Of a stretch of DNA of 64,000 bases, positions 1 to 64,000 are shown one piece after another. The stretch lies in NCBI RefSeq assembly GCF_004342485.1, contig NZ_SMBU01000011.1, forward strand, positions 62,001 through 126,000. Direction: 5' to 3'. Within the stretch, counting starts at the first letter, position 1. Each line of letters begins with the position of its first letter. The notes beneath the pieces were generated by a model. It saw only the letters and a program-made list of their open reading frames with translations. It had not been told where the DNA came from and made no database searches. Position numbers and translations under genes: made by a program. Source of the stretch: Roseateles saccharophilus. GTDB lineage: Bacteria; Pseudomonadota; Gammaproteobacteria; Burkholderiales; Burkholderiaceae_C.

Positions 1-15
1 TACTGGAATTTCCCG

Positions 16-40
16 TTTGATGGAATTTATATCCATCAAA
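16..40. promoter_or_regulatory. Perfect inverted repeat at window edge, possible operator
   Basis: TTTGATGGA (16-24) and TCCATCAAA (32-40) are perfect 9-nt arms around an AT-rich 7-nt spacer. An ACTGGAAT direct repeat flanks the dyad at 2-9 and 40-47. The AT-rich dyad stands out in a ~70% GC region and looks like a binding site for a dimeric regulator. It overlaps the 3' end of the questin-oxidase-like gene, so it probably serves a gene lying left of the window. No regulator can be named. Confidence 0.45.
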
Positions 41-1034
41 CTGGAATGGCGCGTTCCGCGGCCCGTCGCCAGGCCGGGTCGGGCCAGCGCCGCCCGAGGC
101 GCCATGCAGCGTGGGTCAGCTTGATGACGTGCTCGTCGTCCTGGTCGCAGGCGGCGGAGATCAGGGCCGGCCAGGGGCGGCTGGGCTCCCGGTCCAGCCC
201 CAGGGCCGGCGCGGCGCCGCTGGCGAGCAGGCCGGCCGCGGCGGCGACGCTGAAGCCGCGCGCCAGCTCGGGCGCCGGCCACCAGGGCTCGAGCACGCTC
301 ATCGCATGGCTGGCCGTCAGCAGGTGCAGCACGGTGAAGTTGCCGCTCGCGGCATAGGTGCGTGCGGCCAGCAGGGCGAGCTGGCGCAGCGTGTCGGGCC
401 CATGGCGCAGGCGGCCGGCGACGGCGGCAAAGCCGGGCACCGTGCCCCAGGCCTGCATGCGGCCGGAGATCAGCGTGCCGGCCGGCCAGGCCGGGCGCGG
501 CAGCCGGGCCAGCGCCTGCAGCCAGTCGGGCAGGTCGAGCGCCGGGCCGTCGACCACGGCGGGCAGAGGCAGGAAGTGCGCGGCCCAGTGGGCCAGGCCG
601 GCGGCCAACTCGGCCTCGTGGCCGGCCAGCACCGCGTGGGCCGTGCGGATCAGGCCGTGGAAGGCGATGGCGCCAGCGCCCGGCAGCAGCAGGGTCAGCG
701 CCTCACGCAGCGCCGCCGCCATGCCCTGTGCCTCGATGCGGCTGCCGAAGTGCATACGCCATGCGGCATCGCTGTCGGGCCGGCCCAGGTCGCGCTCGAC
801 GGCGATGCGCGCCGGGCGGCCCGCGCTGCGCGGCTCCAGCAGCGCCTCGCGGGCCTCGGTGAAGGCCTGCAGGCGCGCGGCCGAGGCACCCAGCTCCAGC
901 AGGGCCTGCTGGGCCATGGGCAGGTGGTTGCTCAGGCCGCCGCGGTAGGTGGCGGACAGGGCCTGGCCGGCGTCCAGCAGACAGTGCAGCTGGGCGAGCG
1001 TGGCGGGCGCGGGGGTGGCGGTCTTGGTCAGCAT
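36..1034 (-). CDS. Questin oxidase-like family protein (DUF4243)
   Basis: 332 aa. Similar to the questin oxidase-like family (DUF4243), whose fungal members perform Baeyer-Villiger-type ring opening of anthraquinones; the bacterial substrate is unknown. Family-like features are the N-terminal YRGGLSNHLPMA segment, the HxL/HGLIR segments in the middle, and the C-terminal DEHVIKLTHA motif. The start is placed at the ATG at 1032-1034; a longer in-frame start at 1094 would run into the divergent soxR and its promoter. The gene is divergent from soxR, and a SoxR-like promoter at 1064-1094 points toward it. This suggests induction by redox-cycling compounds such as quinones and makes it a plausible SoxR regulon member. 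The function is inferred from family resemblance only. Confidence 0.75.
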   Translation of the reverse strand: MLTKTATPAPATLAQLHCLLDAGQALSATYRGGLSNHLPMAQQALLELGASAARLQAFTEAREALLEPRSAGRPARIAVERDLGRPDSDAAWRMHFGSRIEAQGMAAALREALTLLLPGAGAIAFHGLIRTAHAVLAGHEAELAAGLAHWAAHFLPLPAVVDGPALDLPDWLQALARLPRPAWPAGTLISGRMQAWGTVPGFAAVAGRLRHGPDTLRQLALLAARTYAASGNFTVLHLLTASHAMSVLEPWWPAPELARGFSVAAAAGLLASGAAPALGLDREPSRPWPALISAACDQDDEHVIKLTHAAWRLGRRWPDPAWRRAAERAIPV

Positions 1035-1063
1035 GGGCGGGGCTTCCGTGGGAACATGGCGCC

Positions 1064-1096
1064 ATGCTCGAAGTTGAAGTGGACTTGAAGTCAAGC
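1064..1096 (-). promoter_or_regulatory. SoxR-box-like promoter driving the questin-oxidase-like gene
   Basis: Read on the minus strand, a -35-like TTGACT (1094-1089) is followed by a 19-nt spacer and GAGCAT (1069-1064) as a weak -10. The spacer carries the imperfect dyad TCAAGTCCACTTCAA. The overlong 19-nt spacer with a CAAGT..ACTTG-type dyad next to TTGAC is the layout of SoxR-activated promoters. The site overlaps the first codons of soxR, so SoxR binding would also affect its own gene. Confidence 0.6.
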
Positions 1097-1540
1097 GCCG
1101 CCCCGCTGACCATCGGCCAGTTGGCCCGGCGCGCTGGTGTCGCGACGAGCGCGCTGCGCTTCTACGAGGCCGAAGGCCTGCTCGCCGGCAGCCGCAGCGC
1201 CGGCGGCCATCGCCAATACCCGCGCCACGCGCTGCGCCGCGTCGCCTTCATCCGTGCGGCGCAGGCCGTGGGGCTGACGCTGCCGCAGATCCGGGCCGCG
1301 CTGGCCACGCTGCCGGATGGCCGCACGCCCACCAAGGCCGACTGGGCACGCCTGTCAGCCAGCTGGGCGCCGCTGCTGGATGCCCGCATCGCGGCCCTGC
1401 AGCAGCTGCGCGAGCGGCTGACCGGCTGCATCGGCTGCGGCTGCCTGTCGCTGAAGGCCTGCGCCCTCTACAACCCTCAGGACCAGGTCGCCGCCCAGGG
1501 CGCCGGCCCGAGGCTTCTGCGCATCGAAACGCCGTCTTGA
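1064..1540 (+). CDS. soxR: Redox-sensitive MerR-family transcriptional activator SoxR
   Basis: 158 aa. MerR-type winged-helix DNA-binding domain at residues 15-85 (TIGQLARRAGVATSALRFYE), a dimerisation helix at ~95-120, and the [2Fe-2S] cysteine cluster C122-x2-C125-x-C127-x5-C133, which is the SoxR signature. It senses redox-cycling drugs through cluster oxidation and activates promoters with overlong spacers. Flanked by the divergent questin-oxidase-like gene and followed by fpr, a classical SoxR(S) target in other bacteria. No soxS is visible, in line with direct SoxR regulons outside enterics. The first ~10 codons coincide with the SoxR-box-like dyad, so the true start might be one of the internal GTG/TTG codons at 1079-1085. 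Confidence 0.92.
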   Translation: MLEVEVDLKSSAAPLTIGQLARRAGVATSALRFYEAEGLLAGSRSAGGHRQYPRHALRRVAFIRAAQAVGLTLPQIRAALATLPDGRTPTKADWARLSASWAPLLDARIAALQQLRERLTGCIGCGCLSLKACALYNPQDQVAAQGAGPRLLRIETPS

Positions 1541-1608
1541 CCCATCACAACGGCGGCCATCCACTTCCCGGCGAAAATCCCCCGGGTTAACCCGTCACTT
1601 TCATCGCC

Positions 1609-2385
1609 ATGAGTGCCTTCCACGAAGAAACCGTCCTGACCGTCCACCACTGGACCGACCGCCTGTTCAGCTTCACGACGACGCGCGACCAGGCGCTGCG
1701 TTTCTCCAACGGCCATTTCACGATGATCGGCCTCAAGGGCGAGAACGGCAAACCGCTGCTGCGCGCCTACAGCATCGTCAGCGCCAACTACGAGGAGAAC
1801 CTGGAGTTCCTCAGCATCAAGGTGCCGGACGGCCCGCTGACCTCCAAGCTGCAGCACATCAAGCCGGGCGACAAGATCATCGTCGGCCGCAAGCCCACGG
1901 GCACGCTGCTGATCGACTATCTGCTGCCAGGCAAGAACCTCTACCTGCTGGGCAGCGGCACGGGCCTGGCGCCCTTCATCAGCATCGTGCGCGACCCCGA
2001 GACCTACGAACGCTTCGAGAAGGTCATCATCGTGCACGGCGTGCGCGAGGTGGCCGAGCTGGCCTACCACGACCATCTCACCGTGGACCTGCACCAGCAC
2101 GAATTCCTCGGCGAGTTCGCGGCCGAGCAGCTGCTCTACTACCCCACGGTCACGCGCGAGCCCTACAAGAACATGGGCCGCATCACCGACCTGATCCAGA
2201 CCGGCAAGCTGCAGGCCGACCTGGGCCTGCCGCCGCTGAACCCCGAGAACGACCGCATCATGCTGTGCGGCAGCCCCGCGCTGCTGAAGGACATGCAGGA
2301 GATGCTGGAGATCCGCGGCTTCAAGGAAGGCAGCACGACGACGCCGGGCGACTACGTCATCGAGCGCGCCTTCGTCGAAAAATAA
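1609..2385 (+). CDS. fpr: Ferredoxin/flavodoxin--NADP+ reductase
   Basis: 258 aa, the usual size for bacterial (subclass I) FPRs. The N-terminal FAD-binding barrel carries RAYSI (residues ~57-61). The NADP-binding half carries GSGTGLAPF (~115-123) and the C-terminal LCGSPALL segment. The protein ends in AFVEK, the FprA-type C-terminus that stacks on the flavin. It transfers electrons between NADPH and ferredoxin or flavodoxin and supports Fe-S cluster repair and the oxidative stress response. It lies 68 bp after soxR on the same strand, consistent with a redox-stress locus. A perfect 12-nt palindrome (CGGGTTAACCCG, 1583-1594) just upstream may be an operator. Confidence 0.93.
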   Translation: MSAFHEETVLTVHHWTDRLFSFTTTRDQALRFSNGHFTMIGLKGENGKPLLRAYSIVSANYEENLEFLSIKVPDGPLTSKLQHIKPGDKIIVGRKPTGTLLIDYLLPGKNLYLLGSGTGLAPFISIVRDPETYERFEKVIIVHGVREVAELAYHDHLTVDLHQHEFLGEFAAEQLLYYPTVTREPYKNMGRITDLIQTGKLQADLGLPPLNPENDRIMLCGSPALLKDMQEMLEIRGFKEGSTTTPGDYVIERAFVEK

Positions 2386-2592
2386 GCCCCTCGCCCGGTC
2401 TTGCCACGCTGAACGCGGGCAAGCCCAGTCGGTCCTGCGGACCGCGCTGCGGCTTGGGCCGCAGCTCTTCGGCAGGCACATCGCGCCCACTGGGCGCAAT
2501 GTGTCCGGCCTCAGCCCCCGCGGGGATGGCGATGCAAGCGGCATAGGGCCGCTTGCACATCGCCTGCGGGCCGGCTTGGGGCGGCCCTGCGC
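2386..2592 (+). repeat. Modular hairpin repeat, copy R1
   Basis: Fills the gap between the convergent fpr and bile-acid-symporter-family genes. Visible stems are CTTGCC/GGCAAG; CACAT-c-GCGCCC/GGGCGC-a-ATGTG around the loop ACT; CCCC/GGGG; and a compound hairpin with outer GGCGATG/CATCGCC and inner AAGCGGC/GCCGCTT. Conserved linkers GCTCTTCGGCAGGCA and TGTCCGGCCTCAGCCCC are shared with copy R4 (38966-39200). The compound hairpin is shared with R2 (31294-31415) and R3 (35650-35843), but with different inner stems. Confidence 0.75.
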
Positions 2593-2604
2593 CAGTCCGC
2601 AGAT

Positions 2605-3609
2605 TCAACCCGTTGCTGCCACCCCAATCTGCGGCCCGCGCGCATAGCGCCGCGCGACCGACGCGCAGACCATCAGCTGCAGCTGGTGGAACACCATCAG
2701 CGGCAGCACCAGCAGGCCCACGGCCTGGCCGGCGAACAGGATCTGCGCCATCGGCACGCCGCTGGCCAGCGTCTTCTTGGAGCCGCAGAAGACGATGGCG
2801 ATCTCGTCCTCGCGGGAGAAGCCCAGGGCCCGGCTCAGCACCGTCAGCAGCGGCATGACGATGGCGAGCAGCAGCGCGCAGATGCCCAGCAGCGCCAGCA
2901 GCGTGGCCGGCGGCAGGTGCCGGTACAGGCCCTGCACCGTCGCCGCGCTGAACGCGCCGTAGACGATCAACAGGATGGTGCTCTGGTCGCTGACCCGCAC
3001 CCAGGACTTGTGCGCTGCAACCCAGGGCCCCGTCCAGCGCTGCAGCACCTGGCCGGCGACGAAAGGCAGCAGCAGCGTGTAGACGATGCCCTCGAACGTG
3101 TGCCACGACAGTTGCGTCGCGCCGGACCCTGCCGACGCACCGACCCAGCGGCCCAGACCGGCCATCAGCAACGGCGTCAGCGCCATGCCGAGGATGTTGG
3201 ACGTGGAGGCGCTGCACATCGCCGCGGCGACGTTGCCGCGCGCCAGCGACGTGAAGGCGATGGACGACTGCACCGTGGACGGCAGCGCGCAGATGAACAG
3301 CACGCCGAGGTAGAGCGTCGGCCCCACGAGCGGCTCCAGCCACGGGCGCAGTGCCAGGCCCAGCAGCGGGAACAGCACGAAGGTGGCCGCGAACACGAGC
3401 GCGTGCAGCCGCCAGTGCAGCAGCCCCTCCCACACGGCACGCCGCGACAGCTTGCTGCCCTGCAGGAAGAACAGCAGCGCGACGGCTGCCTCGGTCAGCA
3501 CGTCCAGCGCCGCGACGCCCTGGCCGTGAACGGGCAGCAACGTGGCCAGCGCCACGGTGGCGATGAGCAGCAGGACGAGGTTGTCGGGAAGCCAGGCGGG
3601 GCGTTTCAT
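2605..3609 (-). CDS. Bile acid:sodium symporter family protein (SBF-like, PF13593 type)
   Basis: 334 aa integral membrane protein with about 10 hydrophobic segments. Family-typical features are an N-terminal LPDN segment, FFLQGSKLSRRA, the PSTVQSSIAFTSLARGN stretch in the first half, and FCGSKKTLASGVPMAQILF in the second half, the two crossover regions of the SBF fold. Likely a cation-coupled organic anion symporter; the substrate cannot be read from sequence. The start is set at the ATG at 3607-3609, because the longer frame would cross the intergenic promoter shared with the divergent LysR gene, its probable regulator. Confidence 0.82.
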   Translation of the reverse strand: MKRPAWLPDNLVLLLIATVALATLLPVHGQGVAALDVLTEAAVALLFFLQGSKLSRRAVWEGLLHWRLHALVFAATFVLFPLLGLALRPWLEPLVGPTLYLGVLFICALPSTVQSSIAFTSLARGNVAAAMCSASTSNILGMALTPLLMAGLGRWVGASAGSGATQLSWHTFEGIVYTLLLPFVAGQVLQRWTGPWVAAHKSWVRVSDQSTILLIVYGAFSAATVQGLYRHLPPATLLALLGICALLLAIVMPLLTVLSRALGFSREDEIAIVFCGSKKTLASGVPMAQILFAGQAVGLLVLPLMVFHQLQLMVCASVARRYARGPQIGVAATG

Positions 3610-3699
3610 GGCTGGGCATTGAAGCGGAGCCGGCGCCGATTGTGAAATGGATAGATCGGATGATTTAATCCACCAAACCAATCAATCGCCTGCCGGACC

Positions 3700-4602
3700 A
3701 TGACCGCCCCTCACGTCACGCTGCGCCAGCTGCGCGTGCTGCTCGCCGTGGCCGAGCACGGCGGCTTCGGCCGCGCGGGGGACGACATCGGGCTGTCGCA
3801 GCCGGCCGTCAGCCAGGCCGTCCGCGGCCTGGAGGCGGCGCTGGGCCTCAGGCTGCTGGACCGCACGACGCGCGAGGTGGTGCTGAGCGCGGCCGGCCAG
3901 GCCCTCGTCGGCCCGCTGCGCCGCCTGCTGGGCGAGCTGGACGGCGTGCTCGACGAGGCCCGCGGCTCGGGCGCCGCGGCGCGCGGCATCGTGCACGTGG
4001 CCAGCGCACCGACGATCTCGGGCGGGCTGATGCCCCAGGTGCTGGCCGCGGCGCGGCAGCGCTACCCGGAGCTGCAGGTGCGGCTCAGCGACCAGCCGCA
4101 GCAACTCGCCGTCGAGGCCGTGCGCGAGGGCGCCGTGGATTTCGCGGTGCTGGTGGGCATCGAGGCGCCCGAGCCGGAGCTGGAACAGCAGGCGCTGTTC
4201 ATGGAGGGCTTCGTGCTCGTCTGCCCCGCCGGCCATGCGCTGGCGAAACGGCGCCAGCTCGCGCTGGCCGAGCTCGCCGGCCAGCCGCTGGTGCTGCTGG
4301 ACCACAGCTCCGGCAGCCGGCCGCTGATCGACCGCGCCTTCGCCCGTGCGGGCGTCGCGCCGCAGGTGGCCATCGACGTGGGCCACCCGGCCACGGCCTT
4401 CCGCATGGTGCAGGCGGGGCTGGGCGTGTCGGTGCTGCCGGCGCTGTCGCTGCCGCTGCCCGATGCCGGCGCGCTGTGCGCCGTGCCGCTCGAGCCGGCC
4501 TTCAGCCGCCAGGTGGTACTGGCCCGGCGCCGCCAGCGCTCGCTCGCGCCCGCGGCGCAGCGGCTGTGGGCGCTGATCGCCGAGCTGGCTACATGCCCTT
4601 GA
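3700..4602 (+). CDS. LysR-family transcriptional regulator
   Basis: 300 aa. N-terminal winged helix-turn-helix (residues ~6-65, RQLRVLLAVAEHGGFGRAGD ... LSQPAVSQAVRGLE), then a two-lobed periplasmic-binding-protein-like effector domain (~92-298). Divergent from the bile-acid-symporter-family gene with about 90 bp between starts, the usual LysR arrangement, so that transporter is the likely target. The 3' end overlaps the convergent LytTR response regulator by 14 nt. The effector is unknown. Confidence 0.88.
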   Translation: MTAPHVTLRQLRVLLAVAEHGGFGRAGDDIGLSQPAVSQAVRGLEAALGLRLLDRTTREVVLSAAGQALVGPLRRLLGELDGVLDEARGSGAAARGIVHVASAPTISGGLMPQVLAAARQRYPELQVRLSDQPQQLAVEAVREGAVDFAVLVGIEAPEPELEQQALFMEGFVLVCPAGHALAKRRQLALAELAGQPLVLLDHSSGSRPLIDRAFARAGVAPQVAIDVGHPATAFRMVQAGLGVSVLPALSLPLPDAGALCAVPLEPAFSRQVVLARRRQRSLAPAAQRLWALIAELATCP

Positions 4603-5404
4603 ACAGGTGGGTGTAGCTGCGGCTGACTTCGAGCTTCTCGGTCAGGCCCTTCACGCCGACGAGCTGGCGGCCGCGGAAGTCGCGGGTGATGCCGTCGATG
4701 GCGCGGGCATTGACCAGCGTGGAGCGGTGGATCTGCCAGAACAGCTGCGGGTCGAGCTCGTCCACCAGCTCCTTGATGGGCTTGCGGATCAGCGCCTCGA
4801 CCTTGGCCGTCTGCACGCGGGTGTACTTCTCGTCGCTGATGAAGAACAGCACGTCCTCGACCGGGATCATCTGGATGGCCTGGCCGACGGTGGCCTGGAT
4901 CCATTGCAGGTATTGCGGCTTGGCGGCCGGGTTCATCTGCGAGGACAGCTTGTGCAGCAGCTGCTGCAGCGGCATCGGGCCGGTGTCGGCGCCTTCCGCG
5001 CCCTCGCGCTGGGCCAGGCGCTTCTTGATGCGGGCCACCGTCAGCTGCAGGCGCTCGCGCTCGGCGGGCTTGAGCACATAGTCGGCCACGCCCTGCTCGA
5101 AGGCCTCGACGGCGTACTGGTCGTAGGCGGTGATGAAGACGATCTCGGGCACCAGCCAGTCGTCGTCGTCCGGCAGCTGCGCGATCTGGCGCGCGGCCTC
5201 CACGCCGGTCAGGCCGGGCATGCGGATGTCGAGGAAGACGAGGTCGGGCCTGTGCTCCTTCGTCAGCTCGACCGCCTCGAGGCCGTTCTTGGCCTCGGCC
5301 ACGATCTCCAGCTCGGGCCAGACCTCGGTGAGGCGGCTGCGCAGCTGCTCGCGCATCAGTCGTTCGTCGTCGGCCAGAACGGCGCGGATGGGGGCATTGT
5401 TCAT
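4589..5404 (-). CDS. LytTR-family response regulator
   Basis: 271 aa. Receiver domain at residues ~5-125 with acidic pair D12/D13, phosphoacceptor D59 (LVFLDIRMPG), T in VFITAYD and K in DYVLKPAE. A Q-rich linker is followed by a C-terminal LytTR DNA-binding domain (~170-270; EKYTRVQT, FWQIHRSTLVNARAI). AlgR/LytR-type regulators bind direct repeats upstream of targets. The start is at the ATG at 5402-5404, preferred over the extension to 5431. Its partner kinase is two genes upstream, with a small membrane protein between. The 3' end overlaps the convergent LysR gene. Confidence 0.9.
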   Translation of the reverse strand: MNNAPIRAVLADDERLMREQLRSRLTEVWPELEIVAEAKNGLEAVELTKEHRPDLVFLDIRMPGLTGVEAARQIAQLPDDDDWLVPEIVFITAYDQYAVEAFEQGVADYVLKPAERERLQLTVARIKKRLAQREGAEGADTGPMPLQQLLHKLSSQMNPAAKPQYLQWIQATVGQAIQMIPVEDVLFFISDEKYTRVQTAKVEALIRKPIKELVDELDPQLFWQIHRSTLVNARAIDGITRDFRGRQLVGVKGLTEKLEVSRSYTHLFKGM

Positions 5405-5420
5405 GGCCGGCGATGCTAGT

Positions 5421-5822
5421 TCAGACCACACCCGATTTGGCGCTCATCGAGCGGCGGCGGTTGCGCAACACGACGAAGAGCAGCAGGCCGAACAGGATCA
5501 GCGGCGAACCGAGCACGGCGCCGACGCCCAGCACGCCGGCCAGCACCATGGCCACCACGCCACCGACGATCAGCAGCGGCAGGGCCACGCCGAGCAGCAG
5601 CACCAGGGGCAGCACGACGGCGCAGACGACGCCGGCGACGAGCAGGCCGATGCCGGCGCCCAGCCAGTCGCCGAAGTCGCCGCTGCCGAGCGACAGCTCC
5701 TCGTCGTTCAGCACGATGTGCATGTCGGGGCCGCCGTGATGCAGCAGCGCGAAGCCACCGAACATCGCGGCCAGCACCATCAGCGCGGTGCCAATGAACA
5801 GGATCTTGAACAGGGTCTTCAT
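5421..5822 (-). CDS. Small membrane protein between LytS-type kinase and regulator
   Basis: 133 aa, not assigned to a family. It has an N-terminal membrane segment or signal anchor (MKTLFKILFIGTALMVLAAM), an acidic soluble stretch (NDEELSLGSGDFGDW), three closely spaced hydrophobic helices and a basic tail (RNRRR). Its ATG overlaps the kinase TGA in the 4-nt ATGA arrangement, so it is translationally coupled to the kinase and probably cotranscribed with the regulator downstream. A modulator role for the two-component system is inference from position. Confidence 0.75.
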   Translation of the reverse strand: MKTLFKILFIGTALMVLAAMFGGFALLHHGGPDMHIVLNDEELSLGSGDFGDWLGAGIGLLVAGVVCAVVLPLVLLLGVALPLLIVGGVVAMVLAGVLGVGAVLGSPLILFGLLLFVVLRNRRRSMSAKSGVV

Positions 5823-7261
5823 GCTGCGGCTCCTTCGTCGTTGCGGCTGCGGTAGGGCACGGTGATGGTGACCACGGTGCCCGAGGGTTGGTTCTCGGTG
5901 ACGGTGACGCTGGCGCGGTTGCCGTGCAGCAGCTGCAGGCGCTCGCGGATGTTGGCCAGGCCCACGCCGGTGCCGCTCGTCGCGGCACGGCCGAAGCCCA
6001 GGCCCGTGTCGGCAACCGTGACGGCCAGCTTGCCGTGCACGATCTCGGCCTTGACGGTCAGCTTGCCGCCCTCGGCCTTGGGCTCCAAGCCATGCTTGAT
6101 CGCGTTCTCGACCAGGCCCTGGATCATCATGGGCGGGAACTCGGCCGACATCAGGCCCTCGGGCACGTCGATCTCGGTCTGCAGGCGCTCTTCCATGCGC
6201 ACCTTGAGGATCTCGAGGTAGGGGCGGATGACGGCCAGCTCGCGGCCCAGGTCGCGCAGGCCGCCGTTGGCATTGGCCTCGCGCATCGTCGGCATGGAGG
6301 CGCGCAGCAGCGCGATCAGGTTGCGCTGCATCTGGCTGGCGCGCGGCGGGTCGGTCTCGATCAGGTGGTCGATGGACGCCAGCGTGTTGAACAGGAAATG
6401 CGGCTCGACCTGGGCCTGCATCGCGGCCATGCGGGCCTCGACGACCTGGCGCTTCAGGCTCTCGGCCTCGGCAGTCTCGGTGGCCTGCGCGGCCTTGACC
6501 TCGGCCTGGATGCGGCCCTTGTACATGGCCTTGATGACGGCCGAGGCCAGGATCCACAGAATGGCCAGGTCGACGAGGGTGTCGCCCAGCTGCACCACGG
6601 TCACGCGGCGGCGGCTCGGGGTGTCGGAGGCCATCTCGTCGGTGGCCGCCTGCAGCGCGGCCTGGGCCTCGGCGGCGGCGTCCTGGGCCGCCTTGGTGGC
6701 CTCGGCGTCGCGCTTGAGCTGGCCGAGCTGCTCCTTGGCCTGCTCGATGGCGGCGCGGATGTCCTCGGGCCTGGTGCTCTTCGGGAAGTCGATGGCGATG
6801 GCGGGAGCCTCGTCGGCCTTGGCCTCGCCGTCCTCACCGTCGGCGGCGCTGGCGGCCGAGGCGGCCGGGCGCACCGGCAGGATGCGCACGCCGCGTTCGT
6901 CGACCTTGATCTCGTAGTGGCTGCCCTTGTCGGCCTCCTGCCTGCTGCCGCTCTTCTCGGCCGCCTTGCGGGCCTGCTCGGCCGCCTTCCTGGCCTGGGC
7001 CTCGAGCCTGGCCTTGCGGGCCGAGGCGCCGCTGTCGCGCTCCTCGACCGTCTCGCTGATATGCCAGGTGAAGGGCGGCAGGTTCTTCAGCACGTTGACG
7101 CCGATCAGCAGGGCCAGCGCCAGCAGCACGAAGCGCTTCCAGCTGATGCCGACCAGCCAGCCCGCATAGACGTGGAAATAGCGCACCACGGCGGCGGAGA
7201 AACGCTGCCAGCGCTCGATCCAGAGCTGCTGCTGGGGGCTGGGGGTGAAGGAGGGAGTCAT
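5819..7261 (-). CDS. LytS/AlgZ-type sensor histidine kinase
   Basis: 480 aa. One membrane segment at ~45-65 (FVLLALALLIGVNVL), then a long charged region with Ala/Lys/Arg/Glu-rich coiled coil and low-complexity segments (~80-240), a second hydrophobic helix (~250-270), and the His_kinase (PF06580) core with phosphoacceptor H in QVEPHFLFNTLASID (~285). A HATPase_c domain follows, with the N box in LVENAIKHGLEPK and G boxes DTGLGFG and GVGLANIRERL. The start at the ATG at 7259-7261 matches the onset of family-like sequence. It phosphorylates the LytTR regulator (4589-5404). The extended coiled coil is larger than in minimal AlgZ-type kinases. Confidence 0.88.
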   Translation of the reverse strand: MTPSFTPSPQQQLWIERWQRFSAAVVRYFHVYAGWLVGISWKRFVLLALALLIGVNVLKNLPPFTWHISETVEERDSGASARKARLEAQARKAAEQARKAAEKSGSRQEADKGSHYEIKVDERGVRILPVRPAASAASAADGEDGEAKADEAPAIAIDFPKSTRPEDIRAAIEQAKEQLGQLKRDAEATKAAQDAAAEAQAALQAATDEMASDTPSRRRVTVVQLGDTLVDLAILWILASAVIKAMYKGRIQAEVKAAQATETAEAESLKRQVVEARMAAMQAQVEPHFLFNTLASIDHLIETDPPRASQMQRNLIALLRASMPTMREANANGGLRDLGRELAVIRPYLEILKVRMEERLQTEIDVPEGLMSAEFPPMMIQGLVENAIKHGLEPKAEGGKLTVKAEIVHGKLAVTVADTGLGFGRAATSGTGVGLANIRERLQLLHGNRASVTVTENQPSGTVVTITVPYRSRNDEGAAA

Positions 7262-7441
7262 GGCTGCGAATCGTCGTTGGAAGCCACTGTACGCATGCGT
7301 TCCGCGCGGCGTGGTGCCGGAGCGACGCTCCGGCCGGGTCGGGGGACGAACTGCATGGGGGGGCGACAGGCCGTGAGTCCCGTTGTGACGCCCTCGTGGA
7401 GGCCTCGGCAATAGTTCACGGATCGCTGCCTCGCGGGCAGC

Positions 7442-7464
7442 AAAAAGCCCGCGCAAGGCGGGCT
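7442..7464 (-). terminator. Rho-independent terminator after the yceI genes
   Basis: On the minus strand, stem AGCCCGC/GCGGGCT with loop CTTGC is followed by a run of five T. It lies about 25 bp downstream of the first YceI stop codon (7488) and would end the cytochrome b561-yceI-yceI transcript. Confidence 0.85.
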
Positions 7465-7487
7465 CGGGCAGGTGGGCGAGGCAGGTT

Positions 7488-8090
7488 TTACTGCTTGACG
7501 GCCTCGACCTGGATGACGATGCGGACGTTGTCCGGGATGCCCGGCACGCCGTAGTTGATGCCCCACTGGCTGCGCTGGATGGTGGTCTCGAAGTCGCCGC
7601 CGCAGACCTCACGCTTGAGCATCGGGTTCTCGTAGCAGTTGAAGCCGCTGGCGGTCAGCGTGACCGGGTTGGTCTTGCCGCGCAGCGTCAGCTCGCCGGT
7701 GACGCTGGCCAGCTTGTCGCCGTTGAACGTGAACTTGTCGCCGACGAACTTGGCCGTCGGGAACTCGGCGGCGGCGAAGAAGTCCTTGCTCTTCAGGTGG
7801 CCGTCGAAGGGACCGAAGCCGCTGGAGATGGAGTTCATGTCGAGAGTCACGTCGACCTTGCCGGTCTTGGCGGCCTTGTCCAGCGTGATCGTGCCTTCCT
7901 TCTTGTCCCAGCGGCCGCGGTTGGTGCTGGTGCCGAAGTGCTTGGCCTCGAAGAACACGGTGGTGTGCGTCGGGTCGATCGCGTAGGTGGCGCTCTGGGA
8001 TTGCGCGGCGTCGACCGATGCCGGAGAAGTAGTGGCGTGGGCGAGGCCAGTCAAGGCAATCAGCGAGGCCAGGTACAGGGCTTTCTTCAT
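7488..8090 (-). CDS. YceI family periplasmic lipid-binding protein (copy 1)
   Basis: 200 aa with a signal peptide (MKKALYLASLIALTGLAHA). The YceI-like lipocalin-type barrel begins at YAIDPTHTTVFFEAKHFG and has family motifs GxFDGHLKSKDFFAAAEFPTAKF and LTLRGKTNPVTL. Members bind polyprenoid chains such as quinones in the periplasm. A mature Cys pair (FNCYENPMLKREVCGG) may form a disulfide. Third gene of a likely operon with the second YceI and cytochrome b561, ending at a clear terminator. Transport or protection of an isoprenoid quinone is inferred from this association. Confidence 0.9.
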   Translation of the reverse strand: MKKALYLASLIALTGLAHATTSPASVDAAQSQSATYAIDPTHTTVFFEAKHFGTSTNRGRWDKKEGTITLDKAAKTGKVDVTLDMNSISSGFGPFDGHLKSKDFFAAAEFPTAKFVGDKFTFNGDKLASVTGELTLRGKTNPVTLTASGFNCYENPMLKREVCGGDFETTIQRSQWGINYGVPGIPDNVRIVIQVEAVKQ

Positions 8091-8128
8091 CGGGAGGGTC
8101 TCCAGGGGGTGGGGGAAAATCGGTGGGA

Positions 8129-8662
8129 TTACAGGCCGCTGAAGGCCAGCTTGAATTTGACGGTCACGTCGTTGGCGACCATCGACGTGTCGGCCCATTC
8201 GCCGTCGCCGATCTTGAAATCCAGGCGCTTGATGGCCACGCTGCCGCTGGCAACGCCGGACGCCAGCGTGATCGGCACGACGACGTCGCGCGTGGCGCCC
8301 TTGATCGTCAGCTTGCCGGCCACGTCGTACTTGCCCGGCCCGGCGGCCTTGATGCCGCTGGACACGAAGCTGGCGCGGCCGTTGCGCTTGGTGTCGAACC
8401 AGGGGGCGCCGGCCAGCTCCTTGTCGAAGCTCGGGTCGCCAAGGGACACGCTGCCGAGGTCGACCGCGAAGGCGATCTTGCCGGCCTCGGGCTTCTTGGC
8501 GTCGAAGTCGAGCTGGGCCTCGAACTTCTTGAACCTGCCATCGACGGGCACGCCCATCTGCTTGAAGGTGAAGCTCAGGTCGCTCTTGTCGGGCTGCAGC
8601 GTGGCGGCATGGGCAGCCACGGCGCCGGCGGCGAGCAGCAGGGCGGGGAGGAGTCGTTTCAT
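8129..8662 (-). CDS. YceI family protein (copy 2)
   Basis: 177 aa, with a cleavable signal peptide (MKRLLPALLLAAGAVAAHA) and a YceI barrel (SDLSFTFKQMGVPVDGRFKKF ... LTIKGATRDVVVPITL). It is divergent in sequence from the neighbouring YceI at 7488-8090 and lacks its cysteine pair. It lies 9 nt after the cytochrome b561 stop and 38 nt before copy 1. Cytochrome b561/YceI tandems are common in proteobacteria and point to quinone or lipid handling at the inner membrane. Confidence 0.88.
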   Translation of the reverse strand: MKRLLPALLLAAGAVAAHAATLQPDKSDLSFTFKQMGVPVDGRFKKFEAQLDFDAKKPEAGKIAFAVDLGSVSLGDPSFDKELAGAPWFDTKRNGRASFVSSGIKAAGPGKYDVAGKLTIKGATRDVVVPITLASGVASGSVAIKRLDFKIGDGEWADTSMVANDVTVKFKLAFSGL

Positions 8663-8671
8663 GGTGTCCTT

Positions 8672-9208
8672 TCAGGCGCGGCCGGGCCACATGCGGGCGA
8701 GCAGGCCGTCTCGGTCGACGAAATAGTGCTTCAGCGCGGCGCCGACATGGGCCAGCACGAGGGCCGCCAGGCCATAGGCGGCGAGCTCGTGCAGCTCCTT
8801 GAAGAGGTCGGCCAGCGCCTTGTCCTTGGGCACGAAGTCGGGCAGCGGCAGCACGCCGAACCAGACGATGGGAAAGCCCGCCGCCGAGCTGTAGGCCCAG
8901 CCCAGCAGCGGCACGGCGAAGAAGGCCAGGTAGAGCAGGCCGTGCATTGCATGCGCGGCGCGCGCCTGCAAAGGCGGCATGGGGATGTCGGCCGGCGGGC
9001 GGTGCGTCAGGCGCCACAGCAGGCGCAGGGCCGACAGCGCCAGGATGCCGACGCCGGCCCACTTGTGCCAGTTGAAGAGCTTGAGCCGCAGCGGCGAGAA
9101 CGGCAGGTCGGCCATGTACAGGCCCACGCAGAACGCGCCGACGATGGCCAGCGCGAGCAGCCAGTGCAGGACGATGGCGACGGAGGTGTAGCGGTTGGCA
9201 GGGCTCAT
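8672..9208 (-). CDS. Cytochrome b561 family protein
   Basis: 178 aa, four transmembrane helices. Candidate haem-ligating histidines are in IVLHWLLA (helix 1), FNWHKWAG (helix 2), HAMHGLLYL (helix 3) and LFKELHELAAYGLAALVLAHVG (helix 4). It is a diheme membrane cytochrome that passes electrons from ubiquinol to an unidentified acceptor, superoxide in some homologues. The start is taken at MSPANRY (ATG at 9206-9208). It is the first gene of the operon with two YceI proteins. The 9209-9476 gap to the divergent acyltransferase gene should hold both promoters; no regulator site was recognised there. Confidence 0.88.
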   Translation of the reverse strand: MSPANRYTSVAIVLHWLLALAIVGAFCVGLYMADLPFSPLRLKLFNWHKWAGVGILALSALRLLWRLTHRPPADIPMPPLQARAAHAMHGLLYLAFFAVPLLGWAYSSAAGFPIVWFGVLPLPDFVPKDKALADLFKELHELAAYGLAALVLAHVGAALKHYFVDRDGLLARMWPGRA

Positions 9209-9476
9209 GGTGGAAGGAGTGTGTGGCCGGCAGGCCCCAAAGCGGTTCACCGGCCTTGTTGCCAATGTTCAGCGATTTTGAATGCCACCGTGGCCGCCCC
9301 GCCGGGCGCCCTGGCGCGGCATCAGGGCATTCGCGCGCCCCCCCAACGCTCCTCGCTGCCACCCCAACCCAAACCGGTGACACTAGGGTTCAAGACGATT
9401 CAAAATGCAACCACTGGCCCGGCGCCGCCTGGGGGCGGGTCCGCGAGGCCGACAAGGGGGTGAAGTGTCCGACGCG

Positions 9477-10223
9477 ATGTCTTCCAGCCGAAATCTGGGC
9501 GAAAGCTTCAACGAATATTTCGAGCTGTTGCCGGCACTCGACGACGCCAGCCGCGAAGCGGTCTTCCGCATCCGCCACGAGGTCTACTGCCGCGACCTGG
9601 GCTGGGAGCCCATCCGCGAGGACGGCCTCGAGCGCGACGCCTTCGACGCCCAGTCCGTGCACTGCCTGCTGCGCCACCGCGTCACCGGCGAGCCGGTGGG
9701 CTGCACGCGGCTGATCCTGGCCGACGCGGCCCATCCCGAAGCGCTGCTGCCGGTCGAGAGCAGCTGCGCCGCGGTGCTGGACCGCAGCATCGTCGACCCC
9801 GCGCAGCTGCCGCGCCGCACCGTGGCCGAGGTGTCACGCCTGGCCGTGATGCGCAACTTCCGCCAGCGCAAGGGCGAATCGCAGTCGGCCGCGACGGTCA
9901 GCGACGATGACTTCCAGTCGCGCGGCCAGCACGCGCGCTTCCCCTACATCCCGGTGAGCCTGTATTTCGGTGCGGCCGCGATCGCGCGCCGGCTCGGCCG
10001 CGAGCATGTGCTGGTGCTGACCGAGCCGCGCCTGGCCGCGCATTTCTCGCGGCTCGGCGTGCACATCCAGTCCATCGGCGGCAGCATCGAGCACCGCGGC
10101 CAGCGCGTGCCATCGCTGTTCATTACGAGCCGGTTCGCGCCCGGCCTGAGGCCGCTGATCCGGCCGCTCTACGACACGATCGAGCGCAGCGTCGACGCCT
10201 GCTTCGACGCCCACCAGGCTTGA
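9477..10223 (+). CDS. PEP-CTERM/exosortase system-associated acyltransferase
   Basis: 248 aa. It resembles the GNAT-like family found with exosortase systems (relatives of acyl-homoserine-lactone synthases): YFELLPALDD near the N-terminus, FRIRHEVYCRDLGW, FDAQSVHCLLRH, EVSRLAVMRNFR (acyl-CoA/ACP binding region) and VLTEPRLAAHFSRLGVHIQSIG. The start ATG at 9477 is preferred because homology begins shortly after it; an in-frame GTG lies 12 nt upstream. No exosortase, PEP-CTERM substrate or exopolysaccharide gene lies in the window, so the gene is isolated here. The acyl acceptor is unknown. Confidence 0.8.
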   Translation: MSSSRNLGESFNEYFELLPALDDASREAVFRIRHEVYCRDLGWEPIREDGLERDAFDAQSVHCLLRHRVTGEPVGCTRLILADAAHPEALLPVESSCAAVLDRSIVDPAQLPRRTVAEVSRLAVMRNFRQRKGESQSAATVSDDDFQSRGQHARFPYIPVSLYFGAAAIARRLGREHVLVLTEPRLAAHFSRLGVHIQSIGGSIEHRGQRVPSLFITSRFAPGLRPLIRPLYDTIERSVDACFDAHQA

Positions 10224-10224
10224 G

Positions 10225-11121
10225 TCAGCGCTTCCCGACGAGGAAGACGCCACCCAGCACCAGCAGCGTGCCCAGCGCTATCCACGCGTTCATCGGCTCG
10301 CCGAGGATGAGAAAGCCCATCAGGATGGTGCTCATCGGCCCGACCATGCCGACCTGAGCCGACAGCGGCGCGCCGATGCGGGCGATGGCCAGCATCAGCA
10401 TCAGCACGGGCGCCACGGTGCAGGCCGTCGCGTTCAGCAGCGACAGCCACAGCACCGGTTCGGCCACCCAGGCCGCCGACAGCGGCCGCAGCAGCGCGAA
10501 CTGCGCGATGCACAGCCCGCAGGCCACGCTGCTCGCCAGGCCGGTCAGGCGCAGCGCGCCCAGGCGCTGCACGACCCGCCCGCTCAGCGCCAGGTAGACG
10601 GCATAGCTGACCGCGCTGCCGAACACCAGGGCCGCACCGATGGCCGTGCCCATGCCCTCGAAGTGCAGCTCGTGCGCGAACACGGCGACGACGCCGGCAT
10701 AGCTGACGACCAGGGCCAGCAGCTGGCGGCGCTCGATGCGGTGGTGAAAGAACGCCGCCGAGATCAGCAGCACCAGCGTCGGGTTGAGGTAGAGGATGAG
10801 CCGCTCGAGGCTGGCCGTGATGTAGGCCAGGCCGGCGAAGTCCAGGAAGCTGGCGAGGTAGTAGCCCGAGAAGCCCAGCACGGCGATGTCGCGCCAGTCG
10901 CGCGCGCCCAGCCGCGGCTGGTTGCGGCCCGCCCACCAGGCCAGCGCCAGGAAGAAGGGCAGGGCCAGCAGCATGCGCCACATCAGCAGCGTCACCGCGT
11001 CCACGCCGTGGCGGTAGGCCAGCTTGACGATGATGGCCTTGCCCGAGAAGCCGATGGCGCCCAGCACCGCCAGCAGCAGGCCGGGCCACAGGCGCTGGCC
11101 GCCTTTCACGGCACCCGTCAC
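10225..11121 (-). CDS. EamA/DMT-family transporter
   Basis: 298 aa with ten predicted membrane helices arranged as two EamA repeats (~12-140 and ~155-295), starting GLLLAVLGAIGFSGKAIIVKLAYR. Likely an inner-membrane metabolite exporter; the substrate is unknown. Initiated by GTG, which overlaps the upstream gene's TGA (GTGA), so it is translationally coupled to the solute-binding-like protein. It ends 2 nt from the convergent acyltransferase. Confidence 0.85.
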   Translation of the reverse strand: MTGAVKGGQRLWPGLLLAVLGAIGFSGKAIIVKLAYRHGVDAVTLLMWRMLLALPFFLALAWWAGRNQPRLGARDWRDIAVLGFSGYYLASFLDFAGLAYITASLERLILYLNPTLVLLISAAFFHHRIERRQLLALVVSYAGVVAVFAHELHFEGMGTAIGAALVFGSAVSYAVYLALSGRVVQRLGALRLTGLASSVACGLCIAQFALLRPLSAAWVAEPVLWLSLLNATACTVAPVLMLMLAIARIGAPLSAQVGMVGPMSTILMGFLILGEPMNAWIALGTLLVLGGVFLVGKR

Positions 11122-11882
11122 AGCAGGCCGTAGGCCGAGCGCAGCCGCGCCGCCGTGCCGTTGAGCTCGAGGGCGCGCATCGCCGCGGTGATGCGCGCCA
11201 GCCGCTCGGGCGCCAGGCCGGGCGCATGGGCAAGCAGCTCGGCGTCGGCATGGAAGACGGCCGGCAGGATGCGCACGCGGTCCTGCAGGCCCTCGGCCTC
11301 GACGAGGTGGCGCAGCGTCGCGTCGGCCTGGTAGAAGAAGCGGCCCCGGCCACCGAGCAGCTTGCGCAGGTTCTGCAGATTGTCGGCCGCGCCGGCATCG
11401 ACGATGAGGCCGGGCTGCTCGGCCAGGAAGCTCAGGCAGCCGGAAGCCCGCGTGGCCAGCACGACACCCTGGGCGCCCAGGGCGCGGATGTCGTCGAAGC
11501 CGCGCACGTCGATGCGATCATCCGCGCGCACGGCGACCTGGTGGCGCACGTTGTAAAGGGCCGGCGCCTCGACGAAGCCAAAGCGCGCGGCGCGCTCGCG
11601 GGTCTTCAGCAGCGCGAAGAACAGGTCCAGCCGCTCGGCCGCGAGGTCGGCCTCGACGCGCGCCATCGGCAGCGCCTCCTCGAGGCCGGTGAGCTGCAGG
11701 GCGGGGTCGACGCGCTGCAGGGCCCGGATGTAGTCGACGCAGAAGTCCGGCGGGCCGTCGCCGCCGACATTGCACTTCAGCACGGCGCCGGCCCGGGCCG
11801 ATGCCCGCGGCGATTCAACGGCGCCGGCCCGCGCGGCGGCCAGGGCCAGCGGGGCGGCAAGCAGGGAGCGGCGGCGCATCAT
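11118..11882 (-). CDS. Periplasmic solute-binding-like protein (SBP_bac_3 type)
   Basis: 254 aa. The N-terminus MMRRRSLLAAPLALAAARAGA is a Tat- or Sec-like signal. The mature part resembles extracellular solute-binding proteins family 3 (PDFCVDYIRALQRVDPALQLTGLEEALPMARVEADL). It is a clear paralogue of the protein at 31851-32597 over the segments CVxxxxALxxxDPxLxxTGLE, LLKxxER and LYxxRHxVxxRxDD. No ABC permease or ATPase is nearby. The coupled neighbour is an EamA transporter, so it may be a stand-alone sensor or binding protein. The start was chosen at the first of two adjacent ATG codons preceding the signal peptide. Confidence 0.72.
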   Translation of the reverse strand: MMRRRSLLAAPLALAAARAGAVESPRASARAGAVLKCNVGGDGPPDFCVDYIRALQRVDPALQLTGLEEALPMARVEADLAAERLDLFFALLKTRERAARFGFVEAPALYNVRHQVAVRADDRIDVRGFDDIRALGAQGVVLATRASGCLSFLAEQPGLIVDAGAADNLQNLRKLLGGRGRFFYQADATLRHLVEAEGLQDRVRILPAVFHADAELLAHAPGLAPERLARITAAMRALELNGTAARLRSAYGLL

Positions 11883-11995
11883 GGCGGCGCAGAGTCTAGG
11901 GCGGCCATCCTGCGCGCGCCGCGAAGCGAGGGCCGACGAAAACCGGGGGCTTGGAGGGCGTGCCCGGCTCAGGCATCGCCCTCCCGGGCCGGGAT

Positions 11996-14900
11996 TTACA
12001 TCCTGGCCAGCAGCCCGTCCCACTTGGCCCTGGCCGCCTTCTCATGGCGGGCCTTCACACGGCCGTAGCCGCGGATGTCCTCCGGCACGCGGGCCAGCTC
12101 GACGGCCGTCGCCAGCGACTCGGCCGTGAGGCCGGCCAGCGCCTTGTCGATGCCGGCACGGTAGTCGCCGATCCAGCGGCGCTCCATCCGGCGCTCCTCG
12201 CTGTGGCCGAAGATGTCGAAGGCCGTGCCGCGCAGGCCCTTCATCTTCGCCAGCAGGCCGAAGGCCGGACGCACCCAGGCGCCGAAGGGGCGCTTCACCA
12301 GCTCGCCCTTGTCGTTCTTCTTCGCCAGCAGCGGCGGCGCGAGATGGTGGACCAGCTTGTAGTCGCCCTCGAACTGGGCCGCGATCTTGTCCGTGAAGGC
12401 CTTGTCGGTGTGCAGGCGGGCAACCTCGTACTCGTCCTTGTAGGCCATCAGCTTGAACAGGTAGCGGGCCACCGCTTCGGTCAGCTTGGTCGTGCCGCCT
12501 AGCTTCGCTTCTGCGGCACGCACCTTGTCGACGAAGGCCTTGTACTCGGCCGCATAGGCGGCGTTCTGATAGCCGGTCAGGAAGTCGACGCGCTTGGCGA
12601 CGATCTCGTCCAGGCCCTGGCGCTTGACGAGCTGGATCACCGCTTGCGCCGCATACAGGGCCTGCACGGCCTTCAGGTCGTGGGCGCAGCGGCGGCCCCA
12701 TTCGAAGGCGGCCTTGTTGTTGTCGATCTGCACGCCGTTGAGCTCGATGGCGCGCATCAACGCGTCATAGCTCAGCGGGATGCGGCCCTGCTGCCACGCA
12801 TAGCCCAGCATCAGCGGGTTGGTGTAGAGCGAATCGCCCAGCAGCTTGACGGCCACTTCCTCGGCATCGAAGGCGCCCAGGTGATCCTGGCCCACGGCCT
12901 TGCCCAGGGCCTGCTCGCAGGCCGCGCCGGGGAAGCTCCAGTTCGCGTCGTTGACGAGGGTCGCCGTCGGCGAGCCATGCGTGTTCAGCGCGACGAAGGT
13001 GCGACCCTCGCGCATGACGGCCAGCGTGCTCTTGTTGGCGGCCACGATGGCGTCGCAGGCGATGACGAGGTCGGCCTCGGCCGTGCCGACCTTGGTGCAG
13101 TAGATGGCCTCGGGCTGGTTGGCGATCTGGATGTGGCTCCAGGTCGCGCCGCCCTTCTGCGCCAGGCCCGCGGCGTCCTGCGTGATGACGCCCTTGCCCT
13201 CCAGGTGGGCCGCCATGCCCAGCAGCTGGCCGATGGTGATGACGCCCGTGCCGCCCACGCCGGCGACGACGATGCCCCAGGCCTCTTCCGCGTTCGGGAT
13301 GACCGGCAGCGGCAGCACGCCCAGCGCCGCGTCGAAGGGGCTCTTGCGGCCTTCCTTCTTGGGCTTCTTCAGCTCGCCACCCTCGACGGTGACGAAGCTG
13401 GGGCAGAAGCCCTTCACGCAGGAGTAGTCCTTGTTGCAGGTGTTCTGGTTGATCTGGCGCTTGCGGCCGAAGTCGGTCTCCAGCGGCTCCACGGACAGGC
13501 AGTTGGACTGCACGGAGCAGTCGCCGCAGCCCTCGCAGACCAGCTCGTTGATGACGACGCGCTTGGCCGGGTCCACCATCTTGCCGCGCTTGCGGCGGCG
13601 GCGCTTCTCGGTGGCGCAGGTCTGGTCGTAGATGATGACCGTCGTGCCTTCGATCTCGCGGAACTGGCGCTGGATGCTGTCCAGCTCGTCGCGGTGGTGC
13701 ACGCTCACGCCGGGCGCCAGCGCCACGCCCTGGTACTTGGCCGGCTCGTCGGTGACGATGACCAGCTTCCTCACGCCCTCCGAGATCACGCTGTTCATGA
13801 TCTGGATGACGGTGTGGCCCTCGGGGCGCTCGCCGACCGTCTGGCCGCCGGTCATCGCGACGGCGTCGTTGTAGAGGATCTTGTAGGTGATGTTGACGCC
13901 CGACGCGATGCTCTGGCGGATGGCCAGGCTGCCGCTGTGGAAGTAGGTGCCGTCGCCGAGGTTGGAGAAGATGTGCTTCTCGTTCGTGAACGGCGCCTGG
14001 CCCGTCCAGGGCACGCCCTCGCCGCCCATCTGCGTGAAGGTGGCCGTGTTGCGGCCGGGCATCCAGGTCACCATGTAGTGGCAGCCGATGCCGCCGACGG
14101 CGCGGCTGCCATCCGGCACGCGCGTCGAGGTGTTGTGCGGGCAGCCGGAGCAGAACCAGGGCGTGCGGTCGGCGCCGCCGGCGGTCTTCTCCTCGGCCTT
14201 GAGGGACGCCTCCTTGGCATCGATGACCGCCAGGCGCGCGTCCAGGCGGGCGCGGATGTCGCTGTCCACGCCCAGCTTCTTCAGGCGCTTGGCGATGGCG
14301 CGGGCGATGATGGCCGGCGTCAGGTCGGCCTGCGGGCGCAGCAGCCAGTGGTCGCTGGGGTTGGGCACGCTCCACTCGCCACCGTCGGCGTCGCCGGCGT
14401 CGAACTTGCCAAGCACATTGGGGCGCACGTCGGCGCGCCAGTTGTAGAGCTCTTCCTTGACCTGGTACTCGATGATCTGGCGCTTCTCCTCGACGACCAG
14501 GATCTCCTGCAGGCCCTTGGCGAACTCGCGCGCCACTTGCGCCTCCAGCGGCCAAACGACGTTGACCTTGTGCAGGCGGATGCCGATGCGGCGGCAGGTG
14601 TCGTCGTCCAGGCCCAGGTCATGCAGCGCCTGGCGCGTGTCGTTGAAGGCCTTGCCGCTGGTGATGATGCCGAAGCGGTCGTTGGGGCCTTCCAGCACGT
14701 TGTAGTTCAGGCGGTTGGCGCGGATATAGGCCAGGGCCGCGTACCACTTGAAGTTCATCATCCGCGACTCCTGCTCGAGCGGCGGATCGGGCCAGCGGAT
14801 GTGCAGGCCGCCCTCGGGCACGACGAAGTCCTCGGGCAGGATGATGTTGACGCGGTCGGGGTCGACGCTGACCGAGGCCGAGGATTCGACGATCTCCTGG

Positions 14901-15538
14901 ATGGTCTTCATGCCGGCCCACAGGCCCGAGAAGCGGCTCATCGCGAAGGCGTGCAGGCCCATGTCGAGGATGTCCTGCACGCTGCTCGGGAAGAAGGTCG
15001 GGAAGCCGACCGCCTTGAAGACGTGGTCGCTCTGGTGGGCGGCGGTGGAACTCTTGGCGATGTGGTCGTCACCCGCGATGGCGATGACGCCGCCGTGCTT
15101 GCTGGTGCCGGCCATGTTGGCGTGCTTGAACACGTCGATGCAGCGGTCCACGCCCGGGCCCTTGCCGTACCAGAGGCCGAACACGCCGTCGAACTTGGCC
15201 TTCTCGGGAAAGAGGTCCAGCTGCTGCGTGCCCCAGACGGCGGTCGCGCCGAGCTCCTCGTTCACGCCCGGCTGGAACACGATGTTCTGCTTGGCCAGAT
15301 GCTTCTTGGCCTGCCACAGCGCCTGGTCGTAGCTGCCCAGCGGCGAGCCGCGGTAGCCGCTGATGAAGCCGGCCGTGTTCAGCCCCGCCATCGCGTCGCG
15401 CGTGCGCTGCAGCATCGGCAGCCGCACCAGGGCCTGCACGCCGCTCATGAAGGCGCGGCCGTGGTCGAGCGCGTATTTGTCGTCGAGCGTGACGGTCTGA
15501 AGGGCCTTCAGGATGTGCTCGGGTAGCGGGGCGTTCAT
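11996..15538 (-). CDS. Fused indolepyruvate:ferredoxin oxidoreductase
   Basis: 1180 aa, the size of the single-chain aerobic family in which IorA- and IorB-like parts are fused. In order: an N-terminal pyrimidine-binding region (FISGYRGSPLGSYDQAL, ~40-56); CSGCPHNTST and GGIGCHYM; the TPP-binding segment NLGDGTYFHSGSLAIRQS with downstream NDAVAMTGGQ; a ferredoxin-like cluster CEGCGDCSVQSNC plus CNKDYSC; and the gamma domain GVGGTGVITIGQLLGMAA. A C-terminal domain follows. It decarboxylates aryl- or branched-chain 2-oxo acids from amino-acid transamination to acyl-CoA. The start is at ATG 15536-15538. It is divergent from an Lrp regulator, the usual control for this gene. Confidence 0.9.
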   Translation of the reverse strand: MNAPLPEHILKALQTVTLDDKYALDHGRAFMSGVQALVRLPMLQRTRDAMAGLNTAGFISGYRGSPLGSYDQALWQAKKHLAKQNIVFQPGVNEELGATAVWGTQQLDLFPEKAKFDGVFGLWYGKGPGVDRCIDVFKHANMAGTSKHGGVIAIAGDDHIAKSSTAAHQSDHVFKAVGFPTFFPSSVQDILDMGLHAFAMSRFSGLWAGMKTIQEIVESSASVSVDPDRVNIILPEDFVVPEGGLHIRWPDPPLEQESRMMNFKWYAALAYIRANRLNYNVLEGPNDRFGIITSGKAFNDTRQALHDLGLDDDTCRRIGIRLHKVNVVWPLEAQVAREFAKGLQEILVVEEKRQIIEYQVKEELYNWRADVRPNVLGKFDAGDADGGEWSVPNPSDHWLLRPQADLTPAIIARAIAKRLKKLGVDSDIRARLDARLAVIDAKEASLKAEEKTAGGADRTPWFCSGCPHNTSTRVPDGSRAVGGIGCHYMVTWMPGRNTATFTQMGGEGVPWTGQAPFTNEKHIFSNLGDGTYFHSGSLAIRQSIASGVNITYKILYNDAVAMTGGQTVGERPEGHTVIQIMNSVISEGVRKLVIVTDEPAKYQGVALAPGVSVHHRDELDSIQRQFREIEGTTVIIYDQTCATEKRRRRKRGKMVDPAKRVVINELVCEGCGDCSVQSNCLSVEPLETDFGRKRQINQNTCNKDYSCVKGFCPSFVTVEGGELKKPKKEGRKSPFDAALGVLPLPVIPNAEEAWGIVVAGVGGTGVITIGQLLGMAAHLEGKGVITQDAAGLAQKGGATWSHIQIANQPEAIYCTKVGTAEADLVIACDAIVAANKSTLAVMREGRTFVALNTHGSPTATLVNDANWSFPGAACEQALGKAVGQDHLGAFDAEEVAVKLLGDSLYTNPLMLGYAWQQGRIPLSYDALMRAIELNGVQIDNNKAAFEWGRRCAHDLKAVQALYAAQAVIQLVKRQGLDEIVAKRVDFLTGYQNAAYAAEYKAFVDKVRAAEAKLGGTTKLTEAVARYLFKLMAYKDEYEVARLHTDKAFTDKIAAQFEGDYKLVHHLAPPLLAKKNDKGELVKRPFGAWVRPAFGLLAKMKGLRGTAFDIFGHSEERRMERRWIGDYRAGIDKALAGLTAESLATAVELARVPEDIRGYGRVKARHEKAARAKWDGLLARM

Positions 15539-15667
15539 CGATGGTTGCTCCTGGGAGGTGGCGGGCGCCGCCGCCCTTGTGAGGCGAGGCGCGGGCTGAT
15601 AAGCCAGTGTGGTCCAACTTGGCTCGACCGGCCAGTGTAGGAAAAGCGGGGCGCGGGGTGCTTTCTC

Positions 15668-15732
15668 TTTCACGCCGAATCTGGCCGCCTTCGGCAAACT
15701 CCTTGCTCAAATATGGCGTGAAAATCAGATTC
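15668..15732. promoter_or_regulatory. Interleaved dyads between the ior gene and lrp, probable Lrp operators
   Basis: TTTCACGCC (15668-15676) is the exact complement of GGCGTGAAA (15715-15723), and GAATCTG (15677-15683) of CAGATTC (15726-15732). The two composite sites are thus opposed, with ~47-49 nt between equivalent points. Spaced sites are typical of octameric Lrp/AsnC regulators that wrap DNA. The site lies 31 bp upstream of the lrp-type gene. Confidence 0.55.
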
Positions 15733-15762
15733 GCTTCGACAACCCGCAAATCAGGGCAAACC

Positions 15763-16260
15763 ATGAGCACCGAAGAAGCCACGCCCGACGCGCTGGACCG
15801 CTATCACATCGCCATCCTGGCCGAGCTGCAGCGCGACGCCCGCCAGTCCAATGCCGAGCTGGCCCAGCGCATCGGCCTGTCGGCGGCGCCGACCTGGCGG
15901 CGCGTGAAGTGGCTGGAGGACCAGGGCTATATCACCGGCTACCGCGCCGAGCTGGACCGCCGCAAGATCGGCCTCGGGGTGCTGGCCTTCGTGCGCGTGG
16001 ACGCCGAGCGCAGCGCCGGCGCGGCCACCAAGGCGCTGGAGGACGAGATCCGCCGCCTGCCCGAGGTCATCGCCTGCCACTACATCTCGGGCACCGGCAC
16101 CTTCGAGCTGCAGGTCATGGCCACCGACCTCGACGCCTTCTCGCGCTTCTCCATCAACACGCTGCTGAAGCTGCCCAATGTGAAGGACATCCACACCAGC
16201 TTCTCGCTCGGCGAGGTCAAGGCCGGCGGAGCGCTGCCGCTGGGGCATCTGAAGGATTGA
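15763..16260 (+). CDS. Lrp/AsnC-family transcriptional regulator
   Basis: 165 aa. N-terminal helix-turn-helix (residues ~10-60; LDRYHIAILAELQRDARQSN ... LAQRIGLSAAPTWRRVKWLE) and a C-terminal RAM/AsnC ligand-binding ferredoxin-like fold (~70-155) with the YISGTGTFELQVMA segment. It is divergent from the indolepyruvate:ferredoxin oxidoreductase gene and likely switches it on in response to an amino acid or its oxo acid. Start at ATG 15763. Confidence 0.9.
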   Translation: MSTEEATPDALDRYHIAILAELQRDARQSNAELAQRIGLSAAPTWRRVKWLEDQGYITGYRAELDRRKIGLGVLAFVRVDAERSAGAATKALEDEIRRLPEVIACHYISGTGTFELQVMATDLDAFSRFSINTLLKLPNVKDIHTSFSLGEVKAGGALPLGHLKD

Positions 16261-16341
16261 CGTGAACAAGCACCGCCACGCTGCCCCACCGGGCAGGCCC
16301 CGACGCCGCGCGACCGCCCGCGCCGGTTAGTCTCCGGCGCC

Positions 16342-17484
16342 ATGGCGGCGTCACGCATGCATCGGCTGTTGGACCTGTGGCTGGGCATCGAGCCCGCCCA
16401 GCGCCTGAGGCTGCGCCAGACCTCGCTGGCGATGGCGCTGATGGGCCTGTGCGCGCCACTGCTGCACTATGCCGTCAGCGTCGCCCACGATCCACGCGGC
16501 CCGCTGCTGTGGGCCTGGACGGCCGCATCGCTGGGCGGCATGGCCCTGGTCTACGCGGCCATCCGCAGCGGCTGGTCGCGGCGCTTCGCCGACCCTTCGC
16601 TGACCAGCCTGCAGATCGCCTTCGCGATCACCAGCGGGGCTGCCGGCTATGCGCTGGCCGGGCCGATGCGCGGCGCCGTGTTCCCGGTGCTGACGCTGGT
16701 CCTGATGTTCGGCATGTTCCAGCTGCGCGCGCGCAGCGCCTACGCACTGAGCCTGTTCGCGCTGACGCTGTTCGGCCTGGCGATGGCGGCGATGGCCTGG
16801 CTGCGGCCGGCGGTCTACGTGCCCGCGGTCGAATTCGGCCACTTCCTGATGCTGGCCTGCATGCTGCCTGCCGTCGCCGTGCTGACGGCGCGACTGAGCC
16901 GCATCCGCCACCGCCTGTCGCAGCAGCGCGAGGAGCTGGCCCGGGCCCTCGCGCAGCTGCAGGCCATCGCCACGCGCGACGAGCTGACCGGCCTGCCCAA
17001 CCGCCGCCAGATGCAGGCCCTGATGGACCAGGAGCTGCTGCGCTCGCGCCGCCATGGCCACGACTTCTGCATCGCGCTGCTCGACCTGGACCACTTCAAG
17101 CGCGTCAACGACCTGCACGGGCATGCGGCCGGCGACGCCGTGCTGCGCGCCTTCGCCCAGGCCGGCCAGGCCGCGCTGCGCGCCACCGACGTGCTGGCGC
17201 GCTGGGGCGGCGAAGAGTTCATCGTGCTGATGCCCGACACGGCCATGCCGCCGGCCCTGGCCGGCATGCAGAGGCTGCGCCAGCAGGTCGCCGCGCTGCG
17301 CGTCGATGTCGGCGGCGGCGAGGCGGTCGCGATCACCGTCTCCATCGGCCTGACCGGCCACCACCCCGGCGACACGCTGGCGCAGACGCTGCAGCGCGCC
17401 GACCAGCTGCTCTACCAGGCCAAGCACCAGGGGCGGGACCGCATCGGCACCGAGGCCTCCGCGGACATCGACGGGCTGGCATAG
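16342..17484 (+). CDS. Membrane diguanylate cyclase (GGDEF)
   Basis: 380 aa. About six transmembrane helices fill residues ~25-190, followed by a short coiled coil and a GGDEF domain (~210-370). The active-site motif is GGEEF (in LARWGGEEFIVL). An I-site RxxD (RATD) lies exactly five residues before GGEEF, so product inhibition is expected. The substrate motif DELTGLPNRRQ and DLDHFKRVNDLHGHAAGD are intact, so it should make c-di-GMP. The N-terminal sensor is an unassigned membrane module. It stands alone, 28 bp before an EamA transporter on the same strand. Confidence 0.9.
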   Translation: MAASRMHRLLDLWLGIEPAQRLRLRQTSLAMALMGLCAPLLHYAVSVAHDPRGPLLWAWTAASLGGMALVYAAIRSGWSRRFADPSLTSLQIAFAITSGAAGYALAGPMRGAVFPVLTLVLMFGMFQLRARSAYALSLFALTLFGLAMAAMAWLRPAVYVPAVEFGHFLMLACMLPAVAVLTARLSRIRHRLSQQREELARALAQLQAIATRDELTGLPNRRQMQALMDQELLRSRRHGHDFCIALLDLDHFKRVNDLHGHAAGDAVLRAFAQAGQAALRATDVLARWGGEEFIVLMPDTAMPPALAGMQRLRQQVAALRVDVGGGEAVAITVSIGLTGHHPGDTLAQTLQRADQLLYQAKHQGRDRIGTEASADIDGLA

Positions 17485-17512
17485 TCGGGCGCCCCGCCCT
17501 CGCCTGCCCCGC

Positions 17513-18415
17513 ATGGCCACCACGCTGCCGCCGCGCCACTTCCTGCTCGCCCTCGCCGTCGTCGCGATCTGGGGCAGCAACTTCGTCGTCATCAAGTACG
17601 CGCTGCACACGCTGCCGCCGATGACGCTGGCCGTGCTGCGCTTCAGCTTCGCGCTGGTGCCGGCCTGCTTCTTCCTGCGCCGCCCGCAGGTGGACTGGCG
17701 CAACCTGGCCGGCTATGGCGTGCTCATCGGCGTCGGCCAGTTCGGCCTGCTCTACCTGTCGATGCGCAGCCAGATCTCGCCCGGCCTGGCCTCGCTGGTC
17801 GTGCAGACCCAGGTCTTCTTCACGCTGTTGCTGGCCGTGCGCATCCGCAAGGAGCGCGTGCTGCGCACCCAGTGGCTGGGCCTCGCGCTGGCGGCCGGCG
17901 GCATCGCCGTCATCGCCGCCCATGTCGACGGCACGACGACGGCGCTGGGCGTCGGCATGGTGCTGGCCGCCGCCTTCTGCTGGGCCTGCGCCAACCTGCT
18001 GACCCAGCGCGCCGGCCGCATCGACATGCTGGCCTATGTCGTCTGGAGCAGCGCCTTCGCGGTGCCGCCGCTGCTGGTGCTGGCCCTGCTGCTCGACGGC
18101 CCCGGGCCGATGGCCGCCGGCCTGGCCGCGGCCGACCTGGGCACCTGGGCCGCGGTGCTATGGCAGTCGGTGGCCAACTCGCTGTTCGGCTACGGCGCCT
18201 GGAGCTGGCTGCTGGCCCGCCACCCGGCCGGGCGCATCGTGCCCATGGCCCTGCTGGTGCCGGTGTTCGGCATGGGCTCGGCGGCGCTGCTGCTGGGCGA
18301 GCCGCTGCCGGCCTGGAAGCTGGTCGCCGCGGCCCTGGTGCTGGCCGGCCTGGCGATCAACCTGCTCGGGCCGCGCCTGCTGGCCGCCCGGGCCGCGCAG
18401 GGCAGCGGCCGCTGA
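17513..18415 (+). CDS. EamA family transporter
   Basis: 300 aa, ten membrane helices in two EamA repeats (FLLALAVVAIWGSNFVVIKY at the start; WACANLLTQRAGRIDMLAYV at the start of repeat 2). WGSNFVVIKYAL is typical of the YdcZ/RhaT-like amino-acid or metabolite exporter group. The substrate is unknown. It ends next to the convergent TDT transporter with 1 nt between stops. Confidence 0.86.
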   Translation: MATTLPPRHFLLALAVVAIWGSNFVVIKYALHTLPPMTLAVLRFSFALVPACFFLRRPQVDWRNLAGYGVLIGVGQFGLLYLSMRSQISPGLASLVVQTQVFFTLLLAVRIRKERVLRTQWLGLALAAGGIAVIAAHVDGTTTALGVGMVLAAAFCWACANLLTQRAGRIDMLAYVVWSSAFAVPPLLVLALLLDGPGPMAAGLAAADLGTWAAVLWQSVANSLFGYGAWSWLLARHPAGRIVPMALLVPVFGMGSAALLLGEPLPAWKLVAAALVLAGLAINLLGPRLLAARAAQGSGR

Positions 18416-18416
18416 G

Positions 18417-19517
18417 TCAGCGGCGGGCCAGCCGCGCCAGTTCGGCCAGCGTGCGGCCGGCCACCAGCAGCCACAGCCCCGCCAGCAGCAGCGCCAGCGC
18501 CTGGCCCAGGCCGGCCAGCAGCGGCGAGCCCGTCGTGCGCGCCAGCGCCAGCGTGGCCAGCACATAGACGCCGAGCGGGAAGGTGAAGCCCCACCAGCCC
18601 AGGTTGAAGGGCAGCAGGCCGTCGCGCAGGTAGTGGGCCGTGAACAGCAGCGCGCAGGCCAGCCACCACAGGCCCACGCCCCAGAGCAGCAGCGCGCCGA
18701 GCACGCCGAGGTCGCGTGCCGCCGCCATCACCCCTGCCAGCGGCGTGCCCGCGAAGGCCGGCACGCCGGCTTCGCCAAGCGTGATCAGGCCCAGCGCGCC
18801 GGTGCCGATGGGGCCGAGCGTCAGCCAGCTCGTCACGCCCAGCTCGCGCCCCGGCAGCTTGTGCAGGATCAACCGCACCAGCACGACGGTCAGCACCGAG
18901 AAGGCCAGCGGCACCGACACGCCCCACAGCACATAGCCGGCGTCGACGAGACGCTGGGCCGCGGCCGGCGCCAGATGCGGCGCGATGACGGCCGCGCTCG
19001 ACGCCGCCACCTCGGGAGCGACGATGGGCAGCAGCAGGGCCGCCGTCAGCCGCTCCAGCCGGTGCTCCTGGCTGGTGAAGACCCAGTAGGGCACGCCCAC
19101 GGCCACCAGCAGCGACAAGGCCGCGTCCAGCCACCACAGCGCCTCGGCCAGCGTGTAGGCGGCCGGTGTGCGCGGGCCGGCGAACAGCACCAGGCCATTG
19201 ATCAGCGGCACCGCGCCCATCGGCAGCGCGCCGAAGAACAGCGACTGCAGCGGGTGCCTCAGCAGCTCGGCCAGCGCCTGGGGGAACAGCGTCAGCCGGG
19301 CCAGCAGCAGCGCCAGGCAGAGCGCGAAGGCGACAGCGTCGGCCCGCCATAGCGTCTCGGCCAGCGCGAGCCGGGCCGCGCCGCCCCAGGGCTGGGCCGC
19401 CAGCACCAGGGCCAGCGCGCCGGTGCCCATGGTCACGGCGAACCAGTTGGGCGTGAAGTGGCTCACCGCGCCGTGCAGCAGGCGTGCGGGCGAGGGAGCG
19501 GGCAGGACGGAGGACAT
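18417..19517 (-). CDS. TDT/SLAC1-family transporter, possible sulfite or anion exporter
   Basis: 366 aa, about ten membrane helices. Family marks are FTPNWFAVTMGTGALALVL near the N-terminus, HPLQSLFFGALPMG, and FNLGWWGFTFPLGVY near the C-terminus. These occur in tellurite-resistance/dicarboxylate (TDT) proteins including yeast sulfite exporter Ssu1. It is divergent from a LysR protein of the CysL-like group, which supports an oxyanion such as sulfite. The specificity is inferred, not shown. Confidence 0.82.
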   Translation of the reverse strand: MSSVLPAPSPARLLHGAVSHFTPNWFAVTMGTGALALVLAAQPWGGAARLALAETLWRADAVAFALCLALLLARLTLFPQALAELLRHPLQSLFFGALPMGAVPLINGLVLFAGPRTPAAYTLAEALWWLDAALSLLVAVGVPYWVFTSQEHRLERLTAALLLPIVAPEVAASSAAVIAPHLAPAAAQRLVDAGYVLWGVSVPLAFSVLTVVLVRLILHKLPGRELGVTSWLTLGPIGTGALGLITLGEAGVPAFAGTPLAGVMAAARDLGVLGALLLWGVGLWWLACALLFTAHYLRDGLLPFNLGWWGFTFPLGVYVLATLALARTTGSPLLAGLGQALALLLAGLWLLVAGRTLAELARLARR

Positions 19518-19559
19518 CGCGGGGCTCTCGGCAAACGGGATGGCGCCACTCTAGAAACC

Positions 19560-19612
19560 TGCATCGGATAAGAAAAATACATATTTAAGATCGAATCCAT
19601 ATCAACAAGGCA
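19560..19612. promoter_or_regulatory. AT-rich LysR-type operator/promoter region
   Basis: This ~50-bp AT-rich island (AATACATATTTAAGAT, GAATCCATATCAA) lies between the divergent TDT transporter and LysR genes in an otherwise very GC-rich stretch. It includes ATA/TAT half-sites fitting T-N11-A LysR boxes. It should carry both promoters and the operator; exact boxes cannot be fixed by eye. Confidence 0.5.
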
Positions 19613-19622
19613 TCTACAGGCC

Positions 19623-20519
19623 ATGAATTTCACGCATCTGGCCGCTTTCCAGGCCGTCGTCGAGACCGGCAGCGTGACGGCCGCGGCCGAGCGCCTGCAT
19701 GTCAGCCAGCCGGCGTTGACGCGCGAGATCCGCCAGCTCGAGGAGCGCCTGGGCCTGGTGCTGTTCGACCGCCTGCCACGCGGCATGCAGCCCACCGAGG
19801 CCGGCCGGCTGCTGGCCGGCTATGCCAGCCAGATCTTCCGGCTCGCCGACGCGGCCGAGACCGCGCTGACCGAACTCGGCGGCCTGGTGCGCGGCCGGCT
19901 CGCGGTGGCCGCCAGCCGCACCACCGGCGCCTATCTGCTGCCGCCCATCGTCGCGGCCTACCGGCAGCGCCATCCCGGCGTCGAGCTCAGCCTGTCGGTC
20001 TCCAACACCGAGCAGGTGCAGGCGCGGCTGCTGGCCTTCGAGGCCCAGCTCGGCCTCGTCGAGGGGCCGACGGACGCCGCCGCCTTCGAGCGCCTGGCCC
20101 TGGGCGAGGACGAGGTCGTCGCGGTCGCCGCCACCGGCCACGCGCTGGCCGGGCGCGGCCCGCTGGATGCCGCCGCGCTGGACGCCGCCGAGCTGGTGAT
20201 GCGCGAGCCCGGCTCGGGCACGCGCAGCGTCGTCGAGCAGGCCTATGCGGCCCGCGGCCTGGTGCTGCGGCCGCGGCTGACCCTGGGCAGCCCCGAGGCG
20301 ATCAAGCAGCTGCTGCGCCTGGGCGGCGCCGTGTCCTGGGTGTCGCGCCGCTCGGTGGCCGACGAGCTCGCCGCCGGCCTGCTCGTCGAGCTGCCCCTGC
20401 CGGGGCTGCAGATCCGGCGCGAGCTGGCGATGATCTGGCGCCGCGGCCAGGGCCTGAGCCCGAGCGCCCAGGCCTTTCGCGCGCTGGCGGCGCCGGCCGG
20501 GCCTATGCTGGAGGCATGA
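19623..20519 (+). CDS. LysR-family regulator, CysL-like
   Basis: 298 aa. N-terminal HTH (NFTHLAAFQAVVETGSVTAA ... LHVSQPALTREIRQLEERLG) and an effector-binding domain beginning ~residue 92. MREPGSGTRSVVEQAYAARG in the effector domain is typical of the CysL/YeiE group, which controls sulfite reduction or sulfur traffic. It is divergent from the TDT exporter, its likely target. The TGA overlaps the ATG of the next gene (ATGA). Confidence 0.86.
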   Translation: MNFTHLAAFQAVVETGSVTAAAERLHVSQPALTREIRQLEERLGLVLFDRLPRGMQPTEAGRLLAGYASQIFRLADAAETALTELGGLVRGRLAVAASRTTGAYLLPPIVAAYRQRHPGVELSLSVSNTEQVQARLLAFEAQLGLVEGPTDAAAFERLALGEDEVVAVAATGHALAGRGPLDAAALDAAELVMREPGSGTRSVVEQAYAARGLVLRPRLTLGSPEAIKQLLRLGGAVSWVSRRSVADELAAGLLVELPLPGLQIRRELAMIWRRGQGLSPSAQAFRALAAPAGPMLEA

Positions 20520-21175
20520 CGCCCCGCCGCCTGCTGCTCGCCGCCGCGCTGCTCGCGCCCCTTGCGCCCTTCCGCCCCGCCGTGGCCGCGCCGCCGGCCG
20601 TGCAGCTCCTCGTCGAGCTGCGCTGGGTGGACAGCCAGCTGCCGCCCGCCGCCCAGGCCGGCGTGCGCGACGGCGCCGTCGTCATCGGCACGGCCGGCTC
20701 GGTGTCGCCGCGCGGGCCGGGCGTGGTCACGTCCACGGCCGCCGCCGCGCCCCAGCCCGCCCAGCGCCTGCTGGTGCTGAACGGCCACCGCGCCGGCTTG
20801 CGGCTGACGACGCGCGAACCGCTGCAGTGGGTGGACGCTGTCGTCGAGATCGACCCCGCGGCCAGCGCCGCCGGCCCCGCCAGCGCGCCACGCCGCATCT
20901 ACGCCAGCCCGCGCCAGGGCGAGCGCCGCCGCACGCAGAGCTTCGTCGTCACGCCGACCTGGCCGGGCGGGCGCGCACCGGTGCGTATCGAGTTCGACAT
21001 CGACGACGGCGACAGCGCCTTCCAGTCCACGCTGGATCTGCCGATGGAGCGCTGGCAGACCGTCGCCCGCAGCGGCGGCGGCATGGCCCCGGCGCCGCGC
21101 GGCACGCTGAGCAGCGCCGACGCCGCCGGCCACCCGGAGCGCGAGCTGCAGCTGCGCGTCAGCGTTCAGCCCTGA
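20516..21175 (+). CDS. Hypothetical exported protein
   Basis: 219 aa, no recognised family. A signal peptide (MTPRRLLLAAALLAPLAPFRPAVAAPP) is followed by a beta-rich sequence with low-complexity Ala/Pro/Gly linkers. The segments QLLVELRWVD, LLVLNGHRAGLRLT, QSFVVTPTWPGGRAPVRIEFD and ERELQLRVSVQP alternate as strands. They loosely recall the N1-type strands of secretin proteins, but that is only an impression. Coupled to the LysR gene by ATGA overlap. Its 3' end overlaps the convergent PEP-mutase-family gene by 10 nt. Confidence 0.65.
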   Translation: MTPRRLLLAAALLAPLAPFRPAVAAPPAVQLLVELRWVDSQLPPAAQAGVRDGAVVIGTAGSVSPRGPGVVTSTAAAAPQPAQRLLVLNGHRAGLRLTTREPLQWVDAVVEIDPAASAAGPASAPRRIYASPRQGERRRTQSFVVTPTWPGGRAPVRIEFDIDDGDSAFQSTLDLPMERWQTVARSGGGMAPAPRGTLSSADAAGHPERELQLRVSVQP

Positions 21176-21969
21176 GGGGCGTTGGCGGCGTTCAGCGCGC
21201 CGTTGATTTCCGGATAGGGCGCGGCGCCGTCGAACAGCGCATCGCAGGCCCCCTCGGCCAGGAAGCCGGCCGCCGCCCGCTGCGCACGCCCCCAGGCTGC
21301 CTCGGCGATGGCGCTGCCGGCGCTGATGCGGCGCACGCCCAGGCGCTGCAGCTCGGCCAGGCCGGGCAGGGCCGGCCTGGCCATCACGTTCAGCGGCAGG
21401 GGCTGGCCGGCCACCAGGGCCTGGATGTCGGCCACCGCCGTCACGCCGGCCGCGAACAGACCGTCGGCACCGGCCGCGGCGTACTGGCGGGCGCGCTGGA
21501 GCGTCTCTTCGGCCTCGCGGCCGGCTGCCAGGCGCTTGAGCCAGACGTCGCAGCGCGCATTGACGAAGACGTCGACGCCGGCACGCGCCGCCGCGGCCTT
21601 GATGGCCTCGATCTTGCGGCACAGCAGCACGGGCGCGCCGCTGCCGTCCTCCAGGTTGATGCCGGCGGCGCCCGCCTCGGCCAGGCGCAGGATGTTGTCG
21701 GCCACCACCGCCGGGTCGTCGCTGTAGCCGGCCTCGCTGTCGGCGCTGAGCGGCACCCGCGCGACGCGGGCGATGCGGCGGATGGCCGCCGCGTGCTCGT
21801 CGATGGGCATCTGGTTGCCGTCGGCATAGCCCAGGGCCCAGGCCAGGCCGGCACTGGTCGTCGCCAGCGCCGGCACGCCCAGGCCCTGCACGAGGACGGC
21901 GCTGCCGGCGTCCCAGACGTTGGCGATCTTCAGCAGGCCGGGGCCCAGGTGGAGTTGGCGAAAGTTCAT
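21166..21969 (-). CDS. Isocitrate lyase/PEP mutase family protein
   Basis: 267 aa TIM barrel. Motifs are IANVWDAGSAVLVQGLGVPALATTS (N-terminal substrate loop), LSADSEAGYSDDP (metal-binding Asp/Glu), GINLEDGSG and VNARCDVWL. This matches the PEP mutase/oxaloacetate decarboxylase-like subgroup. A cysteine in NARCD sits where isocitrate lyase-type members carry other residues, so it is not isocitrate lyase itself. Likely a C-C or P-C lyase of small oxo acids. The start is at ATG 21967-21969; upstream in-frame codons lack family similarity. Confidence 0.83.
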   Translation of the reverse strand: MNFRQLHLGPGLLKIANVWDAGSAVLVQGLGVPALATTSAGLAWALGYADGNQMPIDEHAAAIRRIARVARVPLSADSEAGYSDDPAVVADNILRLAEAGAAGINLEDGSGAPVLLCRKIEAIKAAAARAGVDVFVNARCDVWLKRLAAGREAEETLQRARQYAAAGADGLFAAGVTAVADIQALVAGQPLPLNVMARPALPGLAELQRLGVRRISAGSAIAEAAWGRAQRAAAGFLAEGACDALFDGAAPYPEINGALNAANAPQG

Positions 21970-22166
21970 GGCGGTCCGCAGGTTTGGGGAGTAAGTTCGT
22001 GATGCTGCGCGAGGCCGCTGCCAGCTCCTGGCAGCATGGGCACCGGGCGCCGCGGCGGGTACATCCGCGTAACAGCCGTGAGGCGGTGCGCCAATGTGCC
22101 AAGTCTTGCCCATTCCGGGCCCGGTCTTGCGTGTAACGTCGATCCTTTGCAGCCCCGCAATCTCTC

Positions 22167-22535
22167 ATGAAACTCGCGCTGATCGCCCACGACGGCAAGA
22201 AGGACGCCATGATCGCCCTGGCCGGCGACTACCTGCCGCTGCTGCGCCGCTGCACGCTGATGGCCACCGGCACGACCGGCACGCGGCTGGCCGCGGCCCA
22301 TGGCCTCGTCATCGAGCGCATGCTCAGCGGCCCGATGGGCGGCGACCTGCAGATCGGCGCACGCCTGGCCGCGGGCGACCTGGACGGCGTCATCTTCCTG
22401 CGCGACCCGATGACGCCCCAGCCCCACGAGCCCGACATCAATGCCCTGGTGCGCGCCTGCGACGTGCACGACGTACCCTGCGCCACCAACGTCGCCACCG
22501 CGCGGCTGCTGCTGGCGCGCTGGAGCGGCGCTTGA
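22167..22535 (+). CDS. mgsA: Methylglyoxal synthase
   Basis: 122 aa, a compact version of MgsA (the E. coli protein is about 150 aa). [13 protein letters not shown] opens the fold, TGTTGTRL is the phosphate loop, [11 protein letters not shown] carries the catalytic Asp region, FLRDPM follows, and C-terminal [12 protein letters not shown] completes the signature. It converts dihydroxyacetone phosphate to methylglyoxal plus phosphate and relieves sugar-phosphate stress. The stop lies 28 bp before the GGDEF/EAL gene, which may be cotranscribed. Confidence 0.93.
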
Positions 22536-22563
22536 CGCAGGCGCCACGGCGGTCCTGCGACGC

Positions 22564-24672
22564 ATGAACGCGCCGCAGGCGCCCACCCGCGGCCTGACGC
22601 GGCGGCTGCGCATCCGCACCCGGCTGGGCCTGGCCTTCGCCGTGCTGCTGCTGCTGCTGCTGGCACTCGCGGCCCAGTCGGTCCACCGGCTCAGCGGCCT
22701 GTCCGAGGCGCTGAACCGCATCGTCGACGAGCAGGCCGTCATCCGCGACTCGGTCAACGAGATCAGCCGCAACGCCGAGGCGGTCGCGCGCAAGCTGCTC
22801 GCGCTGATGAGCCCCGACGCCGAGCTGCGCGTGGCGGCCTACCCCGAGATCGCCTCGGCCAACAGCCGGCTCGACGACGCGATGCAGCGCCTGGCCCTGG
22901 TGCTGCCGCCGGGCCCGCGCCGCGAACGCCTGGACGAGGTCAGGCAGCGGCTGACGGACTACCGCGCCAGCTATGTCGGCGTGCGCGACCTGATCGAGAG
23001 CGACGACTTCCAGGCCGCGCGCGCCCAGCTCGGTGGCGACACCGAAGCGGCGCTGAGCCTGTTCGTGGGCGCCGTCCACCAGCTCGCCGCCAGCGAGGAG
23101 CGCGCCGGCATGGCCCAGGCCCGCGAGCTGCGCGACCAGATCGACGCCGACCGCACCGGCGTGCTCGCGCTGTGCCTGGGCGGCCTCGCCGCCGGTGCGC
23201 TGCTGGCCGTGGGCGTCACGCGCTCCATCGTCAACCCGCTCAAGCGCGCCGAGGACGGCGCCGAGCTGATCGCCCGGGGCCAGTACGGCCACCGCATCAC
23301 GGTCGACTCGGCCGACGAGGTGGGCCATATGGCCGGCGCGATGAACACGATGGCCGCGGCCGTGGGCGAGCGCGAGGCCGAACTGCGCCGCCTGGCCGAC
23401 GTCGACCTGCTGACCGGCCTGCCGCAGCGCGCCCGCTTCATCGCCGACGGCGACCGGCTGCTGGCCAACCTGCCCGAGCGCGAGCAGCTGGCCGTGCTGA
23501 TCTGCATCGACGTGGACCGGCTCAAGGCCGTCAACGGCGTGCTGGGCTTCGACGCCGGCGATGCGCTGCTGCGGGGCGCCGCGGCCAAGCTGCAGGTGCT
23601 GTTCGAGGGCGTGGCCGCCTACGGCCGCCTGGCCGGCGGCACCTTCGCGGCGCTGGCCCCGGTGCTGCGCCTGGAGCACGGCGTCGTGCTGGCCAACCAG
23701 CTGCGCGAGGAAGTCGAGCACAAGCTCAGCTGGCAGGGCCAGTCGCTGGACCTGTCGGTGTCGCTGGGCGTGGCCCACTGGCCCGAACATGCGGCCGACA
23801 CCGAGACCCTGCTGCGCCGCGCCGAGCAGGCCATGTTCGAGGCCAAGCGCCTGCACCAGGCAGTGGCCGTCTACAACCCCGGCGCCGAGGCCGCGCGCGC
23901 GCTGCACCTGAGCCTGCTGTCCGACCTGGCCACCGCCATCCAGCACGACCAGCTGCGCCAGTTCCTGCAGCCCAAGCGCGACATCGGGACCGGCCGCATC
24001 GTCGGCGCCGAGGCGCTGGTGCGCTGGCAGCATCCGCAGCGCGGCTGGCTGCCGCCGGGCGACTTCATCCCCTTCGCCGAGCGCAGCGGGCGCATCCGCC
24101 AGATCACCGACTGGATGCTGGCCCGCGCCGTGCGCACGCTGGCCGCCTGGGAGGCCGCCGGCCGGGCGCCGCTGACCATCGCCGTCAACATCTCGACGCT
24201 CGACATCCAGGACCGCAGCCTGCCCGCCCGCCTGGCCAGCCTGCTGGCCGAATACCGCGTCGACCCCGGCCGGCTGCAGCTGGAGGTCACCGAGACCGGC
24301 CTGATGGCCGGCGGCGCCGATCCCATCGCCGTGCTGCACGCGCTCAAGAGCTGGGGCGTGCGCCTGGCCATCGACGACTTCGGCACCGGCCAGTCCTCGC
24401 TGGCCTATCTGCAGCATCTGCCGGTGGACGAGCTGAAGATCGACCGCAGCTTCGTGCAGGACGTCGATGCCGACCCGCGCCGCCAGGCCCTGCTGAAATC
24501 CATCGTCGGCCTGGGCCAGGGCCTGGGCCTGACGGTGACGGCCGAGGGCGTCGAGAATGCGGCCGAGCAGGCCGTCATCGAGGCCTGCGGCTGCGACCAG
24601 ATCCAGGGCTATCTGCTGGCCCGGCCCATGGACCTGCCGGACTTCGAGGCCTGGCACGCCGCCACAGGCTAA
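22564..24672 (+). CDS. HAMP-GGDEF-EAL protein, probable c-di-GMP phosphodiesterase
   Basis: 702 aa. An N-terminal membrane helix (~20-40), a ~150-residue periplasmic helical sensor, a second helix (~200-225), HAMP (~225-275), a GGDEF domain (~280-440) and an EAL domain (~450-700). The cyclase motif is degenerate (AGGTFAAL in place of GGDEF), so cyclase activity is unlikely. The EAL domain keeps GAEALVRW, AVNIS, LEVTET, AIDDFGTGQSSL, LKIDRSF and AEGVEN, so phosphodiesterase activity is expected. The GGDEF-like domain may bind GTP as an allosteric module. Start at ATG 22564. Confidence 0.9.
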   Translation: MNAPQAPTRGLTRRLRIRTRLGLAFAVLLLLLLALAAQSVHRLSGLSEALNRIVDEQAVIRDSVNEISRNAEAVARKLLALMSPDAELRVAAYPEIASANSRLDDAMQRLALVLPPGPRRERLDEVRQRLTDYRASYVGVRDLIESDDFQAARAQLGGDTEAALSLFVGAVHQLAASEERAGMAQARELRDQIDADRTGVLALCLGGLAAGALLAVGVTRSIVNPLKRAEDGAELIARGQYGHRITVDSADEVGHMAGAMNTMAAAVGEREAELRRLADVDLLTGLPQRARFIADGDRLLANLPEREQLAVLICIDVDRLKAVNGVLGFDAGDALLRGAAAKLQVLFEGVAAYGRLAGGTFAALAPVLRLEHGVVLANQLREEVEHKLSWQGQSLDLSVSLGVAHWPEHAADTETLLRRAEQAMFEAKRLHQAVAVYNPGAEAARALHLSLLSDLATAIQHDQLRQFLQPKRDIGTGRIVGAEALVRWQHPQRGWLPPGDFIPFAERSGRIRQITDWMLARAVRTLAAWEAAGRAPLTIAVNISTLDIQDRSLPARLASLLAEYRVDPGRLQLEVTETGLMAGGADPIAVLHALKSWGVRLAIDDFGTGQSSLAYLQHLPVDELKIDRSFVQDVDADPRRQALLKSIVGLGQGLGLTVTAEGVENAAEQAVIEACGCDQIQGYLLARPMDLPDFEAWHAATG

Positions 24673-24730
24673 AATCACGGCTTTCCGTCGTTTTGCCCCT
24701 GCTGCGGGCTAAGTTTCTACTGGAGCCAAC

Positions 24731-24895
24731 ATGGGCAACAAGATCATCACCGAAGCGGCCGCCCGCGCCACCCCCCGCCCCACCGCCCCCAAGGGCGTCA
24801 CCTTCACGGCCGGCAAGGGCCAGAAGCGCAGCCTGGAGCGCGGCTCGCACACCCGCTCGAAGAAGAACCCGGGCAAGCGCCCGCATTCGGGTTGA
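24731..24895 (+). CDS. Small basic hypothetical protein
   Basis: 54 aa. The composition is very basic (Lys/Arg clusters in GQKRSLERGSHTRSKKNPGK) with no hydrophobic segment; the N-terminus is MGNKIITEAAARATPRP. Support for a real gene: a GGAG ribosome site 6 nt before the ATG, a clean end, and a strong Rho-independent terminator ~35 bp later. A nucleic-acid- or ribosome-associated role is suggested only by charge. No family recognised. Confidence 0.6.
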   Translation: MGNKIITEAAARATPRPTAPKGVTFTAGKGQKRSLERGSHTRSKKNPGKRPHSG

Positions 24896-24928
24896 TCATC
24901 GGGCCAGGCGCCTGAAGATCCTCAGCAC

Positions 24929-24960
24929 ACAGGCCCCGCGGGGCCTGTTTGTTTTTGTTG
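24929..24960 (+). terminator. Rho-independent terminator
   Basis: ACAGGCCCCG/CGGGGCCTGT forms a near-perfect GC-rich stem (24929-24948), followed by TTTGTTTTTG. It ends the transcript of the 54-aa basic protein, and possibly that of the upstream GGDEF/EAL gene. Confidence 0.85.
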
Positions 24961-24983
24961 TCGGCTAAGTCCTGACCCAACAA

Positions 24984-25061
24984 GATGCCCCCACGTTCGC
25001 ATTCGCTCACTCCCCCCAAGGGGGCGCGTCAGCGGTTTCGGGCGGCCGGGCACCGCTGACC
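24984..25061 (+). repeat. Start-codon-abutting hairpin repeat, type B copy 1
   Basis: The order is GCCCCCACGTTCGC, then CCCCCC-AAG-GGGGG, then GTCAGCGG (25028-25035) paired exactly with CCGCTGAC (25053-25060) around a GGCGGCCGGGC core. It ends one nucleotide before the ATG of the COG2509 gene. The same architecture recurs at 33966-34046 ahead of the low-Mr phosphatase. No Shine-Dalgarno sequence is visible between repeat and start codon. Confidence 0.65.
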
Positions 25062-26762
25062 ATGATCCGCATCACCGAACTCCGCCTGCCGCTGAACCAC
25101 GCCGAGGACGCGCTGCGCCCCGCCGTGCTGGCGCGCCTCAAGCTGGCCGACACCGAACTGGCCGGCATCCACGTCTTCCGCCGCGGCTACGACGCGCGCA
25201 AGAAGAGCGACATCCAGCTCGTCTACACGCTGGACTGCACGCTGGCCGATGGCCTCGACGAAGTCGCCGTCCTCGCCCGCTTCGCCGGCGACCACCAGAT
25301 CCGCCCCACGCCCGACACCGGCTACCACTTCCTGGCCCAGGTGGGCGACTACGGCGGCCCACGCCCCGTCGTCGTCGGCTTCGGGCCCTGCGGCCTGTTC
25401 GCCGCACTCATCCTGGCGCAAATGGGCCTGCGCCCCATCGTGCTGGAGCGCGGCAAGTCGGTGCGCGAGCGCACCCAGGACACCTGGGGCCTGTGGCGCG
25501 AGCACAGGCTCAACCCCGAGAGCAATGTGCAGTTCGGCGAAGGCGGCGCCGGCACCTTCTCCGACGGCAAGCTCTACAGCCAGATCTCCGACCCGCGCCA
25601 CCTCACGCGCAAGGTGCTGACCGAGTTCGTCAAGGCAGGCGCGCCGGAGGAGATCCTGTTCGTCAGCAAGCCCCACATCGGCACCTTCCGCCTGGTCAGC
25701 ATGATCATCAAGATGCGCGCCGACATCGAGGCGCTGGGCGGCGAGATCCGTTTCCAGCAGAAGATGACGGACCTGCTGATCGAGGACGGCGCGGTGCGCG
25801 GCGTGCAGCTGGAGTCGGGCGAGCAGATCAGCACCAGCCATGTCGTCATCGCGCTGGGCCACAGCGCCCGCGACACCTTCCAGATGCTGCATGCGCGCGG
25901 CGTGCAGATGGAGGCCAAGCCCTTTTCGATCGGCTACCGCATCGAGCACCCGCAGAGCCTCGTCGACGCGGCCCGCTTCGGCGCCAACGCCGGCAACCCC
26001 ATCCTCGGCGCCGCCGACTATAAGCTGGTGCACCACGCGAAGAATGGCCGCTCGGTCTACAGCTTCTGCATGTGCCCCGGCGGCACCGTCGTCGCGGCCA
26101 CCAGCGAACCCGAGCGCGTCGTCACCAACGGCATGAGCCAGTATTCGCGCAACGAACGCAACGCCAACGCCGGCATCGTCGTGGGCCTGACGCCCGAGGA
26201 CTACCGCCAGGACGGCCGTCGCGACGGCAGCCCGGTGAACCCGCTGGACGGCATGGCCTTCCAGCGCATCTGGGAAAGCCGCGCCTACGAACTCGGCGGC
26301 GGCGGCTATCTCGCGCCGGGCTCGCTGGTGGGAGACTTCATCAAGCGCCAGGTCAGCCAGGAATTCGGCGACGTGCAGCCCAGCTACAAGCCCGGCGTCA
26401 CGCTGACCAATCTGCAGCAGAAGGACCGCGGCTCCCTGCCCCGCTACTGCCTGGACGCGATCCGCGAGGCGCTGCCCGCCTTCGCCCGCCAGATCCGCGG
26501 CTTCGATCGCCCGGACGCGGTGCTGACCGGCGTGGAGACGCGCACTTCATCGCCATTGCGCATCAACCGCGGGCGCGATTACCAGAGCGTCAATGTGCGC
26601 GGCCTGTTCCCGGCCGGCGAGGGTGCCGGTTACGCGGGCGGGATCATGTCGGCCGGCGTCGATGGCATCGAGGTCGCCGAGGCGCTGGCGGCGGATCTGC
26701 TCGGCATGCCGGATGCGGCGGTGCTGCAGGGCAAGGGGGCGAAGGCGGGCGGGCAGGTGTAG
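25062..26762 (+). CDS. Uncharacterised FAD-dependent dehydrogenase (COG2509 type)
   Basis: 566 aa. An N-terminal ~90-residue alpha/beta domain precedes the Rossmann FAD site (VVGFGPCGLFAALIL, ~105-119). LERGKSVRERTQDTW and GEGGAGTFSDGKLYSQ follow. C-terminal FPAGEGAGYAGGIMSAGVDG closes the FAD domain. These match the COG2509 flavoprotein group, conserved in many bacteria and without established substrate. The start ATG directly follows the type B hairpin repeat. It is the only gene of its transcript as far as seen. Confidence 0.85.
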   Translation: MIRITELRLPLNHAEDALRPAVLARLKLADTELAGIHVFRRGYDARKKSDIQLVYTLDCTLADGLDEVAVLARFAGDHQIRPTPDTGYHFLAQVGDYGGPRPVVVGFGPCGLFAALILAQMGLRPIVLERGKSVRERTQDTWGLWREHRLNPESNVQFGEGGAGTFSDGKLYSQISDPRHLTRKVLTEFVKAGAPEEILFVSKPHIGTFRLVSMIIKMRADIEALGGEIRFQQKMTDLLIEDGAVRGVQLESGEQISTSHVVIALGHSARDTFQMLHARGVQMEAKPFSIGYRIEHPQSLVDAARFGANAGNPILGAADYKLVHHAKNGRSVYSFCMCPGGTVVAATSEPERVVTNGMSQYSRNERNANAGIVVGLTPEDYRQDGRRDGSPVNPLDGMAFQRIWESRAYELGGGGYLAPGSLVGDFIKRQVSQEFGDVQPSYKPGVTLTNLQQKDRGSLPRYCLDAIREALPAFARQIRGFDRPDAVLTGVETRTSSPLRINRGRDYQSVNVRGLFPAGEGAGYAGGIMSAGVDGIEVAEALAADLLGMPDAAVLQGKGAKAGGQV

Positions 26763-26857
26763 GGCGGATTCTCCGGACCCGCCAAGCCCACCCCACTAAG
26801 CTTGCCCGTCCAATCTTCTAGCAGCCAGCGACACCATTGCGATCCGACGGCATGTGC

Positions 26858-27364
26858 TCACGCCAGATCCTTGGGATACGCCGTCTGGATGTGCAGCGGC
26901 GCCCAGGACTCCGCCGACCCAAGCTTGTCCACCAGCACGAAGACCGAGCTGACCAGCACCTTCTGCAGGTAGTTCTGCGGCCCTGAGGCCGGCAGCTGCT
27001 TCTTGCCGATCTTGGCCATGGGGCTCTGCACAACATTGGCCGTGATCTTGCCGAGGGCGGCGCTTAGCTGGACGGTGATGGCACAGCTGTCCACGCCCAG
27101 CCTGTTCAGCGTGGCCAGTTCCTGCTGACCCTTGACGTCGTGCAGGGCCTCTTCGACGGCCAGCACCAGATCCTTGCGGCCGCAGAAGGTGGAGTCCTGC
27201 TTGATGGCTCGGCGGTCGAAGGGGTTGTCACGCTGCTCCGTGTGGCGGCTGATGGCGTGGCCCTCATGCGCCTTGGCCGCCGGGCTGCTGGGCCGCAAGC
27301 GGCGCTCGCTGAGGTAGAGCATCTGGTGAATCTCCTCGCGCGTGTACTGGCGGTCGTAACCCAT
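26858..27364 (-). CDS. Orphan RNase A-like toxin domain protein (CdiA-CT/PF18431-like)
   Basis: 168 aa. A polar ~30-residue N-terminus precedes a domain resembling the bacterial RNase A-like fold of contact-dependent inhibition toxins. GHAISRH is followed at H+11 by R52 (H41, R52), then DSTFCGRKDLVLAVEEAL, a beta-rich second half (SCAITVQL, ITANV, SVFVLVD) and the C-terminal HIQTAYP (T161, Y163). The His, Arg, Thr-x-Tyr set matches the catalytic residues described for a Yersinia CdiA-CT of this class, as recalled. There is no signal peptide, pretoxin or secretion domain and no evident immunity gene; the preceding same-strand 88-aa ORF is the only candidate. Assignment by eye. Confidence 0.6.
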   Translation of the reverse strand: MGYDRQYTREEIHQMLYLSERRLRPSSPAAKAHEGHAISRHTEQRDNPFDRRAIKQDSTFCGRKDLVLAVEEALHDVKGQQELATLNRLGVDSCAITVQLSAALGKITANVVQSPMAKIGKKQLPASGPQNYLQKVLVSSVFVLVDKLGSAESWAPLHIQTAYPKDLA

Positions 27365-27486
27365 GGCCGTCTCCTGAAATGAGGCTCCGGCATGCTAGAC
27401 AGAAGTCGCCCGGCGGCAATCGTTGACTAGGGGATCCCGCCTGTCCCCCGCTGCCAAGCTGGCCTGCCGCAGCGCAGTCCGGCGCT

Positions 27487-27753
27487 TCAAGGTCCCTCCG
27501 CGCCAGAGGCCAGCATCCCGATCAGTTCCTTGGCAAACGCCAGCGCCTCCTCCGGCGTCTCGAAATGCATCTCGTTGTTGAGGTCGACGACGTCGCCGTC
27601 CGGCCCCTTGTGCACGACGGACCAGCCGCCTGCGCCGCCGTCGATGGCGAGCACGCCGAATTGCCCGGGCTGGAGGTCCCGGGCGCTGCCGCCGGTGACG
27701 ACGATGTCGCGGCCGAGGTGGGAGTGGTAGCGTCGCATCGGTGCGATTTTCAT
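27487..27753 (-). CDS. Small hypothetical protein
   Basis: 88 aa, no recognised family. It runs from MKIAPMRRYHSHLGRD through a beta-rich part (FGVLAIDGGAGGWSVVHKG) to an acidic helix (ETPEEALAFAKELIGML), with no signal peptide. Its ATG (27751-27753) lies 10 nt from the divergent DUF427 start, so promoters must overlap the coding ends. It lies upstream of the RNase A-like gene on the same strand with a 122-bp gap; an immunity role is possible but unsupported. Alternative upstream starts overlap the DUF427 gene and were not used. Confidence 0.55.
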   Translation of the reverse strand: MKIAPMRRYHSHLGRDIVVTGGSARDLQPGQFGVLAIDGGAGGWSVVHKGPDGDVVDLNNEMHFETPEEALAFAKELIGMLASGAEGP

Positions 27754-27763
27754 GGAGCCTGCA

Positions 27764-28045
27764 ATGAAAGCAGTCTGGAACGGCGTGACCCTCGCCGAGA
27801 GCGACGACACGGTGGTCGTCGAAGGTAACCATTACTTCCCGGCCGAGTCGCTGAACAAGCAGTACACGAGCTTCAGCAACCACGTCAGCCGCTGCCCCTG
27901 GAAGGGCGAGGCCAAGTACCTGAGCCTGCTGATCAACGGCGAGATGAATACCGACGCGGTCTGGTACTACCCCGACCCGCTGCCCGCGGCGGCCGAGATC
28001 AAGGGCCGCTACGCGTTCTGGAAGGGGGTCAAGGTCACGGAGTGA
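27764..28045 (+). CDS. DUF427 domain protein
   Basis: 93 aa, the full length of a single DUF427 domain: MKAVWNGVTLAESDDTVVVE, NHYFPAESLN, CPWKGEAKYLSL, AVWYYPDP and RYAFWKGV. The family is widespread and lacks an established biochemical role. The start at ATG 27764 is fixed by GGAG at 27754-27757 at good spacing. Unlinked to any obvious pathway; it ends before a hairpin-rich spacer. Confidence 0.85.
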   Translation: MKAVWNGVTLAESDDTVVVEGNHYFPAESLNKQYTSFSNHVSRCPWKGEAKYLSLLINGEMNTDAVWYYPDPLPAAAEIKGRYAFWKGVKVTE

Positions 28046-28105
28046 CGAACCTGAGGCCCCCAGGTCGAGGCGATGCCTCGCCCGCCCCCCGAGGGGGTTC
28101 GAGGG
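28046..28105. repeat. Hairpin-rich intergenic block related to the type B repeats
   Basis: Between the convergent DUF427 and mltA genes lie CGAGGC-GAT-GCCTCG (28066-28080) and CCCCCC-GAG-GGGGG. They run into GCGGCCGGGC, which here is the 3' end of mltA. Order and elements match the type B repeats at 24984 and 33966, so this is a diverged copy, possibly serving as a bidirectional terminator. Confidence 0.5.
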
Positions 28106-29203
28106 CTACGGAGCGGCCGGGCGCCCCTCGAGCGGCAGCAGCGCCCACAACCGCAGCGGCTGCCTGGTGCGGCTGGCGCGCTGGGCCGCCTCGTCGCCCC
28201 AGCCCCAGAACAGGTCGGCGCGCACGGCGCCCTGGATGGCGCCGCCGGTGTCCTGGGCCAGCACGAGGCGGCGCAACGGCGAGGGCGTTGCGCCCGGCGA
28301 CCAGGGCTCGGTGCTTTCCAGCCACAGCGGCGTCCCCAGGCCGATGAAGGCCTTGTCCACCGCGACTGAGCGCCCCGGCATCAAGGGCACGCCCTGGGCG
28401 CCGCGCGGGCCTTGGCTCCCGTCAGCCAGCGCCTCCTCGCGGAAGTAGACGACGCGCGGGTTCACGGCCAGCGCCTCACGCACCCTGGCAGGGTTGCGGC
28501 GCGCCCAGTCGCTCAGGCTGGGCGGCGTCGCGTCGCGGATCTCGCCGCGGTCGAGCAGGGGCCGCACGGCGGATCGGAAGGGCTGGTCGTTGTGGCCGGC
28601 GAAGGCGACGCGGCTGATGCGCTCGCCGCCGTCCGCATCGTGCATGACGAGGCGGCCCGAGCCCTGCACCTGCAGCTGCAGCAGTGCGAAGGGGTCGTCC
28701 AGATAGGCCAGGGCCAGCGCGGCGAAGCGCGGGTCGGCTTCCATGTCGCGGCGCGGCGTGCGGCGCAGGGCCGGGTCGGCGGGCAGCGCCAGCAAGGGCC
28801 ACTGGAAGGCGCCCTGGCGGCTGCGGCTGGCGGCCACCTGGGGCTCGAAATAGCCGGTCAGCAGGCCGGTCGTCTCGCCGCCGTCGGCGGCCAGCCGCCA
28901 GGGGCGCAGATGCTTCATCAGGAAGAGCGTGGCCTCCATCGCGTCGGCCGGCGCCTGCAGCGCGGCGCGGGCGCAGAACTCGGCCCAGCCTGGCGCTGGG
29001 CGCAGGCAGCTGGCCAGCAGCGCCGGCCAGGCGGTGAGCAGGTCGTCGCTGCCCCAGCCAGGCAGCTCCTTCCAGTCGACAGCGGCCCAGCGCGGACCCG
29101 ACTGCTGCGCGACGGGCTGACCGGGCGGCTGCAACGGCGGCGCCGAACAGGCCGCCAGGCTTCCTAGAATCAGGGCCAGAACTCCACGCGCCCACCATCC
29201 CAT
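28106..29203 (-). CDS. mltA: Membrane-bound lytic murein transglycosylase A
   Basis: 365 aa lipoprotein: MGWWARGVLALILGSLAACS with the lipobox LAAC. The MltA barrel begins around TTGLLTGYFEPQVAASRS, a conserved family sequence, followed by LQVQGSGRLVMHDA. The C-terminal 3D domain holds VLAQDTGGAIQGAVRADLFWG with the catalytic Asp. It cleaves peptidoglycan glycan strands to 1,6-anhydro-muropeptides from the outer membrane. The start was chosen at the ATG preceding the lipoprotein signal (29201-29203); it overlaps the start of the opposite-strand 35-aa ORF. Confidence 0.93.
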   Translation of the reverse strand: MGWWARGVLALILGSLAACSAPPLQPPGQPVAQQSGPRWAAVDWKELPGWGSDDLLTAWPALLASCLRPAPGWAEFCARAALQAPADAMEATLFLMKHLRPWRLAADGGETTGLLTGYFEPQVAASRSRQGAFQWPLLALPADPALRRTPRRDMEADPRFAALALAYLDDPFALLQLQVQGSGRLVMHDADGGERISRVAFAGHNDQPFRSAVRPLLDRGEIRDATPPSLSDWARRNPARVREALAVNPRVVYFREEALADGSQGPRGAQGVPLMPGRSVAVDKAFIGLGTPLWLESTEPWSPGATPSPLRRLVLAQDTGGAIQGAVRADLFWGWGDEAAQRASRTRQPLRLWALLPLEGRPAAP

Positions 29204-29309
29204 GCTGCTCCTTGCCCTCGAAGCCCTCGGCGCGCTGCTGATCTTTGTGTTCATCGTCTGGTGGACCATGTTCTCGGGCCGCAAGCGCGGCGAACGCCGA
29301 GAGGATTAG
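29202..29309 (+). CDS. Tiny single-span membrane protein
   Basis: 35 aa: one hydrophobic helix (LGALLIFVFIVWWTMF, residues ~9-24) and a basic/acidic tail SGRKRGERRED. Its ATG overlaps the ATG of divergent mltA in a shared CATG, and its TAG overlaps the TAA of the convergent PF10136 gene, so it exactly fills the gap between the two. The topology (short periplasmic N-terminus, Lys/Arg cytoplasmic C-terminus) is typical of bacterial small membrane proteins. Function unknown; it may act with either neighbour. Confidence 0.55.
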   Translation: MLLLALEALGALLIFVFIVWWTMFSGRKRGERRED

Positions 29310-31273
29310 CGCGGCGGGATCAGGAAGCTCAGCGGCTCCTGCCACAGCCGCGTGCGGATGGCCGCGTAGACGCGCCGCCGGTCCGCCAGCCTGACGCCGC
29401 GCGAGCGCAGCGCCACCTTGAAGGCGCAGAAGAAGCTGACGCCGACATTGAGCACGCCGATGCCGGCGATGCAGATCACGCAGGACCAGAAGGCCCAGGT
29501 CGTCATCACGCCGAAACCGAGGGCGCCCACGGCCGCGGCCAGCTGGCCGGTCGCCAGCGTCACGTGGCGCACCTCGGCCGGCAGGCCGAAGAAGCCGGTC
29601 AGCGCCGGCACCAGGCCCAGCATCAAGCCCAGGCTGGTGTTGGCCGCCAGGCCCGAGATATTGGCCCGCCACCACTGCGACCAGCGCTGCGCCCGCGCGC
29701 GGCCGAGGGCGGTGATGATGCGCGGGTTCCAGGCAATGGCGCTGTCCAGGCGGTGGAAGACGAACCAGTTCTCCACCCAGCCGGCAATCAGGCTGGACGA
29801 GAACAGCAGCACGCCGGTGAAGGCGGCGAACAGCAGCGAGGGCCCGGCCAGGCTCAGCGAATGCAGCACATAGTGGGCCTCCTTCTCGCCCACCGGCGGC
29901 GCGCCGAAGGCCGCGCGGCACAGCAGCTGCACGGCCAGCACCAGGGGCGCCGCGAGCGCGAGGTTGCCGAGGATGCCCGCCACCTGCGAGCGCACGAGGT
30001 GGGCTACCTCGTCGACGAAGCCCTGCAGGCCGTCGTCGCGCTCGATGTGCAGCAGCTTGTGGGCCATGGCCGGCGCCGTCATGGCCGGCTGCTTGGTGGC
30101 CACGGTCCAGTGCAGCAGATGGATGAGGACGAAGCTGAGCGCGTAGTTCAGACCGGCCCAGAAGCCGCCCCAGAAGGCCGTGAATCCCAGCAGCGCGATG
30201 AAGAACTTGACGAAGGTGGTGCCGGCGATGACGGCGCCGCCGCCGGCCGCGCGCCCGAGCATGTCGCGGTACTCGTCGCGGCTGCGGGTGATGTAGTGCT
30301 CGCCGGCCTCGGCGCTGCGCTCGGCCAGCTTGCGCGCCAGCAGCGAGTAGTGGCGCGCGAACAGCGTGCGCAGGCTGCGCCGCTCGTGCACGACGCGCAC
30401 CAGGCCTGCAACGAGGCGCAGCAGGTCGCGCTGTGGTTCACTCGACGCCAGGCAGGCCAGCAGCGCCTCGATGCGGTCCAGCCTTGCGGTGAGCTGCTCG
30501 ACGGAGAACATCAGGTCCACCGACACGCCGTGGGCCTCGAGGTGCTCGGGCACGCTCTGCGCGGCGGCGCGGCAGCGGTCCAGCAGCGCACGCAGATATT
30601 GCAGCGGCGGCCCGGGCGGCTCGGTGGCGCCCGGCTGCAGCGCGCGCTCGACGGCCTCCCAGGCCGCCGGCAATTGGTGGAAGGGGCGGTCCTGCAGCAG
30701 CTGCTCGTCCATGCGCACGCGCAGCGCCCCGGACAGGCCGGCCGCATGCACGCTGCTGACGAGCACCGTGACCGCGGCGTTCGCTTCGACGCGCCAGCCG
30801 TCGTCGGGCGCGGCGGCGAACAGCAGGCTCAGCCGGCCGAGCAGCTCGTCGTCGATGGCGGCGATCCAGGCCTCGTCGGCCTCGTCGCCGAACAGCAGTT
30901 CGAACAGCGCCGCGAGGTCGCGCGTGTCGGTGGTGGCGGGCAGCAGGCGGCGGCGCAGCCGGCCGAGGAACTCGTGCCACAGCGCCATGCGCGGCGCAAA
31001 GCCGACCTCGGCGAACAGGCTGACCGCATCGACGTCGTTCCAGACGCCGGCGATGACGGCCGCGAAGCGCTGGGCGTGCTCGGGGTGGCGCTCCAGCACA
31101 TTGAGCAGGTGCTTGAGGCGCACGACCGGCCGCGGCGTGCCAGCGCCTTCATCGCGCGGCGCCTGGCGCAGCCATTCGAGCAGGCGCACCAGCCACAGAT
31201 TGCGCTCGGCCAGCACGGCCTGCGGGTCGGCCGCGTTCAGCAGCGCGGTGAGGTCCCAGGTCTGGTTGATCAA
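29306..31273 (-). CDS. PF10136 family membrane protein, historically called site-specific recombinase
   Basis: 655 aa. A helical soluble N-terminal half (~1-330) begins MINQTWDLTALLNAADPQAV. The C-terminal half (~340-640) holds 6-7 membrane helices (FFIALLGFTAFWGGFWAGLN, ILGNLALAAPLVLAVQLL and others). This architecture matches PF10136 (Gcr-type). The recombinase label is old and unsupported by the membrane topology, and no recombinase catalytic motif is visible. It lies between the small membrane ORF and a repeat block upstream of apaG, a neighbourhood common in Burkholderiales. Confidence 0.78.
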   Translation of the reverse strand: MINQTWDLTALLNAADPQAVLAERNLWLVRLLEWLRQAPRDEGAGTPRPVVRLKHLLNVLERHPEHAQRFAAVIAGVWNDVDAVSLFAEVGFAPRMALWHEFLGRLRRRLLPATTDTRDLAALFELLFGDEADEAWIAAIDDELLGRLSLLFAAAPDDGWRVEANAAVTVLVSSVHAAGLSGALRVRMDEQLLQDRPFHQLPAAWEAVERALQPGATEPPGPPLQYLRALLDRCRAAAQSVPEHLEAHGVSVDLMFSVEQLTARLDRIEALLACLASSEPQRDLLRLVAGLVRVVHERRSLRTLFARHYSLLARKLAERSAEAGEHYITRSRDEYRDMLGRAAGGGAVIAGTTFVKFFIALLGFTAFWGGFWAGLNYALSFVLIHLLHWTVATKQPAMTAPAMAHKLLHIERDDGLQGFVDEVAHLVRSQVAGILGNLALAAPLVLAVQLLCRAAFGAPPVGEKEAHYVLHSLSLAGPSLLFAAFTGVLLFSSSLIAGWVENWFVFHRLDSAIAWNPRIITALGRARAQRWSQWWRANISGLAANTSLGLMLGLVPALTGFFGLPAEVRHVTLATGQLAAAVGALGFGVMTTWAFWSCVICIAGIGVLNVGVSFFCAFKVALRSRGVRLADRRRVYAAIRTRLWQEPLSFLIPPR

Positions 31274-31293
31274 TTCTGTTGTCCTTGGCTTTA

Positions 31294-31415
31294 GCGGGCC
31301 GAGCGCCGGGCCGCTCCCAACCCGGCCCGCCTTGGGCGATGTGCTAGCCGGTCAATCCGGCAGGCATCGCCGTCCCCTCGGGGGACCGGCCAAGGTATGC
31401 CTTGGACGAGGGGCT
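31294..31415 (-). repeat. Modular hairpin repeat, copy R2 (reverse orientation)
   Basis: Read on the minus strand: CCCCTCGT, stem CCAAGG-CATA-CCTTGG, CCCC-CGA-GGGG, the compound hairpin GGCGATG...CATCGCC enclosing CCGG/CCGG, then CGGCCCGGCGCTCGGCCCGC. The same frame occurs in R3 (35650-35843) with different inner stems. It fills the whole space between the apaG stop and the upstream PF10136 gene promoter region. Confidence 0.75.
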
Positions 31416-31790
31416 TCAATGCAGGCTGGCGCTGTCGGCGAGCAGGAACTCGGCGACCTCGGCGTGGAAGATCTCGCAGCCCTCGGTCACGCACAGGAAG
31501 CGCCCGCGCATCGTGCCCTGCGGCGTGCCGATCTGGGCCCAGGAGCTGTACTGGAAGCTCTGGCCCGGCGCCAGCACCGGCTGGTGGCCGACGACGGCCA
31601 GGCCATCGACGCGCTGCACCTGGCCGCGCGCGTCGGTGATCTCCCAGTGCCGGCCGATGAGCTGGGCCAGCACGTCGCCGGTGTTCTCGATCGTGATCGT
31701 GTAGCTGTAGGCGTACAGACCTTGCTCGAGGTGGGTCTGCTCGGGCAGGGCCTGCACCGCGGCGCTGCAGCTGAAACGGGGATTCGCCAT
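31416..31790 (-). CDS. apaG: Co2+/Mg2+ efflux protein ApaG
   Basis: 124 aa, the normal ApaG length. It is a single fibronectin-III-like beta domain: YAYSYTITIENTGDVLAQLI, GRHWEITDARGQVQRVDGLA, VVGHQPVLAPGQSFQYSSW and GTMRGRFLCVTEG are the conserved strands and loops. ApaG is linked to divalent cation and dinucleotide phenotypes; its mechanism is unsettled. It lies near rpe and mltA as in many Burkholderiales. The start is at ATG 31788-31790. Confidence 0.93.
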   Translation of the reverse strand: MANPRFSCSAAVQALPEQTHLEQGLYAYSYTITIENTGDVLAQLIGRHWEITDARGQVQRVDGLAVVGHQPVLAPGQSFQYSSWAQIGTPQGTMRGRFLCVTEGCEIFHAEVAEFLLADSASLH

Positions 31791-31850
31791 CGGTGGATTG
31801 TCGTGCTCAAACGCTATGCTGGGCGCATGTTCGTCGGGATGCGATCCTAA

Positions 31851-32597
31851 GTGCTGCGCTGGCTCTGCCTGCTGGGCGCACTGCTGAGCTTGGCAGTGCC
31901 GGCCCAGGAGCTTGCGCTGCGCACGGTCCAGCAGTCCAGCTCGACGGTCAAGTACGACCCCGACGCCGGCCCGCAGAAGCCGGGGCTGTGCGTGGAGATC
32001 CTGCACGCCGTCGAGAAGCAGGACCCGGGGCTGCGCTTCACCGGCCTGGAGCAGCAGGTGCCGCTCAAGCGCGTCGAGCGCCTGCTGGCCGACGGCCTCG
32101 TCGACGCCTTCTTCTGCCTGCTGAAGTCGCCCGAGCGCGAACAGCAGTGGCGCTATCTGCCGGTGCCGCTGTACCGCATACGCCATGTCGTCGTGCAGCG
32201 CACCGACGACCCGCGCGGGGTGGGCAGCCTGGCCGAGCTCGCCATGCTGAGCCGCGCCAAGCCCGTGCTGGTCGTGCGCGGCACCGTGCTGGCGCGCCGC
32301 CTGGCGGCGGCCGATGTGGCCATCGCCGAGGTCGGCTCCGAACGCGAGGCGCTGCAGATGCTGGCCCTCGGGCGCGCCGACGCCCTCTACGGCCAGGACA
32401 TCAACCTGCGGCGCTACATTGCCGAGAGCCGTGTTGCCGACGGGCTCAGGATGGGCCGCAGCGCCTTCCAGGAGGAGGAGCAATACCTCGCCGTGCGCGC
32501 CGACCTGCCGGCGGCCCAGGCGGAACGCCTGACCCAGGCCCTGCGCCGGCTTGAGCGCGACGGCACGCTGCGCCAGCTGGCCGACAAATACCGATGA
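31851..32597 (+). CDS. Periplasmic solute-binding-like protein (paralogue)
   Basis: 248 aa with a GTG start and a signal peptide ([20 protein letters not shown]). The body is SBP_bac_3-like ([48 protein letters not shown]). Paralogous to 11118-11882, sharing CV-x-ILHA/YIRA, TGLE and RH-x-V-x-RTDD/RADD. No ABC partner is linked. Its TGA overlaps the ATG of tag (ATGA), so the two are coupled. An upstream ATG at 31827 is closed by an in-frame TAA, which supports the GTG at 31851. Confidence 0.72.
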
Positions 32598-33211
32598 CCG
32601 CAAAGCCCTTGTACCTGCCACCCGACGGCCGCCCGCGCTGCGCCTGGTGCGCCGCCGCGGCCGGCGACGCGCTCTATCTGCGCTACCACGACGAGGAATG
32701 GGGCCGCCCCGTGGCGGACGACTTCCGGCTGTTCGAGAAGCTCTGCCTGGAGGGCTTCCAGAGCGGCCTATCGTGGCGCACCATCCTGAACAAGCGCGAG
32801 GCCTTCCGCGCGGCCTTCGCGGGCTTCGACTACAACGAGGTGGCCCGCTTCGGCGAGAAGGACGTGAACCGCCTGCTGGGCGACGCCGGCATCGTGCGCC
32901 ACCGGGGCAAGATCGAGGCCGCCATCCACAACGCCGGGCGCTGCGTGGAGCTGGTGGCGCAGGAGGGCTCGCTGGCCGCCTACCTGTGGCGCTTCGAGCC
33001 GCCGCAGAACTCGGTAGCCCACAACCTGGCGCAGTCGGCCCCCTCCGAGGCCCTGTCCAAGGACCTGAAGAAGCGCGGCTGGAAGTTCGTCGGCCCGACG
33101 ACGATGCACGCGCTGATGCAGGCCATGGGCCTGATCAACGACCACCAGCCCGGCTGCCATCACTGGGCCGAGGCGCAGCGGGCGCGCGAAGCGTTCAGAC
33201 GGCTGGGCTAG
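32594..33211 (+). CDS. tag: DNA-3-methyladenine glycosylase I
   Basis: 205 aa. RCAWC near the N-terminus (zinc-site cysteine), [38 protein letters not shown] (helix-hairpin-helix region), [19 protein letters not shown] and the C-terminal HQPGCHHW supply the family signature and zinc ligands. It excises 3-methyladenine from alkylated DNA. Coupled to the solute-binding-like gene upstream. The stop codon lies inside the perfect 55-nt palindrome that precedes rpe. Confidence 0.94.
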
Positions 33212-33262
33212 GAGGCTGTCGGGCTTGGGGCCGGGCCGGCCCCAAGCCCGACAGCCTCCTAG
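33208..33262. repeat. Perfect 55-nt palindrome between tag and rpe
   Basis: Two 27-nt arms are exact reverse complements around one G (CTAGGAGGCTGTCGGGC... / ...GCCCGACAGCCTCCTAG). The tag stop codon is in the left arm, and the rpe ATG follows 12 nt after the right arm. There is no T-run on either side, so it is not a canonical intrinsic terminator, although its stem would be exceptionally stable in RNA. Confidence 0.85.
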
Positions 33263-33273
33263 AATCCGCGCCC

Positions 33274-33963
33274 ATGCGCGCCGCCCAACACTTCATCGCC
33301 CCCAGCCTCCTGTCCGCCGATTTCGCTCGCCTGGGCGAGGAGGTCCGCAATGTGCTGGCCGCGGGCGCCGACTGGATCCACTTCGACGTGATGGACAACC
33401 ATTACGTGCCCAACCTGACCTTCGGGCCGATGGTCTGCGAGGCGCTGCGCAAGCACGCGGTCAAGCCCGACGGCAGCCCGGCCGTCATCGACGTGCACCT
33501 GATGGTGCAGCCGGTCGACAGCCTGGCCCAGGCCTTCTGCCGCGCCGGCGCCGACATGGTCACCTTCCACCCCGACGCCAGCGCTCATGTGGACCGCACG
33601 CTGCAGGTCATCAAGGGCGAGGGCAAGCAGGCCGGCCTGGTCTTCAACCCGGCCACGCCGCTGGACGTGCTGGAGTGGGTCATCGACAAGGTCGACATGG
33701 TGCTGCTGATGAGCGTCAACCCGGGCTTCGGCGGCCAGAGCTTCATCCCCAGCGCGCTGAAGAAGCTGCAGAAGGCACGCGAGCTCATCGCCAAGAGCGG
33801 CCGCGACATCCGCCTGGAGATCGACGGCGGCGTGAAGGTCGACAACATCCGCGAGATCGCCGCGGCGGGCGCCGACACCTTCGTCGCCGGCTCGGCCATC
33901 TTCGGCAAGCCCGACTACAAGGCCGTCATCGACGCAATGCGCGCGGAACTCGCCAAGGCCTGA
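33274..33963 (+). CDS. rpe: Ribulose-phosphate 3-epimerase
   Basis: 229 aa TIM barrel. [36 protein letters not shown] (metal His/Asp), [22 protein letters not shown] and [12 protein letters not shown] are the family motifs with the metal- and phosphate-binding residues. It interconverts ribulose 5-phosphate and xylulose 5-phosphate in the pentose phosphate and Calvin cycles. In many Burkholderiales rpe is followed directly by gph and trpE; here those lie ~9.7 kb away. The start ATG follows the 55-nt palindrome. Confidence 0.95.
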
Positions 33964-33965
33964 AG

Positions 33966-34046
33966 ACATGAAGCCCCCACGTTCGCTCCGCTCACTGCCC
34001 CCCGAGGGGGCGCGTCATAGCCTTAGTGCGGCCGGGCGGCATTGAC
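33966..34046 (+). repeat. Start-codon-abutting hairpin repeat, type B copy 2
   Basis: GCCCCCACGTTCGCT, CCCCCC-GAG-GGGGG and GTCATAGCC facing GGCATTGAC around a GCGGCCGGGCGG core. It ends immediately before the ATG of the phosphatase gene at 34047. The frame is the same as at 24984-25061, but the terminal stem has a different sequence with pairing mostly kept. Confidence 0.6.
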
Positions 34047-34520
34047 ATGGCCGCCATCCTGCTCGTCTGCACCGCCAACATCTGCCGCTCGCCGATGGCC
34101 GAGGCCATCTTCAAGGCCAGGTTGGGCGACCTGTTCAGGACCATCGCCTCGGCCGGCGTGAACGCCGACCCGCGGGGCGGCCCGGTGGATGCGCGTGCGG
34201 CCGCCGCGCTGGCGCGCCACAACTACAGCCTCGACCGCAAATGGCGCTCGCAGCGCGCGGACCCCGAACAGCTGGGCCAGTACGACCTCGTGCTGGCGAT
34301 GGAGGCCGAGCATGTCGAGGCGCTGCGCAGCAAGGCCGCGGCCGAGCTGCACGCACGCATCCTGATGCTGACCGACTTCGTGCCCGAGCTGGCCGGCCAG
34401 GACATCCCCGACCCCTATTTCGGCCCGGCCGCCGGCTTTGATGCCGTCATCGCCATGATCGAACGCGCCGCCGGCAGCCTGCAGATGGCCGCCCGCGAGG
34501 GTCGCCTGAAGTTCAACTGA
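34047..34520 (+). CDS. Low-molecular-weight protein-tyrosine phosphatase
   Basis: 157 aa. The P-loop CTANICRS has nucleophile C8 and R14 (C-x5-R-S). The general-acid loop is IPDPYFG with D122. In bacteria such enzymes often balance tyrosine kinases of capsule export, but no kinase is in view. The ATG at 34047 is chosen because the alternative GTG at 34026 lies inside the type B repeat. The IS630 element is inserted directly after its TGA, so any former downstream partner has been separated. Confidence 0.88.
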   Translation: MAAILLVCTANICRSPMAEAIFKARLGDLFRTIASAGVNADPRGGPVDARAAAALARHNYSLDRKWRSQRADPEQLGQYDLVLAMEAEHVEALRSKAAAELHARILMLTDFVPELAGQDIPDPYFGPAAGFDAVIAMIERAAGSLQMAAREGRLKFN

Positions 34521-34522
34521 TA

Positions 34523-35050
34523 CTAAGTCGCGTTCAAAGATATAGACGTAATCCACTTGAACCCGGTCATTGACTGGGTTCGGACGGGGTTGGCTTCGAG
34601 AGCGTTGATGCCGCCGGTCAGTGCGGCCTCGACAGCATCGAGATCGCGCAAGACATGGTTGGCGAAGCAGTCCTCGCGGATTGCTTTCCACAGGTGTTCT
34701 GCCGGATTCAGCTCGGGGCTGTAGGGCGGCAAGAACATCAGCCGCATGTTGGACGGCACCGCGAGTTCGCCGGCGATGTGCCAGCCGGCCTGGTCCATCA
34801 CCATGAAGATGAACTCATCGGCGTGACGCCTGGCCACTTCAGCCAGGAACAGTGACATCGTCTGGGCGTTAACCCACGGCCGCACGAGGCTGTCGAGCAC
34901 GCCGTCGTGCGGACTCACGGCGCTGAAGGCGTAGATGTACTTGCGCTGCAGTCGCGCGCCGACCACCGGGCGCATGCCTCTTGGCGCCCAGCAGCGCCGC
35001 GGTGTGCCCAGCAGCCCGAAGCGCCCCTCGTCCTGGAACATCAGCCGCAC
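34523..35050 (-). CDS. IS630 transposase, catalytic DDE part (ORF B)
   Basis: 175 aa as an open frame. It holds the DDE catalytic triad: D in LMFQDEGRFG, D in MVMDQAGWH, and E in NPAEHLWKAI after LPPYSPEL. It should be made as a fusion with the upstream ORF by -1 frameshifting at the A8 run (35105-35112 on this strand); translation in the -1 frame reads through to the first Met here. The stop TAG is supplied by the terminal repeat of the element. Confidence 0.88.
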   Translation of the reverse strand: MRLMFQDEGRFGLLGTPRRCWAPRGMRPVVGARLQRKYIYAFSAVSPHDGVLDSLVRPWVNAQTMSLFLAEVARRHADEFIFMVMDQAGWHIAGELAVPSNMRLMFLPPYSPELNPAEHLWKAIREDCFANHVLRDLDAVEAALTGGINALEANPVRTQSMTGFKWITSISLNAT

Positions 35051-35063
35051 GCGGCGGCCTTGC

Positions 35064-35588
35064 TCAGCCTGGCGCCAGACCTCGCGGCGTACCGCGCGGC
35101 GGAGTTTTTTTTAGAGCGGCCTGCGCCTGCACATCAGCCTTCGGGTGCCTGGGGCGCGGCACAAGCTTGCGCCAGCCATGCCGCTCCAGCAACCGGTACA
35201 CCGTCGAGCGCGCCACCGTCTTGCCGGTGCGCTCCTGGTAGGCCTGCTGGATCTCGGCCACGGTGAGCAGACCGCCGGCCTGGGCGCGCGCGACGAACGG
35301 TGCCAACAGTTCCTGCTCCTGCTCTGCGCTGAGGTGCTGGTGGTGCCGGCCGCCGCGCTCCCGCACGTCGAAGAGCGCCTCGCCCTCCTTGGCCCAGCGC
35401 GAGTGCATCACGTGCACCGTGGCGGTCGACCAGCCCAGCAACTGCGCGATCTCTGCCGCCGAGCTGCCCAACGTGGCTCTGATCAGCATGCACTGGATGC
35501 GCTGGTACTCAGTGCGGCTGCTCGCGCTCTTCAGCCTCTCGGCCAACCGCTCCACGGTCGGCCTGTCGCCCACGATCAGACTCTTCAT
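35064..35588 (-). CDS. IS630 transposase, DNA-binding part (ORF A)
   Basis: 174 aa if not frameshifted. An N-terminal helix-turn-helix pair (AEIAQLLGWSTATVHVMHSR, ~45-65) and a second HTH region (LLTVAEIQQAYQERTGKTVA) bind the terminal repeats. The sequence reaches CTA-AAA-AAA-A, where eight A allow a -1 slip into the DDE frame, giving a ~350-aa transposase. Without slipping it ends in a Pro/Arg-rich out-of-frame tail. Confidence 0.85.
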   Translation of the reverse strand: MKSLIVGDRPTVERLAERLKSASSRTEYQRIQCMLIRATLGSSAAEIAQLLGWSTATVHVMHSRWAKEGEALFDVRERGGRHHQHLSAEQEQELLAPFVARAQAGGLLTVAEIQQAYQERTGKTVARSTVYRLLERHGWRKLVPRPRHPKADVQAQAALKKTPPRGTPRGLAPG

Positions 35589-35649
35589 CCACGACTCCTT
35601 GAAGTCCGTGAATCAAGATGATATCTAAATTAATGAATGCAACTTGGTA

Positions 35650-35843
35650 TGAGCCCCTCGTCCAAGGAATACTTGGCCGATCCCCCGAGGGGATGGCGAT
35701 GCTTGCGGCATCGAGCCGCAAGCACATCGCCAGAGCGGACCGGCTTGGGAACTGAAGTCGGACACAAGCAGTCCCTGCGGACTGCTTGTGCCTACGCAAG
35801 GCCATTGGCCTCTGGCCAATGGCAGGCCCGGCGCTCGGCCCGC
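35650..35843 (+). repeat. Modular hairpin repeat, copy R3
   Basis: Order: CCCCTCGT; CCAAG-GAATA-CTTGG; CCCC-CGA-GGGG; the compound hairpin GGCGATG-c-TTGCGGC ... GCCGCAA-gca-CATCGCC; ACAAGCAGTCC/GGACTGCTTGT; GCCATTGGCC-TCT-GGCCAATGGC; GCTCGGCCCGC. The last two stems recur exactly in R4, and the compound hairpin recurs in R1 and R2 with other inner stems. It lies between the IS630 end and the RND permease stop. Confidence 0.78.
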
Positions 35844-35866
35844 CAAAGACACGACGGCCGCATCGA

Positions 35867-38800
35867 TCAGACAGCTTTACTGGCGAACTCCGCGACCTCG
35901 CGCACGTCCGGCCCGCTGCCGCTGAAGCGGTCCAGCGCCAGGTAGATGACCGGCGTGATGTAGAGCGTCACGGCCTGCGACAGGATCAGGCCGCCCACCA
36001 CGGCCAGGCCCAGCGGCTGGCGCAGCTCGGCGCCGGCGCCCAGGCCCAGCGCGATCGGCAGCGCGCCCATCAGCGCGGCCAGCGTCGTCATCATGATGGG
36101 CCGAAAGCGCAGCACGCAGGCCTCGCGGATGGCCTCGGCCGGCGTCAGGCCCTGGTTGCGCTGCGCGTCCAGCGCGAAGTCGATCATCATGATCGCGTTC
36201 TTCTTCACGATGCCGATCAGCATGACGATGCCGATGGTGGCGATGATGGTCAGCTCCATGCCGGCGAGCTGCAGCGTGATCAGCGCACCCACCGCCGCCG
36301 AGGGCAGGCCGGCCAGGATGGTGATGGGGTGGATGTAGCTCTCATAGAGCACGCCCAGCAGCACATAGATGACGGCCAGCGCCAGGCCGATCAGCAGCAG
36401 CTGGCCGCCCTGGGAGTCGTGGAAGACGGCCGCGTCGCCGCCATAGCTGGTGATGACGCTGGCCGGCAGATGGATCTCGCGCGCATAGCCCTCCAGCGCC
36501 TTGGTCGCATCGCCCAGCGGCACTCCTGGGCCGAGGTTGAAGCTGATCGTGATCGCCTGCAGCTGGCCCTGGTGGTTGACGGCCGTGGGGCCGAGGCCGC
36601 GCTGCACGGTGGCGAAGGCGGTCAGCGGCACCTGGGCGCCGTTGCGGCCGCGCAGATAGATCTTGCCGAAGGCGTCCTCGCTGGCGCGGTCGGGGTCGCT
36701 GGCCTCCATGATGACCTGGTAGGTGTTGCTCTCGGCATAGATGCTGGACACCTGGCGCTCGCCGAAGGCGTCGTAGAGCGCATTGCGCAGGTCGCCCATC
36801 TGCACGCCGAGCACGGCCGCGCGCTCGCGGTCGATGACGAGGTTGGCCTGCAGGCCGCGCAGCTGCGAGTCGCTGGTCACGTCGCGAAAGCGCGGGTCCT
36901 CGCGCAGCCGGTCCTGCAGCTTGACCGACCAGGAGTTCAGCTCCCCCGCCGACACCGACTGCAGCGTGTACTGGTAGCGGCTCTTGCTCTGCCGGCCACC
37001 GAGCTGCAGGTTCTGCACCGGGCGCAGGTAGACGGCGATGCCGGGCACGGCGCGCAGCTTCTGGCGCAGGCCCTCCACCACGGCGGCCATGCCCGGGCGG
37101 TCCTTGCGGGGCTTGAGGTTGATGAAGAGGCGGCCGGTGTTGGTCGCATTGCCGCCGCCGCCGATGCCGGCCGACACGCTGGCCACGGCCGGGTCGGCCT
37201 GCACGATGGCGGCGACCTTCTCCTGCAGCGCCGTCATCGCGGTGAAGGAGATGTCTTCGGACGCCTCGGTGCTGCCCTGGATCTGGCCGATGTCCTCCTC
37301 GGGGAAAAAGCCCTTGGGGATGCTGACGTAGAAGCCTATGGTGGCCGCGAAGCTGAGCACGGCCACGCCCATGACCCACCAGCGGCGGCGCAGCGCAACG
37401 TCCAGCGTGCGCGTGTAGGCGCCCAGCACGGCGTTGAAGCCGCGCTCGAAGTGGCGGCCCAGCCAGCCTTCCTCGTGCGCGTCGTGATGCCTGAGCAGGC
37501 GGCTGCACAGCATGGGCACGAGGGTCAGCGACACGGCGGCCGAGACCAGGATGGACAGCGACACGACGACCGCAAACTCGTGGAAGAGCAGGCCGATGAC
37601 GCCGGGCATGAAGAAGATCGGGATCAGCACCGCGCACAGCGAGATCGAGATCGACATGATCGTGAACGCCATCTCGCGCGCGCCGCGTATCGCCGCGTCG
37701 AAGGGCGCCATGCCGTCCTCGATGTGGCGGTGGATGTTCTCCAGCATGACGATGGCGTCGTCCACCACCAGGCCCACGGCCAGCGTGATGCCGAGCAGCG
37801 AGATGTTGTCCAGGCTGTAGCCGAGCGCGAACAGCAGTGTCAGCGCGCCGATCAGCGAGATCGGCAGCGACAGCGTCGGGATCAGCGTCGCGATGGCGCG
37901 GCGCAGGAAGATGAAGATGACCAGCACCACCAGCACGACGGTCAGGCCCAGCGTGAAGTAGACGTCGTGCAGGGACTCGCGGATGGACACCGAGCGGTCG
38001 TTCAGCGTGTCCATGTGGATGGAGGCCGGCATCTGCGCGGCGAAGCGCGGCAGCATGGCCTTCACGGCATCGACGACCTTGACGGTGTTGGCGTCCGGCT
38101 GGCGCTGGATGGCGAGCACGATGGAACGCTCGCCCTGGAAGCTGCCGAAGCTCTTCACGGTCTCGAAGCTGTCCTGCACGTCGGCCACGTCGCGCAGATA
38201 GACCGGCGCGCCGTTGCGCGAGGCCACCACCACGTCGCCGAACTCCTGCGCATTGCGCAGCTGCTTGTTGGCCTGGATAGTCAGCGTCTGGCGCGCGCCG
38301 TCCAGCACGCCGACCGGCGTGTTCGCATTGGCGAGGCGGATGGCGTTCTGCAGGTCCTCCAGCGTCAGATTGCGCTGGATCAGTAGCTCGTTCCTGGCCT
38401 TGATGCGCACCGCGAAACGCTTCTGGCCGAAGATCATCACCTGGGCCACGCCGTCGATGGTGGACAGGCCCGGCGACAGCAGGTTCTCCGCGTAGTCGTT
38501 CAGTTCGGACAGGTTGATGGACGGCGAGGTCAGCGCCACCAGCAGCACCGGCGCGTCGGCCGGGTTGACCTTGCGGTAGCTCGGCGGCGTCGTCATCTCC
38601 GCCGGCAGCGCGCGCAAAGACCGGAACAGCGCGGCCTGCACGTCGACGGCGGCGGCGTCGATGTCGCGCGCAGGGTCGAACTCCAGCGTCAGCGAGCTGT
38701 TGCCCAGCGTGTTGACCGACGAGATGGTCTGCAGGCCGGCGATGGTCGAGAACTGCTTTTCCAGCTGCAGCGCGACCGAGGAGGCCATGGTGTCCGGCGA

Positions 38801-38962
38801 GGCGCCGGGCAGCACGGCCTGCACATTGATGATGGGCGTGTTGTAGGAGGGCAGCGCCGCCACCGGAATGCGGCTCCAGGCCGCCAGGCCGCCGATGACC
38901 AGCGAGATGTTCAGCAGCACGGTCATCACCGGCCGCCGGATGAAGAGCTCCGTCAGTCTCAT
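35867..38962 (-). CDS. RND-family multidrug efflux permease (HAE1, MdtB/MdtC-like)
   Basis: 1031 aa, full length. It has 12 membrane helices with two large periplasmic loops. The N-terminus MRLTELFIRRPVMTVLLNIS and GDAAVFHDSQ near the C-terminal half are typical of the MdtBC/MuxBC subgroup. The proton-relay acidic pair is seen in GLVVDDAIVMLENIHRHIE, and a lysine in IGIVKKNAIMMIDFA. It works with the adaptor immediately upstream (39201-40385). No outer-membrane factor lies in this cluster, so it may borrow the NodT protein at 57611 or another. It is a single permease where mdtBC systems have two. Confidence 0.9.
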   Translation of the reverse strand: MRLTELFIRRPVMTVLLNISLVIGGLAAWSRIPVAALPSYNTPIINVQAVLPGASPDTMASSVALQLEKQFSTIAGLQTISSVNTLGNSSLTLEFDPARDIDAAAVDVQAALFRSLRALPAEMTTPPSYRKVNPADAPVLLVALTSPSINLSELNDYAENLLSPGLSTIDGVAQVMIFGQKRFAVRIKARNELLIQRNLTLEDLQNAIRLANANTPVGVLDGARQTLTIQANKQLRNAQEFGDVVVASRNGAPVYLRDVADVQDSFETVKSFGSFQGERSIVLAIQRQPDANTVKVVDAVKAMLPRFAAQMPASIHMDTLNDRSVSIRESLHDVYFTLGLTVVLVVLVIFIFLRRAIATLIPTLSLPISLIGALTLLFALGYSLDNISLLGITLAVGLVVDDAIVMLENIHRHIEDGMAPFDAAIRGAREMAFTIMSISISLCAVLIPIFFMPGVIGLLFHEFAVVVSLSILVSAAVSLTLVPMLCSRLLRHHDAHEEGWLGRHFERGFNAVLGAYTRTLDVALRRRWWVMGVAVLSFAATIGFYVSIPKGFFPEEDIGQIQGSTEASEDISFTAMTALQEKVAAIVQADPAVASVSAGIGGGGNATNTGRLFINLKPRKDRPGMAAVVEGLRQKLRAVPGIAVYLRPVQNLQLGGRQSKSRYQYTLQSVSAGELNSWSVKLQDRLREDPRFRDVTSDSQLRGLQANLVIDRERAAVLGVQMGDLRNALYDAFGERQVSSIYAESNTYQVIMEASDPDRASEDAFGKIYLRGRNGAQVPLTAFATVQRGLGPTAVNHQGQLQAITISFNLGPGVPLGDATKALEGYAREIHLPASVITSYGGDAAVFHDSQGGQLLLIGLALAVIYVLLGVLYESYIHPITILAGLPSAAVGALITLQLAGMELTIIATIGIVMLIGIVKKNAIMMIDFALDAQRNQGLTPAEAIREACVLRFRPIMMTTLAALMGALPIALGLGAGAELRQPLGLAVVGGLILSQAVTLYITPVIYLALDRFSGSGPDVREVAEFASKAV

Positions 38963-38965
38963 GTC

Positions 38966-39200
38966 TGCCCCTCGTCCGATGAGTACATCGGCCGGCCTTG
39001 CAGGCCGCGCGGCGGGCGGAGCTGCTGCTCTTCGGCAGGCATGGCAAGTCCACTGGACTTGCCATGTCCGGCCTCAGCCCCCGAGGGGATGCGGGCCGGC
39101 TCGGCGAGCTGGAGTCGGACACAAGCAGTCCCTGCGGACTGCTTGTGCCTACGGAAGGCCATTGGCCTCTGGCCAATGGCGGCCCAGCGCTCGGCCCGCG
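38966..39200 (+). repeat. Modular hairpin repeat, copy R4
   Basis: Order: CCCCTCGT; CCGATG-AGTA-CATCGG; GCTCTTCGGCAGGCA; CATGGCAAGTCC-act-GGACTTGCCATG; TGTCCGGCCTCAGCCCCCG; ACAAGCAGTCC/GGACTGCTTGT; GCCATTGGCC/GGCCAATGGC; GCTCGGCCCGC. It spans the whole gap between the adaptor stop and the permease start within the efflux operon, so it is transcribed with it. Confidence 0.78.
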
Positions 39201-40385
39201 TCATTGACCCGCCCCGGACGCGGCCACGCCCGCCGGCTTCACGATGGGCGCCTGCAACTTCACCGGCGTGCCGGGGCGCAGGTTCTGCTTGCCGTCCACG
39301 ACGACCTGCTGGCCCGCTTCCAGGCCCTCGACGACGGCCTGCTCGCCCAGACCGGCGCGCAGCTGCACCGGCAGCAGCCGGGCCGTGTTGTCGGCCGCGA
39401 CGACGTAGACGAAGCGCTCGCTGCCGCGCAGGATGACGGCCACCTGCGGGATGACGGTGGCGCCCTTCAGCGTCTGCAGCGTCACGCGCACGCGCAGGTA
39501 CTGGCCGGGCCACAACGCCTGGGCCCTGTTGTCGAACTCGGCCTTGACCTTGATGGTGCCGGTCGTCGTGTCGACGAGGTTGTCGACGACCGTGACATGA
39601 CCCTTCACGGCCGCGGCGCCGCGCGGCGAGCCGGGCGGCGGCAGGGCCTCGACGTCCAGGCGGCCGTTGCGCGTGGCCTCCAGCAGCGCGCCCAGCTGGG
39701 TCTCGGGCAGGCTGAAGGCGATGCTGATCGGGTCCAGCTGCGCGATGTTGACGAGGGGCGCGGCCGTCGCGCTGGCCTGCACCAGGCTGCCGGGGAAGAC
39801 GCCGACGATGCCGGCACGGCCGTTGATGGGCGCGCGCAGCTCGTTGTAGCCCAGCGCGACCTGGGCGGCCTGCACGACGGCCTCGTCGCTGCGCACCAGG
39901 GCCAGACCGGCGTCGAGGTTGGCCTGGGCCGTGTCGACGGCGCTCTGGGCGATGAAGTTCTGCGCCACCAGCTCGCGGGCGCGCCCGAGCTGGCGCTCCA
40001 GGTCGGCCTGGGCCGCGCGGTCGCGCGCCAGCTGGGCGCGGGCCTTGTCCAGCGCAGCGCGGTCGGCGCGGTCGTCGAAGCGGAACAGCAGCTCGCCCTT
40101 CTTCACCATCTGCCCGTCCTTCACGTGCACCTGGGCGACCGTCGAAGTCGTCTGCGCGCGCAGGTCCACGCTCTGCAGCGCGGTGACGGTACCGCTGGCC
40201 TCGACGGCGACGGGCACGTCGGCCTGCAGCACCTTGACGACGCCCACCGTCTGCACCGCGGCGCTGGCCGCCACCGCGGGCGCCGCAGCCCCGTCGCCAT
40301 CGGCCTTGCGGCCACAGCCGGCCAGAACGACGGTGGCAAGCAGCAGCGCCGGAACGGGAAAGGAAGCAGGAGAAATCGCGCGCAT
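39201..40385 (-). CDS. RND efflux periplasmic adaptor (membrane fusion protein)
   Basis: 394 aa lipoprotein: signal ending LATVVLAGC, lipid attachment on the Cys. A barrel/lipoyl half-motif (GTVTALQSVDLRAQTTSTVA), a coiled-coil hairpin (~110-175, LAQLARDRAAQADLERQLGRA) and the second lipoyl half (LGYNELRAPINGRAGIVG) are present, followed by a beta-barrel and membrane-proximal domain. It bridges the inner-membrane permease downstream to an outer-membrane channel. It is first in the operon. The space between it and the permease is filled by repeat R4 rather than a short linker. Confidence 0.9.
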   Translation of the reverse strand: MRAISPASFPVPALLLATVVLAGCGRKADGDGAAAPAVAASAAVQTVGVVKVLQADVPVAVEASGTVTALQSVDLRAQTTSTVAQVHVKDGQMVKKGELLFRFDDRADRAALDKARAQLARDRAAQADLERQLGRARELVAQNFIAQSAVDTAQANLDAGLALVRSDEAVVQAAQVALGYNELRAPINGRAGIVGVFPGSLVQASATAAPLVNIAQLDPISIAFSLPETQLGALLEATRNGRLDVEALPPPGSPRGAAAVKGHVTVVDNLVDTTTGTIKVKAEFDNRAQALWPGQYLRVRVTLQTLKGATVIPQVAVILRGSERFVYVVAADNTARLLPVQLRAGLGEQAVVEGLEAGQQVVVDGKQNLRPGTPVKLQAPIVKPAGVAASGAGQ

Positions 40386-40483
40386 GAGGCTGGTCTACCA
40401 AAAGTGAGGGATTGACGGCAAAAGCGGACCAGCTTAATCGCCCGGCTCCGCCCAGACTTCAGTCACCCCTTCCCTGTGCGCCC

Positions 40484-41392
<909 letters not shown>

Positions 41393-41399
41393 CGCGGGC

Positions 41400-42308
41400 C
41401 TATCGGTCTTTCAGGAAGCTGGGGTCGAGTTCGGGGTGGACGCTGTCCTCGGTCTGCAGCGTCAGCGCGGCCAGGTCCAGGCCCAGGCGGGCGGCGGTGG
41501 CGAAGTCGCCGCCGTCGCGCAGCAGGGCCGCACAGATGCCGGCCGCCAGCGCGTCGCCGGCGCCGGTCACGTCGACGACGTCGACCTCGGGCGCCGGCCA
41601 ATGGCGCAGCGGCCGGCCGGCTTCGCTGAGCTGCAACCCCCTGGCGCCCTCGGAAACCAGCACGCGCTCGACGCCGCGCGCATGCAGGGCCGCGAAGGCC
41701 GCGGCCCGGTCGGCGGCCACGGTGCCGAGCTCGCCGACGTTCAGGATCAGCAGGTGCAGGCCGGCGAGCTGCTCGGGCAGGCGCTCCATCTTGGCCTCGG
41801 ACACCGCGACGCCGACGAGGCGGCCACCGCCGGCCCGGGCCTCGGCGAGCAGCAACGGCCAGGCGTCGGGCGGCAGGTTGCCGTCGGCCACGACCAGGGC
41901 CGCCGCGGCACGCAGGGCCTTGCTGGCCTCCAGCGCCCAGGGGCTGAGGCTCTCGACCAGCGGCATGGCCGCCAGGCCCAGCACCAGGTTGCCGTCAGGC
42001 GCGAGCACGGCCGTGTAGCTGTCGCTGGCGTGGCGGCGCAGCCGGATGACGGCGCGCGTGTCGATGCCGACCTGGGCCGCCTGCTCCAGCAGCAGGCGGC
42101 CGCCGGCGTCGTCGCCGACGACGGCGATCAGCGCCACCGGCAGGCCCAGGCGGGCGAGGTTCTCGGCCACGTTGCGCACGACGCCGCCGGGCGTCTCGTG
42201 CGACTCGCAGGGGTTGGAGGAGGCCGGCAGCGCATGCGCCAGCAGGCGCAGCTTGCGATCGATATTGAGGCCGCCAATGCAGACGATGGGGGCGGCAGAA
42301 GGGTTCAT
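41400..42308 (-). CDS. psuK: PfkB-family sugar kinase, pseudouridine kinase
   Basis: 302 aa ribokinase fold. The N-terminal GGLNIDRKLRL and HETPGGVVRNVAENLARLG give the substrate-binding glycine motif. DVTGAGDALAAG is the C-terminal PfkB signature with the catalytic Asp. Linkage to psuG directly downstream identifies it as pseudouridine kinase, producing pseudouridine 5'-phosphate for PsuG. There is no dedicated transporter gene next to the pair here, unlike in E. coli. It is divergent from alaC. Confidence 0.9.
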   Translation of the reverse strand: MNPSAAPIVCIGGLNIDRKLRLLAHALPASSNPCESHETPGGVVRNVAENLARLGLPVALIAVVGDDAGGRLLLEQAAQVGIDTRAVIRLRRHASDSYTAVLAPDGNLVLGLAAMPLVESLSPWALEASKALRAAAALVVADGNLPPDAWPLLLAEARAGGGRLVGVAVSEAKMERLPEQLAGLHLLILNVGELGTVAADRAAAFAALHARGVERVLVSEGARGLQLSEAGRPLRHWPAPEVDVVDVTGAGDALAAGICAALLRDGGDFATAARLGLDLAALTLQTEDSVHPELDPSFLKDR

Positions 42309-42405
42309 CGCACGATTCTAGAAAGCCGTGCTAAGTTCCGCCCCGGCGCGGCGCCACGCCGCCCACGTCGCTCGGACGGTTCCGGGCGCTCACGTGAACA
42401 CTGCA

Positions 42406-43623
42406 ATGACCTCTTCTTCCGCTTCCGGCGGCAAGCGCCGTTTCGCGCGCATCGACCGCCTCCCGCCCTACGTCTTCAACATCACCGCAGAGCTCAAGCT
42501 CGCGGCCCGACGGCGTGGCGAGGACATCATCGACATGAGCATGGGCAACCCCGACGGGGCCACGCCGGCCCACATCGTCGCCAAGCTCAACGAAGTCTCG
42601 CAACGGCCCGACACCCACGGTTACTCGGCCAGCAAGGGCATCCCGCGGCTGCGCCGCGCGATCTCGCACTGGTACCAGCGCCGCTACGGCGTCGACATCA
42701 ACCCCGACACCGAGGCCATCGTCACCATCGGCTCCAAGGAAGGCCTGGCCCACCTGATGCTGGCCACGCTGGACCGCGGCGACACCGTGCTGGTGCCCGA
42801 CCCCAGCTACCCCATCCACATCTACGGCGCCGTCATCGCCGGCGCCGACATCCGCGCGATCCCGGTCAGCAGCGAGGTGGACTTCTTCGCCGAGCTGGAG
42901 CGAACCATCCGCGGCAGCTACCCCAAGCCCAAGATGATGGTCTTCGGCTTCCCGTCCAACCCGACGGCGCAGTGCGTGGATATCGGCTTCTTCGAGCGCG
43001 TCGTGGCCCTGGCCAAGAAGCACGACATCCTCGTGGTGCACGACCTGGCCTATGCCGACATCGTCTTCGATGGCTATGTCGCGCCATCCATCATGCAGGT
43101 GCCCGGCGCCAAGGACATGGCAGTCGAGTTCTTCACGCTGAGCAAGAGCTACAACATGGCCGGCTGGCGCGTCGGCTTCATGGTGGGCAATGCCGACCTC
43201 GTCGCGGCGCTGGCCCGCATCAAGAGCTATCACGACTACGGCAGCTTCACGCCGCTGCAGGTCGCGGCCATTGCCGCGCTGGAGGGCGACCAGCAATGCG
43301 TGAAGGACATCGCCGCCAGCTACCAGCGCCGCCGCGACGTGCTCCACAAGGGCCTCACCGAGGCCGGCTGGGCGGTGGACTGCCCCAAGGCCAGCATGTA
43401 CATCTGGGCGCGCATCCCCGAGCCCTACCGCGAGCTGGGCTCGCTGGAGTTCGCGCGCCAGCTGCTGGAGAAGGCCAAGGTCTGCGTGTCGCCCGGCATC
43501 GGCTTCGGCGACCACGGCGACGGCCATGTGCGCTTCGCGCTGATCGAGAACGAGGCGCGCATCCGCCAGGCGGTGCGCGGCATCAAGGCCATGTTCAAGG
43601 CCGATGGACTGCTGAAACCATGA
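42406..43623 (+). CDS. alaC: Alanine transaminase AlaC
   Basis: 405 aa from the ATG at 42406 (an in-frame GTG lies 12 nt earlier). Class I/II aminotransferase. [20 protein letters not shown] and [17 protein letters not shown] are near-identical to the E. coli AlaC N-terminus. The PLP lysine is in [16 protein letters not shown], and the phosphate/carboxylate Arg lies near the C-terminus ([16 protein letters not shown]). It makes alanine from pyruvate and glutamate. It overlaps gph by ATGA, so the two are coupled. Confidence 0.93.
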
Positions 43624-44282
43624 CGACTCCGCAAGCGCCACAGGCCTGCATCCTCGACCTCGACGGCACCCTCGTCGACACCCTGGGCGACTTCGTCGCC
43701 GTGCTCGGCTTCGTGCTGGCCGACCTCGGCCTGCCGGGCGTCACGCGGGGCTTCGTCGAGCACACCATCGGCCGCGGCAGCGAGCACCTCGTGCGCACGA
43801 CGCTGGCCGAGGTCGGCGCCGACGCAGCGCTGTTCGACCACGCCTGGCAGCTCTACCAGCAGCACTACGCGGCCGTGAACGGCGAGCACGCCGCCGTCTA
43901 CCCCGGCGTCGTCGAGGGGCTGGAGGCGTTGCGCGCGCGCGGCCTGCCGCTGGCCGTGCTGACCAACAAGCCCGGCGAACCGGCGCGCGAGCTGCTCAGG
44001 CGCAAGGGGCTGGACGGCTATTTCGGCCAGGTCTTCGGCGGCGACGCGTTCGAGCGCAAAAAGCCCGACCCGCTGCCGCTGCTCAAGACCTGTGCTGCTT
44101 TAGGCACGGCGCCAGCGGCGACCTGGATGGTGGGCGACTCACGCAACGACGCCGAGGCCGCGCACGCGGCCGGCTGCCCGCTGGTACTGGTGAGCTATGG
44201 CTACAACCAAGGCGAGGACATCCGCGCCGTGGCGGCACTGCAGCATCTGGACCGGCTGGACCAGTTGCGCCTCCTCGACTGA
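43620..44282 (+). CDS. gph: Phosphoglycolate phosphatase (HAD family)
   Basis: 220 aa. HAD motif I is [10 protein letters not shown], motif II is LTNKPG, the motif III lysine lies in [10 protein letters not shown], and motif IV is [12 protein letters not shown]. The cap domain lies between residues ~20 and 85. Gph dephosphorylates 2-phosphoglycolate formed in DNA repair or by Rubisco oxygenation. The position just before the trp operon is the usual Burkholderiales setting. Here the chalcone-isomerase-like gene on the other strand and the trp leader intervene. Confidence 0.93.
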
Positions 44283-44290
44283 AGCGCGCG

Positions 44291-44890
44291 TCAGCGGCGC
44301 GCCTTCTTCAGGCCGAGCAGGGCTTCCTTGAGGCTCTCGTCGGCGGGCTTGTCGCCCAGCCAGATGCGCAGCAGCGCCGAGAAGAACTCGGGCTCCTTGA
44401 TGGGCTCGCTCAGCAGCGGCTTGCCGTTGAGCTGCAGCGTCGAGCCGACGCCGGGCACGAAGTCGACCGAGAAGTTGTCGCCGGCCACCAGGGCCTTGCG
44501 GCTGGCGAAGACCTCGCTGAGCTTGAGCACGCCGTTGATGGACTTGACGAACTCCTCGCGCGGCGCGTTGGCCTCCATGCCCTTGGTGAAGAGCTTGCCG
44601 AGCTCGTTGCCGTCGACCTCGCGCAGCATCTGGATGTGGATGCGCTTGGGGCCGTGGGCGGCCAGCACCTCCGCCGTCGTGCCGGCCTTGCTGCTCAGGT
44701 AGAGCCCCGCCGTGTAGACCTTGATGACGAACTTGTAGCGGATGCCGACGCCATTCAACTGCAGCTTCTGGCCGGCCAGGTCCAGCGCCGTCTCGTACTT
44801 CACATTGGCCACTTCGACCGTGTCCGCCCAGGCTGCAGCGCTCCCCAGGCTGCCCGCGGCCAGCAGGGCCGCGACAAAAAATGCGCGCAT
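44291..44890 (-). CDS. Chalcone isomerase-like periplasmic protein
   Basis: 199 aa with a signal peptide (MRAFFVAALLAAGSLGSAAAWA). The body matches the bacterial chalcone isomerase-like family (GVGIRYKFVIKVYTAGLYLS, MEANAPREEFVKSINGVLKL, FVPGVGSTLQLNGKPL). Plant-type chalcone isomerase activity is not established for these proteins; a fatty-acid-binding or lipid role is possible. It runs opposite to gph and trpL, ending 8 nt from gph. Confidence 0.87.
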   Translation of the reverse strand: MRAFFVAALLAAGSLGSAAAWADTVEVANVKYETALDLAGQKLQLNGVGIRYKFVIKVYTAGLYLSSKAGTTAEVLAAHGPKRIHIQMLREVDGNELGKLFTKGMEANAPREEFVKSINGVLKLSEVFASRKALVAGDNFSVDFVPGVGSTLQLNGKPLLSEPIKEPEFFSALLRIWLGDKPADESLKEALLGLKKARR

Positions 44891-44945
44891 GTCTCGCTCC
44901 GTTGTCGTGCCGCGATGGCGGCATCTTCGTGTGCCGAAGTATGGC

Positions 44946-44975
44946 CCGACACGCCAAAAACCCGGCTGATACACT
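44946..44975 (+). promoter_or_regulatory. Predicted sigma70-type promoter of trpL-trpE
   Basis: CCGACA (44946-44951) and TACACT (44970-44975) with an 18-nt spacer match -35 and -10 elements at four of six positions each. The predicted start lies just before the trpL ATG at 44985. It is the only plausible promoter in the 94 bp between the divergent chalcone-isomerase-like gene and trpL. Confidence 0.5.
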
Positions 44976-44984
44976 GGCCCGATC

Positions 44985-45065
44985 ATGTTCATCACGCGGA
45001 AGTACATCACGGGGTCGAGCGACCGGGGAGCCTGGCCCTGGCGTCGCTGGTTCACTGCCGATTGA
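44985..45065 (+). CDS. trpL: Tryptophan operon leader peptide
   Basis: 26 aa: MFITRKYITGSSDRGA followed by WPWRRWFTAD. Three Trp codons sit at positions 17, 19 and 22 of this very short ORF, directly upstream of trpE. This is the hallmark of transcription attenuation, in which ribosome stalling on scarce Trp-tRNA shifts RNA folding toward read-through into trpE. No strong ribosome site is visible before the ATG. The leader is divergent from the chalcone-isomerase-like gene. Confidence 0.8.
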   Translation: MFITRKYITGSSDRGAWPWRRWFTAD

Positions 45066-45140
45066 TGCTGCTTGGCGCGCACTGACGCGCTCTTCCTCGC
45101 GTTGCCCGTTCTCCACCGGGCTGCACGCCAAGCCCTGAAG
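45066..45140 (+). promoter_or_regulatory. Attenuator region with alternative stems
   Basis: GCTTGGCG (45070-45077) is exactly complementary to CGCCAAGC (45126-45133). Competing local stems are GCGCG/CGCGC (45075-45079 with 45086-45090) and GCCCG/CGGGC (45104-45108 with 45117-45121). Mutually exclusive foldings of this kind fit a terminator/antiterminator switch read out by the trpL ribosome. No long T-run follows, so the exact terminator helix is not certain. Confidence 0.5.
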
Positions 45141-45162
45141 ACTGCTTCTTTCAAGGTTTGAC

Positions 45163-46662
<1,500 letters not shown>

Positions 46663-46663
46663 C

Positions 46664-47248
46664 ATGCTGCTGATGATCGACAACTACGACAGCTTCACGT
46701 TCAACATCGTCCAGTACTTCGGTGAACTGGGCGCGGACGTGAAGGTGGTGCGCAACGACGAGATCACGGTCACCGAGATGGCGGCCCTGGACCCCGACCA
46801 CATCGTCTTCTCGCCCGGCCCCTGCACGCCCACCGAGGCGGGCGTCTGCGTGGAGGCCGTCCGGCACTTCCTCGGCAAGAAGCCGCTGCTGGGCGTCTGC
46901 CTGGGCCACCAGTCCATGGGCCAGGCGCTGGGCGGCAGGATCGTCCGCGCCAAGCGCCAGATGCACGGCAAGGCCAGCACCATCACGACCGACCAGCGCG
47001 GCGTCTACACCGGCCTGCCCCAGGACTTCTCCGTCATCCGCTACCACTCCCTCGTCATCGAGGAGGCGACGTGCCCGGCGGTGCTGGAGATCACCTCGCG
47101 CAGCGACGACGGCGAGATCATGGGCGTGCGCCACCGCGAGCTGGCCGGCACGGCCACGCCGATGGAGGGCGTGCAGTTCCACCCCGAATCCATCCTCAGC
47201 GAGCATGGGCACGCGATGCTGCGCAACTTCCTGGAGCTGAAGGCATGA
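46664..47248 (+). CDS. trpG: Anthranilate synthase component II (glutamine amidotransferase)
   Basis: 194 aa class I glutamine amidotransferase. [32 protein letters not shown], the nucleophile Cys in [13 protein letters not shown], and the His/Glu pair in [11 protein letters not shown] are intact. It delivers ammonia from glutamine to TrpE, and in related bacteria also to PabB. It is one nucleotide after trpE and is followed by ltaE in the operon. Confidence 0.95.
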
Positions 47249-47318
47249 GCCACGCACGGCCGCCCGAAGGGGCTCATTCCCGCACGGCGGGACAGCGCGA
47301 AGCGCGAAGGGTGCGCCA

Positions 47319-48368
47319 ATGAGCGGCTACGCGCCCGGTTCCGGCGGCAGCGGCGGCAACGCCGTCGTCGACCTGCGCAGCGACACGGTCACCAAGCCGA
47401 CGCCGGCCATGCGCGAGGCCATCGCGTGCGCCCAGGTCGGCGACGACGTGTTCGGCGACGACCCCACCGTCAACGCGCTGCAGGAGCGCGTCGCCGCCCT
47501 GCTCGGCAAGGAGGCCGCCCTCTTCATGAGCAGCGGCACGCAGAGCAACCTCTGCGGCCTGCTGGCCCATTGCGGCCGCGGCGACGAATACATCGTCGGC
47601 CAGCTCGCCCACACCTACCGCTACGAGGGTGGCGGCGGCGCGGTGCTGGGCAGCATCCAGCCCCAGCCCCTGCCCAACCAGCCCGACGGCACGATCCGGC
47701 TCGAAGACATCGCCGCGGCCATCAAGCCCGACGACCCGCACTTCGCGCGCTCGCGGCTGCTGGCGCTGGAGAACACCTGGAGCGGCAATGTGCTGCCGGC
47801 CAGCTACACGACCGCCGCCTGCGAGCTGGCCCATTCGCGCGGCCTGTTCACGCATCTGGACGGCGCGCGGCTGTTCAACGCGGCGGTCGCCTCCGGCCGC
47901 ACGGTGGCCGAGCTGGCGCGGCATTTCGACTCCGTCTCCATCTGCTTCAGCAAGGGCCTGGGCGCGCCGATAGGCTCCATGCTCGTCGGCTCGCGCGAGC
48001 TCATCCGCCGCGCCCACCGCGTGCGCAAGATGGTGGGCGGCGGCCTGCGCCAGGTCGGCCTGCTGGCCGCCGCGGCCGACCATGCGCTGAGCCACCATGT
48101 CGAACGCCTGGCCGACGACCACGCGCTGGCCCGGCGCCTGGCCGAGGGCCTGGCGGCGCTGCCCGGTGTCACGGTCACGCCACCGCAGACGAATATCGTC
48201 TTCGTGCAGGTCAGCGACGACCGGGGCCCGGCGCTGCTGGAGCACCTGAAGTCGCGCGGCGTGCTGGCCACGGGGATGATCGGCCTGCGCTTCGTGACCC
48301 ACCTCGATGTCGATGCCGCCGGCATCGACCACGCGATCGCCGCCGCCGCCGACTTCTTCAAGAGCTGA
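47319..48368 (+). CDS. ltaE: Low-specificity L-threonine aldolase
   Basis: 349 aa fold-type I PLP enzyme. [66 protein letters not shown], and the PLP lysine in [14 protein letters not shown] are the LtaE motifs. It cleaves L-threonine/allo-threonine to glycine and acetaldehyde. It sits between trpG and trpD on the same strand, ending 3 nt before trpD. The 70-nt gap after trpG contains GC-rich hairpins only. Inclusion in the trp transcription unit is unusual. Confidence 0.93.
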
Positions 48369-48371
48369 GCC

Positions 48372-49406
48372 ATGCCCATCACCGACAACGAAGCCCTGAC
48401 CCGCGTCATCGAGCATCGCGAGATCTTCCACGACGAGATGCTGACGCTGATGCGCCGCATCATGGCCGGCGAGATGTCGCCCGTCATCGCCGCGGCGCTG
48501 ATCACCGGCCTGCGCGTGAAGAAGGAGACCATCGGCGAGATCACCGCCGCGGCCCAGGTCATGCGCGAGCTGAGCAACAAGGTGCCGCTCGGCCCCCTGC
48601 CCCATCTGGTCGACGTGGTCGGCACGGGCGGCGACGGCGCGCACAGCTTCAACATCTCGACCTGCTCGATGTTCGTCGCGGCGGCGGCCGGCGCCCAGGT
48701 GGCCAAGCACGGCAACCGCAGCGTCAGCAGCAAGACCGGCAGCGCCGACGTGCTGGAGGCGCTGGGCGCCAACATCCAGCTGACGCCGCGCCAGGTGGCC
48801 GCGAGCGTCGCCGAATGCGGCATCGGCTTCATGTTCGCGCCCAACCACCACCCGGCGATGAAGAACATCGCGCCGGTGCGCCGCGAGCTCGGCGTGCGGA
48901 CCATCTTCAACATCCTGGGCCCGCTGACCAACCCGGCCGGCGCGCCCAACATCCTGATGGGCGTCTTCCACCCCGACCTCGTCGGCATCCAGGTGCGCGT
49001 GCTGCAGCGCCTGGGCGCGGAGCATGCGCTGGTGGTCTACGGCAAGGACGGCATGGACGAGATTTCGCTGGGCGCGACGACGCTGGTTGGCGAACTCAAG
49101 GACGGCGCCGTGCGCGAGTACGAGGTGCATCCCGAGGACTTCGGCTTCGCGATGGCCAGCAACCGCAGCCTCAAGGTCGAAGGCCCCGAGCAGTCGCGCC
49201 AGATGCTGATCGGCGTGCTCGACGGCCAGCCTGGCCCGGCGCGCGACATCGTGCTGCTGAACGCCGGCGCGACGCTGTATGCGGCCAACGTCGCGAGCTC
49301 GATTGCCGACGGCATCCGGCGCGCCCGCGAGGTGCTGGACAACGGCGCCGCGCGCGCCAAGCTGGATGCCTTCGTGAAGACCACGCAGGGCCTGGGAGCG
49401 CAGTGA
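48372..49406 (+). CDS. trpD: Anthranilate phosphoribosyltransferase
   Basis: 344 aa. [20 protein letters not shown] (PRPP-binding glycine motif), [40 protein letters not shown] and [13 protein letters not shown] are the conserved family segments. It transfers the phosphoribosyl group from PRPP to anthranilate. The TGA overlaps the trpC ATG (TGATG), so translation is coupled. Confidence 0.95.
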
Positions 49407-50197
49407 TGGCCGACATCCTCAACAAGATCGTCGAGGTCAAGTGGGAAGAGGTCGCCGCGGCCAGGCTCAAGCGCTCGCTGGCCTCGCAACGCGAGGAGGC
49501 CGAGGCGCGCCGCGGTGAGCAGCTCGGCTTCGAGCGTTCGCTGCGCGCCACCATCGCTGCGGGCCATGCCGGCGTCATCGCCGAGATTAAGAAGGCCAGC
49601 CCCAGCAAGGGCGTGATCCGCGAGGACTTCAAGCCTGCGCAGATCGCCGAGAGCTATGCGCGCAACGGCGCCGCCTGCCTCTCCGTGCTGACCGACGAGC
49701 GCTTCTTCCAGGGCTCGGTGGCCTATCTGCAGCAGGCCCGCGCGGCCTGCGAGCTGCCGGTGCTGCGCAAGGACTTCATGGTCGACGACTACCAGGTCAT
49801 GGAAGCCGGCGCGATGGGCGCCGACTGCATCCTGCTGATCGCCGCCTGCCTGGCCGACTCGCAGATGGCCGACCTCGAGGCCGCTGCCCATGCCATCGGG
49901 CTGGACGTGCTCGTCGAGGTGCACGACGGCGCGGAGCTGGACCGCGCGCTGCGCCTGAAGACGCCGCTGGTCGGCATCAACAACCGCAACCTGCGCACCT
50001 TCGACGTGACGCTGGACACCACCCTGGGCCTGCTGCCGCGCGTGCCGGCCGACCGGCTGCTGGTGACCGAATCCGGCATCCTCGGCGCCGCGGACGTGAA
50101 GCGCATGCGCGACGCCAACGTGCATGCCTTCCTCGTCGGCGAGGCCTTCATGCGCGCGCCGGACCCGGGCCAGGCGCTGGCAAACTTGTTCGGATGA
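49406..50197 (+). CDS. trpC: Indole-3-glycerol phosphate synthase
   Basis: 263 aa monofunctional TrpC with no TrpF fusion. The TIM barrel motifs are [19 protein letters not shown] (catalytic Lys), [49 protein letters not shown] and LLVTESGI. It makes indole-glycerol phosphate from CdRP. trpF and trpBA are not in the window. ung follows by ATGA overlap. Confidence 0.95.
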
Positions 50198-50880
50198 AGC
50201 TCCCGCTCGAGATTCCCGACACCGACTGGCGCCCCGTCGTCGAGGACTGGGCCGCCAGCCCCGTGGGTCAGAAGCTGCAGGCCTATCTGGCCGAGCGCCA
50301 GGCCGCCGGCGCCACCATCTACCCGCCCGAGCCGCTGCGCGCGCTGAGGCTGACGCCGCTGGCCGGCACGCGCGTCGTCATCCTCGGCCAGGACCCCTAT
50401 CACGGGCCCGGCCAGGCCGAGGGCCTGTCCTTCAGCGTGCCCGAGGGCGTGCCCTTTCCGCCCAGCCTGCGCAACATCTTCAAGGAGATCCAGCGCGACC
50501 TCGGCAAGCCCTTCCCGCCGACCGGCAGCCTGGTGCGCTGGGCCGAAGGCGGCACGCTGCTGCTGAACGCCGTGCTCACCGTGGAGGACGGCCAGGCCGC
50601 CAGCCACGCCAACCGCGGCTGGGAGGCCCTGACCGACGCCCTCATCAAGGCCGCGGCCGAAGATGCTGCCCCCAAGGTCTTCATGCTGTGGGGCGCCTAC
50701 GCCCAGGCCAAGGCGCCGCTGATCGAGGCCGCGCGCCAGGGCCACCTTGTGCTGAAGGCCAACCATCCGTCGCCGCTGTCGGCGCTGAAGCCGCCGCGGC
50801 CCTTCATCGGCTGCGGGCATTTCTCGACGGCCAAGGCCTGGCTGGAGGAGCGCGGGCGCGGCGCGCCGCGCAAGGCCTGA
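50194..50880 (+). CDS. ung: Uracil-DNA glycosylase
   Basis: 228 aa family 1 UDG. The water-activating Asp is in [42 protein letters not shown] gives the uracil-recognition Asn and following motif. The C-terminal HPSPLSA holds the catalytic His (the intercalating Leu). It removes uracil from DNA. Overlaps trpC by 4 nt, so it probably rides on the trp transcript. Confidence 0.95.
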
Positions 50881-51015
50881 TCGCGGCGGATTGTTCCGCC
50901 CGCAGCAACTCGCCGTTCTATCCAGCCCGCTTTTTCTCGCGGGGCCGAATACCTAAAGTGGCAACCTATCGGCACACCCCATCCCCACCAAGAGGGCGCC
51001 GAGCAGGAGAGTCAC

Positions 51016-51168
51016 ATGAACACCCGATCCCTTTTCACGCTGATCACCGCCGCGACGGCCGTCACGGCGCTGGCGGCGGGCATGTTGCTGGCAATCAGCG
51101 CGCCGGCGCCCGCGGCCGAGGACTTCGGCCAGGCGATGTTCGCCAGCAGCGCGCCCGACAAGGCCTGA
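51016..51168 (+). CDS. Small exported peptide, hypothetical
   Basis: 50 aa. The signal peptide (LFTLITAATAVTALAAGMLL, cleavage likely after APAPAA) leaves a mature peptide of ~16 residues, EDFGQAMFASSAPDKA. AGGAGA lies 5 nt before the ATG, a strong ribosome site, which supports expression. The gene ends 20 nt before the convergent LysR stop. No family recognised. The 135 bp between ung and this ORF contain no other feature noted. Confidence 0.5.
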   Translation: MNTRSLFTLITAATAVTALAAGMLLAISAPAPAAEDFGQAMFASSAPDKA

Positions 51169-51188
51169 AGACGGCTTGCACGATGGCC

Positions 51189-52124
51189 TCAGGCCGTCGT
51201 GCAGCGCAGCTTCAGCCCGCCCATCGCCTCGCGGCCGATCAGCTCGACGACCCAGTCGACGAAGACCCGCAGCTTGCTGCTGAGGTGGCGGTTGGGCGGG
51301 TAGACGACGTAGACCGGCACCGGCTCGGCGTCCCAGTCCTCCAGCACCCGCACCAGCCCGCCGCTCCTGATCAGCGGCGCGGCCATGAAGCAGGTCAGCT
51401 GCACCAGGCCCAGGTGGGCCAGGCCGGCGTTCAGGTAGGCGCTCGCGTCGTTCACGGCCAGCACATGGTTGCCGACGATCTCCACAGCCTCCTCGCCGCG
51501 GCGGAAGACGTCCGGCAGCACCTTGCCGCTGCGCGCCGAGAAATAGCCCACCATGCGGTGCGGCGCCTCGCCCAGCTCGCGCGGGTGGGCCGGCGTGCCA
51601 TGGCGGCGCAGGTATTCGGGCGTGGCGCAGGTGATGAAGCGGAACTCGGCGATGCGCCGCGCCACCAGGCTCTGGTCGGTCAGCTCGCCACCGCGAATCA
51701 CGCAGTCGATGTTGTCGCTGATGAGGTCCACCGTGCGGTCGCTGACGCCGAGCTCGATCTGGATGTCGGGGTATTTGGCGTAGAAGTCCGGCAGGTGGGG
51801 AATGATCATCTCGCGCCCCACCACGCCGGGCACGTCGATGCGGATGCGCCCGCGCGGCGTCACGCGCGCCTGGTTCATGCTGCCTTCCAGTTCCTCCAGG
51901 TCGGACAGCAGGCGCGTCGCGCGCTCGTAGTAGGCGGCGCCGTCGGGCGTGACCGTGACGCGGCGCGTCGTGCGGTTCAGCAGCTTGGTGCGCAGATGCG
52001 TTTCCAGCGTCTGGATCAGGCGCGTGACGGTGGCCTTGGGCAGGCCCAGCGAGTCGGCGGCCTTGGTGAAGGTGCCGGCCTCGACGACCCGGACATAGGC
52101 TTGCATCGCGGTGAGACGGTCCAT
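51189..52124 (-). CDS. LysR-family transcriptional regulator
   Basis: 311 aa. N-terminal HTH (DRLTAMQAYVRVVEAGTFTK ... LGLPKATVTRLIQTLE) and an effector domain from ~90. It belongs to the large AaeR/DsdC-like group common in Burkholderiales (NRTTRRVTVTPDGAAYYER). Divergent from the hydrolase-fold/RND operon with ~110 bp between starts, so it is the likely regulator of that efflux system, as with MexT/BpeT-type LysR proteins. Confidence 0.88.
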   Translation of the reverse strand: MDRLTAMQAYVRVVEAGTFTKAADSLGLPKATVTRLIQTLETHLRTKLLNRTTRRVTVTPDGAAYYERATRLLSDLEELEGSMNQARVTPRGRIRIDVPGVVGREMIIPHLPDFYAKYPDIQIELGVSDRTVDLISDNIDCVIRGGELTDQSLVARRIAEFRFITCATPEYLRRHGTPAHPRELGEAPHRMVGYFSARSGKVLPDVFRRGEEAVEIVGNHVLAVNDASAYLNAGLAHLGLVQLTCFMAAPLIRSGGLVRVLEDWDAEPVPVYVVYPPNRHLSSKLRVFVDWVVELIGREAMGGLKLRCTTA

Positions 52125-52237
52125 CGGAGCTTCGGCGGGCCCAAAGGCCCCAGGGCAGGCGGGGATGAGGTCATTGTTCCACGCGAAGGAAAAGTGAGTC
52201 GCTTTCGCGCCCGTTTATCCCTAGGCCGTCAATCTCT

Positions 52238-53035
52238 ATGGTTCGCTCCATGGACAAGACCGTCGCCCCTGCCAGCTTGCGCCTCGGCCCCGCGCCGGGC
52301 CAGCTGGCCCATGTCTACACGGCGCGCCGGCCGCTGGACGGCGATGCGCGCGCGCTGCTGCTGTGGCTGCACGGCGGCAGCTTCACCGACGGCTCGCTGG
52401 CCTCGGCCCGCGCCCGCAGCGAGCTGCTGGCCGAGGCCGGCGCCGATGTCGTCGCGCTGGACTACCCGCTCGCCCCCGCGCACCCCTTCCCTGCCGGCCT
52501 GTCCGCCAGCTTCGAGGCGCTGCAGGCCCTGGCCGCCAAGCCGGCCAGGCTGACCGGCTCGGCCCGCACCGCGCTGTTCGTCGGCGGCGAGGAGGCCGGC
52601 GGCAACCTCGCCGCGGCGCTGGCGCTGATGGCGCGCGACCAGCACGCCCCCACGCTGGCCGGCCAGCTGCTGGTCTCGCCCATGCTGGACCCGCAGCTCG
52701 GCAGCGCCTCCATGCGCAAGGGCGAGTGCGGCGGCTGCGAATGCAGCTATGCCAAGGGCTGGCAGGCCTATCTGGGCGACGGCATCCGCGCCGACCACCC
52801 CTACGCCACGCCCGTCAACGCCAGCCGGCTCAACGGCCTCGCGCCCGCCCTGGTGCTGAGCCTGGCCGGCCACCCGCTGAACGACGAGTCGCGCCGCTAT
52901 GCCGCGGCACTGCGCCAGCACGGCGGCTGCGTGCGCGACCTGAGCCTGCCCGCCATCGCGCCCGAGCAGGTGCTGAACCCCATCCACGACTTCCTGCGCG
53001 AGGCGGCCCGCCGCGCGCTGTCGCTTCCCGCCTGA
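52238..53035 (+). CDS. Alpha/beta hydrolase-fold protein lacking the catalytic serine
   Basis: 265 aa (an alternative ATG at 52250 would remove four residues). HSL/arylesterase-like fold: oxyanion motif LHGG (44-47), DYPLAPAHPFPAGL. The nucleophile elbow is VGGEEAGGNLAAAL, where the family has G-D/x-S-A-G-G; the Ser is Glu119 here. The C-terminal region HPLNDESRRYAAALRQHG is followed by a tail without the usual HGF His. It is thus probably non-catalytic. It is first gene before the adaptor and pump, under the divergent LysR, suggesting a binding or sensing role for a pump substrate. Confidence 0.8.
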   Translation: MVRSMDKTVAPASLRLGPAPGQLAHVYTARRPLDGDARALLLWLHGGSFTDGSLASARARSELLAEAGADVVALDYPLAPAHPFPAGLSASFEALQALAAKPARLTGSARTALFVGGEEAGGNLAAALALMARDQHAPTLAGQLLVSPMLDPQLGSASMRKGECGGCECSYAKGWQAYLGDGIRADHPYATPVNASRLNGLAPALVLSLAGHPLNDESRRYAAALRQHGGCVRDLSLPAIAPEQVLNPIHDFLREAARRALSLPA

Positions 53036-53066
53036 TTCCTGCCAGACCCTTCGGAGAGAAATAGAA

Positions 53067-54296
53067 ATGCCATCCACCCCCCGCTTCAACCGTCGCCTCG
53101 GCCTCGTGGCCGGCGCGGCCGCCTTCGTCGCCCTCGGTGCCATGGGCCTCGGCCAGTTCGGCAGCCCTGCCGCCCACGCCAACTCCGGCCCCGCCACGCC
53201 GCCGGCCACGCCGGTGTCGGTCGCCCAGGTCGTCAGCCAGGACGTGTCGGCCTGGAACGAGTTCTCCGGCCGGCTGGAGGCCGTGGAGCGCGTCGACGTG
53301 CGGGCCCGCGTGTCGGGCGCCGTGCAGGCCCTGCACTTCCGCGAGGGCAGCCTGGTGAAGGCCGGCGACCTGCTCGTCAGCATCGACCCCGCGCCCTACC
53401 AGGCCGAGGTCGCCCGCGTCGAGGCCCAGGTGAGCGCCGCCCAGGCCCGCGTGAGCTACACGCAGAGCGAGCTGGCACGCGCCAAGGCCCTGCTGGAGGA
53501 ACGCGCCGTCGCCCGCCGCGACTTCGACGAGCGTGACAACGCTGCCCGCGAGGCCGCCGCCAATCTGCGCGCCGCCCAGGCCGCGCTGCAGACGGCCCAG
53601 CTCAACCTCGGCTACACCCAGGTGCGCGCGCCGGTGGCCGGCCGCGTCGGCAAGATCGAGGTGACGACCGGCAACCTCGTCGCCGCAGGCGCCGGCGCGC
53701 CAGTGCTGACGACGCTGGTGTCGGTCAGCCCCATCTACGCGAGCTTCGATGCCGACGAGAAGGTCGTGCGCGATGCGCTGGCCTCGCTGCCGGGCGCGAA
53801 TGGCCCGGCCGGGGGTGAGCGCCGCGGCATGGAGCGCATCCCGGTCGAGATGCTCGCGGGCAGCGACAAGGCCGTCACCGGCCGCCTGCAGTTGGTCGAC
53901 AACCAGGTGGACGCCAAGAGCGGCACGCTGCGCGTGCGCGCCGTCTTCGACAACAAGGACGGCTCGCTGATCCCGGGCCAGTTCGCCAAGCTGCGCATGG
54001 GCCAGGCCTCGCGGGAGGCCGCGCTGCTGGTCAACGAGCGTGCCGTCGGCACCGACCAGGATAAGCGTTATGTCATCGTCGTCGGCGCGGGCAACCAGGC
54101 CGAGTGGCGGCCGGTGACGCTGGGCGCCGACGTGAACGGACTGCGCGTCGTGACTTCGGGCCTGAAAGCCGGCGAGCGGGTCGTCGTCGGTGGCGTGCAG
54201 CGGGTGCGGCCAGGTTCGGTCCTGGCGCCCAAGGACGTCGCGATGGACGCCAAGCCGGAACTGGCCGCGCAGCAATCCAGCGCCAAGAACTCCTGA
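53067..54296 (+). CDS. RND efflux periplasmic adaptor
   Basis: 409 aa. N-terminal signal or anchor (RRLGLVAGAAAFVALGAMGL) without a lipobox Cys. Lipoyl halves FSGRLEAVERVDVRARVSGA and LGYTQVRAPVAGRVGKIEV flank a coiled-coil hairpin (~95-175). A beta-barrel and membrane-proximal domain follow. It belongs to the MexE/OqxA-like adaptor group. Preceded by GGAGAG (53053-53058) as ribosome site. Operon order adaptor-pump-NodT gives a complete tripartite system. Confidence 0.92.
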   Translation: MPSTPRFNRRLGLVAGAAAFVALGAMGLGQFGSPAAHANSGPATPPATPVSVAQVVSQDVSAWNEFSGRLEAVERVDVRARVSGAVQALHFREGSLVKAGDLLVSIDPAPYQAEVARVEAQVSAAQARVSYTQSELARAKALLEERAVARRDFDERDNAAREAAANLRAAQAALQTAQLNLGYTQVRAPVAGRVGKIEVTTGNLVAAGAGAPVLTTLVSVSPIYASFDADEKVVRDALASLPGANGPAGGERRGMERIPVEMLAGSDKAVTGRLQLVDNQVDAKSGTLRVRAVFDNKDGSLIPGQFAKLRMGQASREAALLVNERAVGTDQDKRYVIVVGAGNQAEWRPVTLGADVNGLRVVTSGLKAGERVVVGGVQRVRPGSVLAPKDVAMDAKPELAAQQSSAKNS

Positions 54297-54377
54297 TCTA
54301 GCCCACCTCTCACCGCGCGCTCCGCTTTGCGGGCCGGTTCAGCCGGCCCGCGGGGCGCGTGTTGCCTGGAGCCCCCC

Positions 54378-57300
54378 ATGAATCTCTCCAAATTCTTCAT
54401 CGACCGTCCGATCTTCGCGGGCGTGCTGTCGCTGCTGATCTTCATCGGCGGCCTGCTGTCGATCCGCGCGCTGCCGATCTCGGAATACCCCGACGTCGTG
54501 CCGCCCTCGGTCGTCGTGCGCGCCCAGTATCCCGGCGCCAACCCCAAGGTCATCGCCGAGACGGTGGCCACGCCGCTCGAAGAGGCCATCAACGGTGTCG
54601 AGGACATGCTCTACATGAGCAGCCAGGCCACGACCGACGGCCTGATGACGCTGACCGTCAGTTTCAAGCTCGGCACCGACCCCGACAAGGCCCAGCAGCT
54701 GGTGCAGAACCGCGTCTCGCAGGCCGAGGCGCGCCTGCCCGAGGAGGTCAGGCGCCTGGGCGTGACGACGGTCAAGAGCAGCCCCGACCTGACCATGGTC
54801 GTGCACCTGACCTCGCCCAACAGCCGCTACGACATGACCTATCTGCGCAACTACGCGCTGCTCAACGTGAAGGACCGCCTCGCGCGCATCCCGGGCGTGG
54901 GCCAGGTGCAGCTGTTCGGCGCGGGCGACTACTCGATGCGCGTCTGGCTGGACCCGCAGAAGGTGGCCGAGCACGGCCTGTCGGCCAATGACGTGGTGCA
55001 GGCCATCCGCGAGCAGAACGTGCAGGCCGCGGCCGGCGTCGTCGGCGCATCGCCGGGCCTGCAGGGCATCGCCCTGCAGCTGTCGGTCAACGCCCAGGGC
55101 CGGCTGCAGTCGGTCGAGGAGTTCGGCGACATCATCGTGAAGACCGGCGCCAACGGCGCCGTGACGCGGCTGCGCGACCTGGGCCGGCTGGAGCTGGGTG
55201 CCAGCGAATACGCGCTGCGCTCGCTGCTGGACAACAAGCCCGCCGTCGCGGTGCCGATCTTCCAGGCCCCGGGCGGCAATGCGCTGGACATCTCCACCAA
55301 CGTTCGCGCGGCGATGGCCGAGCTGAAGGCCGCGATGCCCGAGGGCGTGGACTACACCATCGTCTACGACCCGACGCAGTTCGTGCGCGCGTCCATCGAG
55401 TCCGTCATCCACACGCTGCTGGAAGCCGTCGCGCTGGTGGTGCTGGTCGTCATCCTGTTCCTGCAGACCTGGCGCGCATCCATCATCCCGCTGCTGGCCG
55501 TGCCGGTGTCCATCATCGGCACCTTCGCGGTGATGCACGGCTTCGGCTTCTCGATCAATGCGCTGAGCCTGTTCGGCCTGGTGCTGGCCATCGGCATCGT
55601 CGTGGACGACGCCATCGTGGTGGTGGAGAACGTGGAGCGCAACATCGCGTCGGGCCTCAGCCCGCGCGAGGCGACCTACCGCGCGATGCGCGAGGTCTCC
55701 GGCCCCATCATCGCGATCGCGCTGACGCTGATCTCGGTGTTCGTGCCGCTGGCCTTCATCACCGGCCTGACGGGCCAGTTCTACAAGCAGTTCGCGCTGA
55801 CCATCGCGATCTCGACGGTGATCTCGGCGATCAACTCGCTGACACTCTCGCCGGCCCTGGCCGCGCTGCTGCTGAAGGACCACGCGGCTCCGAAGGACGC
55901 GCTGACCCGCGGCATGGACCGCGTGCTGGGCGGCTTCTTCGGCCGTTTCAACCGGCTGTTCGCGAGTGGCTCGACGAAGTACGGCGGCGGCGTGAAGGCG
56001 CTGATGTCGCGCAAGGCCGTGATGTTGCTCATCTATCTCGGCCTGGTCGCGGCCACGGCCGGCCTGTTCAAGGCCGTGCCCGGCGGCTTCGTGCCCGGCC
56101 AGGACAAGCAGTACCTGATCGGCTTCGCCCAGCTGCCCGACGGCGCCACGCTGGACCGCACCGAGGACGTCATCCGCCGCATGACCGACATCACGCTGAA
56201 GACGCCCGGCGTCGAGCACGCGGTGGCCTTCCCCGGCCTGTCGATCAACGGCTTCACGAACAGCTCCAGCTCCGGCATCGTGTTCGCGACGCTGAAGCCC
56301 TTCGACGAGCGCAAGACCGCGGACCTGTCCGCCGGCGCCATCGCGGGCAAGCTGAACGCGCAGTACGGCGCCATCGAAGACGCCTTCATCGTCATGTTCC
56401 CGCCGCCGCCCGTGCAGGGCCTGGGCACGACGGGCGGCTTCAAGCTGCAGCTGCAGGACCGCGGCGGCGTCGGCTACGAGGCGCTGGACCAGGCGCTCAA
56501 GGCCTTCATGGCCAAGGCCTACAAGACGCCCGAACTGGCCGGCCTGTTCTCGAGCTACCAGGTCAATGTGCCGCAGCTCTATGCCGACCTCGACCGCACC
56601 CGCGCCCGCCAGCTCGGCGTGGCCGTGACGGACGTGTTCGACACGATGCAGATCTACCTCGGCAGCCTGTATGTGAACGACTTCAACAAGTTCGGCCGCA
56701 CCTACTCCGTGCGCGTGCAGGCGGACGCCGCCTACCGCGCGCGGGCCGAGGACATCGGCGCGCTGAAGGTGCGCTCGGCCTCGGGCGAGATGGTGCCGCT
56801 GTCGGCGCTGATGAAGGTCAAGCCCAGCTTCGGCCCCGAGCGCGCGATGCGCTACAACGGCTTCCTGTCCGCCGACATCAACGGCGGCGCCGCGCCCGGC
56901 TTCTCGTCGGGCCAGGCCCAGGCCGCCGTCGAGCGCATCGCCGCCGAGACCCTGCCCCCGGGCATCGGCTACGAGTGGACCGACCTGACCTACCAGGAAA
57001 AGATCGCCGGTAACTCGGCCGTGTGGGTGTTCCCGCTGGCCATCCTGCTCGTCTTCCTAGTGCTGGCCGCGCAGTACGAGAGCCTGACCCTCCCCATCGC
57101 CATCCTGCTCATCGTGCCGATGGGCCTGCTGGCGGCGATGGCGGGCGTGTATTTCAGCCACGGCGACAACAACGTGTTCACGCAGATCGGCCTCATCGTG
57201 CTGGTCGGCCTGAGCGCGAAGAACGCCATCCTCATCGTCGAGTTCGCCCGCGAGCTGGAGTTCGCCGGCCGCACACCGGTGCAGGCGGCGCTGGAGGCCG

Positions 57301-57602
57301 CGCGCCTCAGGCTGCGCCCCATCCTGATGACGTCGATGGCCTTCGTCATGGGCGTGCTGCCGCTGGTGCTCAGCACCGGTGCCGGCGCCGAGATGCGCAA
57401 GGCCATGGGCGTGGCGGTGTTCGCCGGAATGATCGGCGTGACGCTGTTCGGCCTGTTCCTGACGCCGCTGTTCTACGTCATCGTGCGTCGCATCACCGGC
57501 AACGCACCGCTGCGCCACCACGGCGGCCAGGTGGCCGCGCCCGCAGCGCCCGCGCAGCCCGCCACCGCCATCGTCGACGCCCTGCCGCAACGAGGAAAGT
57601 GA
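54378..57602 (+). CDS. RND multidrug efflux permease (MexF/OqxB-like)
   Basis: 1074 aa. N-terminus NLSKFFIDRPIFAGVLSLLI is characteristic of the MexF/BpeF/OqxB group. The proton-relay motif GIVVDDAIVVVENVERNIA and GLSAKNAILIVEFARELE (relay Lys) are intact. TM helices 1-6 and 7-12 flank large periplasmic domains. It likely exports phenicol/quinolone-type compounds in homologues; the substrate is not fixed here. The upstream ATG at 54327 lies before the real N-terminus and was not used. Confidence 0.93.
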   Translation: MNLSKFFIDRPIFAGVLSLLIFIGGLLSIRALPISEYPDVVPPSVVVRAQYPGANPKVIAETVATPLEEAINGVEDMLYMSSQATTDGLMTLTVSFKLGTDPDKAQQLVQNRVSQAEARLPEEVRRLGVTTVKSSPDLTMVVHLTSPNSRYDMTYLRNYALLNVKDRLARIPGVGQVQLFGAGDYSMRVWLDPQKVAEHGLSANDVVQAIREQNVQAAAGVVGASPGLQGIALQLSVNAQGRLQSVEEFGDIIVKTGANGAVTRLRDLGRLELGASEYALRSLLDNKPAVAVPIFQAPGGNALDISTNVRAAMAELKAAMPEGVDYTIVYDPTQFVRASIESVIHTLLEAVALVVLVVILFLQTWRASIIPLLAVPVSIIGTFAVMHGFGFSINALSLFGLVLAIGIVVDDAIVVVENVERNIASGLSPREATYRAMREVSGPIIAIALTLISVFVPLAFITGLTGQFYKQFALTIAISTVISAINSLTLSPALAALLLKDHAAPKDALTRGMDRVLGGFFGRFNRLFASGSTKYGGGVKALMSRKAVMLLIYLGLVAATAGLFKAVPGGFVPGQDKQYLIGFAQLPDGATLDRTEDVIRRMTDITLKTPGVEHAVAFPGLSINGFTNSSSSGIVFATLKPFDERKTADLSAGAIAGKLNAQYGAIEDAFIVMFPPPPVQGLGTTGGFKLQLQDRGGVGYEALDQALKAFMAKAYKTPELAGLFSSYQVNVPQLYADLDRTRARQLGVAVTDVFDTMQIYLGSLYVNDFNKFGRTYSVRVQADAAYRARAEDIGALKVRSASGEMVPLSALMKVKPSFGPERAMRYNGFLSADINGGAAPGFSSGQAQAAVERIAAETLPPGIGYEWTDLTYQEKIAGNSAVWVFPLAILLVFLVLAAQYESLTLPIAILLIVPMGLLAAMAGVYFSHGDNNVFTQIGLIVLVGLSAKNAILIVEFARELEFAGRTPVQAALEAARLRLRPILMTSMAFVMGVLPLVLSTGAGAEMRKAMGVAVFAGMIGVTLFGLFLTPLFYVIVRRITGNAPLRHHGGQVAAPAAPAQPATAIVDALPQRGK

Positions 57603-57610
57603 GCCTCATC

Positions 57611-58990
57611 ATGAAATTGAACCTGACCCCGCTTTTTGCGGCCCTGCTGCTGGCCGGCTGCGCCTCGGTCGGCAGCGTCGGCCCGTCGCAGCTGCCGCAG
57701 GCACCCGCCGCCTACAAGGCTCAGGCCGCGAACGGCGCGTCTGCGCTGACCGCCAGCTGGTGGCAGCCTTTTGCCGACCCCGTGCTGGACGACCTCGTCG
57801 GCCGCGCGATGGCCGCCAACACCAGCGTGCAGGCGGCCGCCAGCCGGCTGGCCCAGGCCCGCGCCGCGCTGGGCACGGCGCAGGCGGCGCGCCTGCCGCA
57901 GGTCGGCGTGTCGGCCGGCGCAGGCCGCTCGTCCACGCCGGGCCAGCTCCTGCCGCAGCCCGCGACGCAATACAGCGCCGGCCTGAACCTGGCCTATGAG
58001 CTGGACCTCGGCGGCCGCCTGCTGCACGAGCGCAATGCCGCCGCGCTGGATGTGCAGGCCCGCGAGCAGCTGCTGGCCGATGCCCGCCTGCTCGTGCAGG
58101 CCAACGTGGCGCGCGGCTATCTCGCGCTGCGGGCGCTGGACACCGAGCGCGACATCGTGCGCGACACCGTGGCCGCCTACGGCGAGACGCTGACGCTGAC
58201 CGAGAAGCGTGCCCGCGCCGGCGACGTGGCCGACCTGGACCTGGCCCGCGTGCGCGCCGAGCTGGCCGCCAACGAGGCCGAGGCGCTGGCGCTGGACCGC
58301 CGCCGCATCGAGCTGGAGACGGCCCTGGCCGTCCTCGTCGGCGAACCGGCGTCCAGCTTCAGCCTGGCGCCCGCCAATTGGGCGACGGCCCTGCCCGCCG
58401 TGCCTGCCGGCCTGCCCTCCGAGCTGCTGCAGCGCCGCCCCGACCTGGCCGCCGCGCGCAGCCAGGTCGAGGCCGCGCAGGCCCGCGTCGGCGAGGCCCG
58501 CGCCGCCTGGTGGCCCAGCCTGCAGCTGACGGCCCAGGGCGGTGGCGTGTCCAACGAGCTGTCCAGGCTGCTGAAGAGCGGCGCCGGCACCTGGGGCGTC
58601 GGCCTGCTCGGCGCGCTGCCGATCTTCGACGGCGGCCGCCGCGAGGCCGGCGTCAACGCGGCCCAGGCCCAGCTCGACGGCGAGACCATCGCCTTGCGCG
58701 AGCAGTTTCTGCTGGCGCTGAAGGACGTGGAGGACCAGCTCGGCGCGCTGGCGCTGCTGCAGGCCCAGGCCGAGGCCAGCGCCCGCGCCGTGTCGGCAGC
58801 GGGACAGGCGCTGAAGCTGTCGGACACGCGCTATCGCAACGGCTTCATCAGCCAGCTTGAACTGCTGGATGCGCGCCGCACCGAGCTCGCCAACAAGCGT
58901 GCCGCGCTGCAGGTGCGCTCGGCGCAATACCAGGCCACGGTCGGCCTGATCCGCGCGCTGGGCGGCGGCTGGTCTAGCCCTGGCGCTTGA
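57611..58990 (+). CDS. NodT-family outer-membrane factor of the RND system
   Basis: 459 aa lipoprotein (LFAALLLAGC). Two OEP repeats with ASWWQPFADPVLDDLVGRAMA and LPSELLQRRPDLAAARSQVE are typical of OprM/OprN-type channels. The C-terminal repeat contains RYRNGFISQLELLDARR. It completes the tripartite pump with the preceding adaptor and permease, 8 nt after the pump stop. It could also serve the RND permease at 35867. Its 3' end overlaps the convergent GNAT gene by 17 nt. Confidence 0.92.
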   Translation: MKLNLTPLFAALLLAGCASVGSVGPSQLPQAPAAYKAQAANGASALTASWWQPFADPVLDDLVGRAMAANTSVQAAASRLAQARAALGTAQAARLPQVGVSAGAGRSSTPGQLLPQPATQYSAGLNLAYELDLGGRLLHERNAAALDVQAREQLLADARLLVQANVARGYLALRALDTERDIVRDTVAAYGETLTLTEKRARAGDVADLDLARVRAELAANEAEALALDRRRIELETALAVLVGEPASSFSLAPANWATALPAVPAGLPSELLQRRPDLAAARSQVEAAQARVGEARAAWWPSLQLTAQGGGVSNELSRLLKSGAGTWGVGLLGALPIFDGGRREAGVNAAQAQLDGETIALREQFLLALKDVEDQLGALALLQAQAEASARAVSAAGQALKLSDTRYRNGFISQLELLDARRTELANKRAALQVRSAQYQATVGLIRALGGGWSSPGA

Positions 58991-59651
58991 GCACGGCGAT
59001 GTTCATTGCCGTGCGCGTGACGAAGCCCAGACTTTCGTAGAGCGCGATCGCGGCGGTGTTCGTCGCCCAGGCGTGCAGGAAGGCCTGCGCGCCACGGCGC
59101 TGGATGTCGGCCGTCACGGCGGCCGACATCCGGCGCGCCAGGCCACGCCCGCGGAAATCGGGGTGGGTGCAGACGCCGCTGACCTCCACAAAACCGGGGA
59201 AGCGCATGCGCTCGCCGGCCATCGCGGCCAGGCGCCCATCGATGCGGATGCCGACGAAGCGCCCCATCGTGTGCGTGCGGGGCAGGAAGGGCCCGGGCTC
59301 GGTCAGCGTCGCCAGCGCCAGCATCTCGGCCGCATCGGCGTCGCCCAGCAACTGCATGCCGGCCTCGTCGCCCTCGACGGCACGCATCGCCACCATCTGC
59401 ACCGCGGCCGCAGTCTTGACTGCCACCAGGCCCGGCGGCACGGCGACAGGCCGCGACTGGGCCAGGTAGACCACATCGTCGCCCGGCCGCACGAGTTCGG
59501 CCAGCGCGGCCAGGCTGGCGGCGCCATCGTCGCGCGCGGCGGCGAAGCGGTTGATGTCGGGCTTGAAGCGCCGCGCCAGCGCGCCGCCATCGGCCCAGTG
59601 CGGTTGATGCTGCAGGCTGGCCCAGACAGGCTGATCGAGATCGTGATTCAT
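58974..59651 (-). CDS. GNAT-family N-acetyltransferase (FR47-like)
   Basis: 225 aa. The N-terminal half is a diverged substrate domain. The acetyl-CoA-binding half has VCTHPDFRGRGLARRMSAAV, with the R/Q-x-x-G-x-G/A pyrophosphate loop as RGRGLA. AFLHAWATNTAAIALYESLGF is the last strand/helix. The acceptor substrate is unknown. ATGA overlap with the upstream MarR-type regulator makes a two-gene unit under its own repressor. Confidence 0.85.
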   Translation of the reverse strand: MNHDLDQPVWASLQHQPHWADGGALARRFKPDINRFAAARDDGAASLAALAELVRPGDDVVYLAQSRPVAVPPGLVAVKTAAAVQMVAMRAVEGDEAGMQLLGDADAAEMLALATLTEPGPFLPRTHTMGRFVGIRIDGRLAAMAGERMRFPGFVEVSGVCTHPDFRGRGLARRMSAAVTADIQRRGAQAFLHAWATNTAAIALYESLGFVTRTAMNIAVLKRQG

Positions 59652-60142
59652 GCTTGCTGCCTCCTGACGCGCTCGGCGAGCGGCTGCTCGGCCAGCGCGT
59701 CCTCCAGCGCCGCCAGCTGGGCCAGCAGGTCTCCCCTCAATCCGATGCAGGCCTCGGCCACGGCGGCCTCGATGACGGGCCAGGCCCGGTCCTTGGAGCG
59801 CTGCACCAGGCCGCGGCCCTTGCGGCTCAGCGCGATGCGGCGCACGCGCCGGTCTTCCTCGGCGGTCCCAGATTCGACGAGGCCGTCGTCCTCCAGCCCG
59901 CGCAGCGAGCGCGTGACGACCGGCTGGCTGACGCCCACCGCCTGGCTCAGCTCGCCGACGCTCAAGGCCCCGAGCCGGTCCAGCGCCGCGAGCAGCGGAA
60001 ACCAGGCCGCCGGCTGCTCGAAGCCGCGCGCGGCCAGCACCTCCTGCGTCTGTGCCTGCAGCGTCTCGCCGATGCGCTTCAGCCGCGTGCCCAGGCTTAG
60101 ATGCCCCAGCTCCCTGACGACGTCTTCGATATCCATATGCAT
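59648..60142 (-). CDS. MarR-family transcriptional regulator
   Basis: 164 aa. Winged helix-turn-helix at ~45-115: LSVGELSQAVGVSQPVVTRSL and the wing EEDRRVRRIALSRKGR. The N- and C-terminal helices give the dimerisation domain. The start at ATG 60140-60142 (or the second Met, 60136) sits inside a perfect TGCATA/TATGCA dyad, so autoregulation is likely. Coupled to the GNAT gene. Confidence 0.9.
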   Translation of the reverse strand: MHMDIEDVVRELGHLSLGTRLKRIGETLQAQTQEVLAARGFEQPAAWFPLLAALDRLGALSVGELSQAVGVSQPVVTRSLRGLEDDGLVESGTAEEDRRVRRIALSRKGRGLVQRSKDRAWPVIEAAVAEACIGLRGDLLAQLAALEDALAEQPLAERVRRQQA

Positions 60143-60155
60143 ATCATGCTATGCA
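60138..60155. promoter_or_regulatory. MarR-type operator overlapping the start codon
   Basis: TGCATA (60138-60143), a 6-nt spacer and TATGCA (60150-60155): a perfect dyad in an AT-rich stretch at the MarR gene start. The spacing and position fit a dimeric winged-helix repressor blocking its own promoter. Confidence 0.7.
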
Positions 60156-60197
60156 ATAGATCGAGAGCCGTCAACGGCGGCACGGCAGCAGAGATCG

Positions 60198-61421
60198 TCA
60201 GATGCCGAACAGCGCCTTGGCGCGCATGAGCAGGCGGCGGCGGTCGTCGAGGCCGTTGAGGCCGCCGTTGACACGCCGGGTCAGCGTCGTCAGGTCGTCG
60301 GCGTCGGCCAGGCTGTTCAGGTTCTTCTGGGCCCAGAACCAGCCGGCCACGTCGACGCAGAGCCCGGGGTCGGTCTCGACCAGCTCGGGGTGTTCGAGCA
60401 GCTCGGCCTCGCGGCCGATGGCGCGGCCGTATTCGGCGTAGTTGGCGCGGCCGGTCAGCTGGATCAGGCCGCGACCCTTGTAGCGCTGGCCGTCGCCGGG
60501 CTGGGTGTTGCCCAGATCCAGCCGCCCCTCATAGGCCTGGCCGCTGGCGATCTCGGCGCGGAAGCGGAACTCGCCGGACTCGTGCCCCACCTGAGCCAGG
60601 AAATGGGCCTGGCGCAGCGGCGAGTCGATGTGGCGGTCCGCCATGACCTGCTGCAGGCGCGGCGAGAAGTCTTCCGCATCGCTGTCCTTGGCGCGCAGGA
60701 AGAGCAGCTCCAACCAGGGTGGCAGCATCGCGTCGGGCAGGGATTCGCACAGACTCAGCAGCGTCGCGCCGTTGGCGTCGACGCGCCCGTCGGGCTCGGC
60801 CTGGGCCAGGGCGCTGCGCTGGAAGGCCATGATGGCGGTGAGGGATTTCTGGCCGAAGGCGCCGTCGCAGGTCAGCGGGCCGTCCGGCAGAGTCATCCGG
60901 CCGGCCTCGCCGCAGAGGTTGAGCAGCTGCTGCACGGTCTCGACGTCGTCGTGCACGTTGCTGCACTGCACGCCCACGCTGCCCGTCGTCAGGCCCTTGC
61001 CGCGCACCGGGCCGGCCGCCGCAGGCGCCGCCAACGCGGCGGCGGGCGCGGGCGCGGCAGCCGGGGCATCGCGGCGCTCGAAATGCGTCAGGTCCTTGAA
61101 GCTGCCCCAGTTGCCGCCCCAGACGTTGGCCGGGTCCAGCCCCTCCCAGTACTGGCCCAGCGGCCGCAGCGCCTCGGCGTCGCTGACGAGCTGGGCGCTG
61201 CCGTCGCCCGCCTCACGGAAAAAGTTCAGGTCGATGGCCAGGCGCTTCAGGTGCTGACTGGACATCGTCGCGCTGCGGCCGTTCTGGATGTAGAGCGCCT
61301 GCTGCTCGGGCGTGCGGTAGAGCTCGCCGCCGGCGACGCCGAAGCCCTCGGCATCGGCCCGGCGCAGAAGTTCGCCGAGCTGCTGCATGAAGACCGACTG
61401 CTCGCGCACCAGGCCGTTCAC
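60198..61421 (-). CDS. Fused M15 endopeptidase - peptidoglycan-binding - GH19 lysin
   Basis: 407 aa. Three modules: an M15-type zinc peptidase (~1-117) with H57-x6-D64 in SQHLKRLAIDL and H113 in DLTHFE; an Ala/Pro-rich linker; a peptidoglycan-binding domain (~155-215, VETVQQLLNLC ... DGAFGQKSLTAIMAFQ); and a GH19 chitinase/lysozyme domain (~225-407) with E281 (GHESGEF), E290 and YKGRGLIQLTG. It should cut both peptide stems and glycan strands of peptidoglycan. It has no signal peptide, so it depends on the coupled holin-like protein upstream. No other phage structural genes are adjacent. Confidence 0.87.
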   Translation of the reverse strand: MNGLVREQSVFMQQLGELLRRADAEGFGVAGGELYRTPEQQALYIQNGRSATMSSQHLKRLAIDLNFFREAGDGSAQLVSDAEALRPLGQYWEGLDPANVWGGNWGSFKDLTHFERRDAPAAAPAPAAALAAPAAAGPVRGKGLTTGSVGVQCSNVHDDVETVQQLLNLCGEAGRMTLPDGPLTCDGAFGQKSLTAIMAFQRSALAQAEPDGRVDANGATLLSLCESLPDAMLPPWLELLFLRAKDSDAEDFSPRLQQVMADRHIDSPLRQAHFLAQVGHESGEFRFRAEIASGQAYEGRLDLGNTQPGDGQRYKGRGLIQLTGRANYAEYGRAIGREAELLEHPELVETDPGLCVDVAGWFWAQKNLNSLADADDLTTLTRRVNGGLNGLDDRRRLLMRAKALFGI

Positions 61422-62068
61422 GAGCGGCCTCCACGGTCGCTGCCGGGATCGCCCTGGATGGCGTGGCTCTGCGCGCGAATCGCGTCGCCGAGCTGACCTA
61501 TCCTCTCGTCCTTGGCCTTGCTGCCGGCGCTGGAGCCGAAGAAGTACTGGATGATGGCCGACAGCGACACGCCGAGCAGGAAGCCCAGCACCGTGTCGAT
61601 GACGCGGGAGCGCGGGTCATTGGCCTCGTAGCGCGGCCCGAAGGCGGCCACGAAGATAAAGGCGAAGGTCAGCAGCGTGATGACGCTGGCGTAGACGTAG
61701 ATGAAGCGCCTCACCCAGGGGTCCTGGTTCGCCATCGCCGCCTGCTGCAGCTGGCGCGCGTTGGCACGGTCGGCGGCGGCGATGCGTTCCAGCTCGATGC
61801 GATCGCCGTCGCCCTGCTGGCGCAGCGCGAGCAGCCGGTCCTGGGTTTCGAACTCGAACTGTTTCAGCCGGGCCCACTGGGCGTCCGTCAGCTTGTTCTC
61901 GGCGGCGTCGTTGATGTCGATGCCGGTCTTGTCGTGGATGAGCTGGGCAATTTCGGCGGCGCCCTGGTCGGGCGGGCCGCGGAACACGCCGCTGAGCAGG
62001 TCCAGCCCCTTCTGGGCGAGCCGGGGCGCAATCGCCGACTGCGCCGCAGCGATCAATGGAATCGGCAT
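61418..62068 (-). CDS. 3TM-type holin family protein
   Basis: 216 aa. A soluble N-terminal half with helical/coiled-coil content (~1-115), then hydrophobic segments at ~120-140 (FIYVYASVITLLTFAFIFVA) and ~155-175 (VLGFLLGVSLSAIIQYFFG) and a charged tail. The motif DPWVRRFIYVY is typical of holin proteins of the GTA/3TM group. ATGA overlap with the lysin gene: a holin-lysin pair. It lies in cellular genes with no capsid or tail genes, so it is either a phage remnant or a secretion holin of the type 10 kind. The latter is inference. Confidence 0.78.
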   Translation of the reverse strand: MPIPLIAAAQSAIAPRLAQKGLDLLSGVFRGPPDQGAAEIAQLIHDKTGIDINDAAENKLTDAQWARLKQFEFETQDRLLALRQQGDGDRIELERIAAADRANARQLQQAAMANQDPWVRRFIYVYASVITLLTFAFIFVAAFGPRYEANDPRSRVIDTVLGFLLGVSLSAIIQYFFGSSAGSKAKDERIGQLGDAIRAQSHAIQGDPGSDRGGRS

Positions 62069-62153
62069 TCCAGGCTCCCGGTCAGATTTGACCGGCGGAG
62101 CTTAGGCGGGCGGCCTCGGCCGCCACATCCTTCCGACTAACGAAGCCTGCGAG

Positions 62154-62357
62154 CTATGGAAGGGTCTTGCAGCTGGGCTTGCAGACCACCTCGTTGCGGC
62201 CGAGCAGCCGGATGGACTGCAGGCTGGTCGGCGCGCGGTGCTTGCCGCACTTGAAGCAGGAGCGGGTGTGGCCACTGCCAAGGAAGGGCGATCCGCCCAC
62301 TTTGGACTGGTAGCGCAGGCCATCTTCGCGAACCGCGGTCACGGTGTCTTTGCTCAT
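62154..62357 (-). CDS. Small zinc-finger-like protein (copy 1)
   Basis: 67 aa: MSKDTVTAVREDGLRYQSK leads to the cysteine set C-x2-C-GKH (CFKCGKHRAP) and VCKPSC near the end, a four-Cys zinc-binding pattern. Paralogous to the protein at 63246-63482, with the same GLRYxSK start, CGKHRx motif, LLG and C-x3-C tail. The pair flanks thymidine kinase. Function unknown; there is no DNA-binding motif beyond the knuckle. Confidence 0.7.
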   Translation of the reverse strand: MSKDTVTAVREDGLRYQSKVGGSPFLGSGHTRSCFKCGKHRAPTSLQSIRLLGRNEVVCKPSCKTLP

Positions 62358-62522
62358 CTTCGTTCGGGTCAGGACGAAACGAACATTGACGCACAGGGAA
62401 GATGACAGCACCACCTCGCAAGCCCCAGGTTGTTGCCCCCGCCGCCCGAAATCGCGGGCTTTCCCTGCCCCGACCTGAGGGGGCGGGCCGCAGGACAATG
62501 CGCGCCTGCTCCCCCCGACCCC

Positions 62523-63083
62523 ATGGCCAAGCTGTTTTTCCGTTATGCGGCGATGAACGCCGGCAAATCCACCGCTCTGCTGCAGGTGGCGCACAACTAC
62601 GAGGAGCGCGGCCACCGCGTGCGCATCTTCACCGCCCGGCTGGACGACCGCTATGGCCGCGGCTATGTCACGTCGCGGCTGGGGCCGCAGCGCGAGGTCG
62701 AGCAGTTCGACGCCGGCACCGACTTCATCGCACTGATGGACGACAGCCCCGGCATCGCCTGCATCCTCGTCGACGAGGCGCAGTTCCTGTCCAAGCGCCA
62801 GGTGCAGCAGCTGCACGAGATGGCGCATCTGCGCAATCTGCCGGCCATCTGCTACGGGCTGCGCACGGATTTCCAGGGCGAACTCTTCCCGGGCTCGGCC
62901 ACCCTGCTGGCCATGGCCGACGAGATGGACGAGATGAAGACCATCTGCGACTGCGGCCGCAAGGCGACGATGAACATGCGCGTCGACGCGAGCAACCGCA
63001 AGGTCACCGAGGGCGCCCAGGTCGAGATCGGCGGCAATGCACGCTATCGCTCGGTCTGCGGCCGTTGCTTCCGCCAGGGATAG
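62523..63083 (+). CDS. tdk: Thymidine kinase (type II)
   Basis: 186 aa. The P-loop is AAMNAGKST near the N-terminus. DEAQFLSKRQV is the Walker B/lasso region. GYGR/CYGLRTDFQGELFPGS gives the nucleoside site. The zinc module is ICDCGRKA with VCGRCF. It phosphorylates thymidine in pyrimidine salvage. The start ATG at 62523 is set by the conserved MAKLFFRY N-terminus. The 165 bp upstream carry the divergent zinc-finger gene promoter. Confidence 0.95.
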   Translation: MAKLFFRYAAMNAGKSTALLQVAHNYEERGHRVRIFTARLDDRYGRGYVTSRLGPQREVEQFDAGTDFIALMDDSPGIACILVDEAQFLSKRQVQQLHEMAHLRNLPAICYGLRTDFQGELFPGSATLLAMADEMDEMKTICDCGRKATMNMRVDASNRKVTEGAQVEIGGNARYRSVCGRCFRQG

Positions 63084-63240
63084 GCGGCCGCCGGCCGCCC
63101 ATGGGCACATGCAAGGCGTAGTGCCTGAATAGCGTCGCCGCCGGGCCGCCCCAAGACGGCGCTGCTCGATTCATTGAGGGGCCAAGACCCATCAATGAAT
63201 CGACCCCCTCGGGGGTCAGCCCGCTTACCCGCGGGCCGGG
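63084..63240. repeat. Hairpin-rich block related to the modular repeats (R5-like)
   Basis: Between tdk and the second zinc-finger gene lie CGATTCATTGA (63167-63177) paired exactly with TCAATGAATCG (63192-63202), then GACCCCC-TCG-GGGGGTC. GGCGGCCGG-type ends flank them. Read on the minus strand, the order CCCCC-GAGGGG, variable stem, CTTGGGGCGGCCCGGC matches the frame of R2/R3, so it is a diverged member. Confidence 0.55.
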
Positions 63241-63245
63241 GGCCA

Positions 63246-63482
63246 CTATTTGGCGGCGATCTGCGCGTCCAGTTCCTTGCAGGACGGCGAGCAGACGGGC
63301 TGGGACTTGCCCAGCAGCTTCTTGGACTTGAGCATCGCGCGGGGGCGATGCTTGCCGCAGAGGAAGCATGACATCGTCGCTGCGCCGAAGGAGGAGGTCG
63401 CCGCGAACGGCGAGCCCGGGGCTTTGGAGCGGTAGCGCAGACCATCCGCTTCGATGGTGGTCTTGGTGGTTTCTTTGGCCAC
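63246..63482 (-). CDS. Small zinc-finger-like protein (copy 2)
   Basis: 78 aa from a GTG start at 63482, chosen because the sequence then aligns from its first residues with the 67-aa paralogue at 62154-62357 (GLRYRSK, CFLCGKHRPR, LLG, VCSPSC). An ATG at 63551 would add an unsupported 23-residue extension. The Cys pattern C-x2-C and C-x3-C suggests zinc binding. The tail ELDAQIAAK is extra compared with copy 1. Confidence 0.68.
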   Translation of the reverse strand: MAKETTKTTIEADGLRYRSKAPGSPFAATSSFGAATMSCFLCGKHRPRAMLKSKKLLGKSQPVCSPSCKELDAQIAAK

Positions 63483-63576
63483 GCTGGTCCTGTCGAAGAG
63501 TGTTGTAGGGGAGGCGCCGGGCAGGCGCACGGGCCCCGTATTTTCCACCATGAGCGAACCATCCGCCCTAGGGCTT

Positions 63577-64000
63577 TCAACACCCCTTGAATTGGGCCGG
63601 TCTTTTGCCCGCCCAGGCGGCCTGTCCCTCGGCCAGATCGGCGGAGTCGCGCGCCCTCTCGATGTCGGCCTGCAGCCGCACCGCGTCGAGCCGGCCGGCG
63701 GCGATGGCGTTGAGGTGCTGCTTCATCGGCAGCAGGGCCAGCGGCGCCATGCCGAGCAGTTCGGTCGTCAGGGCGGCAAGCGCAGCGTCCAGCGTGTCGA
63801 CGTCGGGCAGCAGCTGGTCCAGATAGCCACAGGAAAGCAGCGCGTGCGCATCCAGCGTGCGGCCGGCCAGCAGCACCTGCTTGGCGGTCGCCAGGCCCAG
63901 GCGATCGACGAAGCGGCGCAGGCCACCGGCGTAGAAATGCAGGCCGATGCGCGCCGCCGGCACGAACATCTCGACGGCCGGCCCGCCGAGCCGGAAGTCG
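63577..64000 (-). CDS. Enoyl-CoA hydratase/isomerase (crotonase) family protein, 5' truncated
   Basis: The C-terminal ~140 residues of a crotonase, cut off by the window end. DFRLGGPAVEM and RIGLHFYAGGLRRFVDRLGL form the part after the oxyanion hole, LLAGRTLDAHALLSCGYLDQLL is the conserved family helix pair, and LLPMKQHLNAIAAGR follows. The active-site N-terminal half is outside the window, so hydratase, isomerase or other crotonase activity cannot be decided. Confidence 0.8.
   Translation of the reverse strand, partial: DFRLGGPAVEMFVPAARIGLHFYAGGLRRFVDRLGLATAKQVLLAGRTLDAHALLSCGYLDQLLPDVDTLDAALAALTTELLGMAPLALLPMKQHLNAIAAGRLDAVRLQADIERARDSADLAEGQAAWAGKRPAQFKGC

Follow-up and report, generated by a model that had tools for sequence, protein, structure and literature searches.

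The intergenic sequence around position 35,650 of the window, which here means the whole 64,000-nt stretch of Roseateles saccharophilus DNA analyzed, raises the question of what kind of element a repeated, hairpin-rich sequence at gene ends is, and whether the changes in its stems reflect selection for pairing. Four copies, R1 to R4, had been reported in a preliminary description, and direct reading finds all of them as described there. A 19-nt core, CCCCGAGGGGATGGCGATG, has three matches in the window at up to three mismatches against a shuffle mean of 0.07; the resemblance of R1 to R4 is not due to chance.

The four copies are members of one modular non-coding repeat with interchangeable hairpins. 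In the 30 own-genome copies that were read, the order is GCCCCTCG[T/C]CC, hairpin A, optional module B, hairpin C, hairpin D, arm E of the closing hairpin, optional module F, and arm G. A, C, and E/G form a fixed frame, and D, B, and F are optional. The copies in the window, and the parts of R3, are as follows.

2386..2592, plus strand: R1, consisting of the long form of A, then B, C, D, and a decayed E/G (right end decayed).
31296..31414, minus strand: R2, consisting of the short form of A, C, D, and E/G.
35653..35841, plus strand: R3, consisting of the short form of A, C, D, and E/G with module F.
35662..35676, plus strand: hairpin A of R3 (CCAAG/CTTGG) in the fold; its stem covaries between copies.
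35681..35693, plus strand: hairpin C of R3 (TCCCC...GGGGA).
35695..35731, plus strand: compound hairpin D of R3 (GGCGATGC, inner stem, GCACATCGCC, with a 2-nt CA bulge in the 3' arm).
35736..35750, plus strand: arm E of the closing hairpin of R3.
35751..35824, plus strand: optional module F of R3, between the arms of the closing hairpin, with two hairpins of its own.
35825..35841, plus strand: arm G of R3, GGCCCGGCGCTCGGCCC.
38967..39197, plus strand: R4, consisting of the short form of A, a B-type module, C, F, and E/G, with D absent.

The first base of R1 directly follows the TAA stop codon of the gene at 1608-2385, and R2 is separated from a TGA stop by a 1-base gap. R3 is antisense, flanked by the minus-strand genes at 35866-38962 and 35063-35588. 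R4 is also antisense between two minus-strand genes, and its left end is 4 bases away from the start codon, read as CAT, of the gene at 35866-38962. Compared with dinucleotide shuffles, the fold of R3 has z = -8.1, with none of 200 shuffles as good, and that of R2 has z = -2.35, with 5 of 200 as good.

Slot A is occupied by either a short hairpin, CCAAGG-NNTA-CCTTGG, or a long form with CGCTGAACGCG. Hairpin C has the consensus GTCCCC-N-GGGGAC, hairpin D consists of a variable stem between GGCGATGC and GCACATCGCC with the CA bulge, and arm G is GGCCCGGCGCTCGGCCC. Module F, when present, sits between the arms of the last hairpin. The hairpin of module B has a changing stem of its own, with 11 forms in 14 copies. 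The length is 115-289 nt in the 30 own-genome copies and 78-79 nt in minimal copies of other genera. In sense copies, the right side may extend by about 55 nt at most, as judged by eye, toward ATGGAnnACTGAC before the next ATG. The hairpins of B and F resemble, also by eye, one sub-module in opposite orientations, GGACACA-stem-TGTGCC (R4 at 38967-39197, L008, L009, and L013). Head-to-tail tandem arrays of two to four elements are found at L258 (G156:C3:160300-161600), L264, L255, L071, and L108, in other genera and in some Roseateles or Pelomonas. A translated small ORF from ATGAAGCCCC is open in one copy by hand translation; this candidate was dropped because the module lengths shift the frame and ATG is absent in many copies. 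An attC-like cassette site was considered and set aside on the basis of attC core motifs.

The preliminary description took a conserved frame with stems that change while keeping their pairing as the mark of a structured element. The stem variants on which it relied are confirmed. The inner stem of D is AAGCGGC/GCCGCTT in R1, TTGCGGC/GCCGCAA in R3, and CCGG/CCGG in R2, where the two inner pairs next to CCGG/CCGG are mismatched (C.A and T.T); the first stem is CCAAG/CTTGG in R3, CCAAGG/CCTTGG in R2, and CCGATG/CATCGG in R4. Over 95 distinct 37-nt D hairpins, 89% of the inner-stem cells are paired, compared with at most 73% in 200 tree-simulated alignments. Double-change cells number 97, with at most 35 in the 200 simulations, and the summed APC-corrected mutual information of the 15 D pairs is 1.54, with a null maximum of 0.57 (0 of 200). 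When the partner columns are slid by 1-3, 30-46% of the cells pair. For the count of Watson-Crick types taken by itself, 7 of the 200 simulations do as well. The covariation expected from the preliminary description is thus seen in the summed mutual information and the double changes, but not in single D pairs: no pair is significant (best E = 0.155) in a pair-by-pair test that is weak because the tree is built from the same few columns. For the A stem, the analysis used the 70 of 169 copies that parse as the short form and keep five or six of the six pairs. Among these 70, 46 have CCAAGG/CCTTGG, and 17 distinct stems occur, nine fully paired and eight with one mismatch; three different Watson-Crick pairs occur at each of three of the six positions.

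At least 40 matches to R3 are found by BLAST in the own genome, where 40 of 117 first-look candidates were scored. The D hairpin, at up to one mismatch, has 57 matches in the own genome and 6-130 per genome in 18 other genomes of the genus, and the backwards-pattern control has none in any of the 31 genomes. In 12 genomes of other families, 11 have no match to the D hairpin and one has a single match. The right end of the repeat, at up to two mismatches, gives 150 own-genome matches versus 41 for the control. Named carriers among the matches listed are mainly Roseateles and Pelomonas, plus MAGs of Burkholderiales or Comamonadaceae. L095, L098, L106, and L110, which belong to other groups, matched in the named-genome scan, and the element was not found in them on closer look; they are therefore taken as chance matches. 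In a sample of 200 genomes of the family, with the best four first-look candidates per genome scored, matches at E ≤ 0.001, weak ones among them, are present in 68 genomes and in 51 of 141 genera. Many of these matches are confined to A and E/G, and this minimal form without D was read in several of 20 stretches. In a sample of the order, with the best three first-look candidates per genome scored, 7 of 300 genomes match, namely the own genome and G120 in the family and five others with short matches. L065 (JAIPCJ010000227.1) carries an element and is labeled a Methylotenera MAG, which suggests that the contig is misbinned. The minimal 78-79-nt copies in other genera (L254-L257 and L269-L271) begin 4-5 nt past a CAT resembling an antisense start codon. 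Among the matches listed in a literature search by name and by sequence, covering papers outside subscription, no earlier description of the repeat was found.

The address of the repeat behind stop codons is a new finding of this analysis. From 181 nhmmer hits, 159 had both ends recognized, and 146 of these were distinct by flank; they were drawn from the 30 own loci and the window, the loci among the matches listed in the named-genome scan, and chosen regions. In 119 of the 146 distinct copies (82%), and in 24 of 28 own-genome copies, the end of an upstream sense stop codon falls between -12 and +1 relative to the first base of the element. As a background, the share of intergenic strand positions equally close behind a stop is 5.2% for the window and 3.7% for 19 stretches from relatives. 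Four copies with a left end placed by pattern inside module B (L091, L137, L157, and L194) are kept among the 146 as stop-codon misses. The preliminary description had placed the copies at gene ends, and the spacing proves far tighter than could be seen there. As classified with a home-made codon-usage gene finder, 88 of the 146 copies lie between a sense stop and a start, 35 between gene tails, 15 antisense, and three between heads, and five are undecided, having no gene call on the right side. For convergent genes on the right side, the distance to the stop codon varies widely, between 3 and more than 200 nt. A gene head is on the left of 18 copies, 12 of which have a start called within 60 nt. 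In nine of these 12, the distance is 0-6 nt, and the start comes right after GACGAGGGGC or a variant of it, read along the gene. GACGAGGGGC resembles a Shine-Dalgarno sequence, and Shine-Dalgarno-like bases are found ahead of only 44 of 87 downstream starts, as a raw count.

The strong sense bias and the tight stop-codon spacing would suit an RNA with a host function, that is, a 3'-end stabilizer, a processing signal, or a translation-termination regulator selected at each gene end in the transcript. The ribosome stalling reported for E. coli REPs that lie no more than 15 nt from a stop (PMC12306157, citing Liang 2015) points the same way, as does the conserved bulge of D, which is CA in 89 of 95 distinct D sequences. 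One pair of the closing hairpin E/G should also be noted. In the 126 copies parsed out of 146, it is T.G in 87, C.A in 17, A.G in 17, T.A in four, and T.T in one, and C-G in none. The linked change from T.G to C.A favors such an RNA, and it represents either a wobble-for-wobble exchange or one old subfamily. However, 72 of the 665 inner-stem cells of D are unpaired. Furthermore, among all 15 D pairs of the sense copies, G.U (13) is not favored over A.C (34; other mismatches, 51), which argues against RNA selection at each copy. We consider a host-function RNA unlikely; the comparisons of the same junctions between species, described below, also speak against it, since congeners differ in the presence of the element and same-site copies often differ in modules.

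At the R2 junction in 19 genomes of the genus, the element is present in three (G000, G007, and G009), left as a degenerate trace in two (G006 and G008), and absent in 13; G011 is unreadable. In six of the 13 empty sites, TGA and the CTGGGA[C/T]C conserved in the next gene are separated by a single base; in two others, G013 and G018, the spacer is different, at about 85 nt. At the R4 junction, 13 of the 14 relatives read are without the element in the 130 nt examined, each with ATGA, and G003 has a degenerate copy. Other sites behave like R2 and R4: 33 elements have a candidate empty partner, a number that includes self-matches (L071, L108, and L198) and partly filled partners, and about 20 are clear by eye, several being the same site in different genomes. 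The neighboring genes touch or nearly touch at the orthologous empty sites, and the element therefore sits in gene junctions. Its presence or absence differs between species at the same junction, unpolarized as gain or loss.

The mean longest common word between the left flank and the next start is 4.23, compared with 3.93 after permutation, and 1 of 500 permutations reaches it. Direct repeats of 6-10 nt are found in 7 of 77 sense copies, the overall signal being weak, and direct repeats of 7-10 nt span the junction in five copies. The clearest are CTGACATGGA (L102), CTGACATGA (L094), CTGAGATG (L131), TGACATG (L084), and GATGCGA (L066). These direct repeats are probable target duplications. 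ATG is absent from the last 9 nt of the left flank in 35 of the 77 sense copies. A more specific idea is that insertion is addressed to the stop/start overlap (ATGA, TGATG, or TTGA) and duplicates the shared bases so that both genes survive, the translation punctuation of operons serving as a safe harbor, possibly via a translation- or transcript-coupled step. We regard this idea as quite improbable.

Twenty pairs of copies are homologous in both flanks, one of them a tandem pair inside L071 and several of them at a shared site. In 15 of these pairs the module set differs, as judged by eye. Pairs without a clear module difference are L027/L148, L078/L105, L214/L220, L072/L194, and the tandem L071 pair. 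R1 and its counterpart in Pelomonas aquatica are identical in their upstream flanks and show a single difference over about 45 bases of the A module. Only one of the two has the whole B module, the D stem is doubly changed with its stem and loop replaced, and the right end and about 50 bases past it differ too. At the L011/L054 locus, the own genome and P. aquatica carry the element at neighboring, different junctions. The module differences at the same site indicate turnover or gene conversion, not slow drift, and whole-module replacement is best explained by conversion or recombination between copies. The compensatory changes are therefore not to be counted each as an independent selected event.

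In another explanation of the stems, the compensatory changes are mostly mutational: they arise from template switching in hairpins and from gene conversion among dispersed copies, and pairing is not selected. The comparison of R1 with P. aquatica, in which the D stem and loop are replaced behind the same upstream flanks and B is in only one copy, agrees with it, and template switching is reported to be able to create and maintain RNA hairpins (PMC8794818). Contrarily, the asymmetric bulge of D survives in nearly all copies, whereas copying of the arms would tend to erase it, and the six-base A stems have several compensated forms in the same genus and others; neither of these points is decisive. 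A mostly mutational origin is possible, though on the less probable side. Of the structured element in the preliminary description, the conserved frame with covarying stems holds, with pairing beyond the tree-simulated null, but compensatory stems alone are no proof of RNA selection at each locus.

The repeat was also compared with known systems. Rfam 15 gives no match at gathering in the window and none at E ≤ 1 for L254, L255, L263, and L246. PMC2817692 defines a REP by the head GT(A/G)G with a short palindrome after it, and states that two inverted REPs obligatorily flank a rayt gene. Y1_Tnp has 1-4 matches in each of the 19 genomes of the genus, including G000 (38 in total), and the 15 Y1 proteins readable from other genomes are 64-89% identical to the G000 protein, as might be expected if the repeat were the REP of a RAYT (Y1) system. 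However, the linked RAYT transposase that the preliminary description had proposed to look for was not found: at the 21 of 38 Y1 loci examined, in 18 of 19 genomes, no element match (E ≤ 10) lies within about 1.2 kb on either side, so that none of these loci has a rayt gene between two inverted copies of the element. The Y1 gene of G000 lies between inverted copies of GGGGTCGGAGTC instead, and the head GT(A/G)G was not seen by eye at the element ends in 30 own copies. A REP of a RAYT system is thus a very improbable identity for the repeat. The Y1/RAYT-like gene itself, L031 (G000:C29:44865-45188), is kept across the genus (L226-L245), and the GGGGTCGGAGTC motif, at up to one mismatch, occurs at least once in 17 of 20 other Y1 loci.

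Apart from this linkage, the repeat resembles the RAYT-linked REP/BIME sequences of E. coli and others in its high intergenic copy number, extragenic palindromes, mosaic structure, frequent position beside stops, and palindromes kept via complementary changes. It is unlike REPs in being a chain of distinct hairpins of 78-289 nt instead of one short palindrome, in lacking the GT(A/G)G head, and in having no RAYT gene beside it at the 21 of 38 loci examined. Its address is also different: 82% of the copies are within 12 nt of a stop, whereas for E. coli REPs PMC12306157 gives 446 of 4,072 (RepRanger) or, citing Liang 2015, 260 of 496 at a distance of up to 15 nt.

In the pneumococcal BOX, the inner module folds alone and can be absent or repeated (PMC3049150). 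The repeat is like the Streptococcus pneumoniae BOX described there in plan, with a modular frame of fixed end modules, optional inner modules, and predicted RNA stem-loops. It differs in being GC-rich, in having optional modules inside or between the frame hairpins, and in its stop-codon address. With MITEs and Correia- or RUP-type repeats it shares short, non-coding, strongly base-paired sequences and presence/absence differences. Unlike them, it is not AT-rich, no terminal inverted repeats were seen at the element ends by inspection, no cognate IS was found where Y1 alone was sought, and its target duplication is only probable.

The preliminary description also considered a role in termination. 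The GC-rich hairpins directly behind genes are like intrinsic terminators, but no T-run after the element was seen by eye in the 30 own copies listed, and the element often lies between tightly packed co-directional genes. A terminator scan of 31200-39300, a region that does not include R1, gave five sites against a shuffle mean of 3.0. R2, R3, and R4 contain none of them; the nearest, beside R3, is a weak 5-pair site on the minus strand at 35865-35852. These results do not support termination.

The best reading is that the repeat is REP/BOX-like in behavior and distinct from REPs. We favor, with moderate confidence, a mobile repeat, non-coding and non-autonomous, in which hairpin modules form a chain and which inserts at gene junctions, exchanges modules, and has a REP-like effect on the transcript as a side effect. 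This reading brings together the observed structure, modularity, junction address, presence/absence differences, and module replacement. From the preliminary description it retains the structural element, the covarying stems, and the position at gene ends. No mobilizing enzyme was found within Y1, the class sought. Insertion would copy a few junction bases and so leave the left gene with its stop and the right gene with its start, and the purine-rich, Shine-Dalgarno-like bases at either end of the element may help the split genes to stay translatable. The copies would then swap modules by ectopic recombination or gene conversion. By analogy with E. coli REPs near stops, the repeat probably acts at the RNA level, behind ribosomes that are terminating. 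Its hairpins in the transcript would fold right behind these ribosomes and could cause ribosome stalling, form a barrier to 3' exonucleases, or uncouple translation from the next gene. Such an effect would be a side effect that decides which insertions are tolerated.

For the genus, this means that many gene junctions are pried open, or not, by a strongly folded element at the stop codon. Sites that differ in its presence amount to natural experiments on the effect of a stop-codon hairpin on stability, translational coupling, and operon stoichiometry. The module swaps at the same locus make it possible to weigh selection against template switching or conversion in the covariation of a repeat family. 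If the stop/start-overlap reading were true, the repeat would be a transposable element exploiting the translation punctuation of operons.
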